In this document: positions 1 to 64,000 of the stretch, in pieces | Layout of the letters: each line of letters starts with the position of its first letter | How positions within the stretch are numbered: the first letter of the stretch is position 1 | DNA from: Taenia hydatigena | Taxonomy: Eukaryota; Platyhelminthes; Cestoda; Cyclophyllidea; Taeniidae | Length of the DNA: 64,000 nt | Assembly (NCBI GenBank): GCA_036345935.2 | Contig: JADWOT020000006.1 | Location: 9,522,519-9,586,518, forward strand | Direction of reading: 5' to 3' | Translations under genes and position numbers: made by a program | The notes under the pieces: generated by a model | Told to the model about the DNA's origin: nothing | Database searches by the model: none | The model's input: the letters and a program-made list of their open reading frames with translations, nothing else

Positions 1-3000
1 TTCTGGAATGTCGCCAATCTCTTGTATGATTCAATGTCTGAGTCTATAAGAATGCATGCATCCGGGGACACGAACAAAGTTACAACTAAAAAAGTAAAGG
101 TATTCGGAAAAGAGACGCAAAGACATCAATCGGCGCATTGCTGACGAGGTGCGACAGTATCATAAGAGAATTAATGCGTTCAACATCCACTTAGAGTTGC
201 CATAGTTATGAAAGGCGAGTCGCGCTATCATCGTCTGTACTTTAAACTACGCATTTTGAATCGAAGGCCTTCATGGTGTATGCGATGCTCATTAGCCGGC
301 ACTTTGCTGCCCTCTTGTGTCTTTCGCTCAGACCACTTAAAAGGGGTAATTCTAAGATTTGAATTTTCAAGAACTTTCAGCACCTACGGCTAACGCTCAA
401 CGAATCGACGAGATTGGCAAGGCCGTTGTTACCAGGAGCCAAAAATTACAACCAAGCAGCTGCGGATATTCTCTTTAGTTTATTTAATCTTACAGGTCTT
501 TCAGAGGGAGTAAGTTTAAAAATAATTTCTATGATAGAATAGATTGGCACTGTCTCACAATGAGCAAAGAATAGTCAAACGAGCCTATGCATTGGCAAAT
601 TTGCAAAACCGAAATGAGCTGTCATGGTCAGGAATCCGTACTTAATTGTCCCATCTGGAGATGGAACACTGTAAGACGGCTTAAGGAGGCACACGGGGAT
701 TGTTGCAGGCTAGTCATCTGTTATGAAAATGCAGTGAGGCCATTTAGCTTGGTGAGCAGGCTTTACATCCTAATGAATCGACGAAAAGTCTTTAGTGTCG
801 CCTTAAAAAACAAACTCTTATTTACTTAATGGTCATGACGCAGGGAATCAATGAAAACTACTTTTGATTACACAAATTTTGGTGTTGCTTGACGAAATGG
901 TGCGTTTCCGTAATGCTCATCAAAAATCGGGCGATTTCAAGACCCAGACAATGCAGTGGCACCCTTAATGGAACTGCAAGATGCGCAACCTTTATTATTG
1001 TGGTATTCGTCTTGTCTGCCGCCATGAAAAAGTTGAAAGGAATTCCCACACCTTATTTAAAAAATCCGCCTTCTTTGGGTTCCTCAAGTAAAGTTTTAGT
1101 TTTCAGACTTCTGCCCATTTATGATCACACACACAAGCTACGTCATAATTGGTTTTGGAATGGGTAAAAATTGAAGTCTACTTTTTAAATCTGCGTCTGC
1201 TCTATAACATGGTATACAAAATAGCGATTATATAATCTTGTTTCTCTTGGCGTGAGTGATGATTTAAAGACTGTTTGCGGTTCTAACTAACATTACAAGC
1301 TGGAAGGGCTGGTGTGGTCATGTGAGAAATCGGGCACTTTTGACGACAGCAGGCGGGATAATCACACAGCAGCAACGCGAGACTGACATGGGGAAACGAG
1401 TGCATAAGGTAGAGTAGTTTTAATAATTTTGCTAACAAGTAGTGTTAAATTATCAGCGGGAAGGAGTAGAAGGTCTTAGAAGTACATTCTGATTCAATTA
1501 CGCATTCACCCATATAATTGTTTGCATCAATTATTAAAAAAACCTGTGGTAAAAAGTCGAAGGTTAGGCCTGTCCAAGGTTAACATCGAAAAAATGTGCA
1601 ATAAAAGAAAGAAACTTTGATTTTTGGCTATTAGAAAAGCGGTGCTATTCTTATCGCCAAAAGAGGGTATTATATGATTCTGTGGCAATCGACGAAGACG
1701 CCTGTTTTGGAATACTAGCTCCCAGGTTTCGTCACCATTATCAAGAGGTAGGAAGTGATAACCTAAGAGGCTATTCATCAGGGGCATTAACTGCGGCTCA
1801 AGGCCTATTCACGGCATTCTGAATGATCAGCTAAATTGTCTAGCGCCCCTATAAGAATGTCCTGAATAACGCTTGTTCCGAAAATTCTGGTCGACTCACT
1901 CCTACTGCTGGCCACCGGAAACCTTTTCGTGGAAGTGATTTTGGAATAAAACATATTATCCATATTAAACATCAGAGATTAATATGGACACTCTATTCAA
2001 CTGCCAATGTCAGGTGTATAACACCAGGATTTGACATATCAGTTCAGCTAATTAAAAAATACAATATGCTTTCCTTCTAAGTGTCAAAATATTTACGATT
2101 AAAATAAAAATGTTTTGATTAAAGCACTTTTCGTTGGGAGCATAAGAGGATAAAAGAATAAGAATGCCTCTTGAAAATCAAAATAGAAACGTGCAAATGG
2201 GTCTCAAACCCACAAAGTAGAGCACGAGTTTTTAAAAAAAATTTGGTTTTCATGTTTGAATTTCGCAAGGAAAGGCACTAGCAAAGGGTAATTTAGCACA
2301 ATTCGAAAAGCTGCGCTCGTTCAAGTAAGTTGGAAGCATAACTTGGGTGAGTTTATTTAGGGGTGAAGAGTCGATTCACAACATACTCATATCGCCACCA
2401 CAGGCAGTTCGTGGCGCCGGTGGTTAATTCAATTGGCAGTCTCACACATCCGCCTTTGAATGGCAAATTCAGCATACGGAATTCAAACGATTAAAACAGG
2501 GCACGCAACGCGTACGTCAACACGGCTATAAATACACGGATTATATGCATAAATTACGTGGAAATTCATTATCACAACTCCAACCACCCCGGACTCCATA
2601 TCCTCACTCAGAGCACCCGAATGAGCACCTTAGTGACTATCTTACAACCACTACTCAAAGTCTACCTATTCAGAGAATTGTTATGCGGTCGTACAAATCT
2701 CCCTACTTATTTTTAATGACGCCACTATTCTCGAAAGGCGGCTAGCAACAATCACTTTGCAAAAATTATCACTATCGGCACTTCAAAATTGGTTAATTTG
2801 GCAATTAACGAGAATGATTAATTTTTTACTAGGCATTGTCAATGCTGCCATAGCTAGTCTCATTAAGTCTTCCTGCATAAATAATTTTCCCTGCACATAA
2901 GAATGAGGTGATACGGCATTACTTTTGTATGATAGTGAGCAGGAGCTAACTTCTTCGGTGTTACCCTGATAATTCAACGAGGAAGCAAATACTAAAGATG

Positions 3001-3369
3001 AATTTTCCAGAAGTTGAGTAAATTTGCCCGCCTTTACAATGGCTACCACAGCCTGCATCCCTTTACACGCATCTCCGAATCAGGGCGTTACCTTACAGTT
3101 GGTCACTGTTGCAGTTTTCACATTTCATGTTCCACTCTTGCAAAGCTCATCAGACGTTCATTTTTCGAAAGAATCAATTCATTGATAATTTTTTCTCTAA
3201 CATTCAGACCACCGACAGAATAAAAGTGAAAAGGAATACAATGTATTTCTAATATGTAATTCATTAAGGCAGGTGTTCTGATATCATTCATAAAATAGGA
3301 GAGAGGATTATTCAAAAAAGTAACCCTTACAAAAAATACAAGACCTCATTTGTCCGTAGGTGGAAATGG
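1..3369. other. Gene-free stretch at left edge
   Basis: No open frame here has a recognisable domain, convincing coding composition or paired splice signals. The sequence is AT-rich with short random frames on both strands. It runs up to the stop codon of the minus-strand gene at 3370. I see no repeat unit, RNA gene or LTR copy in it. Confidence 0.5.
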
Positions 3370-4335
3370 TTAGTAGTATGGTCCTCTATTTCGGGGCACC
3401 TTCAGAAAGGGCGTATAGAAGGTAAGGGAACGCGGCTTGATCGGTCGAACAACGACCGTTTCGTCAGAGTATTCCGAATCGTCGTAGCCGTATCCAGACG
3501 TTTGTCCATCATAATCATCATCCACGTAGTCGGGTTCGTAAGAAATCCGACTTCTTGAATAACTGGATGACTCATATCGCCTACTCGGAACATAACCGCG
3601 GTGAGCGCTTCGTGTTAACTGGTCAGCAAAGCTGTTCATATCGTCTTCTCCCTGGCGATAACCCACGTTGAAGGCCGTCGATCGGCTCCTTCTGTCAAAT
3701 GCAGCTTCCGAATTTCCACCCATGCTACAGCTTTTGAGCCCTGGCTTTGACCCTGTAGATCTATACCCATTGGAGGGACCATGGTGCATTTTGGTGTTGT
3801 CATTGTAACTCATTTCAGAAGACATATTTTTGGAATAGTCGGAAGCCGCAAAGCCCCCGTCCTTAGGAGGTGTCCGCTTATGCTCAGACTGACTTGGGTC
3901 CTCTACACTTTTCTCCGTTCGCTCCGTTGGGGACGCTTGTTTTTCCTTTCCTTTTTTCTCTTGCAAGAATCCACACAACTTATCTCGATTTACGACATCA
4001 GCAACGACTACTTGGTAGCAAGTGTTTTTGCCTTTGGAATTTACAATTAAGCGCACCATTTCTGGAGACCCTTCAACAAGTTCAATGTCTTGCAACTCAT
4101 CGTACGGGATTACATGCTTCACTTTCTTCTTGCCCTGTGCATAGAAGTGAACACCATCCTTGAACAGCTTTATATCCGTAGGTTTGTCATTTTTCAGGTC
4201 ACCAAGCTCATCCTTCGACTTAAATGCCTTGGGTTTGAACGTGGGAATTTGGAATAGGCAAAGTTCCGGCTCTTCATCTGTCGAAGTTCCCTTTTTATTC
4301 CCCTTCTTTTTCTTTTCTTTCTGAACAGAAGGCAT
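3370..4335 (-). CDS. Putative PH-like-core protein with Tyr-rich tail (paralogue 1)
   Basis: A single open exon of 321 residues. The start has A at -3 and the frame ends in Gly-Pro-Tyr-Tyr. Residues 1-20 are very lysine-rich. Residues about 50-125 look like a small beta-rich domain of PH/PTB type, with alternating hydrophobic strands around HVIPYDELQDIELVEG and MVRLIVNSKG. Residues 130-220 are polar and probably disordered. The last 75 residues are rich in Tyr, Arg, Ser and Asp, including RRYESSSYSRSR and YEPDYVDDDYDG. There is no signal peptide or membrane segment, so it is probably intracellular. It pairs with the divergent gene at 8091-9098, which shares the core pattern and the tail blocks. 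Function is unknown. Flatworm genomes carry families annotated as trematode PH-like domain proteins, and this may be one; that link is an inference. An unseen 5' non-coding exon is possible. Confidence 0.75.
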   Translation of the reverse strand: MPSVQKEKKKKGNKKGTSTDEEPELCLFQIPTFKPKAFKSKDELGDLKNDKPTDIKLFKDGVHFYAQGKKKVKHVIPYDELQDIELVEGSPEMVRLIVNSKGKNTCYQVVVADVVNRDKLCGFLQEKKGKEKQASPTERTEKSVEDPSQSEHKRTPPKDGGFAASDYSKNMSSEMSYNDNTKMHHGPSNGYRSTGSKPGLKSCSMGGNSEAAFDRRSRSTAFNVGYRQGEDDMNSFADQLTRSAHRGYVPSRRYESSSYSRSRISYEPDYVDDDYDGQTSGYGYDDSEYSDETVVVRPIKPRSLTFYTPFLKVPRNRGPYY

Positions 4336-4553
4336 TTGGTTATTAAAAAGCGCTGCACAGAAGTGAACCTGAAACGCCCCGAATTATGCGCAGTGCCTGC
4401 GCACTCCTGAGGCCTCATTGGCTCCGACGGACCAATCAGACGAGCGCCTTTTGTAGGTGCTTCTGCAGCTCCAACGCGATGCTGGCGTCGGCATGAGAGC
4501 ACTCCTGCCTCTTGTGGGCCTCTCATCTGGATAATGTTACATGGAGCACGCAT

Positions 4554-7500
4554 TTTTACAGCCTCCCGAATGTAAACTGTTAGGCTGAATTTCGGCTAGT
4601 TCTGCATTAGGACAAATCCGTGTAGGGAAAGTTTGTGGTCAGAATGATTCAACTCCACTAGCCTTAATCGCTTCGGCACTGCCTTACTGTGCTACTTGCT
4701 TAGCTCAATCCCACTTCCCTGTTTCGCAATGTCAAAAAGTATCACTTCTATGGCACTGTCTACCCAAAATTAAGGAAAGATGAGTGTCGATCGTTTGATC
4801 TTTTGGTTGTGGGCTCGTACATATGTAAAGATTCTTATTAACCCACCTTTTTTCGGATTTTGGTGCGGTTGAATTCTACTACAATTGGTTCTCTTCTGCT
4901 CCCTTTCAGTTAACTCATTAGTATGAGCTTAATGTCTTTGGCAGTGAACATTTTATCGAGTAACTTCCTTTGGCTGCTAACAAGGGCTGCATCCCTGAGT
5001 AACTTAGATCAGTAGCGTCTTTTGTCTTACGGTGGGACTTTTTTGTTTAAATGATGACATGGTAATAGATTCTTGGCTGGATGATCTATCCCACTTCGAA
5101 TAACTGCTTTCCACAATATCGGAGACAGACAAATGCCTTGATCCACCAATTGCTACCTGTAGTGCATTGCTCATAGTGCTATTTAGGATCCAAATTTTTT
5201 GTGGTAGCAACCGCATATTCTGCCGATAGTCGCAAAATAAAAAGAAATGGTTACAAATAATTCTTAATCTTTTCTTCAATGATGACTCAGTCCGCGTCTA
5301 TCTACCCCGCTTTGATAAACACAGTCACACCCTTGCCTTCGTTGTTCACATCAGGTGACATCTACAAAAATATATTTGTAACAAACACCCACATATTTCC
5401 TCGACCCATAAAATTACAGATTTCTGCAATGCTTTTTTAAACGTAATGGTATCGAAATTGCTTTTAATATGTAAATACCATGTTCCGTATACTTCCCTTA
5501 AATTGTTGTAGCGGTGCTCGTAAAATGGATACACTAAAACGTCATTCCATGTTGTGAAACATAAGAATCGATGGGTATGAGTAAGGCCTCTTATCCTTAT
5601 GACTCAGTTAATGGTATTTTATTAAAGCATTCCGGAACACGCTTTCAATGAAAAATCGTCAAAAGGGTCTGAGATCATGCCATTTTATCTTCATCGTACT
5701 TGCTTTATGGTTGCAGCACTTTTGCGTTATGTGAGTAGCATCTAAGTCTTTCCAAAAGTGGCTTTGAAATGAAGGCTGACTACAATTTCTTATCCAGGTG
5801 AATTCTAAGGCAATACTTGAATGTCTCCGCTTTCATGTAAACTTGATTTGTTAGCTTACTCTAACAAATGATTATTTTGGTTACCGAGTTGATTTCGATT
5901 TAATTTCCACATAAAATTTTAACTTTCAGCTGTGATTTTCAATTCAAGAGCGAACAAAATCTTATTCGTTGAGGCTTCAAATAATATGTATGCAGCAGAT
6001 TTTGCTACGGCCGACAATGCTACTGAGGTTGAACTGGTAGCATATAAATTGTAATTGTTTCCTATAGGAGACTAAATCCTCTCATGATTTAATGTTTTAC
6101 TACTTTTAACTGGAAAAGCTATTTTTATTTAGTTTACTATTGGCCCGTTTGTTGTGTGATTTGATATAGCAAAAATTCTTTAGTTACTGCAATGAATAGC
6201 CTTTTAATGCTCTGAGCATTTTTATTTGTTCTTGGATGCTCTTTATGGAAAATACTTTAACTGCATGTTGATGGTTTTGGCATCAAGTGCCAGTACAATG
6301 CGGAAAAGGGATACTTCGTTGTGCAAAAAATTGGTTTAAAATAGTAAGATACTCTTAATTTTCTCTGCCTATTTAAAGAAAGAGTAGTTTTGTAGTTATT
6401 GTGGTCAATGTAACGCAGCGATAAATGTATCTGTTCCACGTGAAACTAGGGTCACCTGGTTTTAGGAGAGGCAGTGACTTCGGACGTACAAGAAAGTGAT
6501 CCATTAGTAGGCCCCGTGTTGCCTTTTTCTGTCCCTTCTTTCTCCGTTCCCGGCGCAACCCAGATACTAGATTTATTAATAAATCATAGAGTCGCTTGAA
6601 TTAAATGATTATTATAGCTGCGTACTATAAACTGATATGTTAGAGATGGTACAGTAAGTTACTAGCGTCTTTATAAGTGGCTCCAGCATTAAGCCAACTC
6701 TAGAGGATAACATAAAACAAATATTAGTATTTTGAATAGCATCTTTATTTTATCGTTGTTTGACTTTTTGATGCAAAAGTCGGGAGACGTTTTGCTTACA
6801 AATGTGAAATATTACTTAAGTTGCGGTGTCATTAGTGCTATTATTGGGTATTTAATGCATTAACCATTGCGGGCGCTGAATTAAACGATAGCAAAACTAA
6901 CTCCCAAGTGCTCACAGCACCATACTGAGATAGAAATGTCGCCAACTAGCATAGATACGCTAGAGGAAGAAGACGCACAAGTTATTTGTTTAATGTGATG
7001 GTTTGCTGCCTATCTTTAGTGAGGGAGCCGTGACGTGTAAAATGGACTTCTTGCTGTAGAATTTCACATGCGTCTTTGAAGCAGTACCGGTATCCTATGG
7101 GAGCAAATGCTCTGTCAACACTAATAAATGCAATTGTTCGATCTGCTCTGACCTTATTAATTACTTTGATGATGCTTTCGTAAAAGGGAGAACGTTCAAA
7201 AAATTGCGAAAGTTTACCTCAGGAAACGTTCAAAAACACGGTTAATACCTTTACCGTGGTCCATTTACTGGAAGAAGCAAGTAACCTGCATTTCAAATTA
7301 TCAATATAGATAATGACAACATAAATATTTGGACCCTTTCGGTAAGCACAATTTGCTTCTCCAAATCACAAATTGATAACTCTCTTGCAAATTAAAACCG
7401 TTCACCCAAAGCCTGAAATGGTCAAGTTTATTTCTCAAGTCAAAACTTAGCTTAAATTTTAGCATCAAAATGGATCAGTGTTGTGTAATGCCATGCTTCA

Positions 7501-7990
7501 AAAGCATTTTTAAGTCACCCAAATGTTCTTGTAGTGAAATGGCGCTACTCGTGCGACAGCGGAAGCTTAGCATTTTAAACCTTATGGAAATTACTTACGA
7601 TTTTACGATTAAAGGCTCAAGGTGAGACAGAGTTTTGTGCACAGGCAGAGAGGGGAAGACAGTGAACGGGTGGTAAGGTTTGTTGACTAATGGGATGCAG
7701 AGTGCGGAGGATGGATGCCACCCATACAACCCAAAAATCTCATGTGCACGCAAGAATGGTCCATCACACACACGCACAAACAGGTACGCACTATCCATCT
7801 GAGTTATACAAGATTTATTCTAATTACGCATAATCATAAGGTTTAATTGAATGGCATTGCAAGCCCAATTCGCATAAAGACCTTGATAAATCGACGAAGT
7901 AGGGACAATAGGAGGGCAGTCGACAGTTCTGTCGCCCTGTGACTGGCGCAGCAACCATTCACCAATGGGAGCGAGGCACTCCAGTCTGTG
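4554..7990. other. Intergenic region between two divergent paralogues
   Basis: This region separates the starts of the two head-to-head genes, so it should hold both promoters. No coding exon is convincing. The part nearest the right-hand gene (about 7900-8090) is richer in GC and CpG than the rest, as expected for a promoter or 5' untranslated region. No LTR unit or other repeat is visible. Confidence 0.4.
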
Positions 7991-8090
7991 AGTGGCTGCT
8001 CCTGGGTCTGCGCACCGCTCGCGTGCGCACGTGTTGGGGGAGAGCTCTGCCTTATGCAGCAGAGTAGCTGCACTCTCTTTCCACAACACC

Positions 8091-9098
8091 ATGGCATTAC
8101 TCATCGGGGAGGTCGACAAGGAAGGAAGAGCCATATTCTTTCAGAGCCCTGCACACATCTCCGAATCGGTAAAATTTGACAGTTATGACCTCAGCTCCCA
8201 AGATCGAGTAAATAATCTCTACAACGAAAACCGTCTTCCAGACCCGAAATTTCACGGCTACGTCTGCAATTACCCCTCTCACCTCTCCCTCAATTACCGT
8301 AATGAATCAAGGCATCGTAACGTTAAGCAAAAGATAGATTACAAAGCTGTTCAGGCTACCTACCCATGTGAACGCGATCCCACCCTCGTTTTTATGGTTT
8401 TAGCCAACTCAAAAGTTCGGAATCAAATTCGAGTGTTACGTCTTCCTACTCCGATTATGGGGACCAAGTTTCGCTACGTGATTGATCAACTGCAATTGAG
8501 TCCAATTCGCGAAAGCGCCAACTTTAAAAATGGAAGCGTGCGCACAACCATGAATTCCAGCTCAAGTTTCTCCACCCCAATGGCGGAGGAAAGTGATGAT
8601 AGTGTGACCTCGGCCTCTCACTACTTCTATCGCAGTGCTGCACACAACCCGACTATGCAAGCTTTTTACGGGAAGGAAGAGGAGGAACCAAAACTGCCTC
8701 GAGTTCAACCCCTTGCATTTTCTTCTATGACATACTCGAACCCTTACAATTCTCGGCGTTTACCGAATCGGCAAAAGGGTGATGTCTTTGATAATTTCGA
8801 TCCCACCAACTACGAGATCTACCGGCCAGTTTCTCCTAAGTCTCGGGATGGCCGATGTGCCTATGACTACGGGGAATTTCGTCGTTCATCACGAAGACGT
8901 GCGTCCAGACCGCGATTCGAGAGTTCTGGCTACAACTACAGCAGCCGAGCAGCCGTGCGTAACAGGAGCCTTGTCTACCTGGAACCGGAATACGAGGACT
9001 ATAGGGGGAACCGGTACGAATATGATGCGCCGCAAAGATCTACGTTTGACCGAATGTCCAGGAGCGGATTAGCGCCCCGCAGATACGCTTATTACTAG
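8091..9098 (+). CDS. Putative PH-like-core protein with Tyr/Arg-rich tail (paralogue 2)
   Basis: The frame is open from 7992, but I choose the ATG at 8091 because its context, ACACCATGG, is near-ideal. The upstream in-frame ATG would add 33 low-complexity residues. From 8091 the product has 335 residues, close to the 321 of its paralogue at 4335-3370. Residues 65-120 contain a strand pattern matching the paralogue (KIDYKAVQATYP, then LVFMVLANSKVRNQIRVL). The C-terminal 90 residues are rich in Arg, Tyr and Ser (RPRFESSGYNYSS, YLEPEYEDYRG) and end in Tyr-Tyr. No signal peptide or transmembrane segment is seen. An AATAAA signal lies at 9334-9339. Function is unknown. The shared tail blocks make a cytoskeletal or RNA-granule scaffold conceivable, but that is only a guess. 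Confidence 0.75.
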   Translation: MALLIGEVDKEGRAIFFQSPAHISESVKFDSYDLSSQDRVNNLYNENRLPDPKFHGYVCNYPSHLSLNYRNESRHRNVKQKIDYKAVQATYPCERDPTLVFMVLANSKVRNQIRVLRLPTPIMGTKFRYVIDQLQLSPIRESANFKNGSVRTTMNSSSSFSTPMAEESDDSVTSASHYFYRSAAHNPTMQAFYGKEEEEPKLPRVQPLAFSSMTYSNPYNSRRLPNRQKGDVFDNFDPTNYEIYRPVSPKSRDGRCAYDYGEFRRSSRRRASRPRFESSGYNYSSRAAVRNRSLVYLEPEYEDYRGNRYEYDAPQRSTFDRMSRSGLAPRRYAYY

Positions 9099-9333
9099 CG
9101 TGGATCCTTCTAAGTGTAAAAAGATGTTCATTGCACTAAGATGCCACTTCCCCAACATTAGATATTTAAAGTCTCCTACTTCACCTAGAAGGCATATCGT
9201 TTTATACCTTAAAGGCTAGTAACGACCAAATGCCGACTGCGTCCCCGTGTGTTTAAAAAATCGTTTTTTTTCATTAGAGCTCTTGGATTAATTTGGTGAA
9301 TCTTAGCACGGTGTATAGACGTCTATATTCTTC

Positions 9334-9339
9334 AATAAA
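9334..9339 (+). terminator. Polyadenylation signal AATAAA
   Basis: A canonical AATAAA lies about 235 bases after the stop of the plus-strand gene ending at 9098. It is a reasonable distance for a short 3' untranslated region, and no other gene on this strand is near. Confidence 0.5.
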
Positions 9340-10852
9340 AGTTATGATTGTTGATAACCGTACAAAGCAGATGGCTTAGCCCACCACTACGTTACTCAAT
9401 GACAAAGTCGTGACAGCAAAACGATGGGTTTTGTTATATGAAGTCTTAACTCCACTTTATGTCTAACTTTGACGTTTAACCCAATGGCAAAAAGGTTGTC
9501 TTAGGAATTTAAAGGAATTCCGCAAAGCACTTAAATGAAGTTATCGCCCATGAGAGAATGCGTGGAAATGTCTAAGGACGTAAGTTGAGAGCAATTAGCC
9601 CTAATTGCTCTACGGTAGTTAGCACGTACTTGGTGCCAGTTCAAACAGACCTGGATCTGCACGTATGCGTGGTAGACTCGAAAACGAGTGGGTTTTAGGT
9701 AACACTTAATCTTTTGGTAAAACAACTTCGAACATGCATCATGCAGTTCACCGAGAAAAGGTAATCGGAGTGCAGATTTGTCCACCGTAACAAAGTCCCT
9801 CGTTAAAGCACCACAGCCTACCTTCTCTGACGAAAGAAATAAAGCGAAGGACAGGAGTTTGTTGTAACACTTGATTGGAATAGCCGACGATCGCATTCAT
9901 TCGAAAGATGTAAGCACCTTCCTTATTTGTCTCTCCAATTGAAAAGTCATGCATTTTTGAAACTCAAATGTATAGACTGTTGATCGTTTGAGGTAAATAA
10001 ACTAAATGCCTGACACCTAACTTCTTTACCTGAGCACATAAATCACTCGCATTGCAATCAAGCAGTCCACTCCAGTGAAGTGCTAAATTAGTAGGGTAGT
10101 AGGGTGCTCAAAAACTGTCTTTGAATTTCTTTTGTTTTATAACAATTTCAGTTGACACAGAGTAGAGAAGGGTTGTAAAGTTCACTCAATTGCCACAGTA
10201 ATTAAAAAATTATTAATGAGTACCGAAGAAGTCTTATTTGTTTTTGTAGAGTGCGAATTGGGTTCGTAACATTCTGGCTGGTTTACAGACAATCTACCAT
10301 ATAGCATTTACTTTCATAAGTGATTACAATCTACAACCCTATTTTTTGCGTCGATAATTGACAAATTTGTTTTAATATAACGATTCATTGCAAAAATAAG
10401 TCTAATCAGGCGCTTGTGTCTGCGTGGAGAATTACCTAAGTCCAGCCGCTATCGCTTCTCGACTCCGAAAAAGCGTATGCAATGCTTAAGTTGCCAGATC
10501 TATCAAGTCTAATCATAATTTAACTCTATTATGATCAGGCAATTTTGCTACAAGTGAACGAGCGCCTTCATAAGTTTTCACACATTTTCTCTCGAACAGT
10601 GTGCGTTGTGGCCTACCTCCTAGAACGTCAGTCAATTAACACCCACTAAAACTGTAATTGCTTTCCTTCGTCGTCGATCACACTTCCCACATTGAGAGTG
10701 CAGTTTAAGTGCGGGTGTGCAATTCCAACAGACAGCATAAAGTTCTATCAAAGCCAGTAATTAAGATCTTTTACCTACTCAAAATCACCTTTTCCACACT
10801 CACTTTGTGAGACTGCATCAAAACCTAAAATCTATCGGTTGCACGTAATTTT

Positions 10853-11008
10853 CCATTCCTACTACAATAACACCGCTGAGGTAGGGCACCGCCATTTGGC
10901 ATGTTCTGCGTTTGGACGCAGAACCGACTCAAAACAAGTGGTCGAGGCGTTGGCTTCAGCTGTCGGGTCTTCAAATAAAGCGTTGTGGGACCTGCATGGT
11001 TGGCTCAA
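10853..11008 (+). other. Possible isolated coding exon
   Basis: This segment is richer in GC than its surroundings and open in one frame (read as EVGHRHLACSAFGRR and onward to ALWDLHGWLK). It ends exactly at a good donor, CTCAAG followed by GTATAC. A possible acceptor, CCGCTGAG, lies near its start. I recognise no family and find no partner exon, so it may be chance. Confidence 0.15.
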
Positions 11009-14000
11009 GGTATACCGTATTCTCTATTTAGTGTCCTGCATTTATAAGGCGAAGCCTGCCTGGCAAAAGATGAATAAGACGTTTTTCTAGTGGATAGCAC
11101 CAATATTGACTAATGCTTGCGTCTAAGTCTAAAGTGTTAGATACTTACATTAATACCTTAGTGCAACTTTACAAGTCATATAATGACACAGGGTGCTTTA
11201 TGAAGACGTCTGCCTTCCTGTGATGCATTTCGGTAAAACGCCACTGCCATATGTCGATATAGATGCTGTGTTTATTCAAATTTATACATTCAAAAGAATG
11301 CTGAATTTCTGCACAAATTTGACTGCGAATTTATGGTTAGACATTATTTTCCCATCGTACCAATGCAAAAAAAGCTTCAAGGAGTAAAATGAGGTAATTT
11401 TGTACCAGTCAGACGCATAGAAATTCACTAACCTTGGACGAGATAAATGCAAAGGCAGCACCTGTTCGAGGGTCACAGAACAACCAAGTAATCGCGGCTT
11501 TATCCTAAATGGATTTGCCTATCCTTAGACTACGGCAATGCCTTCTGTACGCAATCATGTGCCCACAGCGCGACGTAAGTGAACACATCTTGGTTTGTAA
11601 TGCTAAGTTAAAGTAAAGTACCTGTTGCGTAAAGTTTCAGTGGTAGAAGATTGCCATGTAAGCTTTTGTGGCTTTTCACATCAAAAAGTGGGCAACTTGG
11701 AAAAGTATCTCAAAAGATTCTTCTTGCTGCAGTGCTCACCATTGCAGTTCACAATCCTTCCTAGAGGAGACACGAGCTTGAAAGCCTCAACTGCCTATTG
11801 CGCTTTATCTCCAAAAGCAAAAGTTAACCCAGCCATGACAACGGGACAGTCGTTCGGAGGAGGATCTCTAGAAGAATAGCCAAATTAGAGTGAGGGCGAA
11901 AGTAAGAAGGAGGTAGTACCCGCCTCCCGTCCCACCTCTTGCTGGTCTTGAGGTTACTAACCTAAGCTGTGTTGCAAGAAGAAGCTTTACTACCCACCGC
12001 CAAGTTGCATGGCGGAGAATCGAGTAGACGAACCCCAACTGTAATTGGATAGTAGTCGTCCAGGTATGCACATTGGACGATTCCATTTGCAACACATTAG
12101 CTGGAAAATGCTTCGAAATAACTGCTGCAATGATTGCTTACTTAACAACAGGCAGGTCTCACCGCCAGTCAGTTTCGAAATAATTTTGGAGCGAAAAGTT
12201 TCATAGCATCAAAGTAGTAGTGAACGGATTGATGGTCATCGGTAGACAACGTTTCATGGACTCGTCTGCTTAGCTTCAATTACTTCCCCAACTTATGTGA
12301 TTTTAAGCTAGCTTTCACCCCATTTTTTCCCAAAGTCCTAAAGGGCAAAGTTGGTTTGACGACTCCGCCAGTCATAACCCCGAGTTGAGCTAGTTTTGTC
12401 AGACAGGCAGGCTCCAATCACACCCATTGGAGTCAACTGGCATTGTCTCTCTAATTGGGGTGTTCAAAGTGGAAGGAAAGTAATGGAGGTTATGCCAAGA
12501 GTGCCTTGTCAATAGACAGACATATGGCCGCATTTCGTGATGCTCGCATCGTGATCCTGGCTTGCAAGTGGCACACTGGGCTGTGTCGAGAAACCCATCA
12601 AATGTTGATGACCTAACGTTAGGCTTATTGCTTACAAGCACTCACCTTTATTGAACATCTCTCCCTATTATTCGTCATTGCTGATTACTTTGATTTATAG
12701 CACTGGCCTTTAGAAGTCCATTGTTCACATTATCTCAGCTGAAGGACTGACGAGTAAAATTTTTCGCTCTCCTTTAGTCGCACATCTCATCATACTTTGG
12801 ACTCTTAATGCTTGTCACTAGTTGATTGCCACATTTGTTGTAAACACCCGTTTGTGCATCCTATCATACGCAACTTACCCCAAACCTCAGTTTGCGTCAT
12901 CGGCAGAGCTTCATGATGCAGCGTTAAACTGTATGTGAGGGATCGACAAATAAGCGTCAGTAAAAGGTAATTAGATTCTCGTTTGAAGTATAGTAGTTGG
13001 GGTTGTTAATGTGTACAAGCTGAAGCGAATGGATTGTATTGGCATTTGGTTCCACCTTTCAAAACGGTTAAACCATCTTCGACTTGATTAGTAAATCCTG
13101 GGATGTATCAGCAGTGAACTATCATTTCCCCTCAATATCAGCCCCAGTACTGATGTTTAAGGAAGGAAGTGTCGAGGGACACTAGTTTCATTTCAATTAA
13201 CTGCACCATTTAGCTTTGAATACTTTTAGCATGTTGGTTGTAGTGAATTTGGCATCCGAGAACATCCATTATTTAATTTTATTCAACTTACCTCGGAAAT
13301 CGTACGCCATGTGAAAATCGCCAAAGGTTGGAAAACCAATGCTGACGGCATAAAAACTAAGTAAACAAGAATGTAATAATTTGCGCCAACGAGACAGTTC
13401 TAACACATAGGATCCATGGTAATTGTAGATATGTTAACAGAGTTTCATGTTATCTTATGCGAGACAAAAGCTAATTGCACATTTTATTGTATTGAAGTGA
13501 GTAATCCAATGCTCATCAAACACATTGAAGTATTGTGGACATGAAATACGCAAATATATCAGATTGTGAGATCCGTTGGTAATGCTAGCTAAAACTCAGT
13601 CAAACAGTTCAAAAAAATTAGTTAGACCACCATTAACGCTGGGCGGACTGATAATAAGGAAATTTAGGGCTTGCTTGGCTGGGGTGGCTGTGTATTTTTT
13701 GCAATCTATTTAAGTTTTGAACGGATCTAATTATAATTGCTACATCCAGCTATAGCCCAAGTTTCCAGTGCATTCAACTCACAGCAGTCGTTGGAGCCTG
13801 TTTTGCTCCATGCAGAATTTCGAATGCCTGTACACAACCTTGGAGTAGAATTCCCAACACGATGCGGATAAGGTTGGCTTTTGCCTTCTCAATACAAAAC
13901 GATGTGCTTATTAACATATCGAGGCGTCAAATAAGTTATATTTTGCCCTCGATCCCAGTACCAGCTTGATCATGCTCTCTACACACTCGGTTCGTAGTGC

Positions 14001-15812
14001 TGTATCTCCTTTCCCATGAAGGTGGTCATCCCAAGGAAGTGAGCTATTTTTTGTAGATCTGAGTGGTCCTCAAGTTGCTACTTCAGTCCACTTGATGGCT
14101 AAGCTAGACAATAAAAGTTTCTTACCTGTTTTAAGAATAATGATGGACATGTTTATCCATCAAAATTCATCGAAACTAACCTAGAAAATTTGATAACATG
14201 ATTTTATTTTAAACATGCTAAGTGTTATTTCTTGTATAAATGAACAAGTAACAAGCGAAAACAGCTTATTTCGCTGGATTTGTTTAAGCCACATGCTGAA
14301 GTGGAGGTACTGAAGACCATCCAGTGGTTATGACTGGTTAAATAATCCACTTTGGCCTTTTTATGCCCTTTTATCTGGATGATATAAAAGTTAAGATGAT
14401 GGTGAATTGTTCATAAAATAAACAACACAACCCCTTTAGTGTTTGATGCATTTTTTCTCACTGTCATCTGAGGAGTGGGCTACTTAGGTTGCGTATGTGA
14501 AAAGCTTAATGAAGGCACATGATTTCAGCTAAAACACTCAAGAGCATGCAAATAATTGAATCACCTGGACCCTTCTACTCATTTAGTGTTCACTCACTTA
14601 AAGGATGTCTAGCAAGTCAAAAATGTATTAGTAAGCCGTGGAAATTGAGTCGAAATTTTTATCAGACATTTTCCACATTCTCCTAACGTCTAAGGTTCAG
14701 GCTTCTTGTTGTGTTACCATCTAATTTTTCAGACGTAGACCTATCATTGCAACTTTCAATTTTGCCAGCCTTTTCCACATTTAGCAAGGCATTTATTTTT
14801 CCCGAGTTCTAATTTATCTACCGAAGAAAGTCAATAAGAATGAGGTAGTTAATGCCTCCTCAATCTTTTTTGGCAATCCAAAAGGGGTTTGCTTGCGAAT
14901 TTTTGCTTGAAATATGTACGCTCAAGCCAATGGGGAAGATCATCAATTTAATAAGTAAGCCTTTTATATCTATGGGATTCAGTGTTCACACACACGTCGA
15001 AAATCGTACGAGGATTATTCAATTTAGGACGCCTTACTTTCTGGAGAGAAGAGAAGTCCATGCGCAGCTATGGGTTTATGGTGTTACTCGAGGTGTTAGA
15101 GCTTCATTATTAACCTGTGCTAAGGAATGACGATGATTCCACATTGCTCGTGAAAATGGTGAAGTATAACTAATGGGCGGCACTTGTTTAGTATCAGAAC
15201 TCCGATCCGGATTACACTTTTATGCAGTTTGTTATCAGTCAATTCGTACAGCAACCCAAGTTTAAGAATAGTCAATGTGATTGTGAACTGCCAGCTCCCT
15301 TGATATGCCCGAGTTCACCTAGGCTACATCGCATCAACCGTGTGTGGGCGTTTTGTTGAGGCGCAATCTGTGCAGTTCAAGCGGACGCGTTATAGCTATA
15401 CGTGCTTACTACGACAGCGGGACGCCGCACAAATAAAGATGGTAGTTTGTTTCAACAAACCTCAACTCTAATTTCCCCATCGATCCAGGAAGGTTGTTAA
15501 ATCAATGCATATCATGCAAGTCCAAAATTGTGTTGCGTCTCCACACTGCATCAATCTCACTGACAGGTTTTCGATAACTGCAGGTATGAAGATTCCTCCT
15601 ATTTCATTTAACTCACAATTACTCATGATCATCAATCGAAAGCACACCTATAAACTGTAAAATCTGAATTCAATAAACTGGCTACAGCAAGAGTGTGAGT
15701 AATGTAAACCTCGACACATGAAAACGCTTTACCTTTTAGGTTCTGTGCTTTCCCCACATCTTCGAGGGGGGCAAAATTAAATCACCTCAACATTGTCAAT
15801 GTGCCTAGTTTG

Positions 15813-15839
15813 ACACCCACACACACATACACACACACA
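15813..15839. repeat. CA dinucleotide repeat
   Basis: A short impure run of CA units. It is a simple-sequence repeat with no associated gene. Confidence 0.7.
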
Positions 15840-18800
15840 GGCCAACTTGCAATGCTGAGCAAGATGATGCTCCAGTGTGTTCGTGTGTGCCAAAAGTGGT
15901 GAGGTCTCTTCATCAGGCAGCTATTCTACCACCAATCAGTTGCTTTCATTATTCTAAAAACACTTGGCACCCAGTGTTTTAGCATATTCATTTCGCACCA
16001 ACTCACCTTGCTTCAATTCTAATTGCCTGAGCTCCTACGAAGACTGCAGGGCAGGTGCTTCATTAGAACACACCTAAATTGAGGTCTCTTAATTGTATGC
16101 GATGCTATAATAGCGTGACTTTTGAGCGTCCTTTTAAATGAGCCTTCGACTACTTCTACATTAGCCAAATCAGTCCCCCTTTTAGATGCATTCTACCCTT
16201 TTTAATTCGGCCGGCGGAAGACACACCAAGCTGGAAAAGACGTCTAGCAAATTGAAAAAAAGGACGTTTTTATGTCCAAACCATTTACAAATTATAATTA
16301 GCTCTTGCTTCACAAATCCTTACTCAGAGCATCTTTGTATGAGACTGACAATTCTTTGAGTATCGACAGGTGCATGTCCATCCCAGCATAAGTAGCTCAT
16401 AGAAAAAGTAGTTTTCAACTTCAGCATTTGTATTGCCTGAATCGTTTGGGTGGCCTTTGAATGAACTTTCTATTGATCTATATTCAAGCTTCTCTTTGAT
16501 GCTCGATGAAGAAATGCAGGCGTTGCTGCGTGTGGCTTATGCAATCTTCAAGCTAATTGAATCCGGCTTTCATTCTCTCTACTATTATCATGCAGCCCCA
16601 TTACAATGTTGCTGCATTATCCCTCACTATTCGGAGAATCTTTATTACACTCTCTTTGTGCTAATCCCATTTGTCGTGCGATACTCGTTAGGGTTTATTT
16701 TCTACCAGATTTAAAATTCACACATTTCTAAGTAAAGTGATCGTTTGAGCAAGCCTTGATTTTAATTTTCTTACTTTACTAGGCGGCACAAAAGTGCACG
16801 ACTGCGGGAACCGAAAGTAGGAATGAGGGATTGTTGACTTGCTGACACCGAAGACTGTTGATGAATGGCACCTGAATGACAATCAACATCCGTCTGGTCA
16901 AACATGCTGGCACGGTTGAAAAGCAAAATTCACAAATGCAAACATTCGACCACCAATTATTTGTTCATGCCAATTCAGTCATGCCACCGTGGATTAGCCC
17001 TCTACAATGGTAGTGCTGCACAGCTTCTGCATTTTAAGTTCCATTAGATGTGTAAATTGCTTTCGATTGCAAATTTCCAAACCTAGTTAGTATTCATTTT
17101 CATGGACTGATGGATTGGCACATTATGTGAATTGAGAGTCATCAGATAATTATCATCATTGTCGAAGTGATAAGTAGCAAGACAGACATTACAATGGAGG
17201 ATTATTCAAGTTTGGATATTTTAGAGACAAATTCCTCAGAATCCGCATTCCAGCTTCAAAACAGCGTTACGTCAGTGAACCCTACACTTGGAGGCTGGCC
17301 TAGAGGTATTCGAACCGAAGTCCCGACAGCAATCACTTCATCATTTTAAAACTGACTCATGCAGCTCGATTGCAATTTGAAAAATTTTCTCTCTAGTTGC
17401 CTACTTATCCTAATGTCAAATTCGTATTTCAATCTTCACGACCTTTTATTGGACGCAGTCATTATAAAACTGTGCCGAAACAGAATTATACCATCATACC
17501 ACCATTTTAGTAGACTTTATGAAATCCTAACGTCTTTGTTCCACTTCTGGTTTCCCGCCTTTTCAATAGCATTTGTTTTCGAAGGTACTTGTTTCTACCC
17601 AACTTAAATTGATTGCATTAGTCTGCAATGTGCTTTTACTTCGGCATCTTTTTGCAGAATTCACTCCGTCGTGCACTTACAAATTTAATGCCAATTATCC
17701 AAAACCTCAACCACAAGGTGTGGTTTAACGACATGCTGTTGAAAATGCTTACTTTTTTCGGGGATCCAGTCCACAACCCAGCCTCCAATCGGTCCACGTC
17801 CTAGTGTTGGGCTTTAACTTTTCTAAAGCTCCGTATTCCTCTCAAAAATAGGGTGTTTTGTTTCCATGCGAAAAAGGTAGAAGAGAATGCATTTATTTGT
17901 GCCTGGTTTGGGAAATAGCCGTGCTTTTTTAGGCTTCAAATCGAATTAACAAACGCCCCTAATAAGGTTATGCCTTTTTGGACAAATTCACATGTAGCGG
18001 CAATTAACATGTGAACTTGCGTTACCCGAAGAACCTCACAAGTTACAAGAGGGCACTTATTATTTGCCACTTTAATATCGTGATGAGCGAATTCTCATCA
18101 GCAGCTCTATCTACAGTGAATATGGTTCGTGAGAGTTACCTTTGCGGCAGGAATGTGACTACAGGGTTTCATTTGTCTCACAAACTTCGTCACCAAAGAA
18201 TGGCCTAGGACGCAGCAGGTCTTACGCACAGTTCTTTCAAAAAATGTACCTTCTTACCTCGTGGAGATAAGGCTGAAAATCATAGGCTTGCACAGGATGA
18301 CACATTGACAAAAGGTAATTACCCAGCTTGAAAATAGATCACTATGTCGTTAGTTGTGCATCAGCACATATAAGGTATGTTGGGGTCGCGATTTTTGTCG
18401 GTTGGCCTTTCAAGGGGGCTAACATCCAAGGTGGGGAATTCTCAAGAAGGGTAGTAGTTTCATCAACAATTAAAGGGACTTCTTGCAACAGGAAAAAGAC
18501 TTTAAGAAATCATTTTTGCTTAAGGTCATCCTTTCTTGAAGTTCACACCAAAAACTATTTTCTTGGATTTTAAGGATGTGATACAGAGTGATTTGTTACA
18601 TAATCGGCTAAGGTATTCCATCATCAAAAATCCTGGGCCCGTGGATATTTAGCATTCATTGTGAGTACCTTGCCCATGTTCTGCTGCACAAGGTGCATTC
18701 GCGAAAATTTTAAACAGAATGATACAGTCTATTTAAAGGGCTCTTCTTCGAGTTATTAATTCTCGTGTCCTGCATTACTATCTGAAAGCAAGTCAGAATT

Positions 18801-19677
18801 ATTCGCTTTCGCGATCAAAGGTAAAGCAGAAAAGACTCAAGTAAATTCTCTTCGCTTGTCCCATTATTTTTAGCCTATTGCCTAATCGACTCAAAATCTG
18901 TATCAGCCAAAGGCGATATCGCCTGGTTGTTGAACCTAAATCACATTTGTGACAATTTCCTCAACCTTACAAATCCCATTCTTTCTCAGTTAACGCACTA
19001 GAAACTATAACAGATTTTGTGAATTTAGTTGCATTTTCCAGGGCAGAACCATACTTAAAAGGTGCTACTTTTATATTGACAATAGGTCTTTCTTTGCATC
19101 CATTTTCTATCACGTCAGCAGGGTTCGTTGCATCAAGCAGTGAGCAGGGCCCTCAGGTTTACAGTGCGACTCACTGCCACCGCATGGGCCTGCAGTGTAT
19201 GGCCGTTCGCATGTACTGTATAGCAGAAGCCTAAATCCACGCGTTGGTCTGTCCTTTTCAAACTCATAGGATAAAAAGTCCTTACCATTAAGGCGACGAT
19301 TCTCTGCTATGCTTTAGCATATTCACATGATAGCATTGCGTTGTTCGTTACAAGGAGACTCACAAGTGGAAGGTTAGAATTAAGGGGTAGTCAGGTGCAC
19401 TCTCCGAAAAAAATATTCCAACTTTTAAAAATCCCGGTCTCTTCTGACTCTCAAGGCTAAGTACAATCTATTTAACCATGCGACATTATTCCACCATTCG
19501 ATTCCATAGCTCAAGTCACGAACATTCGAGTCATTGTGAAATGGGAATTTGTCGTCTTGATGTTACAGACATAAAACCACAACGAAACATAATGTGATCT
19601 AAAAACTTTCCATCCTCAAATTCTTTTGAGACAAAAAAGTCGCTGAATTTGAGCATGGACTGTTCGGAACTTATGAT

Positions 19678-20580
19678 TCAAAACGGCAGAATGTGAAGGA
19701 CGGTTGGCCTCGGAGAGGTGGAATCAACTCCAAACCTCCCCATTCTTTTTCCTTCAGTGGCCACCATCACACCAACTCCCTTCGGTGCGATTGCACCCGG
19801 CGCCTCACCTATTCCCCCCATTCCTCTCCTTGTTTTTTTCAAATCAATGGTTGGCGGGACGGGCGCCTTCCATTCGCGCCTAGCCAAACTTATTCCTATT
19901 ATGCTTATTTGAGTGTCCACTTTCATGATTTTTTTAAGCCGAGACTTAAATAATGCACTTTTGTCAGCCATTTCAATGACCCCATCTTTGCGATTACGGT
20001 AAAAAAACTACTGGCTGTCATTGTTTCCTTTTCTTTCAGCCAACATCAACCAAATGTTTAGTCAGAAGCCTGTTTATCGGACTAAATAATCCACCCCTAA
20101 CACTAGCATCCGTCACACCGTAAGTTTTACTTAAACTACAAACAACCGACTCGTGCTACTAAGCAAGGTCACATTCGAACGCGAGAGAGACTACATCGGC
20201 AACCCAATTGACGACCTCACACCCGACCCAGGGGCGCACCACCGTGTGAATGCACCCAGACCTGTCCTCACGCGGTGACGTCGGCCAACCCAGGCACTCC
20301 GTAGACGTGTGATACGCGTCCTCAGACTGCCGACCTCGCGGTGGCTTGAGATCCATGCATGATTAAAACATCCCCGGAAGCCAAGTCCTACTGGGCAGAG
20401 GGAACAAACCCGACCAACACACGGCTAGACGTGAATTCGGGAGAAATCCAACCCAATCACGATACACCCCGGGCTCCCGGGCCAACCGCTCCAAGATCGA
20501 GACTTCCCACACATAAAAAGGAACAGGGAAAACAACGATTCCCAATTTCATTGAATTAGTAGGAAATTTCAAGAGACTAC
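19678..20580. other. GC-rich unexplained segment downstream of EF2
   Basis: The base composition changes sharply here from the AT-rich background to CpG-containing, GC-rich DNA. It is strongest from about 20160 to 20540. Short frames stay open on both strands, for example a 97-residue minus frame from 19971 to 19678 with a fair start context. None carries a recognisable domain. Possible explanations are a remnant of an unrelated mobile element, a foreign insert, or 3' untranslated sequence of EF2. I cannot choose among them. Confidence 0.35.
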
Positions 20581-20694
20581 TACCAGCTGTTTGTAGCCCT
20601 AATATGACCTTGCCTAATCCTCGCAGACAGTCCCTTAGGCATTTTACATTTTAAAACGGAAGGATGCGTACGTCCTGAAAATTCTATTTGAGTC

Positions 20695-23468
20695 TCATAG
20701 TTTGTCGATAAAGTTATCGAGACTTGGGATAGCTTCGGGCTTGCCCTTGCGTTTTCTGATACCAGCAACGAGAATACCAGGTTTGCTGCTTGGATCGAGG
20801 GGATTACCTGGGTACAACTGCCAATGGTCAAACTGGCATTGAGGGAAGGCTTTACCACTGGTGGCGGCACGAAGCTCTGCCGTAAAGCCTAAGAACAAGG
20901 GTTACATTACATAAGACATTCTTACCGAAGGACTCGTTTACAGGTAGGTACGCCTTCACGATATAGATTGGCGTACCAGGAGTATTTTCTTCGCTGAAAA
21001 TAACGCCTCGTTTTCTGTTAAGCGTACTGTAAATGCCTCCCAAAGCATCCTCCGGTGTCTGAATTTCACAAACATAAACAGGTTCCAAAATAGCCGGCGA
21101 GGCAGTAAGGCAGGCGCCATAGAAACAACGCCTGGCGGTAGGAATAATTTGGCCTCCACCTCGGTGAATGGCATCAGCGTGGAGGACCACATCCTCGATA
21201 TTGAATCTAATACCCCGCATGTTTTCATCACACAGGACACCATCCATGGTGACGAACTGGAAGGCGGCCACAACACTATCCTTGATGTCGTTAAGGTACT
21301 GCACACCCTTTGTGATGTCAACGACCACATTAGGCCCGGTACGATCGGGACCGAAGCACCAAATCTTACGCGCATCGGTAGCATCCCAGCCATAGTTTTC
21401 CGTCAAAATACGACCCCGAATCTTTGGGTCTTGCTTCGCACTAACCGCATTGTCGTCGATTTCCTTGGTGAGGTCTTCACCTAGTGGTTCCGCGCGGAAG
21501 AATAGGCGATTATGTTTGTTGGGGGATTTTGACAAGGCTTGAACTGAAGACACTTCGGTGACAGTTTCTCTGTACGAAACCACGGGTTCAGATTTCTTGA
21601 TTGGAATACAAGCATGATCCTCCTCCAAATCTTTTAAACAGATTTCCAGGTGTAATTCGCCCGCTCCGGCAATAATATGTTCACCTGATTCCTCGGTTTG
21701 AATAAGGACCATGGGATCAGACTTTGCTAGGCGCTTGAGGCCTTCCACCAATTTTGGCAAATCACTAGGATTTTTGCAATCAACAGCAACACGAACCACA
21801 GGACTGACACTGAATTTCATTTGACGCATGTTATGGGCACCAGCAAAGGTTGTAATAGTACCGGTCTTTACAAGAAACTGATCAACACCTACAAGACCGC
21901 AGATGTTGCCACAAGGAACGTCATCAATGGCCTCCGTATAACGACCCATCATTAGAATGGTGCGTTGGATAGACTTTTCACAGCAATCATCCTTCTTGCC
22001 GTGAACGTAATTAGGACCCATAATCCGTACTTTCTGACCAGTCGCGATCGTACCTGAAAAAACACGACCAAGGGCGTAAAAACGACCCTTGTCAGATGTC
22101 GGGACCATTTTGCTGACGTACATCATGAGACAAGCATTGGGATCACAATTCATTATACCAACAGCGGCCTCATCGTCCTTGGGACCTTCATATAGCATCT
22201 CCATACGATACCGCTGAGATACAAAAGGACTTGGAAGGTGAATGCAAATCATCTCGAGAAGGCAATCACCCGCTGGAAGCCATTTATGCATTATGGTCTT
22301 TAACAAAACCTTAGCAGGCTGATCATGTTCCTCTGTGGTTAATTTTACATTAATCGCAGTAAGCATTTTCTGAATCATCGCTTTGTCCTCATCTTGAACT
22401 GCCCTGAAGATCTTCGTGATTGGGTCAAGTATAAAGTGCACGAATGCCCGTACGTCTTTGGGGTCGGTTTTCGATTTGCGCCACTTCTTCTCAGCTGCAT
22501 TGAAGAAGTTATCTCCCCACAGCCGGGGAAGGAGCTTATCAGCATCCATCCCCGTACGTTTTGCGTAGAATGTCGCCAGTGTGTGCAAAGTGAAGGCCCA
22601 GCTTTGCAAACCGGAGCCAAACCCAACGGTACCATTCCCAGGATTCACAGTTACATCACCCATTGGGCCATCGTGTTCACTGAATTGAGCTATGATAACG
22701 TTGACGTTCTCAACGACCCTGGAGAGATGTTGATATAAAGACTCCGGATCCTGACCCATGGTGCTCAATGCCTTGTCCAACTTGTTCATAAAAAGAATGG
22801 GCTTGATACGTTCAGCAATAGCTTGGCGCAAAACGGTCTCAGTCTGAACACAAACACCTACGAGGGACCCAATAGTTCCAAACTGGTACTTACCTGAAAC
22901 GGCATCTACGACAACGAGAGCACCATCTGTCACACGCAAGGCAGCTGTAACCTCAGAGCTGAAGTCAACGTGACCGGGCGAATCGATAAGGTTTATCAAA
23001 AAACCACATTCATCCTTCCCCGATTCATCACGGTCCACAGGTTGGACTTTGCGCACGTAATCTAGCTGCTCCGCATTCAATTCATTATACAGACTAATAG
23101 CCGTCGACTTAATTGTGATGCACCGATCCTGCTCGTCTTTGCGAGTGTCTGTGAAGCGAGCATCACCAGCACGTGACTCTGCAATGATACCAGCCTTTGA
23201 AACCAGCGAGTCAGTTAGGGTAGATTTTCCGTGATCAACATGAGCGATCACAGACATATTCCGAATGTTTTTGTTTTTCGACATCAACCTACGAATCTCG
23301 GCGACTGTGAAATTCACCTACAAAAAAACGAGACATGAGCCCTTGATTCAGTGACAAGAAAGTAAGAGAACAAGATAAAAGCATAATGAAGGGCTGTGAC
23401 AATAGTGCATCCGTTATGTTCCGTCCCAGACCATTATCCATTCTCCATAGAAAAAATACACGCACCAT
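20695..23468 (-). CDS. EEF2: Eukaryotic translation elongation factor 2
   Basis: Ribosomal translocase GTPase. Exons on the minus strand are 23468-23466, 23317-22894, 22857-20926 and 20888-20695, giving 850 residues, the usual family length. Exon 1 is only the ATG; exon 2 then reads [12 protein letters not shown] and [17 protein letters not shown] (the GTP-binding P-loop). DSPGHVD and NKLD are the other G motifs. The segment [17 protein letters not shown] is the effector region whose threonine is the known EF2-kinase target. [12 protein letters not shown] near the C-terminus carries the histidine that becomes diphthamide, and the chain ends DNFIDKL. Introns 2 and 3 are only 36 and 37 nt. The 36-nt intron (22893-22858) lacks stops and is a multiple of three, so reading through it adds 12 false residues between VSG and VCVQTETV. 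The start ATG has A at -3. No AATAAA is obvious downstream. Confidence 0.97.
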
Positions 23469-23833
23469 CTTTGAGCAACCTTCCGCTACCACTCCGGATG
23501 GACAGTCGAAAAAGTGGCAGTTGAGTGAATTAAACAAAACACGTTGACGTTGGCAATTATTATTGCAGTGGAGAACGACTCGATTTTTTGCACTTTTAAT
23601 TACAAACTTTTATAGCGTTTTAAAGACCCGAAATACAAAGTAGAGTTGATTTCACCACTTGCAAGAATATATTATGGCTGAAACCAATGCAATACACATA
23701 AAACAAAGGTCTAGAAACAGACCGCAGGTGTCCCCTAAATCATTTTGACCCAAAAGTGTGCTGCTTTATCCAGTTCTTTATATTTTGGTGGCAATGAGAT
23801 TAGTCAAATATTTACACAGTCACCAAAATTCCA

Positions 23834-24209
23834 TGTACCATCTCGAGGCTCCTTCGAAGGCAAATGAAGACAGAATATTAAAGTAGAACATATATTGTAG
23901 CGTCCCGAGGCTCCCTTAAGGCAAAAGAAGGCAAATTGGCAGGGTAGGATATATATATTCACCGGACGGAGGGAAATAGACTGCTGGCATGGCCCGGAGG
24001 CCAGCCCACGCAGCTAGAGCAGTACGGACACCTCTGTGACCTTGACAGGAACCGGCAGTTCTAACAAACAAAGTACTACATATATGTTCAACGGACAGGG
24101 GGAAAAAAGCTGCTGGCATGGCCCGAAGGCCAGCCTACGCAGCTAGGGCAATATGGCCACATCTGTCACCCTGACTGAAGCTGGTAGTTCAAACAAACTA
24201 AGCACTACT
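23834..24209 (-). mobile_element. Older solo LTR split by a nested LTR
   Basis: The two halves, about 23834-23895 and 24081-24209, are the 3' and 5' parts of one LTR of the TRIM-like family in minus orientation. They are interrupted by the complete unit at 23896-24080. Joined across the insertion, they give one unit of roughly the usual length. Divergence from the consensus is greater than in the inserted copy, for example at its outer ends (TGTACC and CACTACT in place of TGTAGC and TACTACA). Confidence 0.75.
23896..24080 (-). mobile_element. Solo LTR nested in another LTR, TSD TATAT
   Basis: A 185-bp unit running from TGTAGCGTCC to AAGTACTACA, i.e. with the TG...CA ends of LTR-retrotransposon terminal repeats, in minus orientation. 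It is flanked on both sides by TATAT, a 5-bp target-site duplication, although the AT repeat at the target means this could be fortuitous. It inserted into the TATA-like stretch of an older copy. Confidence 0.85.
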
Positions 24210-24351
24210 GTTTAATTATTTACCCGTGAATAACAAAACGACGCCGGAACTAACGATTTTGGCAAGCACATTTCGACAAATGCTTTGCTCGTCATAGTGG
24301 TCATGAGAGTGCGGAATCCACCTCACTTCCTAGCAAGATTCATGTTGTTAG

Positions 24352-24510
24352 TGCAGCGTCCCGAGGCTCCCTCAAATGCAAAAGAAGGCAGAATGCTAGG
24401 GTAGAACACATATATTCAGCGGATAGAGAGAAATAAGCTGCTGGCATGGCCCGGAGGCCATCTCTGTAACCCTGACCGAAACCGGTAGTTCAAAGAAACA
24501 AAGTACTACA
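24352..24510 (-). mobile_element. Solo LTR with internal deletion
   Basis: A further copy of the same LTR family, minus orientation, starting TGCAGCGTCC and ending AAGTACTACA. About 29 bp normally found between the GGCATGGCCCGGAGGCCA block and the CTCTGT block are missing, so it is 159 bp long. The flanking 5-mers GTTAG and GTTGA are only partly alike. Confidence 0.8.
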
Positions 24511-25413
24511 GTTGAAGTGCGAGCTTATATGTACGCTGCAGTTGTAGCACATGCCTATAGTACTCTGTAAAATATCGTTTCCGCGGTCCTTTCATGTAGC
24601 CACAATAAGCCAAAACGGTGCGAATGATTGTGTATTAATAATGCACGACCGGGCTCGGCGTCTCTTCACATTGCCCGTCGAAAACACGTTGGAGTAGAAT
24701 CAGTCTACAGTCGTTACTTTGCCCGTACATATAGGACCACAGTCGGACCTCCCGTCTGATCAGCACCCATATCATTTGGAAACATGCCAACCCGTCAGCT
24801 CACATAGCAGTTGCGCCGACACTTCGTTTGCACCATTATACAGTAAATGACCGCTGAAATTCGTATTCGAGCCCAGACGTCGCTTCGGAGTACTCACAGC
24901 GGTCAAGGCGACGGGAGCCATCCCACTGGCTGTTTCACTGATCAATGTGGTAGACCAAACGAGCATCAAGACACCCGCGGTCATGGCCTCCATACCGCGA
25001 CAGTACAATCAAACCGCGTCCCAGCCTGCCGGATTCCCTACATCACAGTGGTGTCAGTTGCGTCCCGTTGTTTCCCCCCGTTACTTCAAGAGACTGAAAA
25101 ATAACCCTCGGCACCCTAACTTTCCAACTGTTGCTTCAGAGGCAAGATTCGGTTTATCGTTGTAAACAAGCTGCGCTACGGGGACGAAGGCCAGCGAGGC
25201 GGAAAGCAACCCCCCAGACGTCAATCAAGCTCGGTTGGCCCACAACCCCCTTTCGCATCATCGCTGATCGCCCCAAGGCAACCATTCTTAGTATTATTAC
25301 TGAGGATGACTCGAACTTAAAAAGACGCTGAACCTTAGAACGATGGACGTCCACAGACCTGACTCTGTCCGCAATGCTCGGCATTCGTTAGACCCAAAGG
25401 CTGCCAACGGTCA

Positions 25414-25419
25414 TTTATT
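25414..25419 (-). terminator. Polyadenylation signal for ALG14
   Basis: AATAAA on the minus strand about 130 bases after the ALG14 stop codon. The position suits a short 3' untranslated region. Confidence 0.45.
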
Positions 25420-25460
25420 CGCGCCAGGAATTGAGGGCAATGATATAGTACCCTTATTCA

Positions 25461-25490
25461 CTCCCCCCCTCCCCCCCCCAAAAAAAAAAT
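25461..25490. repeat. Poly-C / poly-A tract
   Basis: A run of C broken by one T, immediately followed by about ten A. It is low-complexity sequence. Confidence 0.8.
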
Positions 25491-25550
25491 TAGATTTCGT
25501 TCTATTTGTGAACGACGAAAAATAACAAAAAGACTGAAAACATGACACTA

Positions 25551-26568
25551 TCATGAGAGGAGGCCAAGGTAAGTAGCTCGAGGATATTTCTTAACCAGGT
25601 AAGGCCACTGGACCACAACGTGGACCAGGTGAAGGTGGTAAAGCAGACGACCGGAGAGGGAGAGGCGGCGCGTGCGGCAGACGCTCTCCACAAAAACCAC
25701 AGCCCTCGAACCGCGCATAAATCTATGCACTACCCAGGCCGCCAAACAAACCGGGACACAAGTTCCAGGACCATTGCAGAGTACCTCAAAAGGCGAAGAT
25801 GTCAAATTGCAATGATGACAGTGTCAAAAGCTGTAATGAAGTACGGGAAACGTGAAACGAAAAAATGAGTGCGAACTCCTAACACCACATTTACAATACG
25901 AGAATTAATAATAACATGTTTACATGGTAAAAATGAGCACAATCGGGAACAAGGAATAGCCACCGAAACGATAATTACTTTGCAAAAACAAAACTTAATT
26001 TAAAGGACACGGCAAAAGGCGCAGATAGAAAGTAATACAGATAATGTTGTCGACTCAGTGAAACAAATTGAGATAATTAAGTCATTGTTTCAAAAGTTGG
26101 CATTGATATTGCATAGAAACAGAGGCGACTTACAAGGCGAGGGCGATGTTTTACAACCAAGACAGTAGCGATCATAATGGCATAGCACGTGGTAAAAATA
26201 CTTGTGAAGTAGGATTGTCCAACTGCCCTGGCGCGAGGCAATTTTTCAATCAAAAACTAATACTTAAAATGGGAGGATATCATACATCATTATTCTGGCG
26301 TGTATTTTCAAGTTCATATGCTTTTTCACCACTTAAATTGTCGTTCGAAGCCACAACGTATACTCTGGGGGAATAGGTTGGAGGCAAATGGCGCACGTAG
26401 GACATCAACTCTGCCGTGTGGCCACCTATGGCGAAGGTGACAAGGAAAGAAATTACCTGAACCCAAAACAAACATTGTGCTGCAACTTCCAGAAGCATCC
26501 AACAAAGATACACAGCATTTTAACACAATCCAAAGTATAGAGAGCAAGAATACTATTTCTAAAGTCAT
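25551..26568 (-). CDS. ALG14: UDP-GlcNAc transferase subunit ALG14
   Basis: ER-membrane anchor that recruits catalytic ALG13; together they add the second GlcNAc to the dolichol-linked precursor of N-glycans. Exons on the minus strand are 26568-26457, 26425-26286, 26256-26134 and 25784-25551, giving 202 residues, near the human 216. Residues 1-25 form the hydrophobic N-terminal anchor. GSGGHT (36-41) is the signature loop, completed across the first intron. PTYSPRVYVVAS, the IEKLPRARAV block and CNGPGTCVP follow. ESVCR, RLSLSGRLLYHL and VQWPYL near the C-terminus are family hallmarks, and the chain ends YLGLLS. Introns 1 and 2 are only 31 and 29 nt (26456-26426 and 26285-26257), both GT-AG, and both must be removed to restore frame and motifs. 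The third is 349 nt. The gene lies among LTR copies, but its coding sequence is intact. Confidence 0.95.
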
Positions 26569-27408
26569 CTAGAAAAATAGCACAGCGATCTTAGAGAGCA
26601 AAGCAAATACGCTTTACCGCAATCAAACGCGACCAAGAAGACTTAAATTGTTTCATCAAAAGTTAATGGACAATAGAATTATAGAGATCTGCACTTTCTA
26701 AGCAACATGAAAAAAAAACACTTGTTCTTAAGTTACTTTCTATTGCTTTTGATTCAGATGATCACTATAATAGGTTCGGTACAATGAGTCACCGGTTTGC
26801 ATGGCTGGAACAATGCTAGCAAGAAGGAACACTTAGCACAAGATAAACAACACTTCAAATAAAATCCCTAATTTCCGTAAAAGTCAATCAGAAAGGTTAG
26901 GAAGGACCCACTGCATAAGGATATTCCCATCTACGTAAAAATGGCCATTCAACGTCAAATCGAGAAAGTCAACATGTGCAAGCAAAATTAATAAAAAATG
27001 AACTGAAAACCACAACCCGTGTTAATGTGCCCAAACTTATTTCGGCACAGATAAATAACTACAAAAAATCCTACCTACACAACTCGCTGCGTTCCACGAA
27101 TTTCGGATGCAGCTTAAATGCGGCACTTTAAGTCAAAAAATACTAAGATGAGTTAATTGCATCGTAAATAGATTAGACTCTTTGTCTCTATGACATTGCC
27201 TAGTCCGATTCAGCCCCGCGTAAACAATGAAACCGTGAGGAACATTCGCTCGCATAAAGAGATCTCTATGGTAATCTGTTTATCCTGCTTTTAAATTACT
27301 GTATTTTGCGGATTATTAAAGGGTTTCATTTTCTAATGTAGCACGGCAATGCAAACACCTTGTCCCAAGCATTTTGATAACTAGAAATAAATTTCGAATA
27401 CTTATTAA

Positions 27409-27590
27409 GTGTTCCGGGACTACCTTTAGGGCAAAAAAAGCATAATTAATATAGTAGAATACATATGTCAGCAAATAGAGCTAACGGGGCTGCATGCATG
27501 ACCCAGATGATAGCCTCAACGGCTAGGGCAATATGGCCACCCAAGTGCCTGAAATTAGAACCTGTAGTCAAATAAAGAAATCATGTTGCA
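27409..27590 (-). mobile_element. Degenerate LTR copy
   Basis: An old, strongly mutated minus-orientation copy of the LTR family. GTTCCGGGACTACC corresponds to the consensus CGTCCCGAGGCTCC. Blocks matching the middle (GGGGCTGCATGCATGACCC, GGCTAGGGCAATATGGCCA) and the far end follow in order. The ends are eroded, so the borders are approximate. Confidence 0.65.
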
Positions 27591-27774
27591 TATATTTTAG
27601 GACCTACGATAAAGTAACGCAGAAGTTTCTCGGACGCAACGGCAATCATCATGTACCTTGGCGAGGAGAGTGAGTATATTTTTTCTTCCAAAGTCTAATT
27701 ATCCAGCAAACTACCACCACCTTTAAAGAATAAGTGTTTTGTTTCTCGCTTTGTTTGATTATCTCTGTTATTAT

Positions 27775-27967
27775 TGTAGTACTTTGTTTGTTGGAACTAC
27801 CGGTTCCGGTCAAGGTCACAGAGTTAACCGTACTGCCCTAACTGTGTGGGCTGGTCCCCAAGCCATACCAGCAGTCTATTTCCCTCTCTCCGTTGAATAT
27901 ATATATATATATATTCTACCCTAGCATTCTGCCTTCTTTTGCTTAAAGGGAGCCTCAGGACGCTACA
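27775..27967 (+). repeat. 5' LTR of the TRIM-like element
   Basis: A 193-bp terminal repeat with TG...CA ends. It includes an extended TATATATA tract that could act as the TATA box of the element promoter. It differs from the 3' partner by many substitutions, for example AGTTAACC in place of AGGTGGCC. Confidence 0.88.
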
Positions 27968-27990
27968 TTGGTGGCAGCAGAAAGCGGATC
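27968..27990 (+). other. Putative primer-binding site of the TRIM-like element
   Basis: The sequence beginning TTGGTGGCAGC directly follows the 5' LTR. The TGG matches the CCA end of a tRNA. I cannot name the tRNA without a search. Confidence 0.5.
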
Positions 27991-28477
27991 CGACTCTATA
28001 GGGCTATTATCTCGATCTCTACCGCCTGCGGCATGTTGCAGCGGTGCGAAAGAAGTGCATGTGCTACGGATGGACCACGAACGACGTCCACCTCCGGCAT
28101 CTACCCCTTCTTCGTTTTCTACAAAAAAGCTATCAACAACTGAAGCGACACTAGACATGGACCACCTGGAAAGTTTCGTTTCGAAGATTACCCCTATTAT
28201 ACTTGCTTAAGGAGATCGGCGTACTAACGTCCCCCTACGGACATACTGATGGTCGACAGAACCACTTATTCTGAACTTCGTTTCCAAGCCAAACGAAACT
28301 CGAAGTGCAATGCACTGCCAAGAGGGATCACTGACGTTGGTGTCAAGCATCGCCTCAATCGCGTCGAATGTCGGCGACTGGCATGGTTAGCTCGTGGGTG
28401 CTTGTTGCAGCACTGAGTATGTTGTGATGGCTGACGCGGGAGGTGTACCAAGGGGCGCGTCGGGGACTACGCTCGAA

Positions 28478-28492
28478 AGAGGAGAGGGGCAA
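28478..28492 (+). other. Putative polypurine tract of the TRIM-like element
   Basis: A purine-only run, AAAGAGGAGAGGGG, ends two or three bases before the 3' LTR. This is the expected position and composition for the plus-strand primer of an LTR element. Confidence 0.6.
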
Positions 28493-28687
28493 TGTAGTAC
28501 TTTGTTTGTTGGAACTACCGGTATCGGTCAAGGTGACAGAGGTGGCCGTACTGCCCTAGCTGCATGGGCTGGCCTCTGGGCCATGCCAGTAGCCTAGTTC
28601 CCTCTGTACGTTGAATATATATATATATATATATTCTATCCTAGCATTCTGCCTTTTTTGTCTTCGAGGGAGACCCAGGACGCTACA
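28493..28687 (+). repeat. 3' LTR of the TRIM-like element
   Basis: A 195-bp direct repeat of the 5' LTR. It begins TGTAGTACTTTG and ends CAGGACGCTACA, with a longer AT dinucleotide run than its partner. Confidence 0.88.
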
Positions 28688-28730
28688 ATGCCGTCCAAGA
28701 ACCACGTAGTGAAACCGCAAAGGTCCAGAT

Positions 28731-28912
28731 TGTAGCGTCCCGAGACTCCCCTGAAGGCGAAAGCAGACAAACACCAGGGCAAAACATATGCTTATTAAAT
28801 AGACAGAGAAAATGGAGCTGATGGCACGGACCGAAGGCCAGCCCACGCGGCTAGGACAACATGGCCGCCCCTGTGACCGAAACGCGCAGACATAACAAAC
28901 ATTGAAACACAG
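28731..28912 (-). mobile_element. Solo LTR, diverged
   Basis: A minus-orientation unit starting TGTAGCGTCCCGAGACTCC only 43 bp after the TRIM-like element. The middle blocks (GATGGCACGGACCGAAGGCC, GGCTAGGACAACATGGCC) are recognisable. The far end has decayed to CATTGAAACACA. Confidence 0.75.
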
Positions 28913-29397
28913 ATGTTTGAAGATTTCAACAATTAAATAAAGTGCTAATTAACCAATGCAGCGCTTAAATTTTTCTTAAAGTCGCATAAATTTATATTAG
29001 GGTGCTTGGGAGTGTCTCACTAGCGTACAAAGCATGTGAGGCGATCGAATGTTCTAATGACTACTTTGGCGAACAGAAGTATTACCCATGGAGACCAAAA
29101 ACCCATGCAAACAATCGTGAACTATAAATATTTACCAAAACGAATCGGCCAGACTCAATACTTTTCTAAATGTAGTCCTGCACCCTAATACATCCCTAAA
29201 GACAAAGGACGATATTAGAAAGGATTTCTGACTGATGTCATGACCTAAAAGCCAACTCACTCAGGGGGACAATGCTGCCACCGAAGTGAAAGTGACCGAA
29301 GGCTAGAGTTAGACGATAAACACATCGAGTGTATTTCTATGCCCCTTCATTTTAAAATTTTTCTTATTGCTAACCAAGCTAAGTGCGTGTAGCATCT

Positions 29398-29572
29398 CGA
29401 GGCTCCCTCAAGGGCAAATGAAGGCAGAATACTAGGTTAAATACACATATTCAGCAAGCAAAGGGAAATAAGCCGTTGACATGGGCCGCAGGCCAGCCCG
29501 CACAGGTAGGGCGATATGGCGACCTCTGTCACCCCGACCGAAGCCGGTAGTTCAAACAAACAAAGTACTACA
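29398..29572 (-). mobile_element. Solo LTR with 5-bp target duplication GTGCG
   Basis: A 175-bp minus-orientation unit from TGTAGCATCTCGAGG to AAGTACTACA. The five bases before it (29393-29397) and after it (29573-29577) are both GTGCG. This is a non-AT target-site duplication, so it shows directly that the unit behaves as an integrated LTR whose internal part was lost by recombination. Confidence 0.88.
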
Positions 29573-30247
29573 GTGCGAGTCTTAAGTATCGGTGACACAC
29601 CACACAAAATTGGCCATTTTCCTTTTTGATTGCGAACAATTTACTTATAAGGTCATAAAATTTTTTAAAGCGTCTGAATAATTGCCTAGTAAGTGGTTTC
29701 TAATATCACACATTTTCTTGCAATCGTATGGCGTTAAGTGAATTCTAAACTAAGACAATGGGATTGTTACATCGTCTTGAAACGCACACGATATGTGCTA
29801 GTCACACGCAAGTTTGTTTTAATTTATCCCAGCAAACGTAGCATAAATCAAAATATCCTTTTAAAAATGACAAGTTCTTCTATAAAAGGTCTGAAAGCAA
29901 AATTAACTTAACAGCCGTAAAGTTCTAAGTAACCACTTTTGTGTGTAACTTAAGCGTTTTTCTGTCGGCAAGTCTTCGTTGTGGTTTTGTTGTTGGGCTA
30001 TTCTCCCTCATCCTTCGTGCACATTTAGCTAGTATCCTAGCCTTGTGTTGATGCCTCACACCGTTATTGTCTATTAATCATGACTGCTTTCGAAGCCCTA
30101 TTGTTATATATCATTGTTACATTACGTTTATAATTTAAAACCAAATCTTCCTGTCTTTTTTGCACTTTATGACCGTAGAGCATGTGGCTGGGTTGCCCCG
30201 CTATGCTATCTCATTAAAAACCCTAATGCATTCAATTTCTAGCCTCT

Positions 30248-33200
30248 ATGACGTCGTCGTCTTTTGATTTCGCTGGTCAGAGTCGTATTGCCCAGTTAGC
30301 GCGCACATATTGGCTACCTCCAATCGGCCCAGAGGGCCAGCAGAAACAAAAAAAAGTGTTTCAGAGTGATCTTGTTGAACGAATTTACCTTGAAGATATG
30401 ATCAGTTTCGGGTTCTCTCATCGTCGATGCATGATGCTTGAGTTGGCTCAGTATCTCGAATGTTGGCTGTGGCCAAACTTTGACGAAAAAAGCAGCCGTG
30501 CCCATGTCATATCCATCTGCGTCATGGTCAATGAGAAAGCTCGCGAAAGAGTGCCCATCTGGCAGGTACTATTCTTGCGCATGTATTACCTCATTGGGAT
30601 GAGTTTAATAGGTTAACTGACTGTGTTCTTCCTTTTCCAGTGCTTCCATGATAATCCTGATCAATTTGGTCTGTTGATTTTCCGCGTGATCGAGGTACTT
30701 GTGGATGATGCCATTGATGTCAATCTTCTCCTCCCATCAGACGATCCGAAGCTGATGAAGCATCGTGATGATCTCCGCAAACGCCTGACAGAACACATTG
30801 TTTTAATCGCCTTTCTCTCCCACTGCCTGACCAGCCTGGCGGAAGTAGGCGTTTTGCGTCGCTACTTGAAGGACATCTACTCCTTAGCGGTTTGGCGGCA
30901 TCTGCAGCCGCAAAGGCTGGAGAAGGAATTGGCAGCAAGTCCTTCTCGTTATCGGAAACTTCTGAAAAAACTAGAGAAGCATGCGGCTGAGTTGAGTGCA
31001 GAAGAGTGCGAAAGGTTGACCAAACAGCGCGCCTTTGTGGCCAATTTCGTCGACAAATTCTTGGCTATTCTGGAAAATTTGCCTGACGATAAGGTTCTGA
31101 ATTACCAACCTCTCGCATTTAATTTGAGCATTTATGGAGTGTTTTTAACTTCCAGCATTCTAACTTTCTATCATGCACGTCAAAATCTTGTATCCATACG
31201 TAAGAGTAGCAAAAGTCGAAGTGGGATAAGGTTTAACGGGTCCGGTCCCCACTTTCATTTAAGGTATTTGATGTGGTTTTATTGCGGTGCATTTGCTCAT
31301 GTTTTCTACTTTTTGCAGGAACTGGACCCCCTTCTCGCCCATTACCTGCATAGGAGTCTACTGCTTTTGATCGATTTATCCAGCATGTTGATGACTCGTC
31401 GCTTCCTTATGATTTTAATGGATGATCGCCATACAGTAGTACGCTGTCAGAATTGCGCCCTTTACAAATCAGACGGAAAGAAAGAGGGTTGCTTGTTCTC
31501 TGAACTTGTTGACATTTTCTCCTTCTATGCCCAGTTCCAAGTAGATTCGACTACAGGAGAAGCAGTGGATGCAACCGAATTGGATCGAAGGTTGGCCCAT
31601 TTTGGGACCCGTGTTTTTATTTGCTTTTAAGCCATGATTCTTACTAAATGGACTCTTCAAGTCACAAACCTTGTTTCCTGTATTTCATTTTGGCCTAAAG
31701 CCATAAGTGGTTTTCGTGTTTTTCACAAATGAAGACCTCGAGGTATCAACTTGCTACGTCTTAAAACCGACTTATTTCAATGCATTTTTTTTTCGTTGCC
31801 AGTCATTCCTTAATGACTGGCTTCTGATTCCTTCGCACCTTTGATGAACCTTAATTCGAACACAAGCGTGAGAACCCAGAGATTTCCGATTTAGGTATTT
31901 CGAAGATCACTATATTTCACAACTGTTCCTGCATTAATCGTTCATCAAATAGCTAAAATTTGTTCATTATCCCACCTTATCGTTCGAAATTGAGGTGCAG
32001 ACGATCATTATCGCCTTGTTTTTACCGCCTTTTACTCAATTATGTTTTTTTGTACGATTGACTGTTTTACAATTTGAATTTCAATGATTTGCTTGAACTT
32101 TTAGGCACTGTTTCCAATTAAACAATCTTCAATTGACAGTGTTTTCAGAGAGTCGAGAAGGTATATTCCGTGATTTCGCAGTGGCAAATCCAGCTGCCTA
32201 CGAGTCTCGGGAGAAGTTGGCTGATTTCTTGCAAAAATTAACAACAAAACAACTGTATGGTTTGGCGGCTAAATTTCACTTTTTCCCTTTAACTCCAAAA
32301 GGACAGGAGGAAAGTGGTAGTGGTGATTCCTTATCAGCTGCCAAAAAGCGCAAAGTCGACCAAACTCCCCTAAGTGTCTACCCACCACAATTTCCTAGCA
32401 AACTTTTCCAGAAGGACATGCTTATCAAGGTAACCTTCGTGCCGCTTTTTATTTGAACTTAGCGTAATGTAATACCACTATTTATCCGTTTGCATTCGAA
32501 TCTAATTTTGAGCTCACATGCTTGCCTTTGTCCAGCTCCTGGTTTATCACTTTGCAATTCGTGAATCGCATCTGGCCCAAATGAATAGTGCCCCTTTGTA
32601 TCCTACGGAGGAGCTCCTTTGGAACGGGAATCTGGTCCCGAGCGAATTTTTCTCCGGCGAAGAATGTCTGGCTTTGCCTAAACTCGGTCTGCAGTTTTTA
32701 ACTCTGCAAGACTACTTGATGCGTAATTTCACTCTCTTTCGACTAGAGTCAACGTTCGAGATTCGACAGGTAAGAGTATATTGCGCTAAGAATGTTTCGA
32801 GGTTTGATGGTGCTTGTATACTAGGTTATGGTTTTTTCCACCCCGCTGTAGGATTTGGAAGACGCACTGTGTCGCATGAGGCCGTGGAGAGGAGAGCACG
32901 GCCAGGTGGTGTTCGACGGGTGGTCGCGGATGGCACTCCCTATTCAGGCCTTCAACATCGTGGAGGTGGGCAAGCCGGCGCTGGGTGCAAGGCAGTCCTC
33001 TCGGGTGCGTGCAGACGTGCGCGTCGTGTTGGCAGGCCTGCGTGAGGACGTACAGAAAGAGTGGCAGGGTTTGCGTCGCCACGATCCTGTTTTCCTTGTA
33101 ACTGTTCAACCAAAAAGTCAGCTCAGGAACTGGAAGTACGTTTCTTTTCCTTCACATCCCCTGGCCATCTTATTTAACATAACATCACAATGAGTAGTAA

Positions 33201-36200
33201 GTTTTTCTTACCAGTCTTCTTGGATGGCTAGTTCACTTCGTTATTTTGGGTTGCGTATTTCTGACTTTTTCATGTTCCCCTTTGTAGAAAGGCTTTACAT
33301 TATCAGCATTGTTGTACAGGAAATTACTCAGGTCCTAGAGTTGATTATGAACACTCCAATTGGTCAATACCTTTCCCTCAACTTGTCTAGGTACAACCCA
33401 CGCAAGCCGTTCCTTTCACAAATTGGCATTTTGGCAGTTCGTGGCTGTGAAATCGAGGGTCAAGTAGACAAAGCTGGGAAGCTCATTCCCGATGAGGAGC
33501 GTTTTGGTCTGGTCCCAAGTAAAGGTGTGTGCGATTGGTTTCGTGTGCCTTAACACAAAAATCTGACTGAAATCTCACGTCTACTTTTACATCAAGCAGA
33601 GGAGTTTGACGCTCCAGCAACGGCTCCAACATGGCGGGTTTCTTTGGATCCCTGCCAATACCAGGAGGACATAAATCGTTTGCGAAATGAGAAGAATCGG
33701 GGGAAGGCTATTCGTGCGGAGATCGCTCGGGCGAAACGCGAGGGACGCTCGGCTGAAGCGATCAACGTGCTAGAGAAGAAGGCTTTTGAGGCTGACTCCT
33801 CCTCGCCTGATGACATTTACGACACCTTCAATGTGTTGGTGCGCAGAAAACCCAAGGAAAACAATTTCAAGGCTGTCCTCGACACCATACGGTGTGTAGG
33901 ATTTAATTGAGTGGCACTGTACTTGCTATGGAGGCGGTTTTTTTTTTCATTGCCCAACTTCGCAGTATTTTCTACATTTGATAGCCTTGAGTAAGGGGAT
34001 ACTTTATTTCATTGTAATGCGTGTTTCATTTGATCTATAGCAGATCCTGCGTAGCCACCTACTCATGTTATCTTCAGGAAATTGTCTTTTGCTAAAGAGA
34101 TCTCATGAACACTCGTTCTGTGGTGCCCGACTGGCTTTTGGATTTGCTTATGGGCTACCTTGATCCTGCGGCTGCACATTACTCACGCCGTCCGGAATTT
34201 TATGATTCCCGACAGAACTGGTTCGATACCTTCCTCTCTGCTGACCATCTCCACAAGTCCTTTCCACAATACGACATTAAATTTGTCGATATGCGTTATA
34301 AGTGTCAAGATGGCGCCGCAGAAACTGGCTCCGCTGATGTTGGTAAGTTTAATCGATCATTTAAATCTGCGTGTTTACTTGGCATTTTAATGTTGCCGTG
34401 GCTGTATAATTTACATCTATTTGCATTGGAATTGAAACGCGAGTCTTCAGGTAGATATGCCCATAACTTATCATTTGTACTGCTTATATAGCTACTGGTA
34501 ACACTAAGTTAACGTAGATCAACAACATCATTTCCATATTATGGACTGTCGATAGTGTTCGTTCATCCTTGTCATCTAGCTGTCGATCCACCACCGCCAT
34601 ATCGCATAACATTTCCCCCTCTGGGTGAAGACCCGACGGCACGTGTAGAGGCCCGTTTATTGACTGAACTTCCTACAGCGGCGGACTCTAAGCCAAAGGA
34701 CTCCTCAAACACGGTGGAAGCTTCCTTGAAGCCTGTGCTCACAGCGGAGTCCTACACGCCAGCGGGGTATCAGGTGCCCTGGAACCTCCTAACGGTGGAC
34801 TGTCCGACCTGGCTGCCGAGCTCCACATCCTCAGGAGTGAAGCCGGGTAATCGGATCGCCTTCACACCTCGCCAGGTAGAGGCCATCAGAGCGGGCATGC
34901 AACCCGGCCTCACCATGGTCGTGGGACCACCGGGTACGGGGAAAACCGATATCGCCGTACAGACTATCCACAACCTCTACCACAACTACCCCGGTCAAAG
35001 GTAATACAACTCAAGCAATGGCACAAGCAACTCGTGCACTTCAAGGCCTTCCATCAGTCACTCACGATGCACTACCCTCTTCTAGAATTCTGGTAGTTAC
35101 TCACTCCAATCAGGCGCTTAACCAACTCTTTGAAAAAATCATCGCGCTGGATATCGACGAGCGCCATCTTCTGCGCCTGGGTCATGGTGAGGAGGCCCTG
35201 GCAACCACAAAGGACTTTTCTCGTTACGGTCGTGTGGACTTTATCCTGTCAAAGCGAATCGAGCTCCTTCAGAAGGCAAGCCTTTGATACTGATTCTACT
35301 TTTCATCTGCAAGCCTGATCGCCTTTTCCGATTAGAATGCTTAAATGCACCTCATTACTACGGTAATCCATTATCCTATAATTTTTCACGCCTTTGGTGG
35401 TTAATTTCTTCACTTCCATGTGCAAAGTGGAGAAAAGGGGTTAGGCATGAATGCTTCCTGACCGCCCTACGTTGCTGTCTGACAAATAATAACTTACTTG
35501 AGTTTTGATAGTCTAGTAATTGTCACTTTCTAAGAATTTTCCTATGGTGTTAGGGAAGAGAAAAGTGTTAACGGTGTGTTTAGTCCATGAGTCATCCCCA
35601 ACTCATTAAATGGCTGCTCTCCTCTGCTAGGTTGTACTCCTGCGCAAGAGCCTAGAGCTGGCGCTGAAGGCGGACGAGAGGACGGTTAACCTCATTAATG
35701 GAGGGAATGCAGATGCCGCTGCCGCCAAACCGAGACCACTGACAAATGACATTGATGAGAACGCACACCAATTGTACACTTGTGAAACTGCGCAGTACTT
35801 CTTCCTACAGGACGTACTTCCGCGTTGGGAGAAGTTCATTTCCGAAGCAGCCAAATTGCTGAAATATGGCGATGAGGAGGATGCTTCTGTGGCTGGCTTT
35901 GTGCGCAGTCATTTTCCCTTCATTTCCTTCATCACTGGACAGGTTAATCCTCCAATGGATCTTGTGGAACGGATCTTCCCCGTAAGCATTTTTCTGTAAT
36001 GGGTATTTGCTTTGGGGATCACTTGTTAAATGTGTGTGTGCTTCACGTGCACCTCTCTTAATACCTGTAAGTCTGCTTTAGTTGAAAATATTTTTTAGCT
36101 TAATGCTTAGGCTACAGCCGAGCCCCCATGACCGGTTCTTTTCATGTGTGTAGGGCCAAAGCCTAGCAAAGGATCTGTCGACCGCGCGTTCCTGCTTCCG

Positions 36201-38469
36201 GGCTATTTCAGCTATTTTTAATACGCTGGAGGAGTTCAGGGCATTTGAGTTGATGCGCACGGGTCTGGAGCGCGCTAATTTCCTCCTCACTCAGGAGGCC
36301 AGGATAGTCGCCATGACTTGCACCCACGCCGCGTTAAAACGTCGTGACCTTGTTCAACTGGGTTTCGCCTACGATACCATTATCATGGAGGAAGCCGCTC
36401 AAATCCTCGAAATTGAGACCTTCATACCGCTCCTTTTACAGAATCCCGATATCTCGGGCTATAACCGGCTGAAACGGTGGATCATGATTGGTGATCATAA
36501 TCAACTACCTCCTGTTGTCAAAAATCAAGTACACATTCCAGCTTCGCTTCCTCACTTTGTCAACTTAATCGCATCGTGTTCGTATGATGCTGCCTACAAA
36601 TAACTATGCTTATATATCATTGCAAGCTGCTTTATTTTAGGCCTTCAACAACTTTTCGAACATGGGCCAGTCACTGTTTGCACGCCTGGTGAAGTTGGGC
36701 GTGCCGACCATCCAACTGGACGCGCAAGGCCGAACGCGACCCTCTATCTCGCGGCTGTACAGCTGGCGTTACGAGCGCCTTTTAGATATTCCGCATGTTA
36801 TCACTGGACAAGAGTATAAACTCTGTAATCCTGGCTTCCAATACGAATACCAACTCATCAACGTGGAGGATTATAAGGGTAAGTGAACGGTACCACCTCT
36901 TGCTTCACTTTCGTCCCCTTGTCCCCGTACGATGTTTTCTAAGGTTGCATGGATTTGTGCGCTTTGGTTTTGTGGTTTTCCTGTTGTTATGCTCGTAGCA
37001 ACGCATTAATTTGGTCGTTTTTAGCATTCATTTGGCGTTTTAATGATTTGAAGGTGTTGGTGAGTCGGAACCGAGTGCATACTTCTACCAGAATTTAGCC
37101 GAAGCGGAGTATGTGGTTGCAACCTACATGTATATGCGAATCCTCGACTATCCACCAGATCGAATAGCCATTCTGACAACCTACAATGGTCAGAAGCATC
37201 TCATTCGCGATGTCATCGAGGCGCGCTGTGCTTCTAATCCGCTCCTCGGCAAACCGCGAACGGTTACGACCGTTGACAGATTCCAGGTACGCAGATTATG
37301 TTTCTCCCTTCTCATTAACTAACTCCATCTAAATTTCACTTATGCGAAAGATTTTTAAAACACCTGCCATCCAATCCCTCATTTCTACTCAACTTCAAGC
37401 TCATGAATCCATTATGCCATATATTGGGTATATGATATCTGTACACTGCAGCATGCTGGATGTATTGTTACTTGTAGCAACCGATCACTAAATAAGTCAC
37501 TTAGGAGGAAATATGCAGGATGTCGACTCATGTATAGGTTTATTTGTGCGAGTGACAAGTATGGGACTGCACCCCGCCCTCTCATTCCCCTTTTTAGGGT
37601 CAGCAAAACGATTATGTACTCGTTTCGCTGGTGCGCACGCACACCGTGGGCCACCTGCGTGACGTGCGTCGGCTTGTGGTCGCCCTGTCACGAGCGCGCC
37701 TCGGTCTGTACATCTTTGCTCGTGTTGACCAGTTTGCTAATTGCCAGGAGCTTCGACCCGCCTTCGATCGACTCCTTGGCCGACGTGGTCTCGGCCCTGA
37801 TAATGAAGTCCGACCAACTTGTCTTCATCTTACTCCTTGGGAGACTTGGAAAGTAAGCCGAAAGCTCCTTCTGTGCGGCCTCTTCTTTCCGCTTCGTGTA
37901 TTTGTTTCGTAGACAACGTTTCTAAGTAGGTGTAGCATAAATCAAATGCTAAAATCAAAGGGATTCTGTGATCTGAAGCAATTCGAAAAAGTGTTGCCAC
38001 TAAAAGCATTACCTCATCCTCGACGGAACGACTGTTGGAGGCTCTGTGGAAACACTGCTTTTTTCTTTTTTAGGATCCTCGAGATGCAGGCTCTACTGAC
38101 CTTCGTCCATTGGCTTCCAAACTGAGTAAAGGGCCTGTTGTGATCGAGAGTATGCCAGCCATGGCTTCGTATGTCAGTAAACTCTACGAAGAACGAGTGA
38201 AGGATATGGTTGGTCGGTATGTCGCAGCGAAAGGGCCTCGCAAGCTAGGTGCCCTAAAAGTTGTGCAGAGGGCCTCAAATGCTGCAATGGTTACAAGTAT
38301 TGAGGAAGGAGCCCCGATGGAGAAAATGGAAGTCGATGAAGCTACGGGGGGGACGAGATCGGGCGAAGAACGCTTATCACCTGTAACTATTGAGACCACT
38401 ATACCGAATACTCTGGACTTCGAACTAAAAAGTGAATCTATCAGTGAAGTCGTGGATGCAAAGGAGTAG
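30248..38469 (+). CDS. AQR: RNA helicase aquarius (intron-binding protein)
   Basis: Spliceosomal SF1 helicase that binds the intron upstream of the branch point with U2 snRNP. Exons: 30248-30565, 30641-31093, 31319-31590, 32105-32429, 32536-32769, 32852-33135, 33391-33524, 33600-33891, 34098-34342, 34580-35000, 35086-35275, 35631-35981, 36154-36528, 36641-36878, 37054-37286, 37598-37852 and 38074-38469. All reading phases agree, giving 1671 residues, longer than the human 1485. The N-terminal helical repeat part holds [13 protein letters not shown] and [16 protein letters not shown]. Helicase motifs are GPPGTGKT (about residue 967), [24 protein letters not shown] (about 1251), [32 protein letters not shown] and [17 protein letters not shown]. 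The extra length comes from inserts, such as a charged helix after LDPCQYQED and a linker before the helicase core. Intron 35276-35630 is GC-AG. Intron 31094-31318 (225 nt) has no in-frame stop. Confidence 0.96.
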
Positions 38470-39085
38470 TTTTGTCGTGTATACTTTAAAGCAATAGAGT
38501 CCTTTTGAAACTTCCCCACTGTTATGTGATTTATGCTGCGAGTTCGGTGTGTCTACCCTCTATTTTGCTAGTCGAGAGGGAGGGGGATATCGTATTCCCT
38601 GGAGGGGATCGCACTACTGGGGTACTCGCTGGGGGACAAACCCGTTTATTGACGCCAGGGTATATCTGTAGGGCAAAGCTTAGGGATGGGTTCCTTGTTT
38701 AGCGTCGGGGTGTTGCGTCGTAAGCCTCAGCAGGTGTTCCAATTCCATGGTTGGTAGAACCAGCGGCAGATAGATCTTTGCGAAATACGTTTTGAGGGGA
38801 TAGAATGAGTAGCCAAAGCTAGTCATCGGCATAGTTGTAACTTGCTTGTTTAGCTCCCGATTTTGGCAAGTGGGTCGCTTAGGTGCTCAGCCATCGTGTC
38901 TTCGCCAGGTGAGCTGGCCTCTGGATCGTGCTAGTAGTCCCAATTCTATTCCATATCGCTTGCACACACTCTGCTCGGGTGTTATGTGGTATATTTGCTG
39001 GTTGTTTAACTATCGGTTTTGGCTGCAGTCACTTGGTTCGTCATATTGCTTTCGCCAGGTTGGCGGGCTTATGGACCATGCTATT
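38470..39085. other. Short intergenic stretch after AQR
   Basis: No gene or repeat is evident. Somewhat GC-richer than average near 38580-39060. A clear AATAAA was not found for AQR. Confidence 0.4.
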
Positions 39086-39270
39086 TGTAGTACTTTGTTT
39101 GTTAGAACTGCCGGTTTCTGTCAAGGTCACAGAGGTGGCCGTACTGCCCTAGCTGCGTGGGCTGGCCTCCGGGCCATGCCAGCAGCCTAGTTCCCTCTGT
39201 CCGGTGAATATATGTATTCTACCCTGCCACTTTGCGTTCTTTCACCTTAAGGGAGCCCCGGGACGCTACA
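39086..39270 (+). mobile_element. Solo LTR, near-perfect target duplication
   Basis: A 185-bp plus-orientation unit from TGTAGTACTTTG to GGGACGCTACA. It is flanked by CTATT on the left and CTCTT on the right, a 4-of-5 match consistent with a decayed target-site duplication. It lies between AQR and the DUF2045 gene. Confidence 0.87.
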
Positions 39271-39593
39271 CTCTTAGCTCAAATTCCTTCCATTCAGCTC
39301 AAGTATTATAGTTAATGAGTTATGAGTAGATTCAAGGATATAGCCTAGTTCGGGATAGTGTACTTCGTGATACCTTAGCAATGGATCTGAATCGGCAATA
39401 AGAAAATGGGAATTGCCTTAACAAGGCTGCTTTGTATCAACATTAATTTAAGGGTAATTGGTCCTTTATTAGTCAAAGAAACTCGTTTTGACTTAATAGT
39501 AAAATGATGCAACAAGTGAAATAAATTGTTTATTGCAATGAACTCAATCTCACTTAGGCCCATCACGTAATGAGCGGTAGTATGAATTAAGAT

Positions 39594-42500
39594 ATGGGTG
39601 GTGTCTCGACTCTTGATGAACTGTTGAAGGAAATTGCAAGGGAACGTTCAAAAAAAATTGGGAAGGCCTAGGTTTCAAGTTCACTATTGCTTGAATGCTT
39701 ATGATGCTGCACAGAATCATTTGTATTAGAAGAATCTCGCCTCGGATCTTTCCATAGGTCTTTTCAACACTGGATGATAGTCGCTTTGCCTGATTATATT
39801 ATTCTTATATTCTTTGCATGAGTGATTTCACAGGTTTTATTCATAAAACATTTTCATAACTGCTCAACTTTGCGCACAATTGACTACCATTACACAACTT
39901 GACCCATCAGTCCCGTTTAACTAATGTGTAATACGATTTCTTGTGGGTAGCCATGGATCTGTAAACGTGAGTATTTGATTAATTATTTCGATCAAATGGT
40001 CGGCTTTTTCTTATAGTTCCGCTTTTACAAATGTGGAACTCGCACAGAATATCATGAATTCCAACTATTGCTTTCGTGGAATTGATGTATCTGTTAAATT
40101 ACTTTTCGACAAATATATGGATGTTATTTAAAATTATTTATGTGCTTAGGCAGTCTGAGAGGTTTCTTCTCTTTGAAACTTGCCGTTTTTCTGGTTATTT
40201 AACATTTTAGGGTCGAGAAAATATCACAACGCATATTGAAATTTAAACCCATTTGGGCGTTCTTCTATACAAGTTGATTCATTTTTGTAGATTCGGATGC
40301 CAGTTATGGTATACGTAATCAAAGGTCTGATCCATCGACGGATATGTCCTGGGCTGCTCTCTTTAAGTCAACATTCTGCGCTCCGGGTGCGCTACATCTT
40401 ATTAATAGTGGTTCGCAGGACGATATTATTTTCATCGTAGGACAATCGACTTGGAGATTCACCAAAGTAATGCGAACTTTTCATTAGTTACTGGGTTTCA
40501 GCCTTATTTACGTGTATTCCGTCGATGCAGTCCAAACATTCCACAAATTAATGACGGCACCGTTAACTGGGAGAGCACTGTTTACCTTAATCTCATAACT
40601 CACTGTGTAAGTTCTACGAATTTAGCAGAGGACTTGTAATATTATGTTTTAACTTGTTGTTTGTTGTTTTTCTAGTTTGTATACGTCATCACCTTGGGTA
40701 TATGCACTCGCTCGGGTGCGCAGGAAATGGAAATATTAAAAAAAAAATCATTGGTAGTTTGACACTTTTATTTTCGCACTTTTATGCTTTTACGTTTAAT
40801 ATTTCCGCGAGAACTCTGCTTCCTTACAGCTTTTTAATCTTAATCGAACCATCACCTATCATGCTTTCACTCATTTGCGCCAGGACCATAATTTGGGTGT
40901 GCAGGATACAATAGCCCATACCGTTGTTTTGAATTTTTTTGCTAAGACGTTAAAGATGTTTCATTTTTGAGTCTCCTAATGTCATGTAGATTGTCTATGC
41001 CTCTCCGAGTTACCGGCCAATGGTTTCGAAGGGAACGCAAGAGACGATTGTGTATCCTCATATAGTTTTCTCGATTGACAACTTCGAGGATGTGAGTCGC
41101 TTCTGTGTGTTTCCTAGGTTAGGCTTTGTTGGGGTATTATCCATTTTGATAGTGTGGCGCTAATTTTTGTGAGAACTTTGGGATATATTCTTAGTTTGCA
41201 TAGTTAGCGATTTTTGTGCATTGAAATGCTATCGTCTGTCATGGCAATGGCTTTCCACTATTTTCGTTCACTATTATTTCTTATATAGGTGGACATAACT
41301 GCCATAATTTCAGTTTTGTTTTTTTTCCTGACGGTCATGTGCTTTGCGTGCAGGCTTTCCGAGACTGTGATCTTCGTGACAGCGAATGTCTCTGTGTGGA
41401 ACTAACGGCTTACAATCAATCCGGTGCATTGCAAGGTGTCCTTTTCGAAGGCGTCGTACGATACGCTGTTCTAAAAAGCGCCTATGATATCGATGTATGC
41501 TTTCGACTTAGATTCGTTGGACATGTTGAAACTCTTCTTTCACCATTCATAGTCTTCTCTCCGGTTAATCAAATGCTTTCATCTATGCGATGTACAAAAT
41601 TTTTTGTGCATCTGCTGATATTTTACAGCCAAATATGCATGGAGTTGAGCCATTTAATGCTCCAGAGATTGTAGATTTTCTCTCCGTTTTCAATTTCTGT
41701 TCTTAATCTATATTTAATTTAATGGATAACTTTACGTTTTCCGAGCGCTTATCTATCATTCCACTAACATGGTCATTATTCCTAGTTTCGAAGTAATTAC
41801 ACGGGGAATCGTTGCTATCATCATCACTGCTTTTTATCAACTGCAATGTCTTGCATCCAGCATTCCCCCATTCCAGAACAGTTTGTTCTAGATGTTGCCA
41901 AAATCTTCACCTCCTGAAGGCAAATCGTGTAATTAAACTGACCATCCATCAAAAGCATGGTTTCTTGGTCATTTTTTGCTACGTGTCCATCTTGATAAAT
42001 CATTTCGTAATCTATAGACACGCACAAGAAGTTGCATTGGAAATCAAGATACAAGTCTGTACCATTCAACGACCCAAACCATTAGTTCCGTCAGTACATG
42101 CTTTCTAAACTAGTTTTGAGCACCTTTTCGAAATGGTTTGTCGTTTCACATATTTCTAATATATCATTAGCATGATACGTCTTCTTGACCTGCTCAAAGT
42201 CCTGGGACCATTCATCGCATGCACCGTAGTGATATGCAAAGGTACATAAAGATGCTCTTGCGTGCAGAGTTACAGTTGAAGCGATCTTTTGCGGGAGGAT
42301 TAAGGTACATTAATTATGTGCGTTATGCCTTCCCTTACCTTTTACATTAGTGGGCGCTATGCTCGCGAATGAGGTGTTTCTTTCGCGTTTGCTCCTTGAA
42401 TTGGTTTGTTATAATTTGTTGGCTGTTTGGGTTTGCGCTTTTTTTGCTACCACAATGGACGAAATTGAACGTTTACACGCTTTACACCAAGAAACTTGCT

Positions 42501-45473
42501 CATCGTGTCCTTTAGTCACTGATTTGTAGTTGCATCTAGTAGGGCAAGAACTCATCCATGGGGCAAAAGTTTGTAACTGGGCAGGCTTAATGACAATCAA
42601 ATCTTGGTTACTAAGCCTCTCTATCTTTTCCACCAGGTGTATAGCCGAGGAAGTTGGCGTTTCACCTCCGTTAGAGAGGGGTCAGGAACTGTCGGTGGCG
42701 TCTCTGGCGTCAGCTGCGCGCTCCCGCGGACGTCTGTGTGGATGTTGGCGCGGCGCAGCGAGGGTATTGCGGAGGTGACCATCCAACAGGAGGTGGAGGA
42801 CTCTGCGCTGCTCTATGGGTCAGCGACTATGTCCAACTCTTTTTTTTCTCATCTCCACCGTCTCTCGATCCCCTCCAAGATCTCCAGCGAGGCTGATGAG
42901 AACATCTGTCCGGAGAAGGTGACACGTTGGCCTTCCTTGTCTTGGTAGATTGCAGTCGCTTTTTCAGTATAGGGACTTAATAGTTGTTAAATTTTCATCA
43001 CTCCAAGAGAGTTGTTAATCGTGCATAGCTATCGAGAATGCCACGCTTAGATACACTCAGTGTGTAACAAACTTGATATTATGCATAGGCTTTGAACCAC
43101 CCTAATTTTCAGTAAAATAGTCGATTTTATGTCCAAATTTCAGCTGTTTTATTGTGGAAATCAATAGCTTCCGTGTTCAGCTGCATGTCTTGTTCGAAAA
43201 AAAAAAACATGTTCTTTTTAAGACAAAACTACTGCACAGAATTTCACATGGAGCGGATCAAATGCTGTTGAAAATCAGCATCTTTTTGAGGCATAAGCAT
43301 TTGGTGGATTGAGTAGAGATGGCATTTTTAACCTTTGTATTTTTTAAAACTAGATTTCTACAGCTCCATGTTTTTTTCACACTATTATCAACTCGATTAC
43401 GAGTCTACCAATAAGTCATGTACTTTGTATGCAGCATGAGGAATATTTGTGAATGCCTATTTTTTCATATGCATGACATAAGCCTTCATACATGGTTTCA
43501 ATATTGTGGAGATGTATATGCTAATAAACTGTGTTAAAACATGTTTTAACACATCGATTAATTCAAATTTACCGTTTCAAGTGATACTTGGGCTGTGGGC
43601 AAGGTGGTAGCGATCTCTGCCATGGTGAGCTAATCAACTGCATCGACGAGTAGAATTATTAGTTCAACCTACCACAAAAGAGCGTAGATTGCACTTTTGC
43701 TAACTTATTCCGTCTCTTTAATAGCATCCTGAAAAATTATGGTCGTGTGGTCATTTGTTTTCATTTTGAAGAATATATCAGTTTAACAAGCACTCGTTTC
43801 ATTTGGTGTTTGTATTTTACCGATCCGGTTTTCGGTGGCTACTAACGTCAGTGCTTGTAACATCTCCACTACACAGGACAGTAAATGGAGCCTGACACGA
43901 AGGCGACCGAATATTGCCTACAGGTCAGCCACTTCAAGTCCCCTGCACTCTTGCATGTGCCACCCGGATCAGCGCGATTGCCCCTCCATTGGCAATCTGG
44001 TTCCTCATCGCTCCTCTGGGTTGGGTGAGGCCAAAAGCACTGATGCCTCGCAGATCCATAGGCTTGTTGCGGGTGAGAGGGGGAAATCACGCCAATGTCC
44101 CTTCTCCACCAAGGTCAGCCCCTTCAGCCAGTATCGGAAGGCCATGTCAGACAGCCACAACCTCAACAGCTCTCTTGAGCGCTTTCGCCCCTCTAAGAAA
44201 TGCATTGAGATCGACTCGAGTACCTTTGAGGATGGTAAATTGTCATGCGATGCTTTTGGTATTCTTGAAAATAAGAACCAGATCTTTAGAACTATGCAAA
44301 ATTTGTTAATATTATGGTGCTTCTATCCAAATATGTTTTGTTTTCAACAGCTATTTCAACTTATGAATAGTTATAAAGCGGTAGTAATTGCTTGTTGGGG
44401 ATGTATTTTGTAAAGGCATAACACGTATTTGATTGCGTCACGATTCCTAACCTATAATATCAGATGATTTTACACCAGTTTTTCCTGGATAAATGAACAG
44501 TTCAAACCAAAAATAATTTGGATAGTTATTATAATGTGGGAAGAAGTGTTGAAGGTATGAGTAAATCCAGTAAATCCTATCCGGAACCTCGACGGATTCC
44601 CTAATGCAATCTTAGATGCAAGAAATTGCCTTTTTCTACATGGCGCGTTTTAAATTTCTATTTTCTCAATATCTTGAATAACACTAAGACTTAGTTACTC
44701 TTGATGGTGGACGAAAGATAAAGTGATGAGTTGGGAATTTGTGGAATTTTTGCTAGCATCTCTTTTATGGGATTTACATCGCATTGTTACGTATTGTTCG
44801 CACGTCTTAAGCTTAACGAAAAATGATAGCTTTCTACTTTGGTACCCGTATCCTTGCCAAACAACTTTTGCTTGCAGATTTCCTTGTCATCGATTCTTTC
44901 CCCTTTCTTGGAAGAATTCAACGATCAACCACTGATGACTGTTCCATCAACGGAGGCGGAGATGGACACATCATTGGAGAAACATGCGACGTTCGGCCAG
45001 GCTTGGCAATGGTTTAAGGAACGACGAAGAATCACTTCCACGCCTATCAAAGCCGGTGTCACCTATGTGAGCCTACCATGGCATCTTATCATTTCAGGTA
45101 CGCAACAATACGAATTTTGGCCTCGCTTCTACATGCAAGCCTTTGGGAGGAGTGTGCTGTCACTTTGCACGCACTACCATAACCCTATCTATTCAGGATA
45201 AACACGCCAATTGGACTTCTTGTTCAACTTTCTTGATGCATGTCATGCCAAACCGACATCCTTAAATTCGTTACTTTCCAGACTCTGCTACTAGCACCTT
45301 TGTTTGCTTGAAGGCACCTGGGATTTTGTCTAGGGCTGAAATTGTACGGAAGTTAGGACAAGCTCTGCATTTCTTTTATAGGTATTTTTGATGCAAAGAA
45401 AACTCCAATTCTAACTTCAACCTTTTTGGAAACTTGGGCGAACACGGGACCATTTCATGAACCAGCACTGTAA
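39594..45473 (+). CDS. KIAA0930/DUF2045-family protein
   Basis: Conserved animal protein of unknown function. Proposed exons: 39594-39645, 40291-40466, 40502-40606, 40676-40753, 40990-41091, 41354-41494, 42242-42304, 42637-42918, 43877-44234, 44526-44554, 44878-45097 and 45382-45473. Phases agree throughout, giving about 565 residues against about 404 in human. Recognisable family blocks in order are DDIIFIV, VFRRCSPNIP, NWESTVYLNLI, YVITLGICTR, VYASPSYRPM, IVFSIDNFED, ECLCVELTAY, LQGVLFEGVVRYAVLK, VTYVSLPWHLI and KKTPIL. The last two match the conserved C-terminal block. Extra length is mostly Ser/Thr-rich sequence in the middle. Intron 40467-40501 is only 35 nt. Weak points are the first exon, whose donor GTTCAA is poor though the start LLKEIARE resembles the family start, the exon at 42242, and the 29-nt exon at 44526. 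Confidence 0.85.
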
Positions 45474-46028
45474 AAAATCCTGACTCAAACTTTTTGTGAC
45501 ATCTGTTCATTCTCACTTCTGTTATAGTGGTTGAGTCTCCTCTCTGTCCTTTGATTTCTGCCACCCTAAATTTGCGTTCCTTTTGCATGAGGAAGCATTT
45601 GAGTGAATAGGACTGGTTGGAATCAACGTTCTGAATTCCAGTCACTTCTGATTCAACTCTACTGTTTCACACAAATGATCTAATGACTTAACAAGTTGGC
45701 AGTTCTGATGGACGACAGGAGCTCAAGATGGCGGCGATATCATCGTTACCTATAATCGAGTTCATGGGCATTCAGTTGTCTTAGTAATATTAGACCACAT
45801 TCACTTTTTTGTGTGGAAGGCAAGGATGCATTAAGGATACTGTTCGAATGAATGCACATAAAGTGCTGGCGGAGACTATTTGTAATCCGGAAGCCATTTG
45901 CTTCGACACTTTTCTTTAAATTTTGTGGTTCTTTTGTGATGCTAAGTCTTCCTCCTAATTGTACGGGACCATCTGCGAATGAAGTTAACTTTACCTGGGC
46001 GAGTGGTTTCCGACTTGATGTTTGTAGG

Positions 46029-46146
46029 CTCATGACCAAGTATATGAATCTACTCAACTCACTGGAATGGCGCTGTAGCGCCTCGAGCCTTCTCAATGTG
46101 AAGAACGTGTTAAAGGCTATTGGCATGGCCCAGGGGCCATGTCGGT
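46029..46146 (+). other. Possible orphan exon, DHDPS/aldolase-like end
   Basis: Flanked by a good acceptor (GATGTTTGTAG) and a strong donor (GTGAGT). It reads LMTKYMNLLNSLEW, then LLNVKNVLKAIGMAQGPCR. The last block resembles the GPCR-A-P-L region near the end of 4-hydroxy-2-oxoglutarate aldolase and related class-I lyases. No partner exons are visible on either side, and the opposite strand is also open. It may be a fragment, a pseudogene piece or chance. Confidence 0.2.
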
Positions 46147-47081
46147 GAGTGGAAGTGCCATGGTAGAGCAGAAAATCTAGGTGTTACAGTATTTTATGGC
46201 ATCTGAGCGTATTAGCAAGCTTGGAGATGATTAGTGGCAAAGGAATGGAGAAGGGTCCACCCCCAAGGACTGCGATAATGCCGATTTCATAAAAATGCAA
46301 AAGGAAAGGCGAGGAATTAAGAATTTGCGCTCTCAAATTCGTAAATTATTACTACGTGTTCGATTTCTGGAGTTTAAAAGCGGAGTTGCGACAAACACCT
46401 TTGGTCAGGTTCGGCGTGGCCTCCGGAGGAGGGAGGAGGAATATGTGTGTTTTGGGTAGGTAGAAGTTCACAACTAACTTATTGTTTAAAAAAGAAAATC
46501 CCGGTACGGCATTATTCCCACACAACTAGGGATCTGAGAGGATAATGTTACAGAAGGTAATTCGTAATGCGCAGCAGTTGAAGCTAAAGGCAGCCAGAAT
46601 GTGCCAACCTCGAAGTGGATGCACACCCGAGGCACGATTAGCCCACCACTCAATAAAGAATGCCATCGTCCCACTCGACTATTCGTTCAAAGGTCATAAA
46701 GGACAAAGAGAGAGAAATGCGTAGAAACCTCGCTGCAAATGGGTTGTTTTTGTGCAATACGATATGAAACATGTAAAATAATAACTAGTTTGAAATTTAG
46801 TAAGGTCAGATATGATTTTAGGAGGTCATCCCGCCTTTGAAATGTTCCATAGATTTAAAGCGCTATCCTAATTTCACTTTTGATTTTAGATTAAATGTGC
46901 TCGAAACCAAAATAAAATACTTCCAATTAACCCAAGTAAGGTACTAAAAAAGCAATATAAGAAATTCACAAATGCGAAAAATGAGGAATGTCTATGGTAA
47001 AAATTACACGCTATGGCCTGAAATGCATTATCTTTATTGTCGGCGGTACATTTGTAGCGTTTTCAAATAGACTGCTGAAGA
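46147..47081. other. Intergenic stretch before PSMA4
   Basis: AT-rich, with no convincing gene, RNA or repeat. The end nearest 47082 presumably holds the PSMA4 promoter. Confidence 0.4.
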
Positions 47082-48627
47082 ATGGTAGGTGCTTGATTAT
47101 TGTCAGTATTTCGTGATTCAAGGCCCGTCGTTATGATACTCGAACAACAATTTTCTCACCAGAGGGTACGGCGATTATCGGTGCTTATTTATTTTTAGGC
47201 CGTTTATATCAAGTAGAATATGCAATCGAAGCTGTCGGTCATGCGCCTACCTGTCTTGGGATCGTTGCAGTGGATGGCATAGTTCTCGCGGGCGAAAAGC
47301 GTTTCATTAATAAACTTTTGGATGAATCTGCTTTTTCGGAAAAGATATTCAGGATTAATGATGATATAGCTTGTGCAGTTGCAGGAATTACAGCTGATGC
47401 CACTGTACTGATAAAAGAGATGCGTCTTATCGCTCAAAGGTGTGAATGTGTTAGTTTGCTTTGCGGCTTATTCGTAAAGCCCTCGTTGTTAAATGTTTTG
47501 AAGCAACTTATGTTTTGACTTATTTATTGTAGTGCTACGAGGTTTTTTATTTATTTAGATATCTTCTGGCTTATCAGGAACCAATACCAGTGGAACAGTT
47601 GGTGAGCCACATTTGTGACCTTCAGCATGGCTATACGATGTACGGTGGTCGTCGACCGTTTGGCGTTTCAATGCTCTTTGTTGGCTGGGACAAACATTTT
47701 GGTTATCAGCTTTACCAAAATGATCCATCAGGCAACTTTCTGGGCTGGAAGGCTACGTGCATAGGTTCTAATTCGCCAGCCGCCTCATCCATCCTTGAAT
47801 CTGACTACAATCCTGAGTGCACAGCGGAAGAGGCGGTTAAGCTTTGTGTAAAGGTGCTCTACAAGACTATGACGATGTCGAAACTGACATCAGATAAAGT
47901 GAGGACTGCTATTAACTTTCCTTTTTCCACCACAAACCTTGCACTTGAGACGTTTTTTTGTTTTATTGTAATTGCTTTTAATTTTGGGCGTTGCTGTGAG
48001 CTTGGTTTTCTAGCCAAAATAACCTTTTGCTTTAGTAAAGCTGAATTATTTTGATAAGAATTAAGTCACACTTGTTTTTCATTTCTTTTGCTTGTAAACG
48101 TTGGTTGTATCTCGCCTTTCCTCGCTGACTCTTTGTATTCATTTAAACTTATTGACTTCCCTTCTTCATTTCTCTTTCATATTTTTGATCAGATATTGCG
48201 TTGGATACGTTTCCATGATAATTTTCCTTTGAAAGTTGGTGCCATCAGTCCTTGATGTTGCTGAATAATGTCCTCCTAAGGTTTTCTCGAGGGCACTTAA
48301 ATACTGTATTTGACACGCTTGAAACTAACCGAATTTTCCATTTCGGTCGCATAATCGGAGGTTATGTTCATTTCCGTGATGTCACAAATCACCACTGTGC
48401 CTTGTTCAACAGACGGGTTTTTTACTTTTTAAAATAAGTAACATGTTTTTCCTTCTTTATAGGTTGAGATTGGTCTTTTGCAGCGAAAGGAGGATAAAAC
48501 ACATGTCCGAATCTACCCTCAAAGCGAGGTTGACGCTCTTATCAAGGAAGTGGAAGCCGCATACCCAAAAGTATCGGATTCTTTGAAGAGCTCTGAGGCC
48601 AACTTGAGAGGCGCTGAGAAAAAATAG
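47082..48627 (+). CDS. PSMA4: Proteasome subunit alpha type-4
   Basis: Non-catalytic alpha-ring subunit of the 20S proteasome. Exons: 47082-47084, 47123-47165, 47199-47439, 47559-47898 and 48463-48627, giving 263 residues (human 261). Exon 1 is only the ATG. The chain then reads [20 protein letters not shown], the N-terminal alpha-subunit signature, with the [15 protein letters not shown] helix. [93 protein letters not shown] and KLTSDKVEIG all match subunit alpha4. The C-terminal tail is shorter in Lys/Glu repeats than in vertebrates. Introns 1 and 2 are only 38 and 33 nt. The other two are 119 and 564 nt. Confidence 0.97.
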
Positions 48628-51600
48628 AAGTTCTTAATTTCTCTTGCTTACTCTTAGTTCTAATGGTTTGCTATCACCGAATTCTGAGGTCGACCGAGCT
48701 GGTCGTTTTTTAGTGGCTGAAATATTTTGAGAACAAACTGGATTAGTCACATATGTCTTCACTGTAGCATGCCAAAAATACTACTTTAGTATTACCAGTC
48801 TCAATACGTTTCTGAGGCGGATGTGTACATCTGAGTGGTTTTTGCGTGTTTGTCTCTACTTTGGTGACGTGTACCCGTGGGTCTGCCTGTTAGTAGCCTC
48901 TCCAGGAATGACCCAGACGACTAGAAGGCTGGTCAAATGTTAGTGCCGGCGCGGTCCGCAACAGTTGACCTACTAATTTTGTCGATAGTGTAGGATGCAA
49001 TGCGGTTGTGCTGAAACAAGTGCAGCTTCTGTGGATTTCTCGTTTGCACTGATAGCTTTGTCTGAAACCGGAGTGCATCGCTGATTAAGGGATAGTGGGA
49101 CGTTGTTACGGTGGAAGGCTACGCCGAGTTTGTGTCTTACGAATTTACGACGAATGGGCATCTCGCCAGGGTTCTTTGGTGCAGGAGATAAACTACATAG
49201 CATCAAAAGGGTTGCAATTTCATAAGGTGGCAAGAATGTTGACCTCTCCACTGTGAAGTTTGAGTTCGAAGCGTCCATGCGGAATGTGGGAGGCAATTGC
49301 TATTTAAAATCGCTCTTTTGTTCAGTGGAGATTTTGCTTTGAGGCACTTAGGGCAGTCTTACGGTATTTATGGTATACAATAAGCCTTTTCATGGGAATT
49401 TGATGTGGATTGCCTTCAGTCTGCCCACTCAATCGAAGGAGAATGTATTGTATCACCTTTTCGCTGCAATTTCCCCCGCTCAAGTGGTTTATCTCATTCA
49501 AAGTTTCTTTGGGTGAAAATTCTACTCTCTCGCCCAATAGTGCTTTTTTACTGCAAGAATGATTTCACGATACTTGACGCATTTGTTCTGATACTAATTA
49601 AATTTAATTTCATTTTTGGTACCCATGTGAGAGTCCACACGCAATTTGTCTGCCGCTATGAACCAATTCTTCCTTAGCTGCTTAAGTGATCACTTTCAGT
49701 GGGAAACATCTAATTTCATCTTAAAATTTAGCCCAGGTCAGAAACACTTTTTGTGTAAATCTTCGTTTACCACAATACAATTATTTTGTAACGGAATGGA
49801 ACCGTTCACGTCAATTTTGCTTCTGAAGCTATCGTTTGGAAAAATGCTACAAGCATTCTTCTGGGGCCTGCAAACACTAAGATGGATGTTGAGGGATCTT
49901 TGTTTTTTTCCTATCCTAGGTGAATGAGGTGTTTTACTAACTTACCAATGTGCGCGATTTTCGACCTCTGGCAGCAATTTTTGAAAATGCGGAGGCTAGG
50001 ATTCTACCGATGTACTAATTGGCGAGTTCCCTCACACCGTCCTTGTTAAACAAAAGACGTAAATGTAAGGCTATAAATAGATTACTTTTGTTTCTGTACA
50101 TTGATTGGCTACTACTTTAGTTGAAGTTGGTTTCAGTGACATCGATGCAAAAGCCTGTAAAATGTTAGGTCGATACCGAGCCATCTACCCAGGTTTCGTG
50201 AATTACCCACTGCTGCTACAAGTTTTATGCTGATCGAGTGGTTGGAGGCGAGGGTGCTGCAAAATTTCCCGAAGGTGGGTTAATTGCAGACCCTCAATCC
50301 CCGTAGGTGCGTTTTATTGATGATAACGGCGCAGATTAAGACCATTTAAATGGGTGAAAACATTTCTTGTTTTTGTCTGAGACAGCTACATCAGCCGTGG
50401 ATTCTCTTGGTTCATGCTAACAAAATACAGCCGACTACCATGGGAACGGGCAAATGTTTTAAACATGAAATTCGTACTTTCTTTTTTGTGTCCAATGCGG
50501 TTGGAGGGTGCAATGCGAACGTGATTGCCACAGTGCATACTCTCTAATCAGTGCCCTACGCGTTTCTATTGGTTTGTGTTTGTTGCTTCCGTGGCATTGC
50601 CATGGCAATTCGACGATTCGATTGTGCGTTCGCAGCAGCATTAGGAGCAAGTGTGTAGTGTAGCGTTACAGGGTTACTGAACGAGTCTGTTGACTCGTTT
50701 TGCACCATCATTAATAATACTCTTCACAGCCTTTTACTTATTACCAAGGTCTGCATTACATTTTATGAGGTTTTGGTGTACATTGAAAGGCCTCTCACCT
50801 ACCAATTTAAATGCTTGGAGTGAAGGCTTTTCCGTTTGCACCTTGCTCTACTTCAGGAGTATTAAACACCGCATCACTGCACTGTTCACCTCCCTGATGT
50901 ATTTCCAAAATCCCGAATGCCTCAGTCCTCTGGACTGGAGACTGTGGTGCCAGTACATTAGTCCTCATAACAGACGGGTTACTGAGGTAGTTTGTATTCG
51001 GTGTATCATGGGCCTATGATTAAGCTTAATAGTCCACTAAGTGCAGACTAGGAAATGTTTTCATTAAACCTTCTCCCTATCAGCCATCAATTTTTATAAT
51101 ATCCTTCATAATTATTGCGTAGAGGGAGTTATGGCATGGCAATAGCAAAGCTTTGGTTCACATAATTGGGTCCTTTTAGTTACTTTATTCCACTTCCAAT
51201 GCAAATAACAGTATGTGACTTCATTTCGCATGCTCGCAGTTTACTCTCTATTTACTTATTTATCTTCGTAAAAAAACTAAGATTTCTATTTTATGGGCCA
51301 TTATAAAAATAAGTCTGTGTGATGGAAGGCAAACCCTGCACTATGGACACTAGCTATCATTTTCCAAGGGCTCTGAAAGTGGTAACAATTTTGACTAACA
51401 TAAGGCATAGCAGTAAGCAAAATAGAATGTCCTCTGAAAACATGAAGGGGCTGTGACTCAGTTTGGTTTCATCCATTGAAAGTTGTTAGACACGATAGTC
51501 CATTAGGGATAGACGGAAGCACCAGCCGTTTACCTCCCAACCACAGTGTTGACAACGATACTGATTTAAATGAAAAGCATTTAGGACAAAGTTGTGGGGT

Positions 51601-51803
51601 AGATACACTTTCTTTTTCACACTTTTAGCAATAACAACTTTCAGTCCATTTTGTGAGGTGCGAATGAAAGCCACTTGTCGGATAAAGAAGTTGAAGCGTG
51701 AGTCACCCTTTTTGCTGGAAGTCTGATGTGGTTAAAGAGATGCTATTTACAAATAGTATGCTTGACAGAGCTAAATACTCACGAAAATGGGCGAGGGGTT
51801 GCC
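48628..51803. other. Gene-free stretch between PSMA4 and the sHSP gene
   Basis: About 3 kb of AT-rich sequence with short, unremarkable frames on both strands. No domain, paired splice signals, LTR copy or RNA gene could be supported. Confidence 0.4.
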
Positions 51804-51809
51804 TTTATT
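51804..51809 (-). terminator. Polyadenylation signal for the sHSP gene
   Basis: AATAAA on the minus strand, 27 bases beyond the stop codon at 51836. It implies a very short 3' untranslated region. Confidence 0.5.
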
Positions 51810-51835
51810 CGATTCACCTTCTTATGTTCCTGTAC

Positions 51836-52888
51836 TCATGACAATGTAGAACCCTCCAAATGCAAGATGCCGTAGTCCAGCCGAGCGCTAATGGACTTTG
51901 GGTCAATGTGATCTGGAATGTCATACTCCTTCGAAAACTCGCGGAAGGTACTCCGATTAGACTGCCTTTCCTCATGCCGTGCGCTTACGTAAACGCGATT
52001 GTTCAGGGTCCGTATTTGAATCTCCTCTGGCTTGTAATCACTTCCCACTGGAATTTCGACATGAAACCTGGGCCTTGTCTGAGTACTCAAAAATGACGGA
52101 GTTGGTGATGCTCTTGACGAAAGATGACTGCTACGTCCAGTGCCAGAAAGGGTCGAAGGTGTCGTCAGTCCACTCGTTCCACTGCTGCCTGAGGTGATAT
52201 TGAATGAAAGGCTGTGAGTGGTTGACCCAATTGGTACGTCAACAAGCAAAATATTGTCAACGCTGATTGAAGCTGTTATGAGGGGTTCTTGGGCTCCTTT
52301 AGGCAAGTCTACAGTTCTGGTCACCTGCTTCGAGGTGGAGCTGGTACCAATGCGCTGCTCTCTAACTGCTGTCACGATTATCTGACCGTCGCGTACTGTG
52401 ACATGGACATCATCCTGATGGAAGGATTGAACATCGAATTGTGCTAGAAAGTGTAGATTCCCGTCCATTCCGCGCTCGTAGCTGGTCACAACAGGACAAT
52501 CCTCGGCACTTGAAGGCGGAGAGTGATGATGGCTGGGTGCAGAGCTTAGGGTCTCGGGTCTGCTAAGTGGAAAGGCAGGTGTGTTGAAAAACGATGAGCG
52601 CATTTCGCGCATCTCCGCATCCCACTGCCGACGTCGTTCGTCGAAACGTCGACGCATGTCCTCGAACCAACGCTCACTGTCGGAGCGTCGCACGCTCATG
52701 AGGGAGTCATTGAAGTGACCGAAGAGGTCATCATCGTGCGATTTATCCAACCAAGATGATGAGGAAGCAGATTTCCCACCAAGGGTGTTGTAGCCTCTCT
52801 CAGTGACTATGGGCACAACAGTGGGCTGACGAGTTCCACTTGTGTCAACGCGTATTGGGACCGACATTTCAGAGCGATATATAGCCAT
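51836..52888 (-). CDS. Small heat-shock protein with two alpha-crystallin domains
   Basis: ATP-independent chaperone of the alpha-crystallin/Hsp20 family. The intronless frame has 350 residues if the first ATG is used, or 343 from the second (MSVPIRVDTSG), which has the better context (A at -3). Residues 1-130 form a variable N-terminal arm with a basic/charged helix near 70-95 (RWFEDMRRRFDERRRQW). The first alpha-crystallin domain covers about 141-222 (LHFLAQFDVQSFHQDDVHV to ILLVDVPIGS). A Ser/Thr/Gly-rich linker spans 223-270. The second domain covers about 273-348 (RFHVEIPVGSDYKPEEIQI to LDYGILHLEG). Two domains in one chain is typical of flatworm sHSPs such as the p36-type antigens of tapeworms, while most animals have one. 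A heat-shock element lies 44 bp upstream of the first ATG. The absence of introns suits a stress gene. Confidence 0.94.
   Translation of the reverse strand: MAIYRSEMSVPIRVDTSGTRQPTVVPIVTERGYNTLGGKSASSSSWLDKSHDDDLFGHFNDSLMSVRRSDSERWFEDMRRRFDERRRQWDAEMREMRSSFFNTPAFPLSRPETLSSAPSHHHSPPSSAEDCPVVTSYERGMDGNLHFLAQFDVQSFHQDDVHVTVRDGQIIVTAVREQRIGTSSTSKQVTRTVDLPKGAQEPLITASISVDNILLVDVPIGSTTHSLSFNITSGSSGTSGLTTPSTLSGTGRSSHLSSRASPTPSFLSTQTRPRFHVEIPVGSDYKPEEIQIRTLNNRVYVSARHEERQSNRSTFREFSKEYDIPDHIDPKSISARLDYGILHLEGSTLS
52871..52884 (-). promoter_or_regulatory. TATA-like motif overlapping the sHSP start
   Basis: On the minus strand, GGCTATATATCGC overlaps codons 2-5 of the longest sHSP frame, about 50 bases after the heat-shock element. 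If it is a real TATA box, transcription would start inside the predicted coding region and translation would begin at a later ATG. It may equally be coincidence in an Ala-Ile-Tyr-Arg codon run. Confidence 0.3.
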
Positions 52889-52929
52889 AAAGGGTCAACA
52901 CAATGTGATACGAAGTGGAGTGTAGAGTA

Positions 52930-52945
52930 AGTTCTAGAACATGCT
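52930..52945 (-). promoter_or_regulatory. Heat-shock element upstream of the sHSP gene
   Basis: A palindromic pair TTCTAGAA (52932-52939) gives the inverted GAA units bound by HSF1. An imperfect third unit adjoins it. It sits 44 bp from the first ATG of the minus-strand small heat-shock gene. Confidence 0.6.
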
Positions 52946-53023
52946 CCCGTTTCTCCAAAGAAGAGACGCTAATCAGACCAGGAGAGTGTAGACGTGTGTA
53001 TGAGTACGTATGTAAATGTGGGT

Positions 53024-53044
53024 ATGTGTGTGTGTGTGTGTGTT
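53024..53044. repeat. TG dinucleotide repeat
   Basis: A simple run of TG units, about 135 bp upstream of the sHSP start codon, in a wider GT/TA-rich stretch. Confidence 0.8.
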
Positions 53045-56000
53045 TGTATAGGCGCAGAAGAAAGCGAAAAAGAGCTAAAGCGCACACTCGCAGTACCCTT
53101 GGCACGTACTGAGGTGCAAGCGTTGCTGTGCTTGTGCGTGTGTGCAGTGTGTGCACAGGGTGTCGCCTGCTTGTACGTGCGCGGGGCAGCCTCGCACCCA
53201 GCGCGGCTGTCTGACCACGATCGCGTGCACTGCCCATTGGTTCAGTTCGTGTGTCATTGGCGTTTAAATAGCTCCGGTGGCCATGGCACAGTGGTGCGCT
53301 AATAAATCGATAAAGCCTGGGCCTTTTCTGTCTCTTCTGCGTTGTGGTCGCATCTTCGGTATTTATATGTCCACCTCCGTCCTTATGGCGGCACGCCACT
53401 GGACTGCGAGTCCAGAAACAGCACGTCACCTCTAGTTTAATCTTGGTGCCCACCTCTCGAAGGTATTTCTATGCTCTGGCGGTCGACGATCGCCTTCCTG
53501 ATGGGCGTGTCACGTACCTGCAAGGCGCAAAGTCAATAGGCAATTGGGAAGTAAAACATGAATACACTGTCACTCGTAGTTTAGCTACTTAGGTGACAGA
53601 ATTACCCACATACCGTGCCAGATACTATGCTAGTGGAGGAACAGTAAAATTAAGCTCTTTATTTAAGACGCATAATCGAATAAATGTACATGTCTGTTGT
53701 ATCAGCAAGTTAATCAAAACATTGTTGAACCAATAGAAGCAGACCTCGTGGGATGTCCTCACTCTCGCCAACACTGCCCATGGCCCAACCCCTAATGCAA
53801 CGCTATCCTAAGCGTGTCACAAGACACGATAAGTAGACCAGCAAGTGTTAAGTGGTAAATGGTATTCTTATTGGCTGCATGTTCTCTTAGAAGGAATTCG
53901 TAACAAAAGGGTATATGGGAATGGGGCAGCACGAATGTAGACACATTGACAATCAATTGGGGTAAGGTGCCTACTGGAAGGACATGTAATGAACCGGATT
54001 TTGTTACATCATCAGCAAACAACAGACGGCCACACGCCTTTGCCGTGTTGAAGCTCCCCCAAATCGTGCGATATAACGTGATGCATTCCTTGCATTTCGT
54101 GGTGATTCAAAGAACCACAAAGTATGGGCAACAACAGCAACCGAAATATGGAAGTTGTTATTTAAATAGTTACATTTGAGAGCGGATTTCTTGTAGTCGA
54201 ACCGATTGTTTGTGCCCTCAAATTCGCCGTTTTACTTGCTCTCTCTCTCTCTATTACTTGTGGCTGAGTACAAAATTTATGAACTTAAAAACAGTCGCTG
54301 ATTGATGTATAATAAAGCAAGATACATTTAACCGACAAAATTCACAGTTTGGGTCTCCCGCCTCTCTTATTAATTGTGCTATTTAGAAGTCACTTCAGTC
54401 GTGCTCATGTGAGTCATTAAGAATAACCGCATTTGGGGAACATGTAAGTCGGAAGGGAGTTGAAGTGTTCAGGAAGATTATTTGGACGACAGGGAGGACA
54501 GACAGGACGTTTGGAGGCATTCAAATCGCTTTGAATAGAGGATAACTTTTTTGCACATTTCATGGAATTTGCGTGAAATTAACTTGTGCAAAATTTTCCA
54601 TGTTGTCAATCCTGGTTTACATCGTATACCACGTCAGAATTTTCTACCACTATTTCAGTAATTCGGCTAATGCTGTTCATTTTTCTTACCATATAATGTA
54701 ATGACCCCATGTCAACGCTGACAAACTTTGAGTCAAAATGTAATGTGCTGTTGTTCTGCATGGCCTCAAATAGAGTCAAGCATCCAATCCTCAAGAAACA
54801 TCGCATCAATTGGTCGTCGGTGAGAAAATACAAAGTTGGTTAAATTTGTGGTCTAATCAGTTGCGTGGGCAATATGAGGTTCTCCTTAATACCACGAACG
54901 TGCTTGAGGAACGCTATTCTTTGTCTAAGCTTCAACCTTTGAAGCCGTTTGGCAGTGCTATTCCCACCTGTCAGCGCAACCACAGCACTTTGTCCCTTTG
55001 AGCGTTGATTTGAAACAGTAGATTTGTGCTGCTTCCGTCTTGTCTCGTTATAAAGGCTATGCTGGGGTACAAATAGAGTAAAATGGAAGATCTCGCGGCT
55101 CCCAAAGCTTGTTGGTGAGATGTGCTTTTCCAGTTTTCTATCCTACCTACTAATGTCGCGATTTCATAATCTCATTCAACGACCTAAAAATTTGATCCAC
55201 TCTTTTCGCAACGTTAAATTTAATGCATGCGGAAATGTTTTTCATGCGACGAAAAGCTTTGGAGGCGTCGTCAGTTTGAGAAAATGCAGACCTGTGCAGA
55301 CCGTATAAACACCTCGTGAGCAAGGCGTATAAAATGCGTGTAATTTTAGATCCATTGAAGAATGACTTTATGAACTTCTTCCACGTAGCATTATGGTAAG
55401 CCTGTAAAATCAAGCACTTCACTTCAAATAGCCCTCACATTTTCATATGCCGCTGCACCAATTACGCCATTTGTGCTGCAGCATAAAAGCGAAGCCGTCG
55501 GTTGTGCCACCACGTCTACACTTCGATTTCCATGCCGTGCATAAAACACGGGAGCAACGGCACACTTTATCGCTTATACACAAACCAGTGATGTCTGCCC
55601 TCTGAGCCACCAGTATTTCTACTTAAAATGGGCATTATTCGCTCCAAAATGGTGTAATTCAAATGCGGATTCCAGCTCTTCGAGACACTTCCGTGCTTGT
55701 AGAATAAGAATTTTCCGTTTCTTGGACTAACTCTTTTCATATGAGCTAAATTTATGGCACAAATTACTATCTTCTTCGATAAGACTAGCGCTAATCGACT
55801 TGGAAAAGTTGCGCAGCTAAAAAACGATGATTTCTAGTTTGACTGCATATCAATCAATTCAAAGCTCATCTTTGTGGCTGATGGCTTATTCGTAGTCAGA
55901 TCCCGCTCAACCAACTATCACCAATAAGCACATATGCATAAACACACAAAAGAAAAGCAAGTTTTGGCCTAGACGATGGTTCCCTTACGCCGTGCCTAAC

Positions 56001-58554
56001 CTCATTGGGCTGGAAAAGTGTTCATGGTTAAGTTTACAGCAGGTTAAGGCTGTTTACCCTTAACACATTTGTTTGCTGTTTCATTCAGCGGTAAAAGTTC
56101 AAGATGAGCTTAAATTGTCGGTCAAGGATCACATGGATGCATCTGCCTCGTCAGCAGTATCGCGAGCCTCTCTTGGCAAGCGGTTGAATGGGTGGATTCC
56201 ACACCCATAAAAATGCCCAACATTTTACAGCATTTTTGTTTGTTGCGTTCTAACACTCCCTTAATCGGTTCAGTAATTCGTATTTTAAGCTTTCTACTGA
56301 TTTGGAGACTAAACTGAGGTCTAATTACTCAAATAACGGACTGAGTCACCTCTAAGTAATCAAAACATACCATCCCTAGAGTACCTCCTCCTTTGCAGCT
56401 GCATGCAACTACCTCAGATAAGTACAAAAACTACGATGCTTAGTAAGGCTGCTCAAATTAGCGCATCATCTTCAACGAGAATCGTGTGGAATGATTACAC
56501 AGTTTGCAAATTCTATTGAACCATAATGGTGAGAATGGAGATCTAGAAGTGGTGAATTTACATTCTGCAAAACAGCACCATTCACTACTGCATTAACCTG
56601 GAGTAGAGTAGTTTTTCGGTTAAATTAGCCATTGACACCAAAGAGGCGGCAGAATAATCAGTGTGACACCGACCAGGAGGGAAAAGGACACAACCTAGAA
56701 AACGAAGGCTAAATCTCAAATAGCAATTCAAAGCAAATGAGGGCATTTTGTAGAATGCAAGCTCGACCATTCTTTGGAGAAGCACGATGTTATGTCCACA
56801 TCTTAATTTGACGATTTCAAGTTTACCCTCGGAAATATAGCAAGCAGCGCAACAAGCAAATGAAGAACGAAAGTAGACCGATGATCGACGCGGAGTCATC
56901 AGTCAATTTGCTCCCACTAGACCGGCTGTTTCCCTCAAAACACTCCCACATTTGAACGAGCTGTTACGCTAAGATAAAACGCTAATCGATGACAACTTAT
57001 GTGTCCTAACTAGAAAACTAGGAATTCTGTCATGCTACAATCCAAAAGCTAAAAAGTAAGGGTATGCACCTTGCGTAAGAGTCCGATATTAAAAGGGAGG
57101 CTAGTGAAAGGGTAGCGAAGAAAATGAGGAAAAACTATCAAATGCAAGCAGTAGATCCTAGCATTAGTTGCACACCGCTCTGGGTTGGTTGTTCGTGAGG
57201 AGAGATAGATACCATTCTTTCAGGTTGAGTGGCTTCCTTATTTGGACGTGACTAAGATTATCCATGACATTAGCCTGTTTGAAAGTGTGCAATGAACATC
57301 ATGAAAATTTTCGAAAAGAATTACGCCGTATTTTTTTAGGTTGCCAAAAATTACACATTGAGTTATTTGCAATATTCTGCTTGCTTCCATGGCGCTTTGT
57401 ATCAATGCATTAATGAGAAAATTTGATCCATTTAAATACAATGAACCATCATTTAATAGGAAAAGGAACCCCTTGTTTATTGGGTAAATTGTATAGAAAT
57501 ACCACAGGCTTTGAATGCCAAGGATAAGCCACGGGATAGATAACAAGTGCCACTAAGCGGCCAGAGAAAGGAAAAAAGCCATTTGAGCATTTTCGTGGCC
57601 TAAAGCGACTAAACTCCCTTTACCAACCACAACCAGATCCTCAAGTTGCAACTCACGGCCTATTAAAAATGCTCTCAAGTTATTCTCCAAGAAATGAAAT
57701 TAATACATTAAGTACATAAGTACAAACGAGGAAAAATAATCAAAGAATGGCAAATGCATTTATTTCACACATAAGGACTCTATCAGACCTTTGAACAAGC
57801 AAGGACATTTCGGAAATTAATCCCACGCTCTCGCAGCTTAGTGCTGCGTAAGTTTTCTTCGTCTCGACCACATGCATAAAAGCTGCAAAAATAGTTCCAA
57901 GAGTCACTACTTCCTCAGAATTAATCAAAAAGACAAGATGTGAATCTCCTAAAAGAGCACATATTATTAGTTAATATACAACTTGATGTTAAGCCCTAAA
58001 AAACCATCCTACAAGCATTATCTCCGAAAACTTGTTACCAGGAGGGAAGTTTCCACTGCTCAATTCAAGGCCATGAAGTCGATCGGATGGACGTCCAAAA
58101 CGTCAGAGCAGTCCACCCCAACACAAGCAGTAAAACCGAATATCTATTTATATTTGCAGCGGACAGACATAATCCGCATTATCCTGTATATGTCACGCCA
58201 AATAATAATTACCTTTGGGAGGCACGATGAACGACGAATGGTAAATTCTAAACTGGTTAATACAGGACAAACTCGTGATTATAAATGCTCATGAAACAAC
58301 TCACATTCTAAGATAACTTAATCAACACTGAGGATTTATCTAAGGCACACAAAACAACGCAGAAACCGAGCTACGACAGGTAGGCAGCCATCACAAAGGA
58401 CCTCCATCAATGAAAGTTAAGTCCACCTGTTAACTAGGCTGCATTCTGGCCAAGGCCTCAGTGTCATAGTATTCAAAGTAAGCAATTAAAGTGGTTCACT
58501 TTTAATTTACGTGCACCACTTATCATCATATAAAATTCGAAAATTTTATCAGTT
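53045..58554. other. Long gene-poor stretch upstream of the sHSP gene
   Basis: From 53045 to about 53540 the DNA is GC-richer and contains a perfect short palindrome (53399-53415). A minus frame of 194 residues (53453-52869) overlaps the sHSP start, but it is low-complexity and has no domain. From 53.6 to 58.5 kb it is AT-rich with no supported gene. A short TC repeat lies at 54238-54252. Confidence 0.4.
54238..54252. repeat. TC dinucleotide repeat
   Basis: A short simple-sequence run of CT units. Confidence 0.7.
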
Positions 58555-58800
58555 TCATGTGGACTACTGGCATGGACCAAAGGCCAGCCAACCCGGCTAG
58601 GGTAATGTGACCGAAACCAAGTTAAACAAACGAGCAACGTATTACATAGAACCTCGCCTCTTTTGAACGTCGTCTCCAGCACCCACCTTGGTAAGCCTCC
58701 CGCATTAGTCGTCAAAATGAAATCAAGGGTGAAAAAACACCCATGAGCCAACCGTGGCAGACATCAAAGGTCTGTGCAACTGATAAAATACTTGAACACG
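58555..58800 (-). mobile_element. Relic of a TRIM-like element (internal end plus LTR start)
   Basis: In minus orientation, sequence homologous to the last part of the TRIM internal region (ATGCGGGAGGCTTACCAAGG, then the purine-rich AAAAGAGGCGAGG) is followed at 58646 by an LTR beginning TGTAATACG. The LTR continues to about 58555, where it is truncated. Homology also extends back through GGCTCATGGGTG. Borders are approximate. Confidence 0.7.
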
Positions 58801-59301
58801 ACGTCAACTCAGTTCACAGTTTTGTGCGGTTTGAAACAAGATCCAGAGACAGAGAACTCTGCTGGCCATCACGCGTGTCCATAGCTAGACTTTAGAACTC
58901 CGACCAAAAAGCAGATTTGCAAAAGAGGGTGCGGGACTTAAAACCATTCCGCGGTGATAGGATCTGTCATATATTCACATTAACTGCGTCTTTGTGCAGG
59001 TATGGTAAGGAACCCCCACAAAAGAAATTTTCCAAGTAGTTCACAGCTAATGTCGCGTCCATTGCTAATAGCTTTCTTGCAGAACACGTGACTAGGGTGT
59101 TTACCGATGCCAGAAGTTATTTTTAGCCCTTCCTATTAAGATTTGACGGCGATTCTACCACCCTTAGCGTATGCATTCCTTCCGCACAGCTAAGTGTACC
59201 ATAAACGAAACCAAGAAATAAACAAACAACCAGCCTGAGTATCATGCCTTCCTTCGTCTTCAGTTGAGCTTTCGGACACAGCGACTACTAACAGGGATTA
59301 C

Positions 59302-59486
59302 TGCAGCACTTTGTTTGTTGGAACTAACGGTTTCGGTCAAGGTCACAGAGGTGGCCGTACTGCCCTAGTTGCATGGGCTGGCCTTCGGGCTATGCCAGTA
59401 GCCTATTTCCCTCTGTCCGGTGAATATATATATTCTACCCTAGCATTCCGCCTTTTTTGCCTTCGAGAGGGCCTCGGGACGCTACA
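59302..59486 (+). mobile_element. Solo LTR
   Basis: A 185-bp plus-orientation unit from TGCAGCACTTTG to GGGACGCTACA with all consensus blocks, including GAATATATATATTC. The flanking 5-mers ATTAC and ACGAT do not match. Confidence 0.87.
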
Positions 59487-61269
59487 ACGATACTTTTACA
59501 GATTGCTGAAGCACATGAAAAATGGGAATAATGTTCGATGCACAATGTTTACTCTTGTAGTTCTTGAATACGATCCATTTTCTGTCCATAACTATGCACT
59601 TTTGGAACTATTTAAGCAGTTATAGTTCGCGCCCTTTAAATAGAAATGGAACACCCTTTGTTTTTCTGCACCACAAGTTGGTGACGTTCGTTTACCTCGG
59701 GTTCTCAGGGGTTTGTTCGTCTACGTGTTTCGTTCCTAGGTTCGGTTCGGCAAACTCAACATATTTGCAACTATTGGGGCTTCTAATGCATATTTTACCA
59801 GAAGTTCTATTTTCCTGATTATTGGGTGATTTACATGCTATTTCCTTTTTGCCCACAACAAATCCTTTTTTAATGTTTGGTGTGTTTGATGCTTCTTCCG
59901 TCCGTGGATGTGGCGTCCATTGTTTTTTTATAAGACCTATCATGGCGTTTGTGTTATCAATGGGAAAGTAATTCCCAGTACATTTTCCTTGAGGTGAATA
60001 TACTCTCTAAATCAAGCTAGGTATTCGTTAACGCAGTTTAACGGATACGGCTTTATGTTGGTATTTAGTCTAATTTAACTTTGAAGTTTTCTAGTAGCAG
60101 TGTATTTTTTGCACTCGACTCCTACTTCGGAACTTTGAACTCCCGAAAAATATCGGGGTTCTATGAGAATGTATTAAACCACAGTATGGAAGCGAAACGG
60201 CTAGAGGTTATCTTGAAATCGCTATCAAGGCAGATTGTTGAGGCCCTCTACGTATTAGTCGATGATCTCGCATGGGCTCCTTAATACCCCTAAATCCGTT
60301 GGAATGTATAGCCTCAAACTTGCCATATTCATTCGTCCTTAATGTTTTTTATTCAAAGAGGATATTTCCTTTGTCTTTTCTTTTTCCGCAACTGTTTAGT
60401 TTTTTCTATTTTGTCGGATTTCTCTCCTATTCCCGCTTTTATATCCATATCATACTGTTAAGTTGCGTGCATTCAGTCGCGACATCATACAATGGGTTAC
60501 CAAATTTAGCGATTACTTGTCTCCTCGGGTAGTTGTCTCCCGAATACTGGTACTGATCTGGACTTTTACAGATTGACGCTTTTATTTCCACAGGAATCAA
60601 TATTTCTTATCGCACTTGTTTGTACGGATGAAAGTTTGTACTTTTATTTGTTCTTTTGCCATTGATCGAAATTTTTATGCCCCATCTTGATCCAGACAGT
60701 GGCATGAGCCCTAATCTTGTCTTACCTAATTCATTCGTGTACTTTCATCTATATAATCACGGTTTTATTATGCCAAACATAAATGCATTGTTGTTGCATT
60801 CTGTTGTGCCAATATTTGTATTGCACCAATCTTCTACAGCAATTTGAATCGTATGCTGTCTGCCAATTTTCCTGATGAAAGAATAGTGTGTGGCAACATG
60901 TTGAACATCGCGGAACCTGAGGAACATCACCCGTGAGACGTTGTGTAGTAGCGTAGACATTGCAGCGCCTGAAGCATAACCTGGGATACGTTTTTTTGGC
61001 CATGGCGTTGATTGAAGTGCACAATATCTTCTGTAAAATTATGGGTCCTGCAACCACCATGTACTTTGATGATTGGAAACCGACGTCATCCCTTTTCATG
61101 AGGTTTACGCCTGTTTACTCGCCCATTTTTAAAATTAACCATCCAGTCGGCTTCTGTTTGTATGATATTCTGCATAAGATCAGTTCATCCAAACATACTC
61201 TTTTGGAATTGTTCCACGACAAAAAGCCATGTCGCTACAAATGTGCTAATGTGTTCTCTACTTGAACAG
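59487..61269. other. AT-rich region that may hold upstream exons of the EGF gene
   Basis: Mostly AT-rich and without a supported gene. Because the EGF-type exon at 61270 lacks a signal peptide, its upstream exons should lie in or before this region. The possible exon near 60095-60284 is listed separately; another open segment (about 60840-60935) has a donor-like end but the wrong phase. Confidence 0.3.
60095..60284 (+). other. Possible coding exon, unidentified
   Basis: Follows an acceptor-like CTAG and reads SSVFFALDSYFGTLNSRKIS, then a helical stretch (KRLEVILKSLSRQIVEAL) to a stop after LAWAP. Composition is protein-like, but I recognise no family and no linked exon. Confidence 0.2.
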
Positions 61270-61610
61270 CTTTCCCGATGAACGCAGCAGAGCAGAAGCA
61301 TTGCGACAGGTTTTGCTTCAACGGCGGCTCCTGTTTCGAATGCGTACGGGATCCCTACGGCCTGGCTCAGTGTGTGGGATGCCTGTGCCCGCAACACATG
61401 TGGGCTGGTGAGCGTTGTGAGTTCCGGGTTGGGCATGGAGGATCCAAGAGCCGGGCTGATGTCAATTTCGTCCTCACCTGCTTCTTCGCCTCACTCACGA
61501 TTCTGTGCGCCTGTCTTGTCATCCACCTATACTTCAAGAATAGGAGGCTGCGTTCAGACCCACTTTTGATTCCGCTTGATCAGCCGCTTCAGATGTCTTC
61601 ATCGAAATGA
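61270..61610 (+). CDS. Membrane protein with one EGF-like module (3' exon)
   Basis: Partial gene: this is the last coding exon. It starts after the acceptor TTGAACAG and ends in a stop at 61610. Counting from the ATG at 61278, a cysteine-rich EGF-like module spans residues 9-47. Its cysteines are at 9, 13, 19, 22, 32, 35, 37 and 47: the usual six in the order C-x3-C-x5-C ... C-x-C-x9-C, plus an extra pair. Residues 63-86 are a single transmembrane helix (VNFVLTCFFASLTILCACLV), then KNRRLR and a 20-residue tail. This is the layout of membrane-anchored EGF-family ligands or small type I receptors. No signal peptide is present, so 5' exons must exist, but I could not place them. An AATAAA lies at 62126-62131. 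Whether it is a ligand is inference. Confidence 0.6.
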
Positions 61611-62125
61611 GTCCCTACGATCGCTCATCCGTCAGCCAGGAGACAGTAGCTCAAATCTGAAATGAATTCCTTTGCTACAAAAAGTGCCTATGTATTTGAT
61701 AAACTTTCCAAATTGTGTCATGTCTTTCTGTCATGAAAATCTTGATTCTTGACACCTATTCTTCTCGCAAACCTTATGCCTTCGCACATGTGGCCATCTG
61801 CCTGATTCCAATCATGTATGGCTTATTAATGAGGGGAGCTATAATACAAATTTGCCAATGCTACACTTTTCGATGTATGATTGTATAAGGCATGGGGATT
61901 CGGAGGAGCTAAGTAGGTACTTGTCGGTATCTTCAACTTTACGCTACTCTAGCCAGATGCTTTGCGCCGAGATGGAGTCATTAAGCTGCGTCTGAGTGAG
62001 TAGAAACACCTCTTCAAGGCGGCTTCAGGCAGTCAAATCAGTATATGAAGTTGCCACTTATGAGAAGACTATTTTCTCGATACTGGTCACAAACAGGATT
62101 GTAAGCAATTGTCCCATAGACTCAA

Positions 62126-62131
62126 AATAAA
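62126..62131 (+). terminator. Possible polyadenylation signal for the EGF-type gene
   Basis: AATAAA about 515 bases after the stop at 61610, the first clear one on this strand. Confidence 0.35.
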
Positions 62132-62159
62132 ATTAATTCTTTTCATCGCGAGATTGTTC

Positions 62160-62580
62160 AGCCATTTTTGCTGTGAATTGCTTTAGAGACAGCATTAGCT
62201 ATTATCGTGACTAACGGGGACTTCTTTACCCATGGGGTTGTAATCCCGCCCTGGGTTACTGTCTTCAGGCCATGGTGATAGTCTCTCAGACTCGTTTTTA
62301 TGCAAATGATATGTTCTGTCACACTCCTTTGGCTTATGTCGACTATGGCGGACTCGAAGCGCTACACCACTGGCGGTGCAGAATAAAGCAGCCTGTTGCG
62401 GATTGCTGAATCTGGAACAGAGGGGTAAGGATGACGCCTACCTTTGAAACCTTCCTCAACTCCGTGTTCCGGTAGAATGCTATTAACTACTGAGGCGACA
62501 GTGGTCTCTAACGTTCTGGGAAATACCCTTAAGGTACTGTCTACAGCTCCTGTATGAAGATGCCGATTCCGTGAAACAAC
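62160..62580 (+). mobile_element. Ancient degraded TRIM-like copy
   Basis: Heavily mutated plus-orientation copy. CGCTACA followed by GGCGGTGCAGAATAAAGC corresponds to the LTR end and the primer-site region of the complete element. About 110 bp on, CTATTAACTACTGAGGCGAC matches CTATCAACAACTGAAGCGAC of the internal region. Upstream, weaker matches to the second half of the LTR can be traced (CTTCAGGCCATGG, ATATGTTCTG). Left border is uncertain. Confidence 0.55.
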
Positions 62581-62589
62581 GTCCACGCC

Positions 62590-63660
62590 TTGACCAACTG
62601 AATGAAAGTCAGATAGACGATTTGGCAGTACTGAGATGTGAACAAAGTGGGAATGAGGAGTAGTTGTGAAAACTACCCCTTTAAACTGTCTTCATTCTTG
62701 TCTTTCATTAAGCACCACTTCTTCTAGGACGATTTTCTTGCAACCAGCGATTGGACTACAGGCTACTATCATTGTAGAGGGTCATCTATCCTTAAACGGT
62801 ATTAAATCAACCAATTTTTTCCCAATAGACTTCATACATTAGCTGGAACGCTGAATACAGTAGGATTGTCAAGACTTGTCGAACACTTTGAAGACGCATG
62901 CCTTCTTGATATAAAGAAATTCAGTTATTGACAATCCCCTACAAGCCGGAGACGATGCTCAAAAGGCAAGAGAGAATATTTAGGTGCATCAGCATTTCGT
63001 CTGGCTAGGTGGTTAATCACTAGGATGCCTAAATATCCGCTGACATTGCCCCAATTAATGGCGTGGCCCTTAACCATTTTTACAGCCCCATAGCTCGTTT
63101 GCTCGTTGTTAATATACTTAGACTTATTGCAATCAAAAGAACATTCACGATGCCACAGTAGACTACAAGGAATTGTAATATAATACAACAATTACAACGA
63201 TTTCTCTTTTAAACCACACCTTGTAGTCACAAATGTCCTAACAGATGGTTAAGTTTGGCAATTGTCGATGCATTTATGCCGATAAGACTCTGGGCTCTGC
63301 GATTTAAGCTTCTACTTTGTGATGCAGGCCTCGAACAATGCCAGAGATGTTTCTTCTACTCACCGCTTGAGGTCATCCCGGCTTCGTGGATGCAAAAGTG
63401 AGTAGTTGATGTGCTTTGAATGTCTCCTATATGCCTGCGTGAACAACATCAAGTCGGCAATATCCTAAGGAACGTATATGTAATACGATATTCTTTCTTC
63501 TTATTTTTCCCGCGCTTACTTTTGAGAATAAATGACCTACCGTCTTAAGACATATTTATTGCATCTGTTAACGTGAGCAACTAACATCTCAAGACGTGGA
63601 CCAGAAAGAGTGCTTAAATCTGTGTCGGCGTAATCGACACTCTTGCCAAAAAGGATCGGA
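62590..63660. other. Intergenic stretch, no gene seen
   Basis: AT-rich with short frames only. No recognisable domain, RNA or repeat before the LTR units that start near 63666. Confidence 0.4.
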
Positions 63661-63665
63661 ATATT

Positions 63666-63852
63666 TGTTTATTTTGCTTACTTGAACTACCAGTTTTGGT
63701 CAGGGTCGCAGAGAGTTGGCCATATTGCCCTAGCTGCGCGGGCTGGCCTTAGGGCCATGCTAGCAGCTTATTTCACTCTACTTGCTGAGTACATATATTC
63801 TACCCCAGCAAACTGCCTTCTTTTGCCTTCAGGCGAGCCTCAAAAAGCTACA
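63666..63852 (+). mobile_element. Diverged LTR copy, first of a head-to-tail pair
   Basis: Plus-orientation LTR with an eroded start (TTGCTTACTTGAACTACC in place of TTTGTTGGAACTACC) and end AAAAAGCTACA. Middle blocks GCCCTAGCTGCGCGGGC and TTCTACCCCAGCA are clear. Confidence 0.75.
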
Positions 63853-63854
63853 AT

Positions 63855-64000
63855 TGTGGTACTTTGTTCGTTGGAACTACTGGTTTCGGTCAAGGTCACA
63901 GAGGTGGCCGTATTGCCCTAGCTGCGTGGGCTGGCCTGTGGGCCATGCCAGCAGCCTATTTCCCTCTGTCCGTCATATATATATATATATATATATATAT
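63855..64000 (+). mobile_element. LTR copy running off the right edge
   Basis: Starts TGTGGTACTTTG two bases after the preceding LTR, same orientation. It closely follows the consensus to the AT-repeat block, where the window ends. It could be the 5' LTR of a full element lying beyond the edge. Confidence 0.85.
63975..64000. repeat. AT dinucleotide repeat within the LTR
   Basis: The TATA-like block of the LTR is expanded here into a pure AT run reaching the window end. Its full length is unknown. Confidence 0.85.

Follow-up and report, generated by a model that had tools for sequence, protein, structure and literature searches.

Can introns of only 31 and 29 nt be spliced from a tapeworm gene, or do two such stretches reflect a damaged gene, assembly errors or boundaries placed at the wrong sites? 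The question is raised by ALG14, a subunit of the UDP-N-acetylglucosamine transferase, whose gene lies in the 64,000-nt stretch of Taenia hydatigena DNA analysed here (the window). A first-pass annotation had proposed two GT-AG introns in this gene, shorter than the usual lower limit for animal introns, and had assigned them to a local class of very short introns.

Structure of the ALG14 gene

The gene is complete and is carried by the minus strand at 26568-25551. Its parts are as follows (a slash marks a splice site).

26568-26457 (-), exon 1: 112 nt; ATG start, ends after GS of GSGGHT
26456-26426 (-), intron 1: 31 nt, GT-AG, phase 1; donor CAG/GTAATT, acceptor CATAG/G
26425-26286 (-), exon 2: 140 nt
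26285-26257 (-), intron 2: 29 nt, GT-AG, phase 0; donor GAT/GTATGA, acceptor TTAG/T
26256-26134 (-), exon 3: 123 nt
26133-25785 (-), intron 3: 349 nt, GT-AG, phase 0; ordinary length
25784-25551 (-), exon 4: 234 nt; CNGPGTC motif, TGA stop

The short introns, GTAATTTCTTTCCTTGTCACCTTCGCCATAG (31 nt) and GTATGATATCCTCCCATTTTAAGTATTAG (29 nt), are introns 1 and 2 of the three and thus mutually adjacent in the gene. Their coordinates, lengths and GT-AG ends had been given exactly by the first-pass annotation. As it had also claimed, their removal restores the GSGGHT signature and the frame. The protein then reads ...VLGSGGHTAEL... and ...QNND/FLIEKLPRAR... across the junctions, and the spliced coding sequence of 609 nt is translated into an intact product of 202 aa without internal stops. 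Neither intron can be retained, again as proposed: retention of the 31-nt intron leads to a frameshift and stops, and retention of the 29-nt intron reads NNDV followed at once by a stop. On the minus strand, a run of T and then a run of G lie at about 25461-25489, some 60 nt 3' of the ALG14 stop codon.

The protein was matched by Pfam PF08660 with 190.8 bits (cut-off 27) at profile positions 2-171 of 171. In a 19-sequence alignment, residues G38-T41 (GGHT) were nearly invariant and N129-C134 (NGPGTC) invariant. The best identities among the 120 matches listed, which did not include the window's own protein, were those to Echinococcus granulosus (86%), Taenia solium (86%) and Hydatigera taeniaeformis (77%). 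Base-level error is compatible with the sequence taken alone, and ALG14 might accordingly be a pseudogene or be affected by assembly errors, both stretches being insertions and not introns. This is extremely unlikely in view of the exact GT-AG ends at which removal yields a protein with 86% identity to those of two relatives, the four exons, all of them open, and the match to PF08660 over its length.

Spliced alignment with homologous proteins

Since the ALG14 frame is left open and correct by 202 combinations of GT-AG introns (one or two introns, 18-121 nt each), restoration of the frame is by itself weak proof, and homology is needed for placing the junctions. For this, a purpose-written spliced protein-to-DNA aligner was used, in which introns of at least 16 nt and frameshifts were permitted. 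From 120 listed ALG14 homologs, 18 were aligned with the window protein, and 11 of these served as queries for spliced alignment: six tapeworm proteins (P0001-P0006) and those of Protopolystoma (a monogenean), Macrostomum (a free-living flatworm), Cimex (a bug), Physella (a snail) and Mustela (a mammal). P0008, P0007 and P0011 were dropped on account of apparent misannotation at or beside the junctions, P0049 because it begins after junction 1, and P0009 because its N-terminus is truncated and it carries an insert where intron 3 lies; P0019 and P0076 were dropped without a stated reason.

Exactly 26456-26426 and 26285-26257 were recovered with all 11 queries. The annotated ALG14 proteins of E. 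granulosus, T. solium and H. taeniaeformis align without gaps at both junctions. An additional 59-nt N-terminal intron (26617-26559) was placed by two of the 11 queries (P0013 and P0118) and is regarded as spurious.

For the T. solium query, raising the minimum intron length lowered the alignment score from 874.1 to 823.4 (minimum of 30), 799.7 (nominal minimum of 39) and 795.7 (minimum of 50). The nominal minimum of 39 was enforced only to within 2 nt, which allowed a 37-nt intron to be chosen. Minima of 39 and 50 yielded models with one and two frameshifts plus a stop codon. Forbidding the 29-nt intron thus cost 50.7 score units and forbidding the 31-nt intron as well a further 23.7; the same two losses were 50.7 and 23.7 for the E. 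granulosus query and 23.7 and 15.2 for Macrostomum. Among random inserts matched in length and composition, GT..AG at a placement that leaves the product unchanged had a frequency of 0.0035 (31 nt) and 0.0021 (29 nt).

The large number of frame-compatible choices leaves room for a reading in which the short introns are real and the true splice sites lie elsewhere, for example at an intron of 65 nt starting at 26321 or one of 37 nt starting at 26462. Both of these emerge once shorter introns are forbidden in the aligner, and the donor of the 29-nt intron is weak. Conserved residues are deleted by either alternative, however, and the unanimous preference for 31 plus 29 nt was obtained with introns down to 16 nt allowed, so that we judge displaced sites very unlikely. 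The homologous proteins imply that both short introns would be removed from the mature mRNA.

Public tapeworm ALG14 models

Comparison with the window protein points to apparent errors in three public ALG14 models (Taenia crassiceps, Mesocestoides corti and Hymenolepis diminuta), located at or next to the short introns. In the H. diminuta model P0008, 13 additional residues are inserted precisely at the GS/GGHT boundary and three others next to the position of intron 2; none of these occurs in another H. diminuta record, P0006. The 13 residues suggest that intron 1 is 39 nt long in this species and was retained in frame. In the T. crassiceps (P0011) and M. corti (P0007) models, the residues that correspond to FLIEK are missing downstream of intron 2, and the N-termini are aberrant. 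Predictors in which very short introns are forbidden by a minimum-length setting are possibly the cause of these errors. Because the models break at the places of the junctions, intron 2, and probably intron 1, would appear to share their positions across several tapeworm families.

Other short introns and the AQR gene

Further short introns and one long gene with many introns were located in the window.

47166-47198 (+), microintron in PSMA4: 33 nt, in frame; an exact 11-residue insert versus PSMA4 chain 3unb_B
22893-22858 (-), microintron in EF2: 36 nt, in frame; an exact 12-residue insert versus both EF2 chains shown
20925-20889 (-), probable microintron near the 3' end of EF2: 37 nt; splicing joins NESFG to FTAEL
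40467-40501 (+), possible microintron in a DUF2045-like gene: 35 nt; seen in the sequence
30248-38466 (+), complete Aquarius (AQR) gene: 16 introns

The local class of very short introns claimed in the first pass was thus borne out for PSMA4 (33 nt) and the 36-nt EF2 intron, both of which are exact inserts relative to homologs, and partly for the 37-nt EF2 intron. The EF2 chains show NESFGF, by which the latter is supported up to the first downstream residue; for the EF2 end beyond it we used what we presume to be the sequence. The 35-nt candidate in the DUF2045-like gene was noted from sequence only and was compared solely with the human protein as we take it to read, and the 38-nt intron that had also been listed was not found in the window. 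In total, four introns of 29-36 nt (including the ALG14 pair) have homolog support and a fifth of 37 nt has it partly; they occur alongside introns of 72-514 nt.

Aquarius is an intron-binding spliceosomal helicase. Four of the 120 AQR homologs listed were aligned. The window protein shares 1,580 identical residues with T. solium AQR (1,692 aa) and 1,558 with its T. crassiceps counterpart (1,672 aa). The protein identities place the DNA in a taeniid, probably a Taenia species different from these two, and a dicyemid or protist source, suggested by the intron lengths, was rejected on the same grounds. All 16 AQR introns are 72 nt or longer; very short introns are thus no general feature of the window. 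For the AQR intron near 35276-35648, a GC donor was found in all four alignments, with boundaries that vary with the query.

An ab initio intron scan was conducted on the window plus 202 kb of the same genome (266 kb), using a weak codon signal (0.134 bits per codon). It returned 31 GT-AG clusters, compared with 22-36 for five decoy dinucleotide pairs, and recovered one 72-nt AQR intron and no verified microintron; the in-frame introns of 33 and 36 nt were excluded by design.

GC content, determined in 4-kb steps, was 40-47%, which agrees with published values of 42-44% for Taenia (PMC5036155). A direct repeat of 185 nt (39086-39270 and 59302-59486, 85% identical), with both copies overlapped by open frames, is possibly part of a dispersed element. 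At 51836-52894 (-), a small heat shock protein is encoded by a single ORF with two HSP20 matches, a layout that we take to be typical of flatworms. Long single ORFs with Tyr/Ser/Arg-rich C-termini lie at 3370-4383 (-) and 7992-9098 (+). Neither had a Pfam match, and paralogy of the two was unsupported, with no significant BLASTP likeness between them.

Splice signals and branch points

For scoring of splice sites, a small model was built from 18 local sites (14 from AQR, one from ALG14 intron 3, two from EF2 and one from PSMA4); scores of the training sites are in-sample. The training set omitted two AQR introns out of 16, one with an uncertain acceptor and one with a GC donor and uncertain boundaries. 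With this model, the donor of the 31-nt intron scored 9.1, the top of 30 GTs scored, and its acceptor 2.2, slightly below the lowest training acceptor (2.5). The donor of the 29-nt intron scored 2.2, below every training donor (4.1 or more), and was among the top five of the 30 GTs; its acceptor was outside the best 8 of 17 AGs scored. An internal AG (TTTTAAG) at 23 nt of the same intron scored 8.8, above the true acceptor, and its use would leave TAT TAG, a stop.

These scores bear on a reading in which splicing of intron 2 frequently uses the internal AG, or the intron is retained, leading to a premature stop, nonsense-mediated decay and control of ALG14 dosage. The strong internal site next to a weak real acceptor would suit it, as would the products, which read Y-stop for the internal AG and V-stop for retention. 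An intron of 23 nt would be shorter still; we regard such control as very unlikely.

A loose consensus gave candidate branch adenosines in both introns. Their distance from the 5' splice site is 18 nt in the 31-nt intron and 15-21 nt in the shorter one, and their distance from the 3' end is 7-13 nt. These positions are guesses. In the 29-nt intron, a further candidate scored equally well; at 5 nt from the 5' end, it was considered too close and set aside. For trematode microintrons, the polypyrimidine tract is reported as lost (PMC6530080). Both short ALG14 introns have U or A at position -3, as do the Echinococcus TGR introns described in PMC2873472.

Interpretation and proposed mechanism

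With a probability of about 0.94, both stretches are genuine, putatively constitutive U2-type (GT-AG) microintrons of a functional taeniid ALG14 gene, at the short end of the short-intron class reported for flatworms (peak 1, see below). This reading draws on the exact GT-AG boundaries, the intact conserved protein, the agreement of 11 out of 11 homologs and the destructive effect of retention.

Both introns would be removed by the ordinary U2-type spliceosome via intron definition, with the splice sites paired across the intron. For the 31-nt intron, the branch adenosine would be about 18 nt away from the 5' splice site; for the 29-nt intron, this distance would be 15-21 nt. Aquarius has its footprint on the intron upstream of the branch point. 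In a bolder reading, which we hold to be doubtful, tapeworm introns are spliced with no more than about 21 nt separating the 5' splice site from the branch point. The spliceosome would then have to take a route on which neither the normal B-complex geometry nor Aquarius upstream of the branch point can be accommodated, and some of these introns may be tuned to be spliced inefficiently. The 29-nt intron, with its better-scoring internal AG leading to a stop, may be an example of such tuning.

For the human spliceosome, about 50 nt are reported to be needed between the 5' splice site and the branch site, and a spacing of 35 nt prevented assembly on one pre-mRNA (PMC6692369). Flatworm and dicyemid spliceosomes evidently need less than this. 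In the bolder reading, a different route of assembly or activation follows from the spacing of about 21 nt, which is under half of the human need. As their spacing is far below the human value, such introns are natural substrates for testing how the spliceosome handles it. The finding matters also in that gene models break at these introns, as in the ALG14 of T. crassiceps, M. corti and H. diminuta. It is otherwise modest: a clean, homology-supported pair near the lower size limit reported for flatworms.

Comparison with known short introns

Short introns have been published for tapeworms, flukes and a monogenean (PMC5036155, PMC6530080), and in the parts of the flatworm intron literature considered here no stated lower limit for cestode introns was found. 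Both ALG14 introns have canonical GT-AG ends, are shorter than 75 bp and would belong to the lower mode near 36 bp. The first-pass claim that they lie below the usual animal limit holds as far as that limit goes; within flatworms, they are not out of range (Schistosoma introns of 30 and 31-41 nt have been described), and the Dicyema mean is 26.2 nt. Given a taeniid tapeworm as the host and the published short introns of flatworms, the surprise at 29 and 31 nt shrinks.

In Taenia, short introns are reported with peaks at about 36 and 73 bp (PMC5036155). Introns of the first peak are described in Taenia saginata, T. asiatica, T. solium and Echinococcus multilocularis, where they are placed towards 3' ends (PMC5036155). 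The intron lengths in the window resemble this two-peak pattern in appearance, with a sample too small for a test. The ALG14 pair shares the worm family and length class with peak 1 and has companions of 33-37 nt in the window, but the two are 5-7 nt below the peak and are the first two introns of their gene rather than lying towards its 3' end (PMC5036155).

In the fluke Opisthorchis felineus, microintrons peak at 37 bp, and introns shorter than 75 bp make up about 34% of the total (PMC6530080). They are reported at 5' ends, mutually adjacent within a gene and with splice sites nearer to consensus than those of other introns (PMC6530080). The ALG14 introns are likewise adjacent and at the 5' end of the gene. 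By the model of 18 sites, the donor of the 31-nt intron is strong and the donor of the 29-nt intron and both acceptors are weak; the 29-nt intron would seem not to fit the near-consensus splice sites.

Intron 3 of TGR is 30 nt long in Schistosoma japonicum and 33 nt in S. mansoni (PMC2873472), and the sgtp2 and sgtp3 genes of S. mansoni have introns of 31-41 bp (PMC4653847). These are also genes of parasitic flatworms, with lengths within 1-2 nt of the ALG14 pair; these worms are flukes, however, and the 29-nt intron is one nt below the shortest of their introns (PMC2873472, PMC4653847). Introns tabled at 9 and 18 nt for a Schmidtea TR gene may be errors (PMC2873472). For Dicyema, a mean of 26.2 nt was obtained from genomic and cDNA sequence of 16 introns in 7 genes (PMC2222250). 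These are likewise animal spliceosomal introns shorter than 32 nt, but the introns studied there are uniformly short, and those in ALG14 occur alongside introns of hundreds of nt (PMC2222250). As published lengths are 30-41 nt, with a mean of 26.2 nt in Dicyema, 29 and 31 nt lie at the short end of a described class and not outside it. The ALG14 pair is real, well supported and ordinary for a flatworm, an extreme example of a feature already described.
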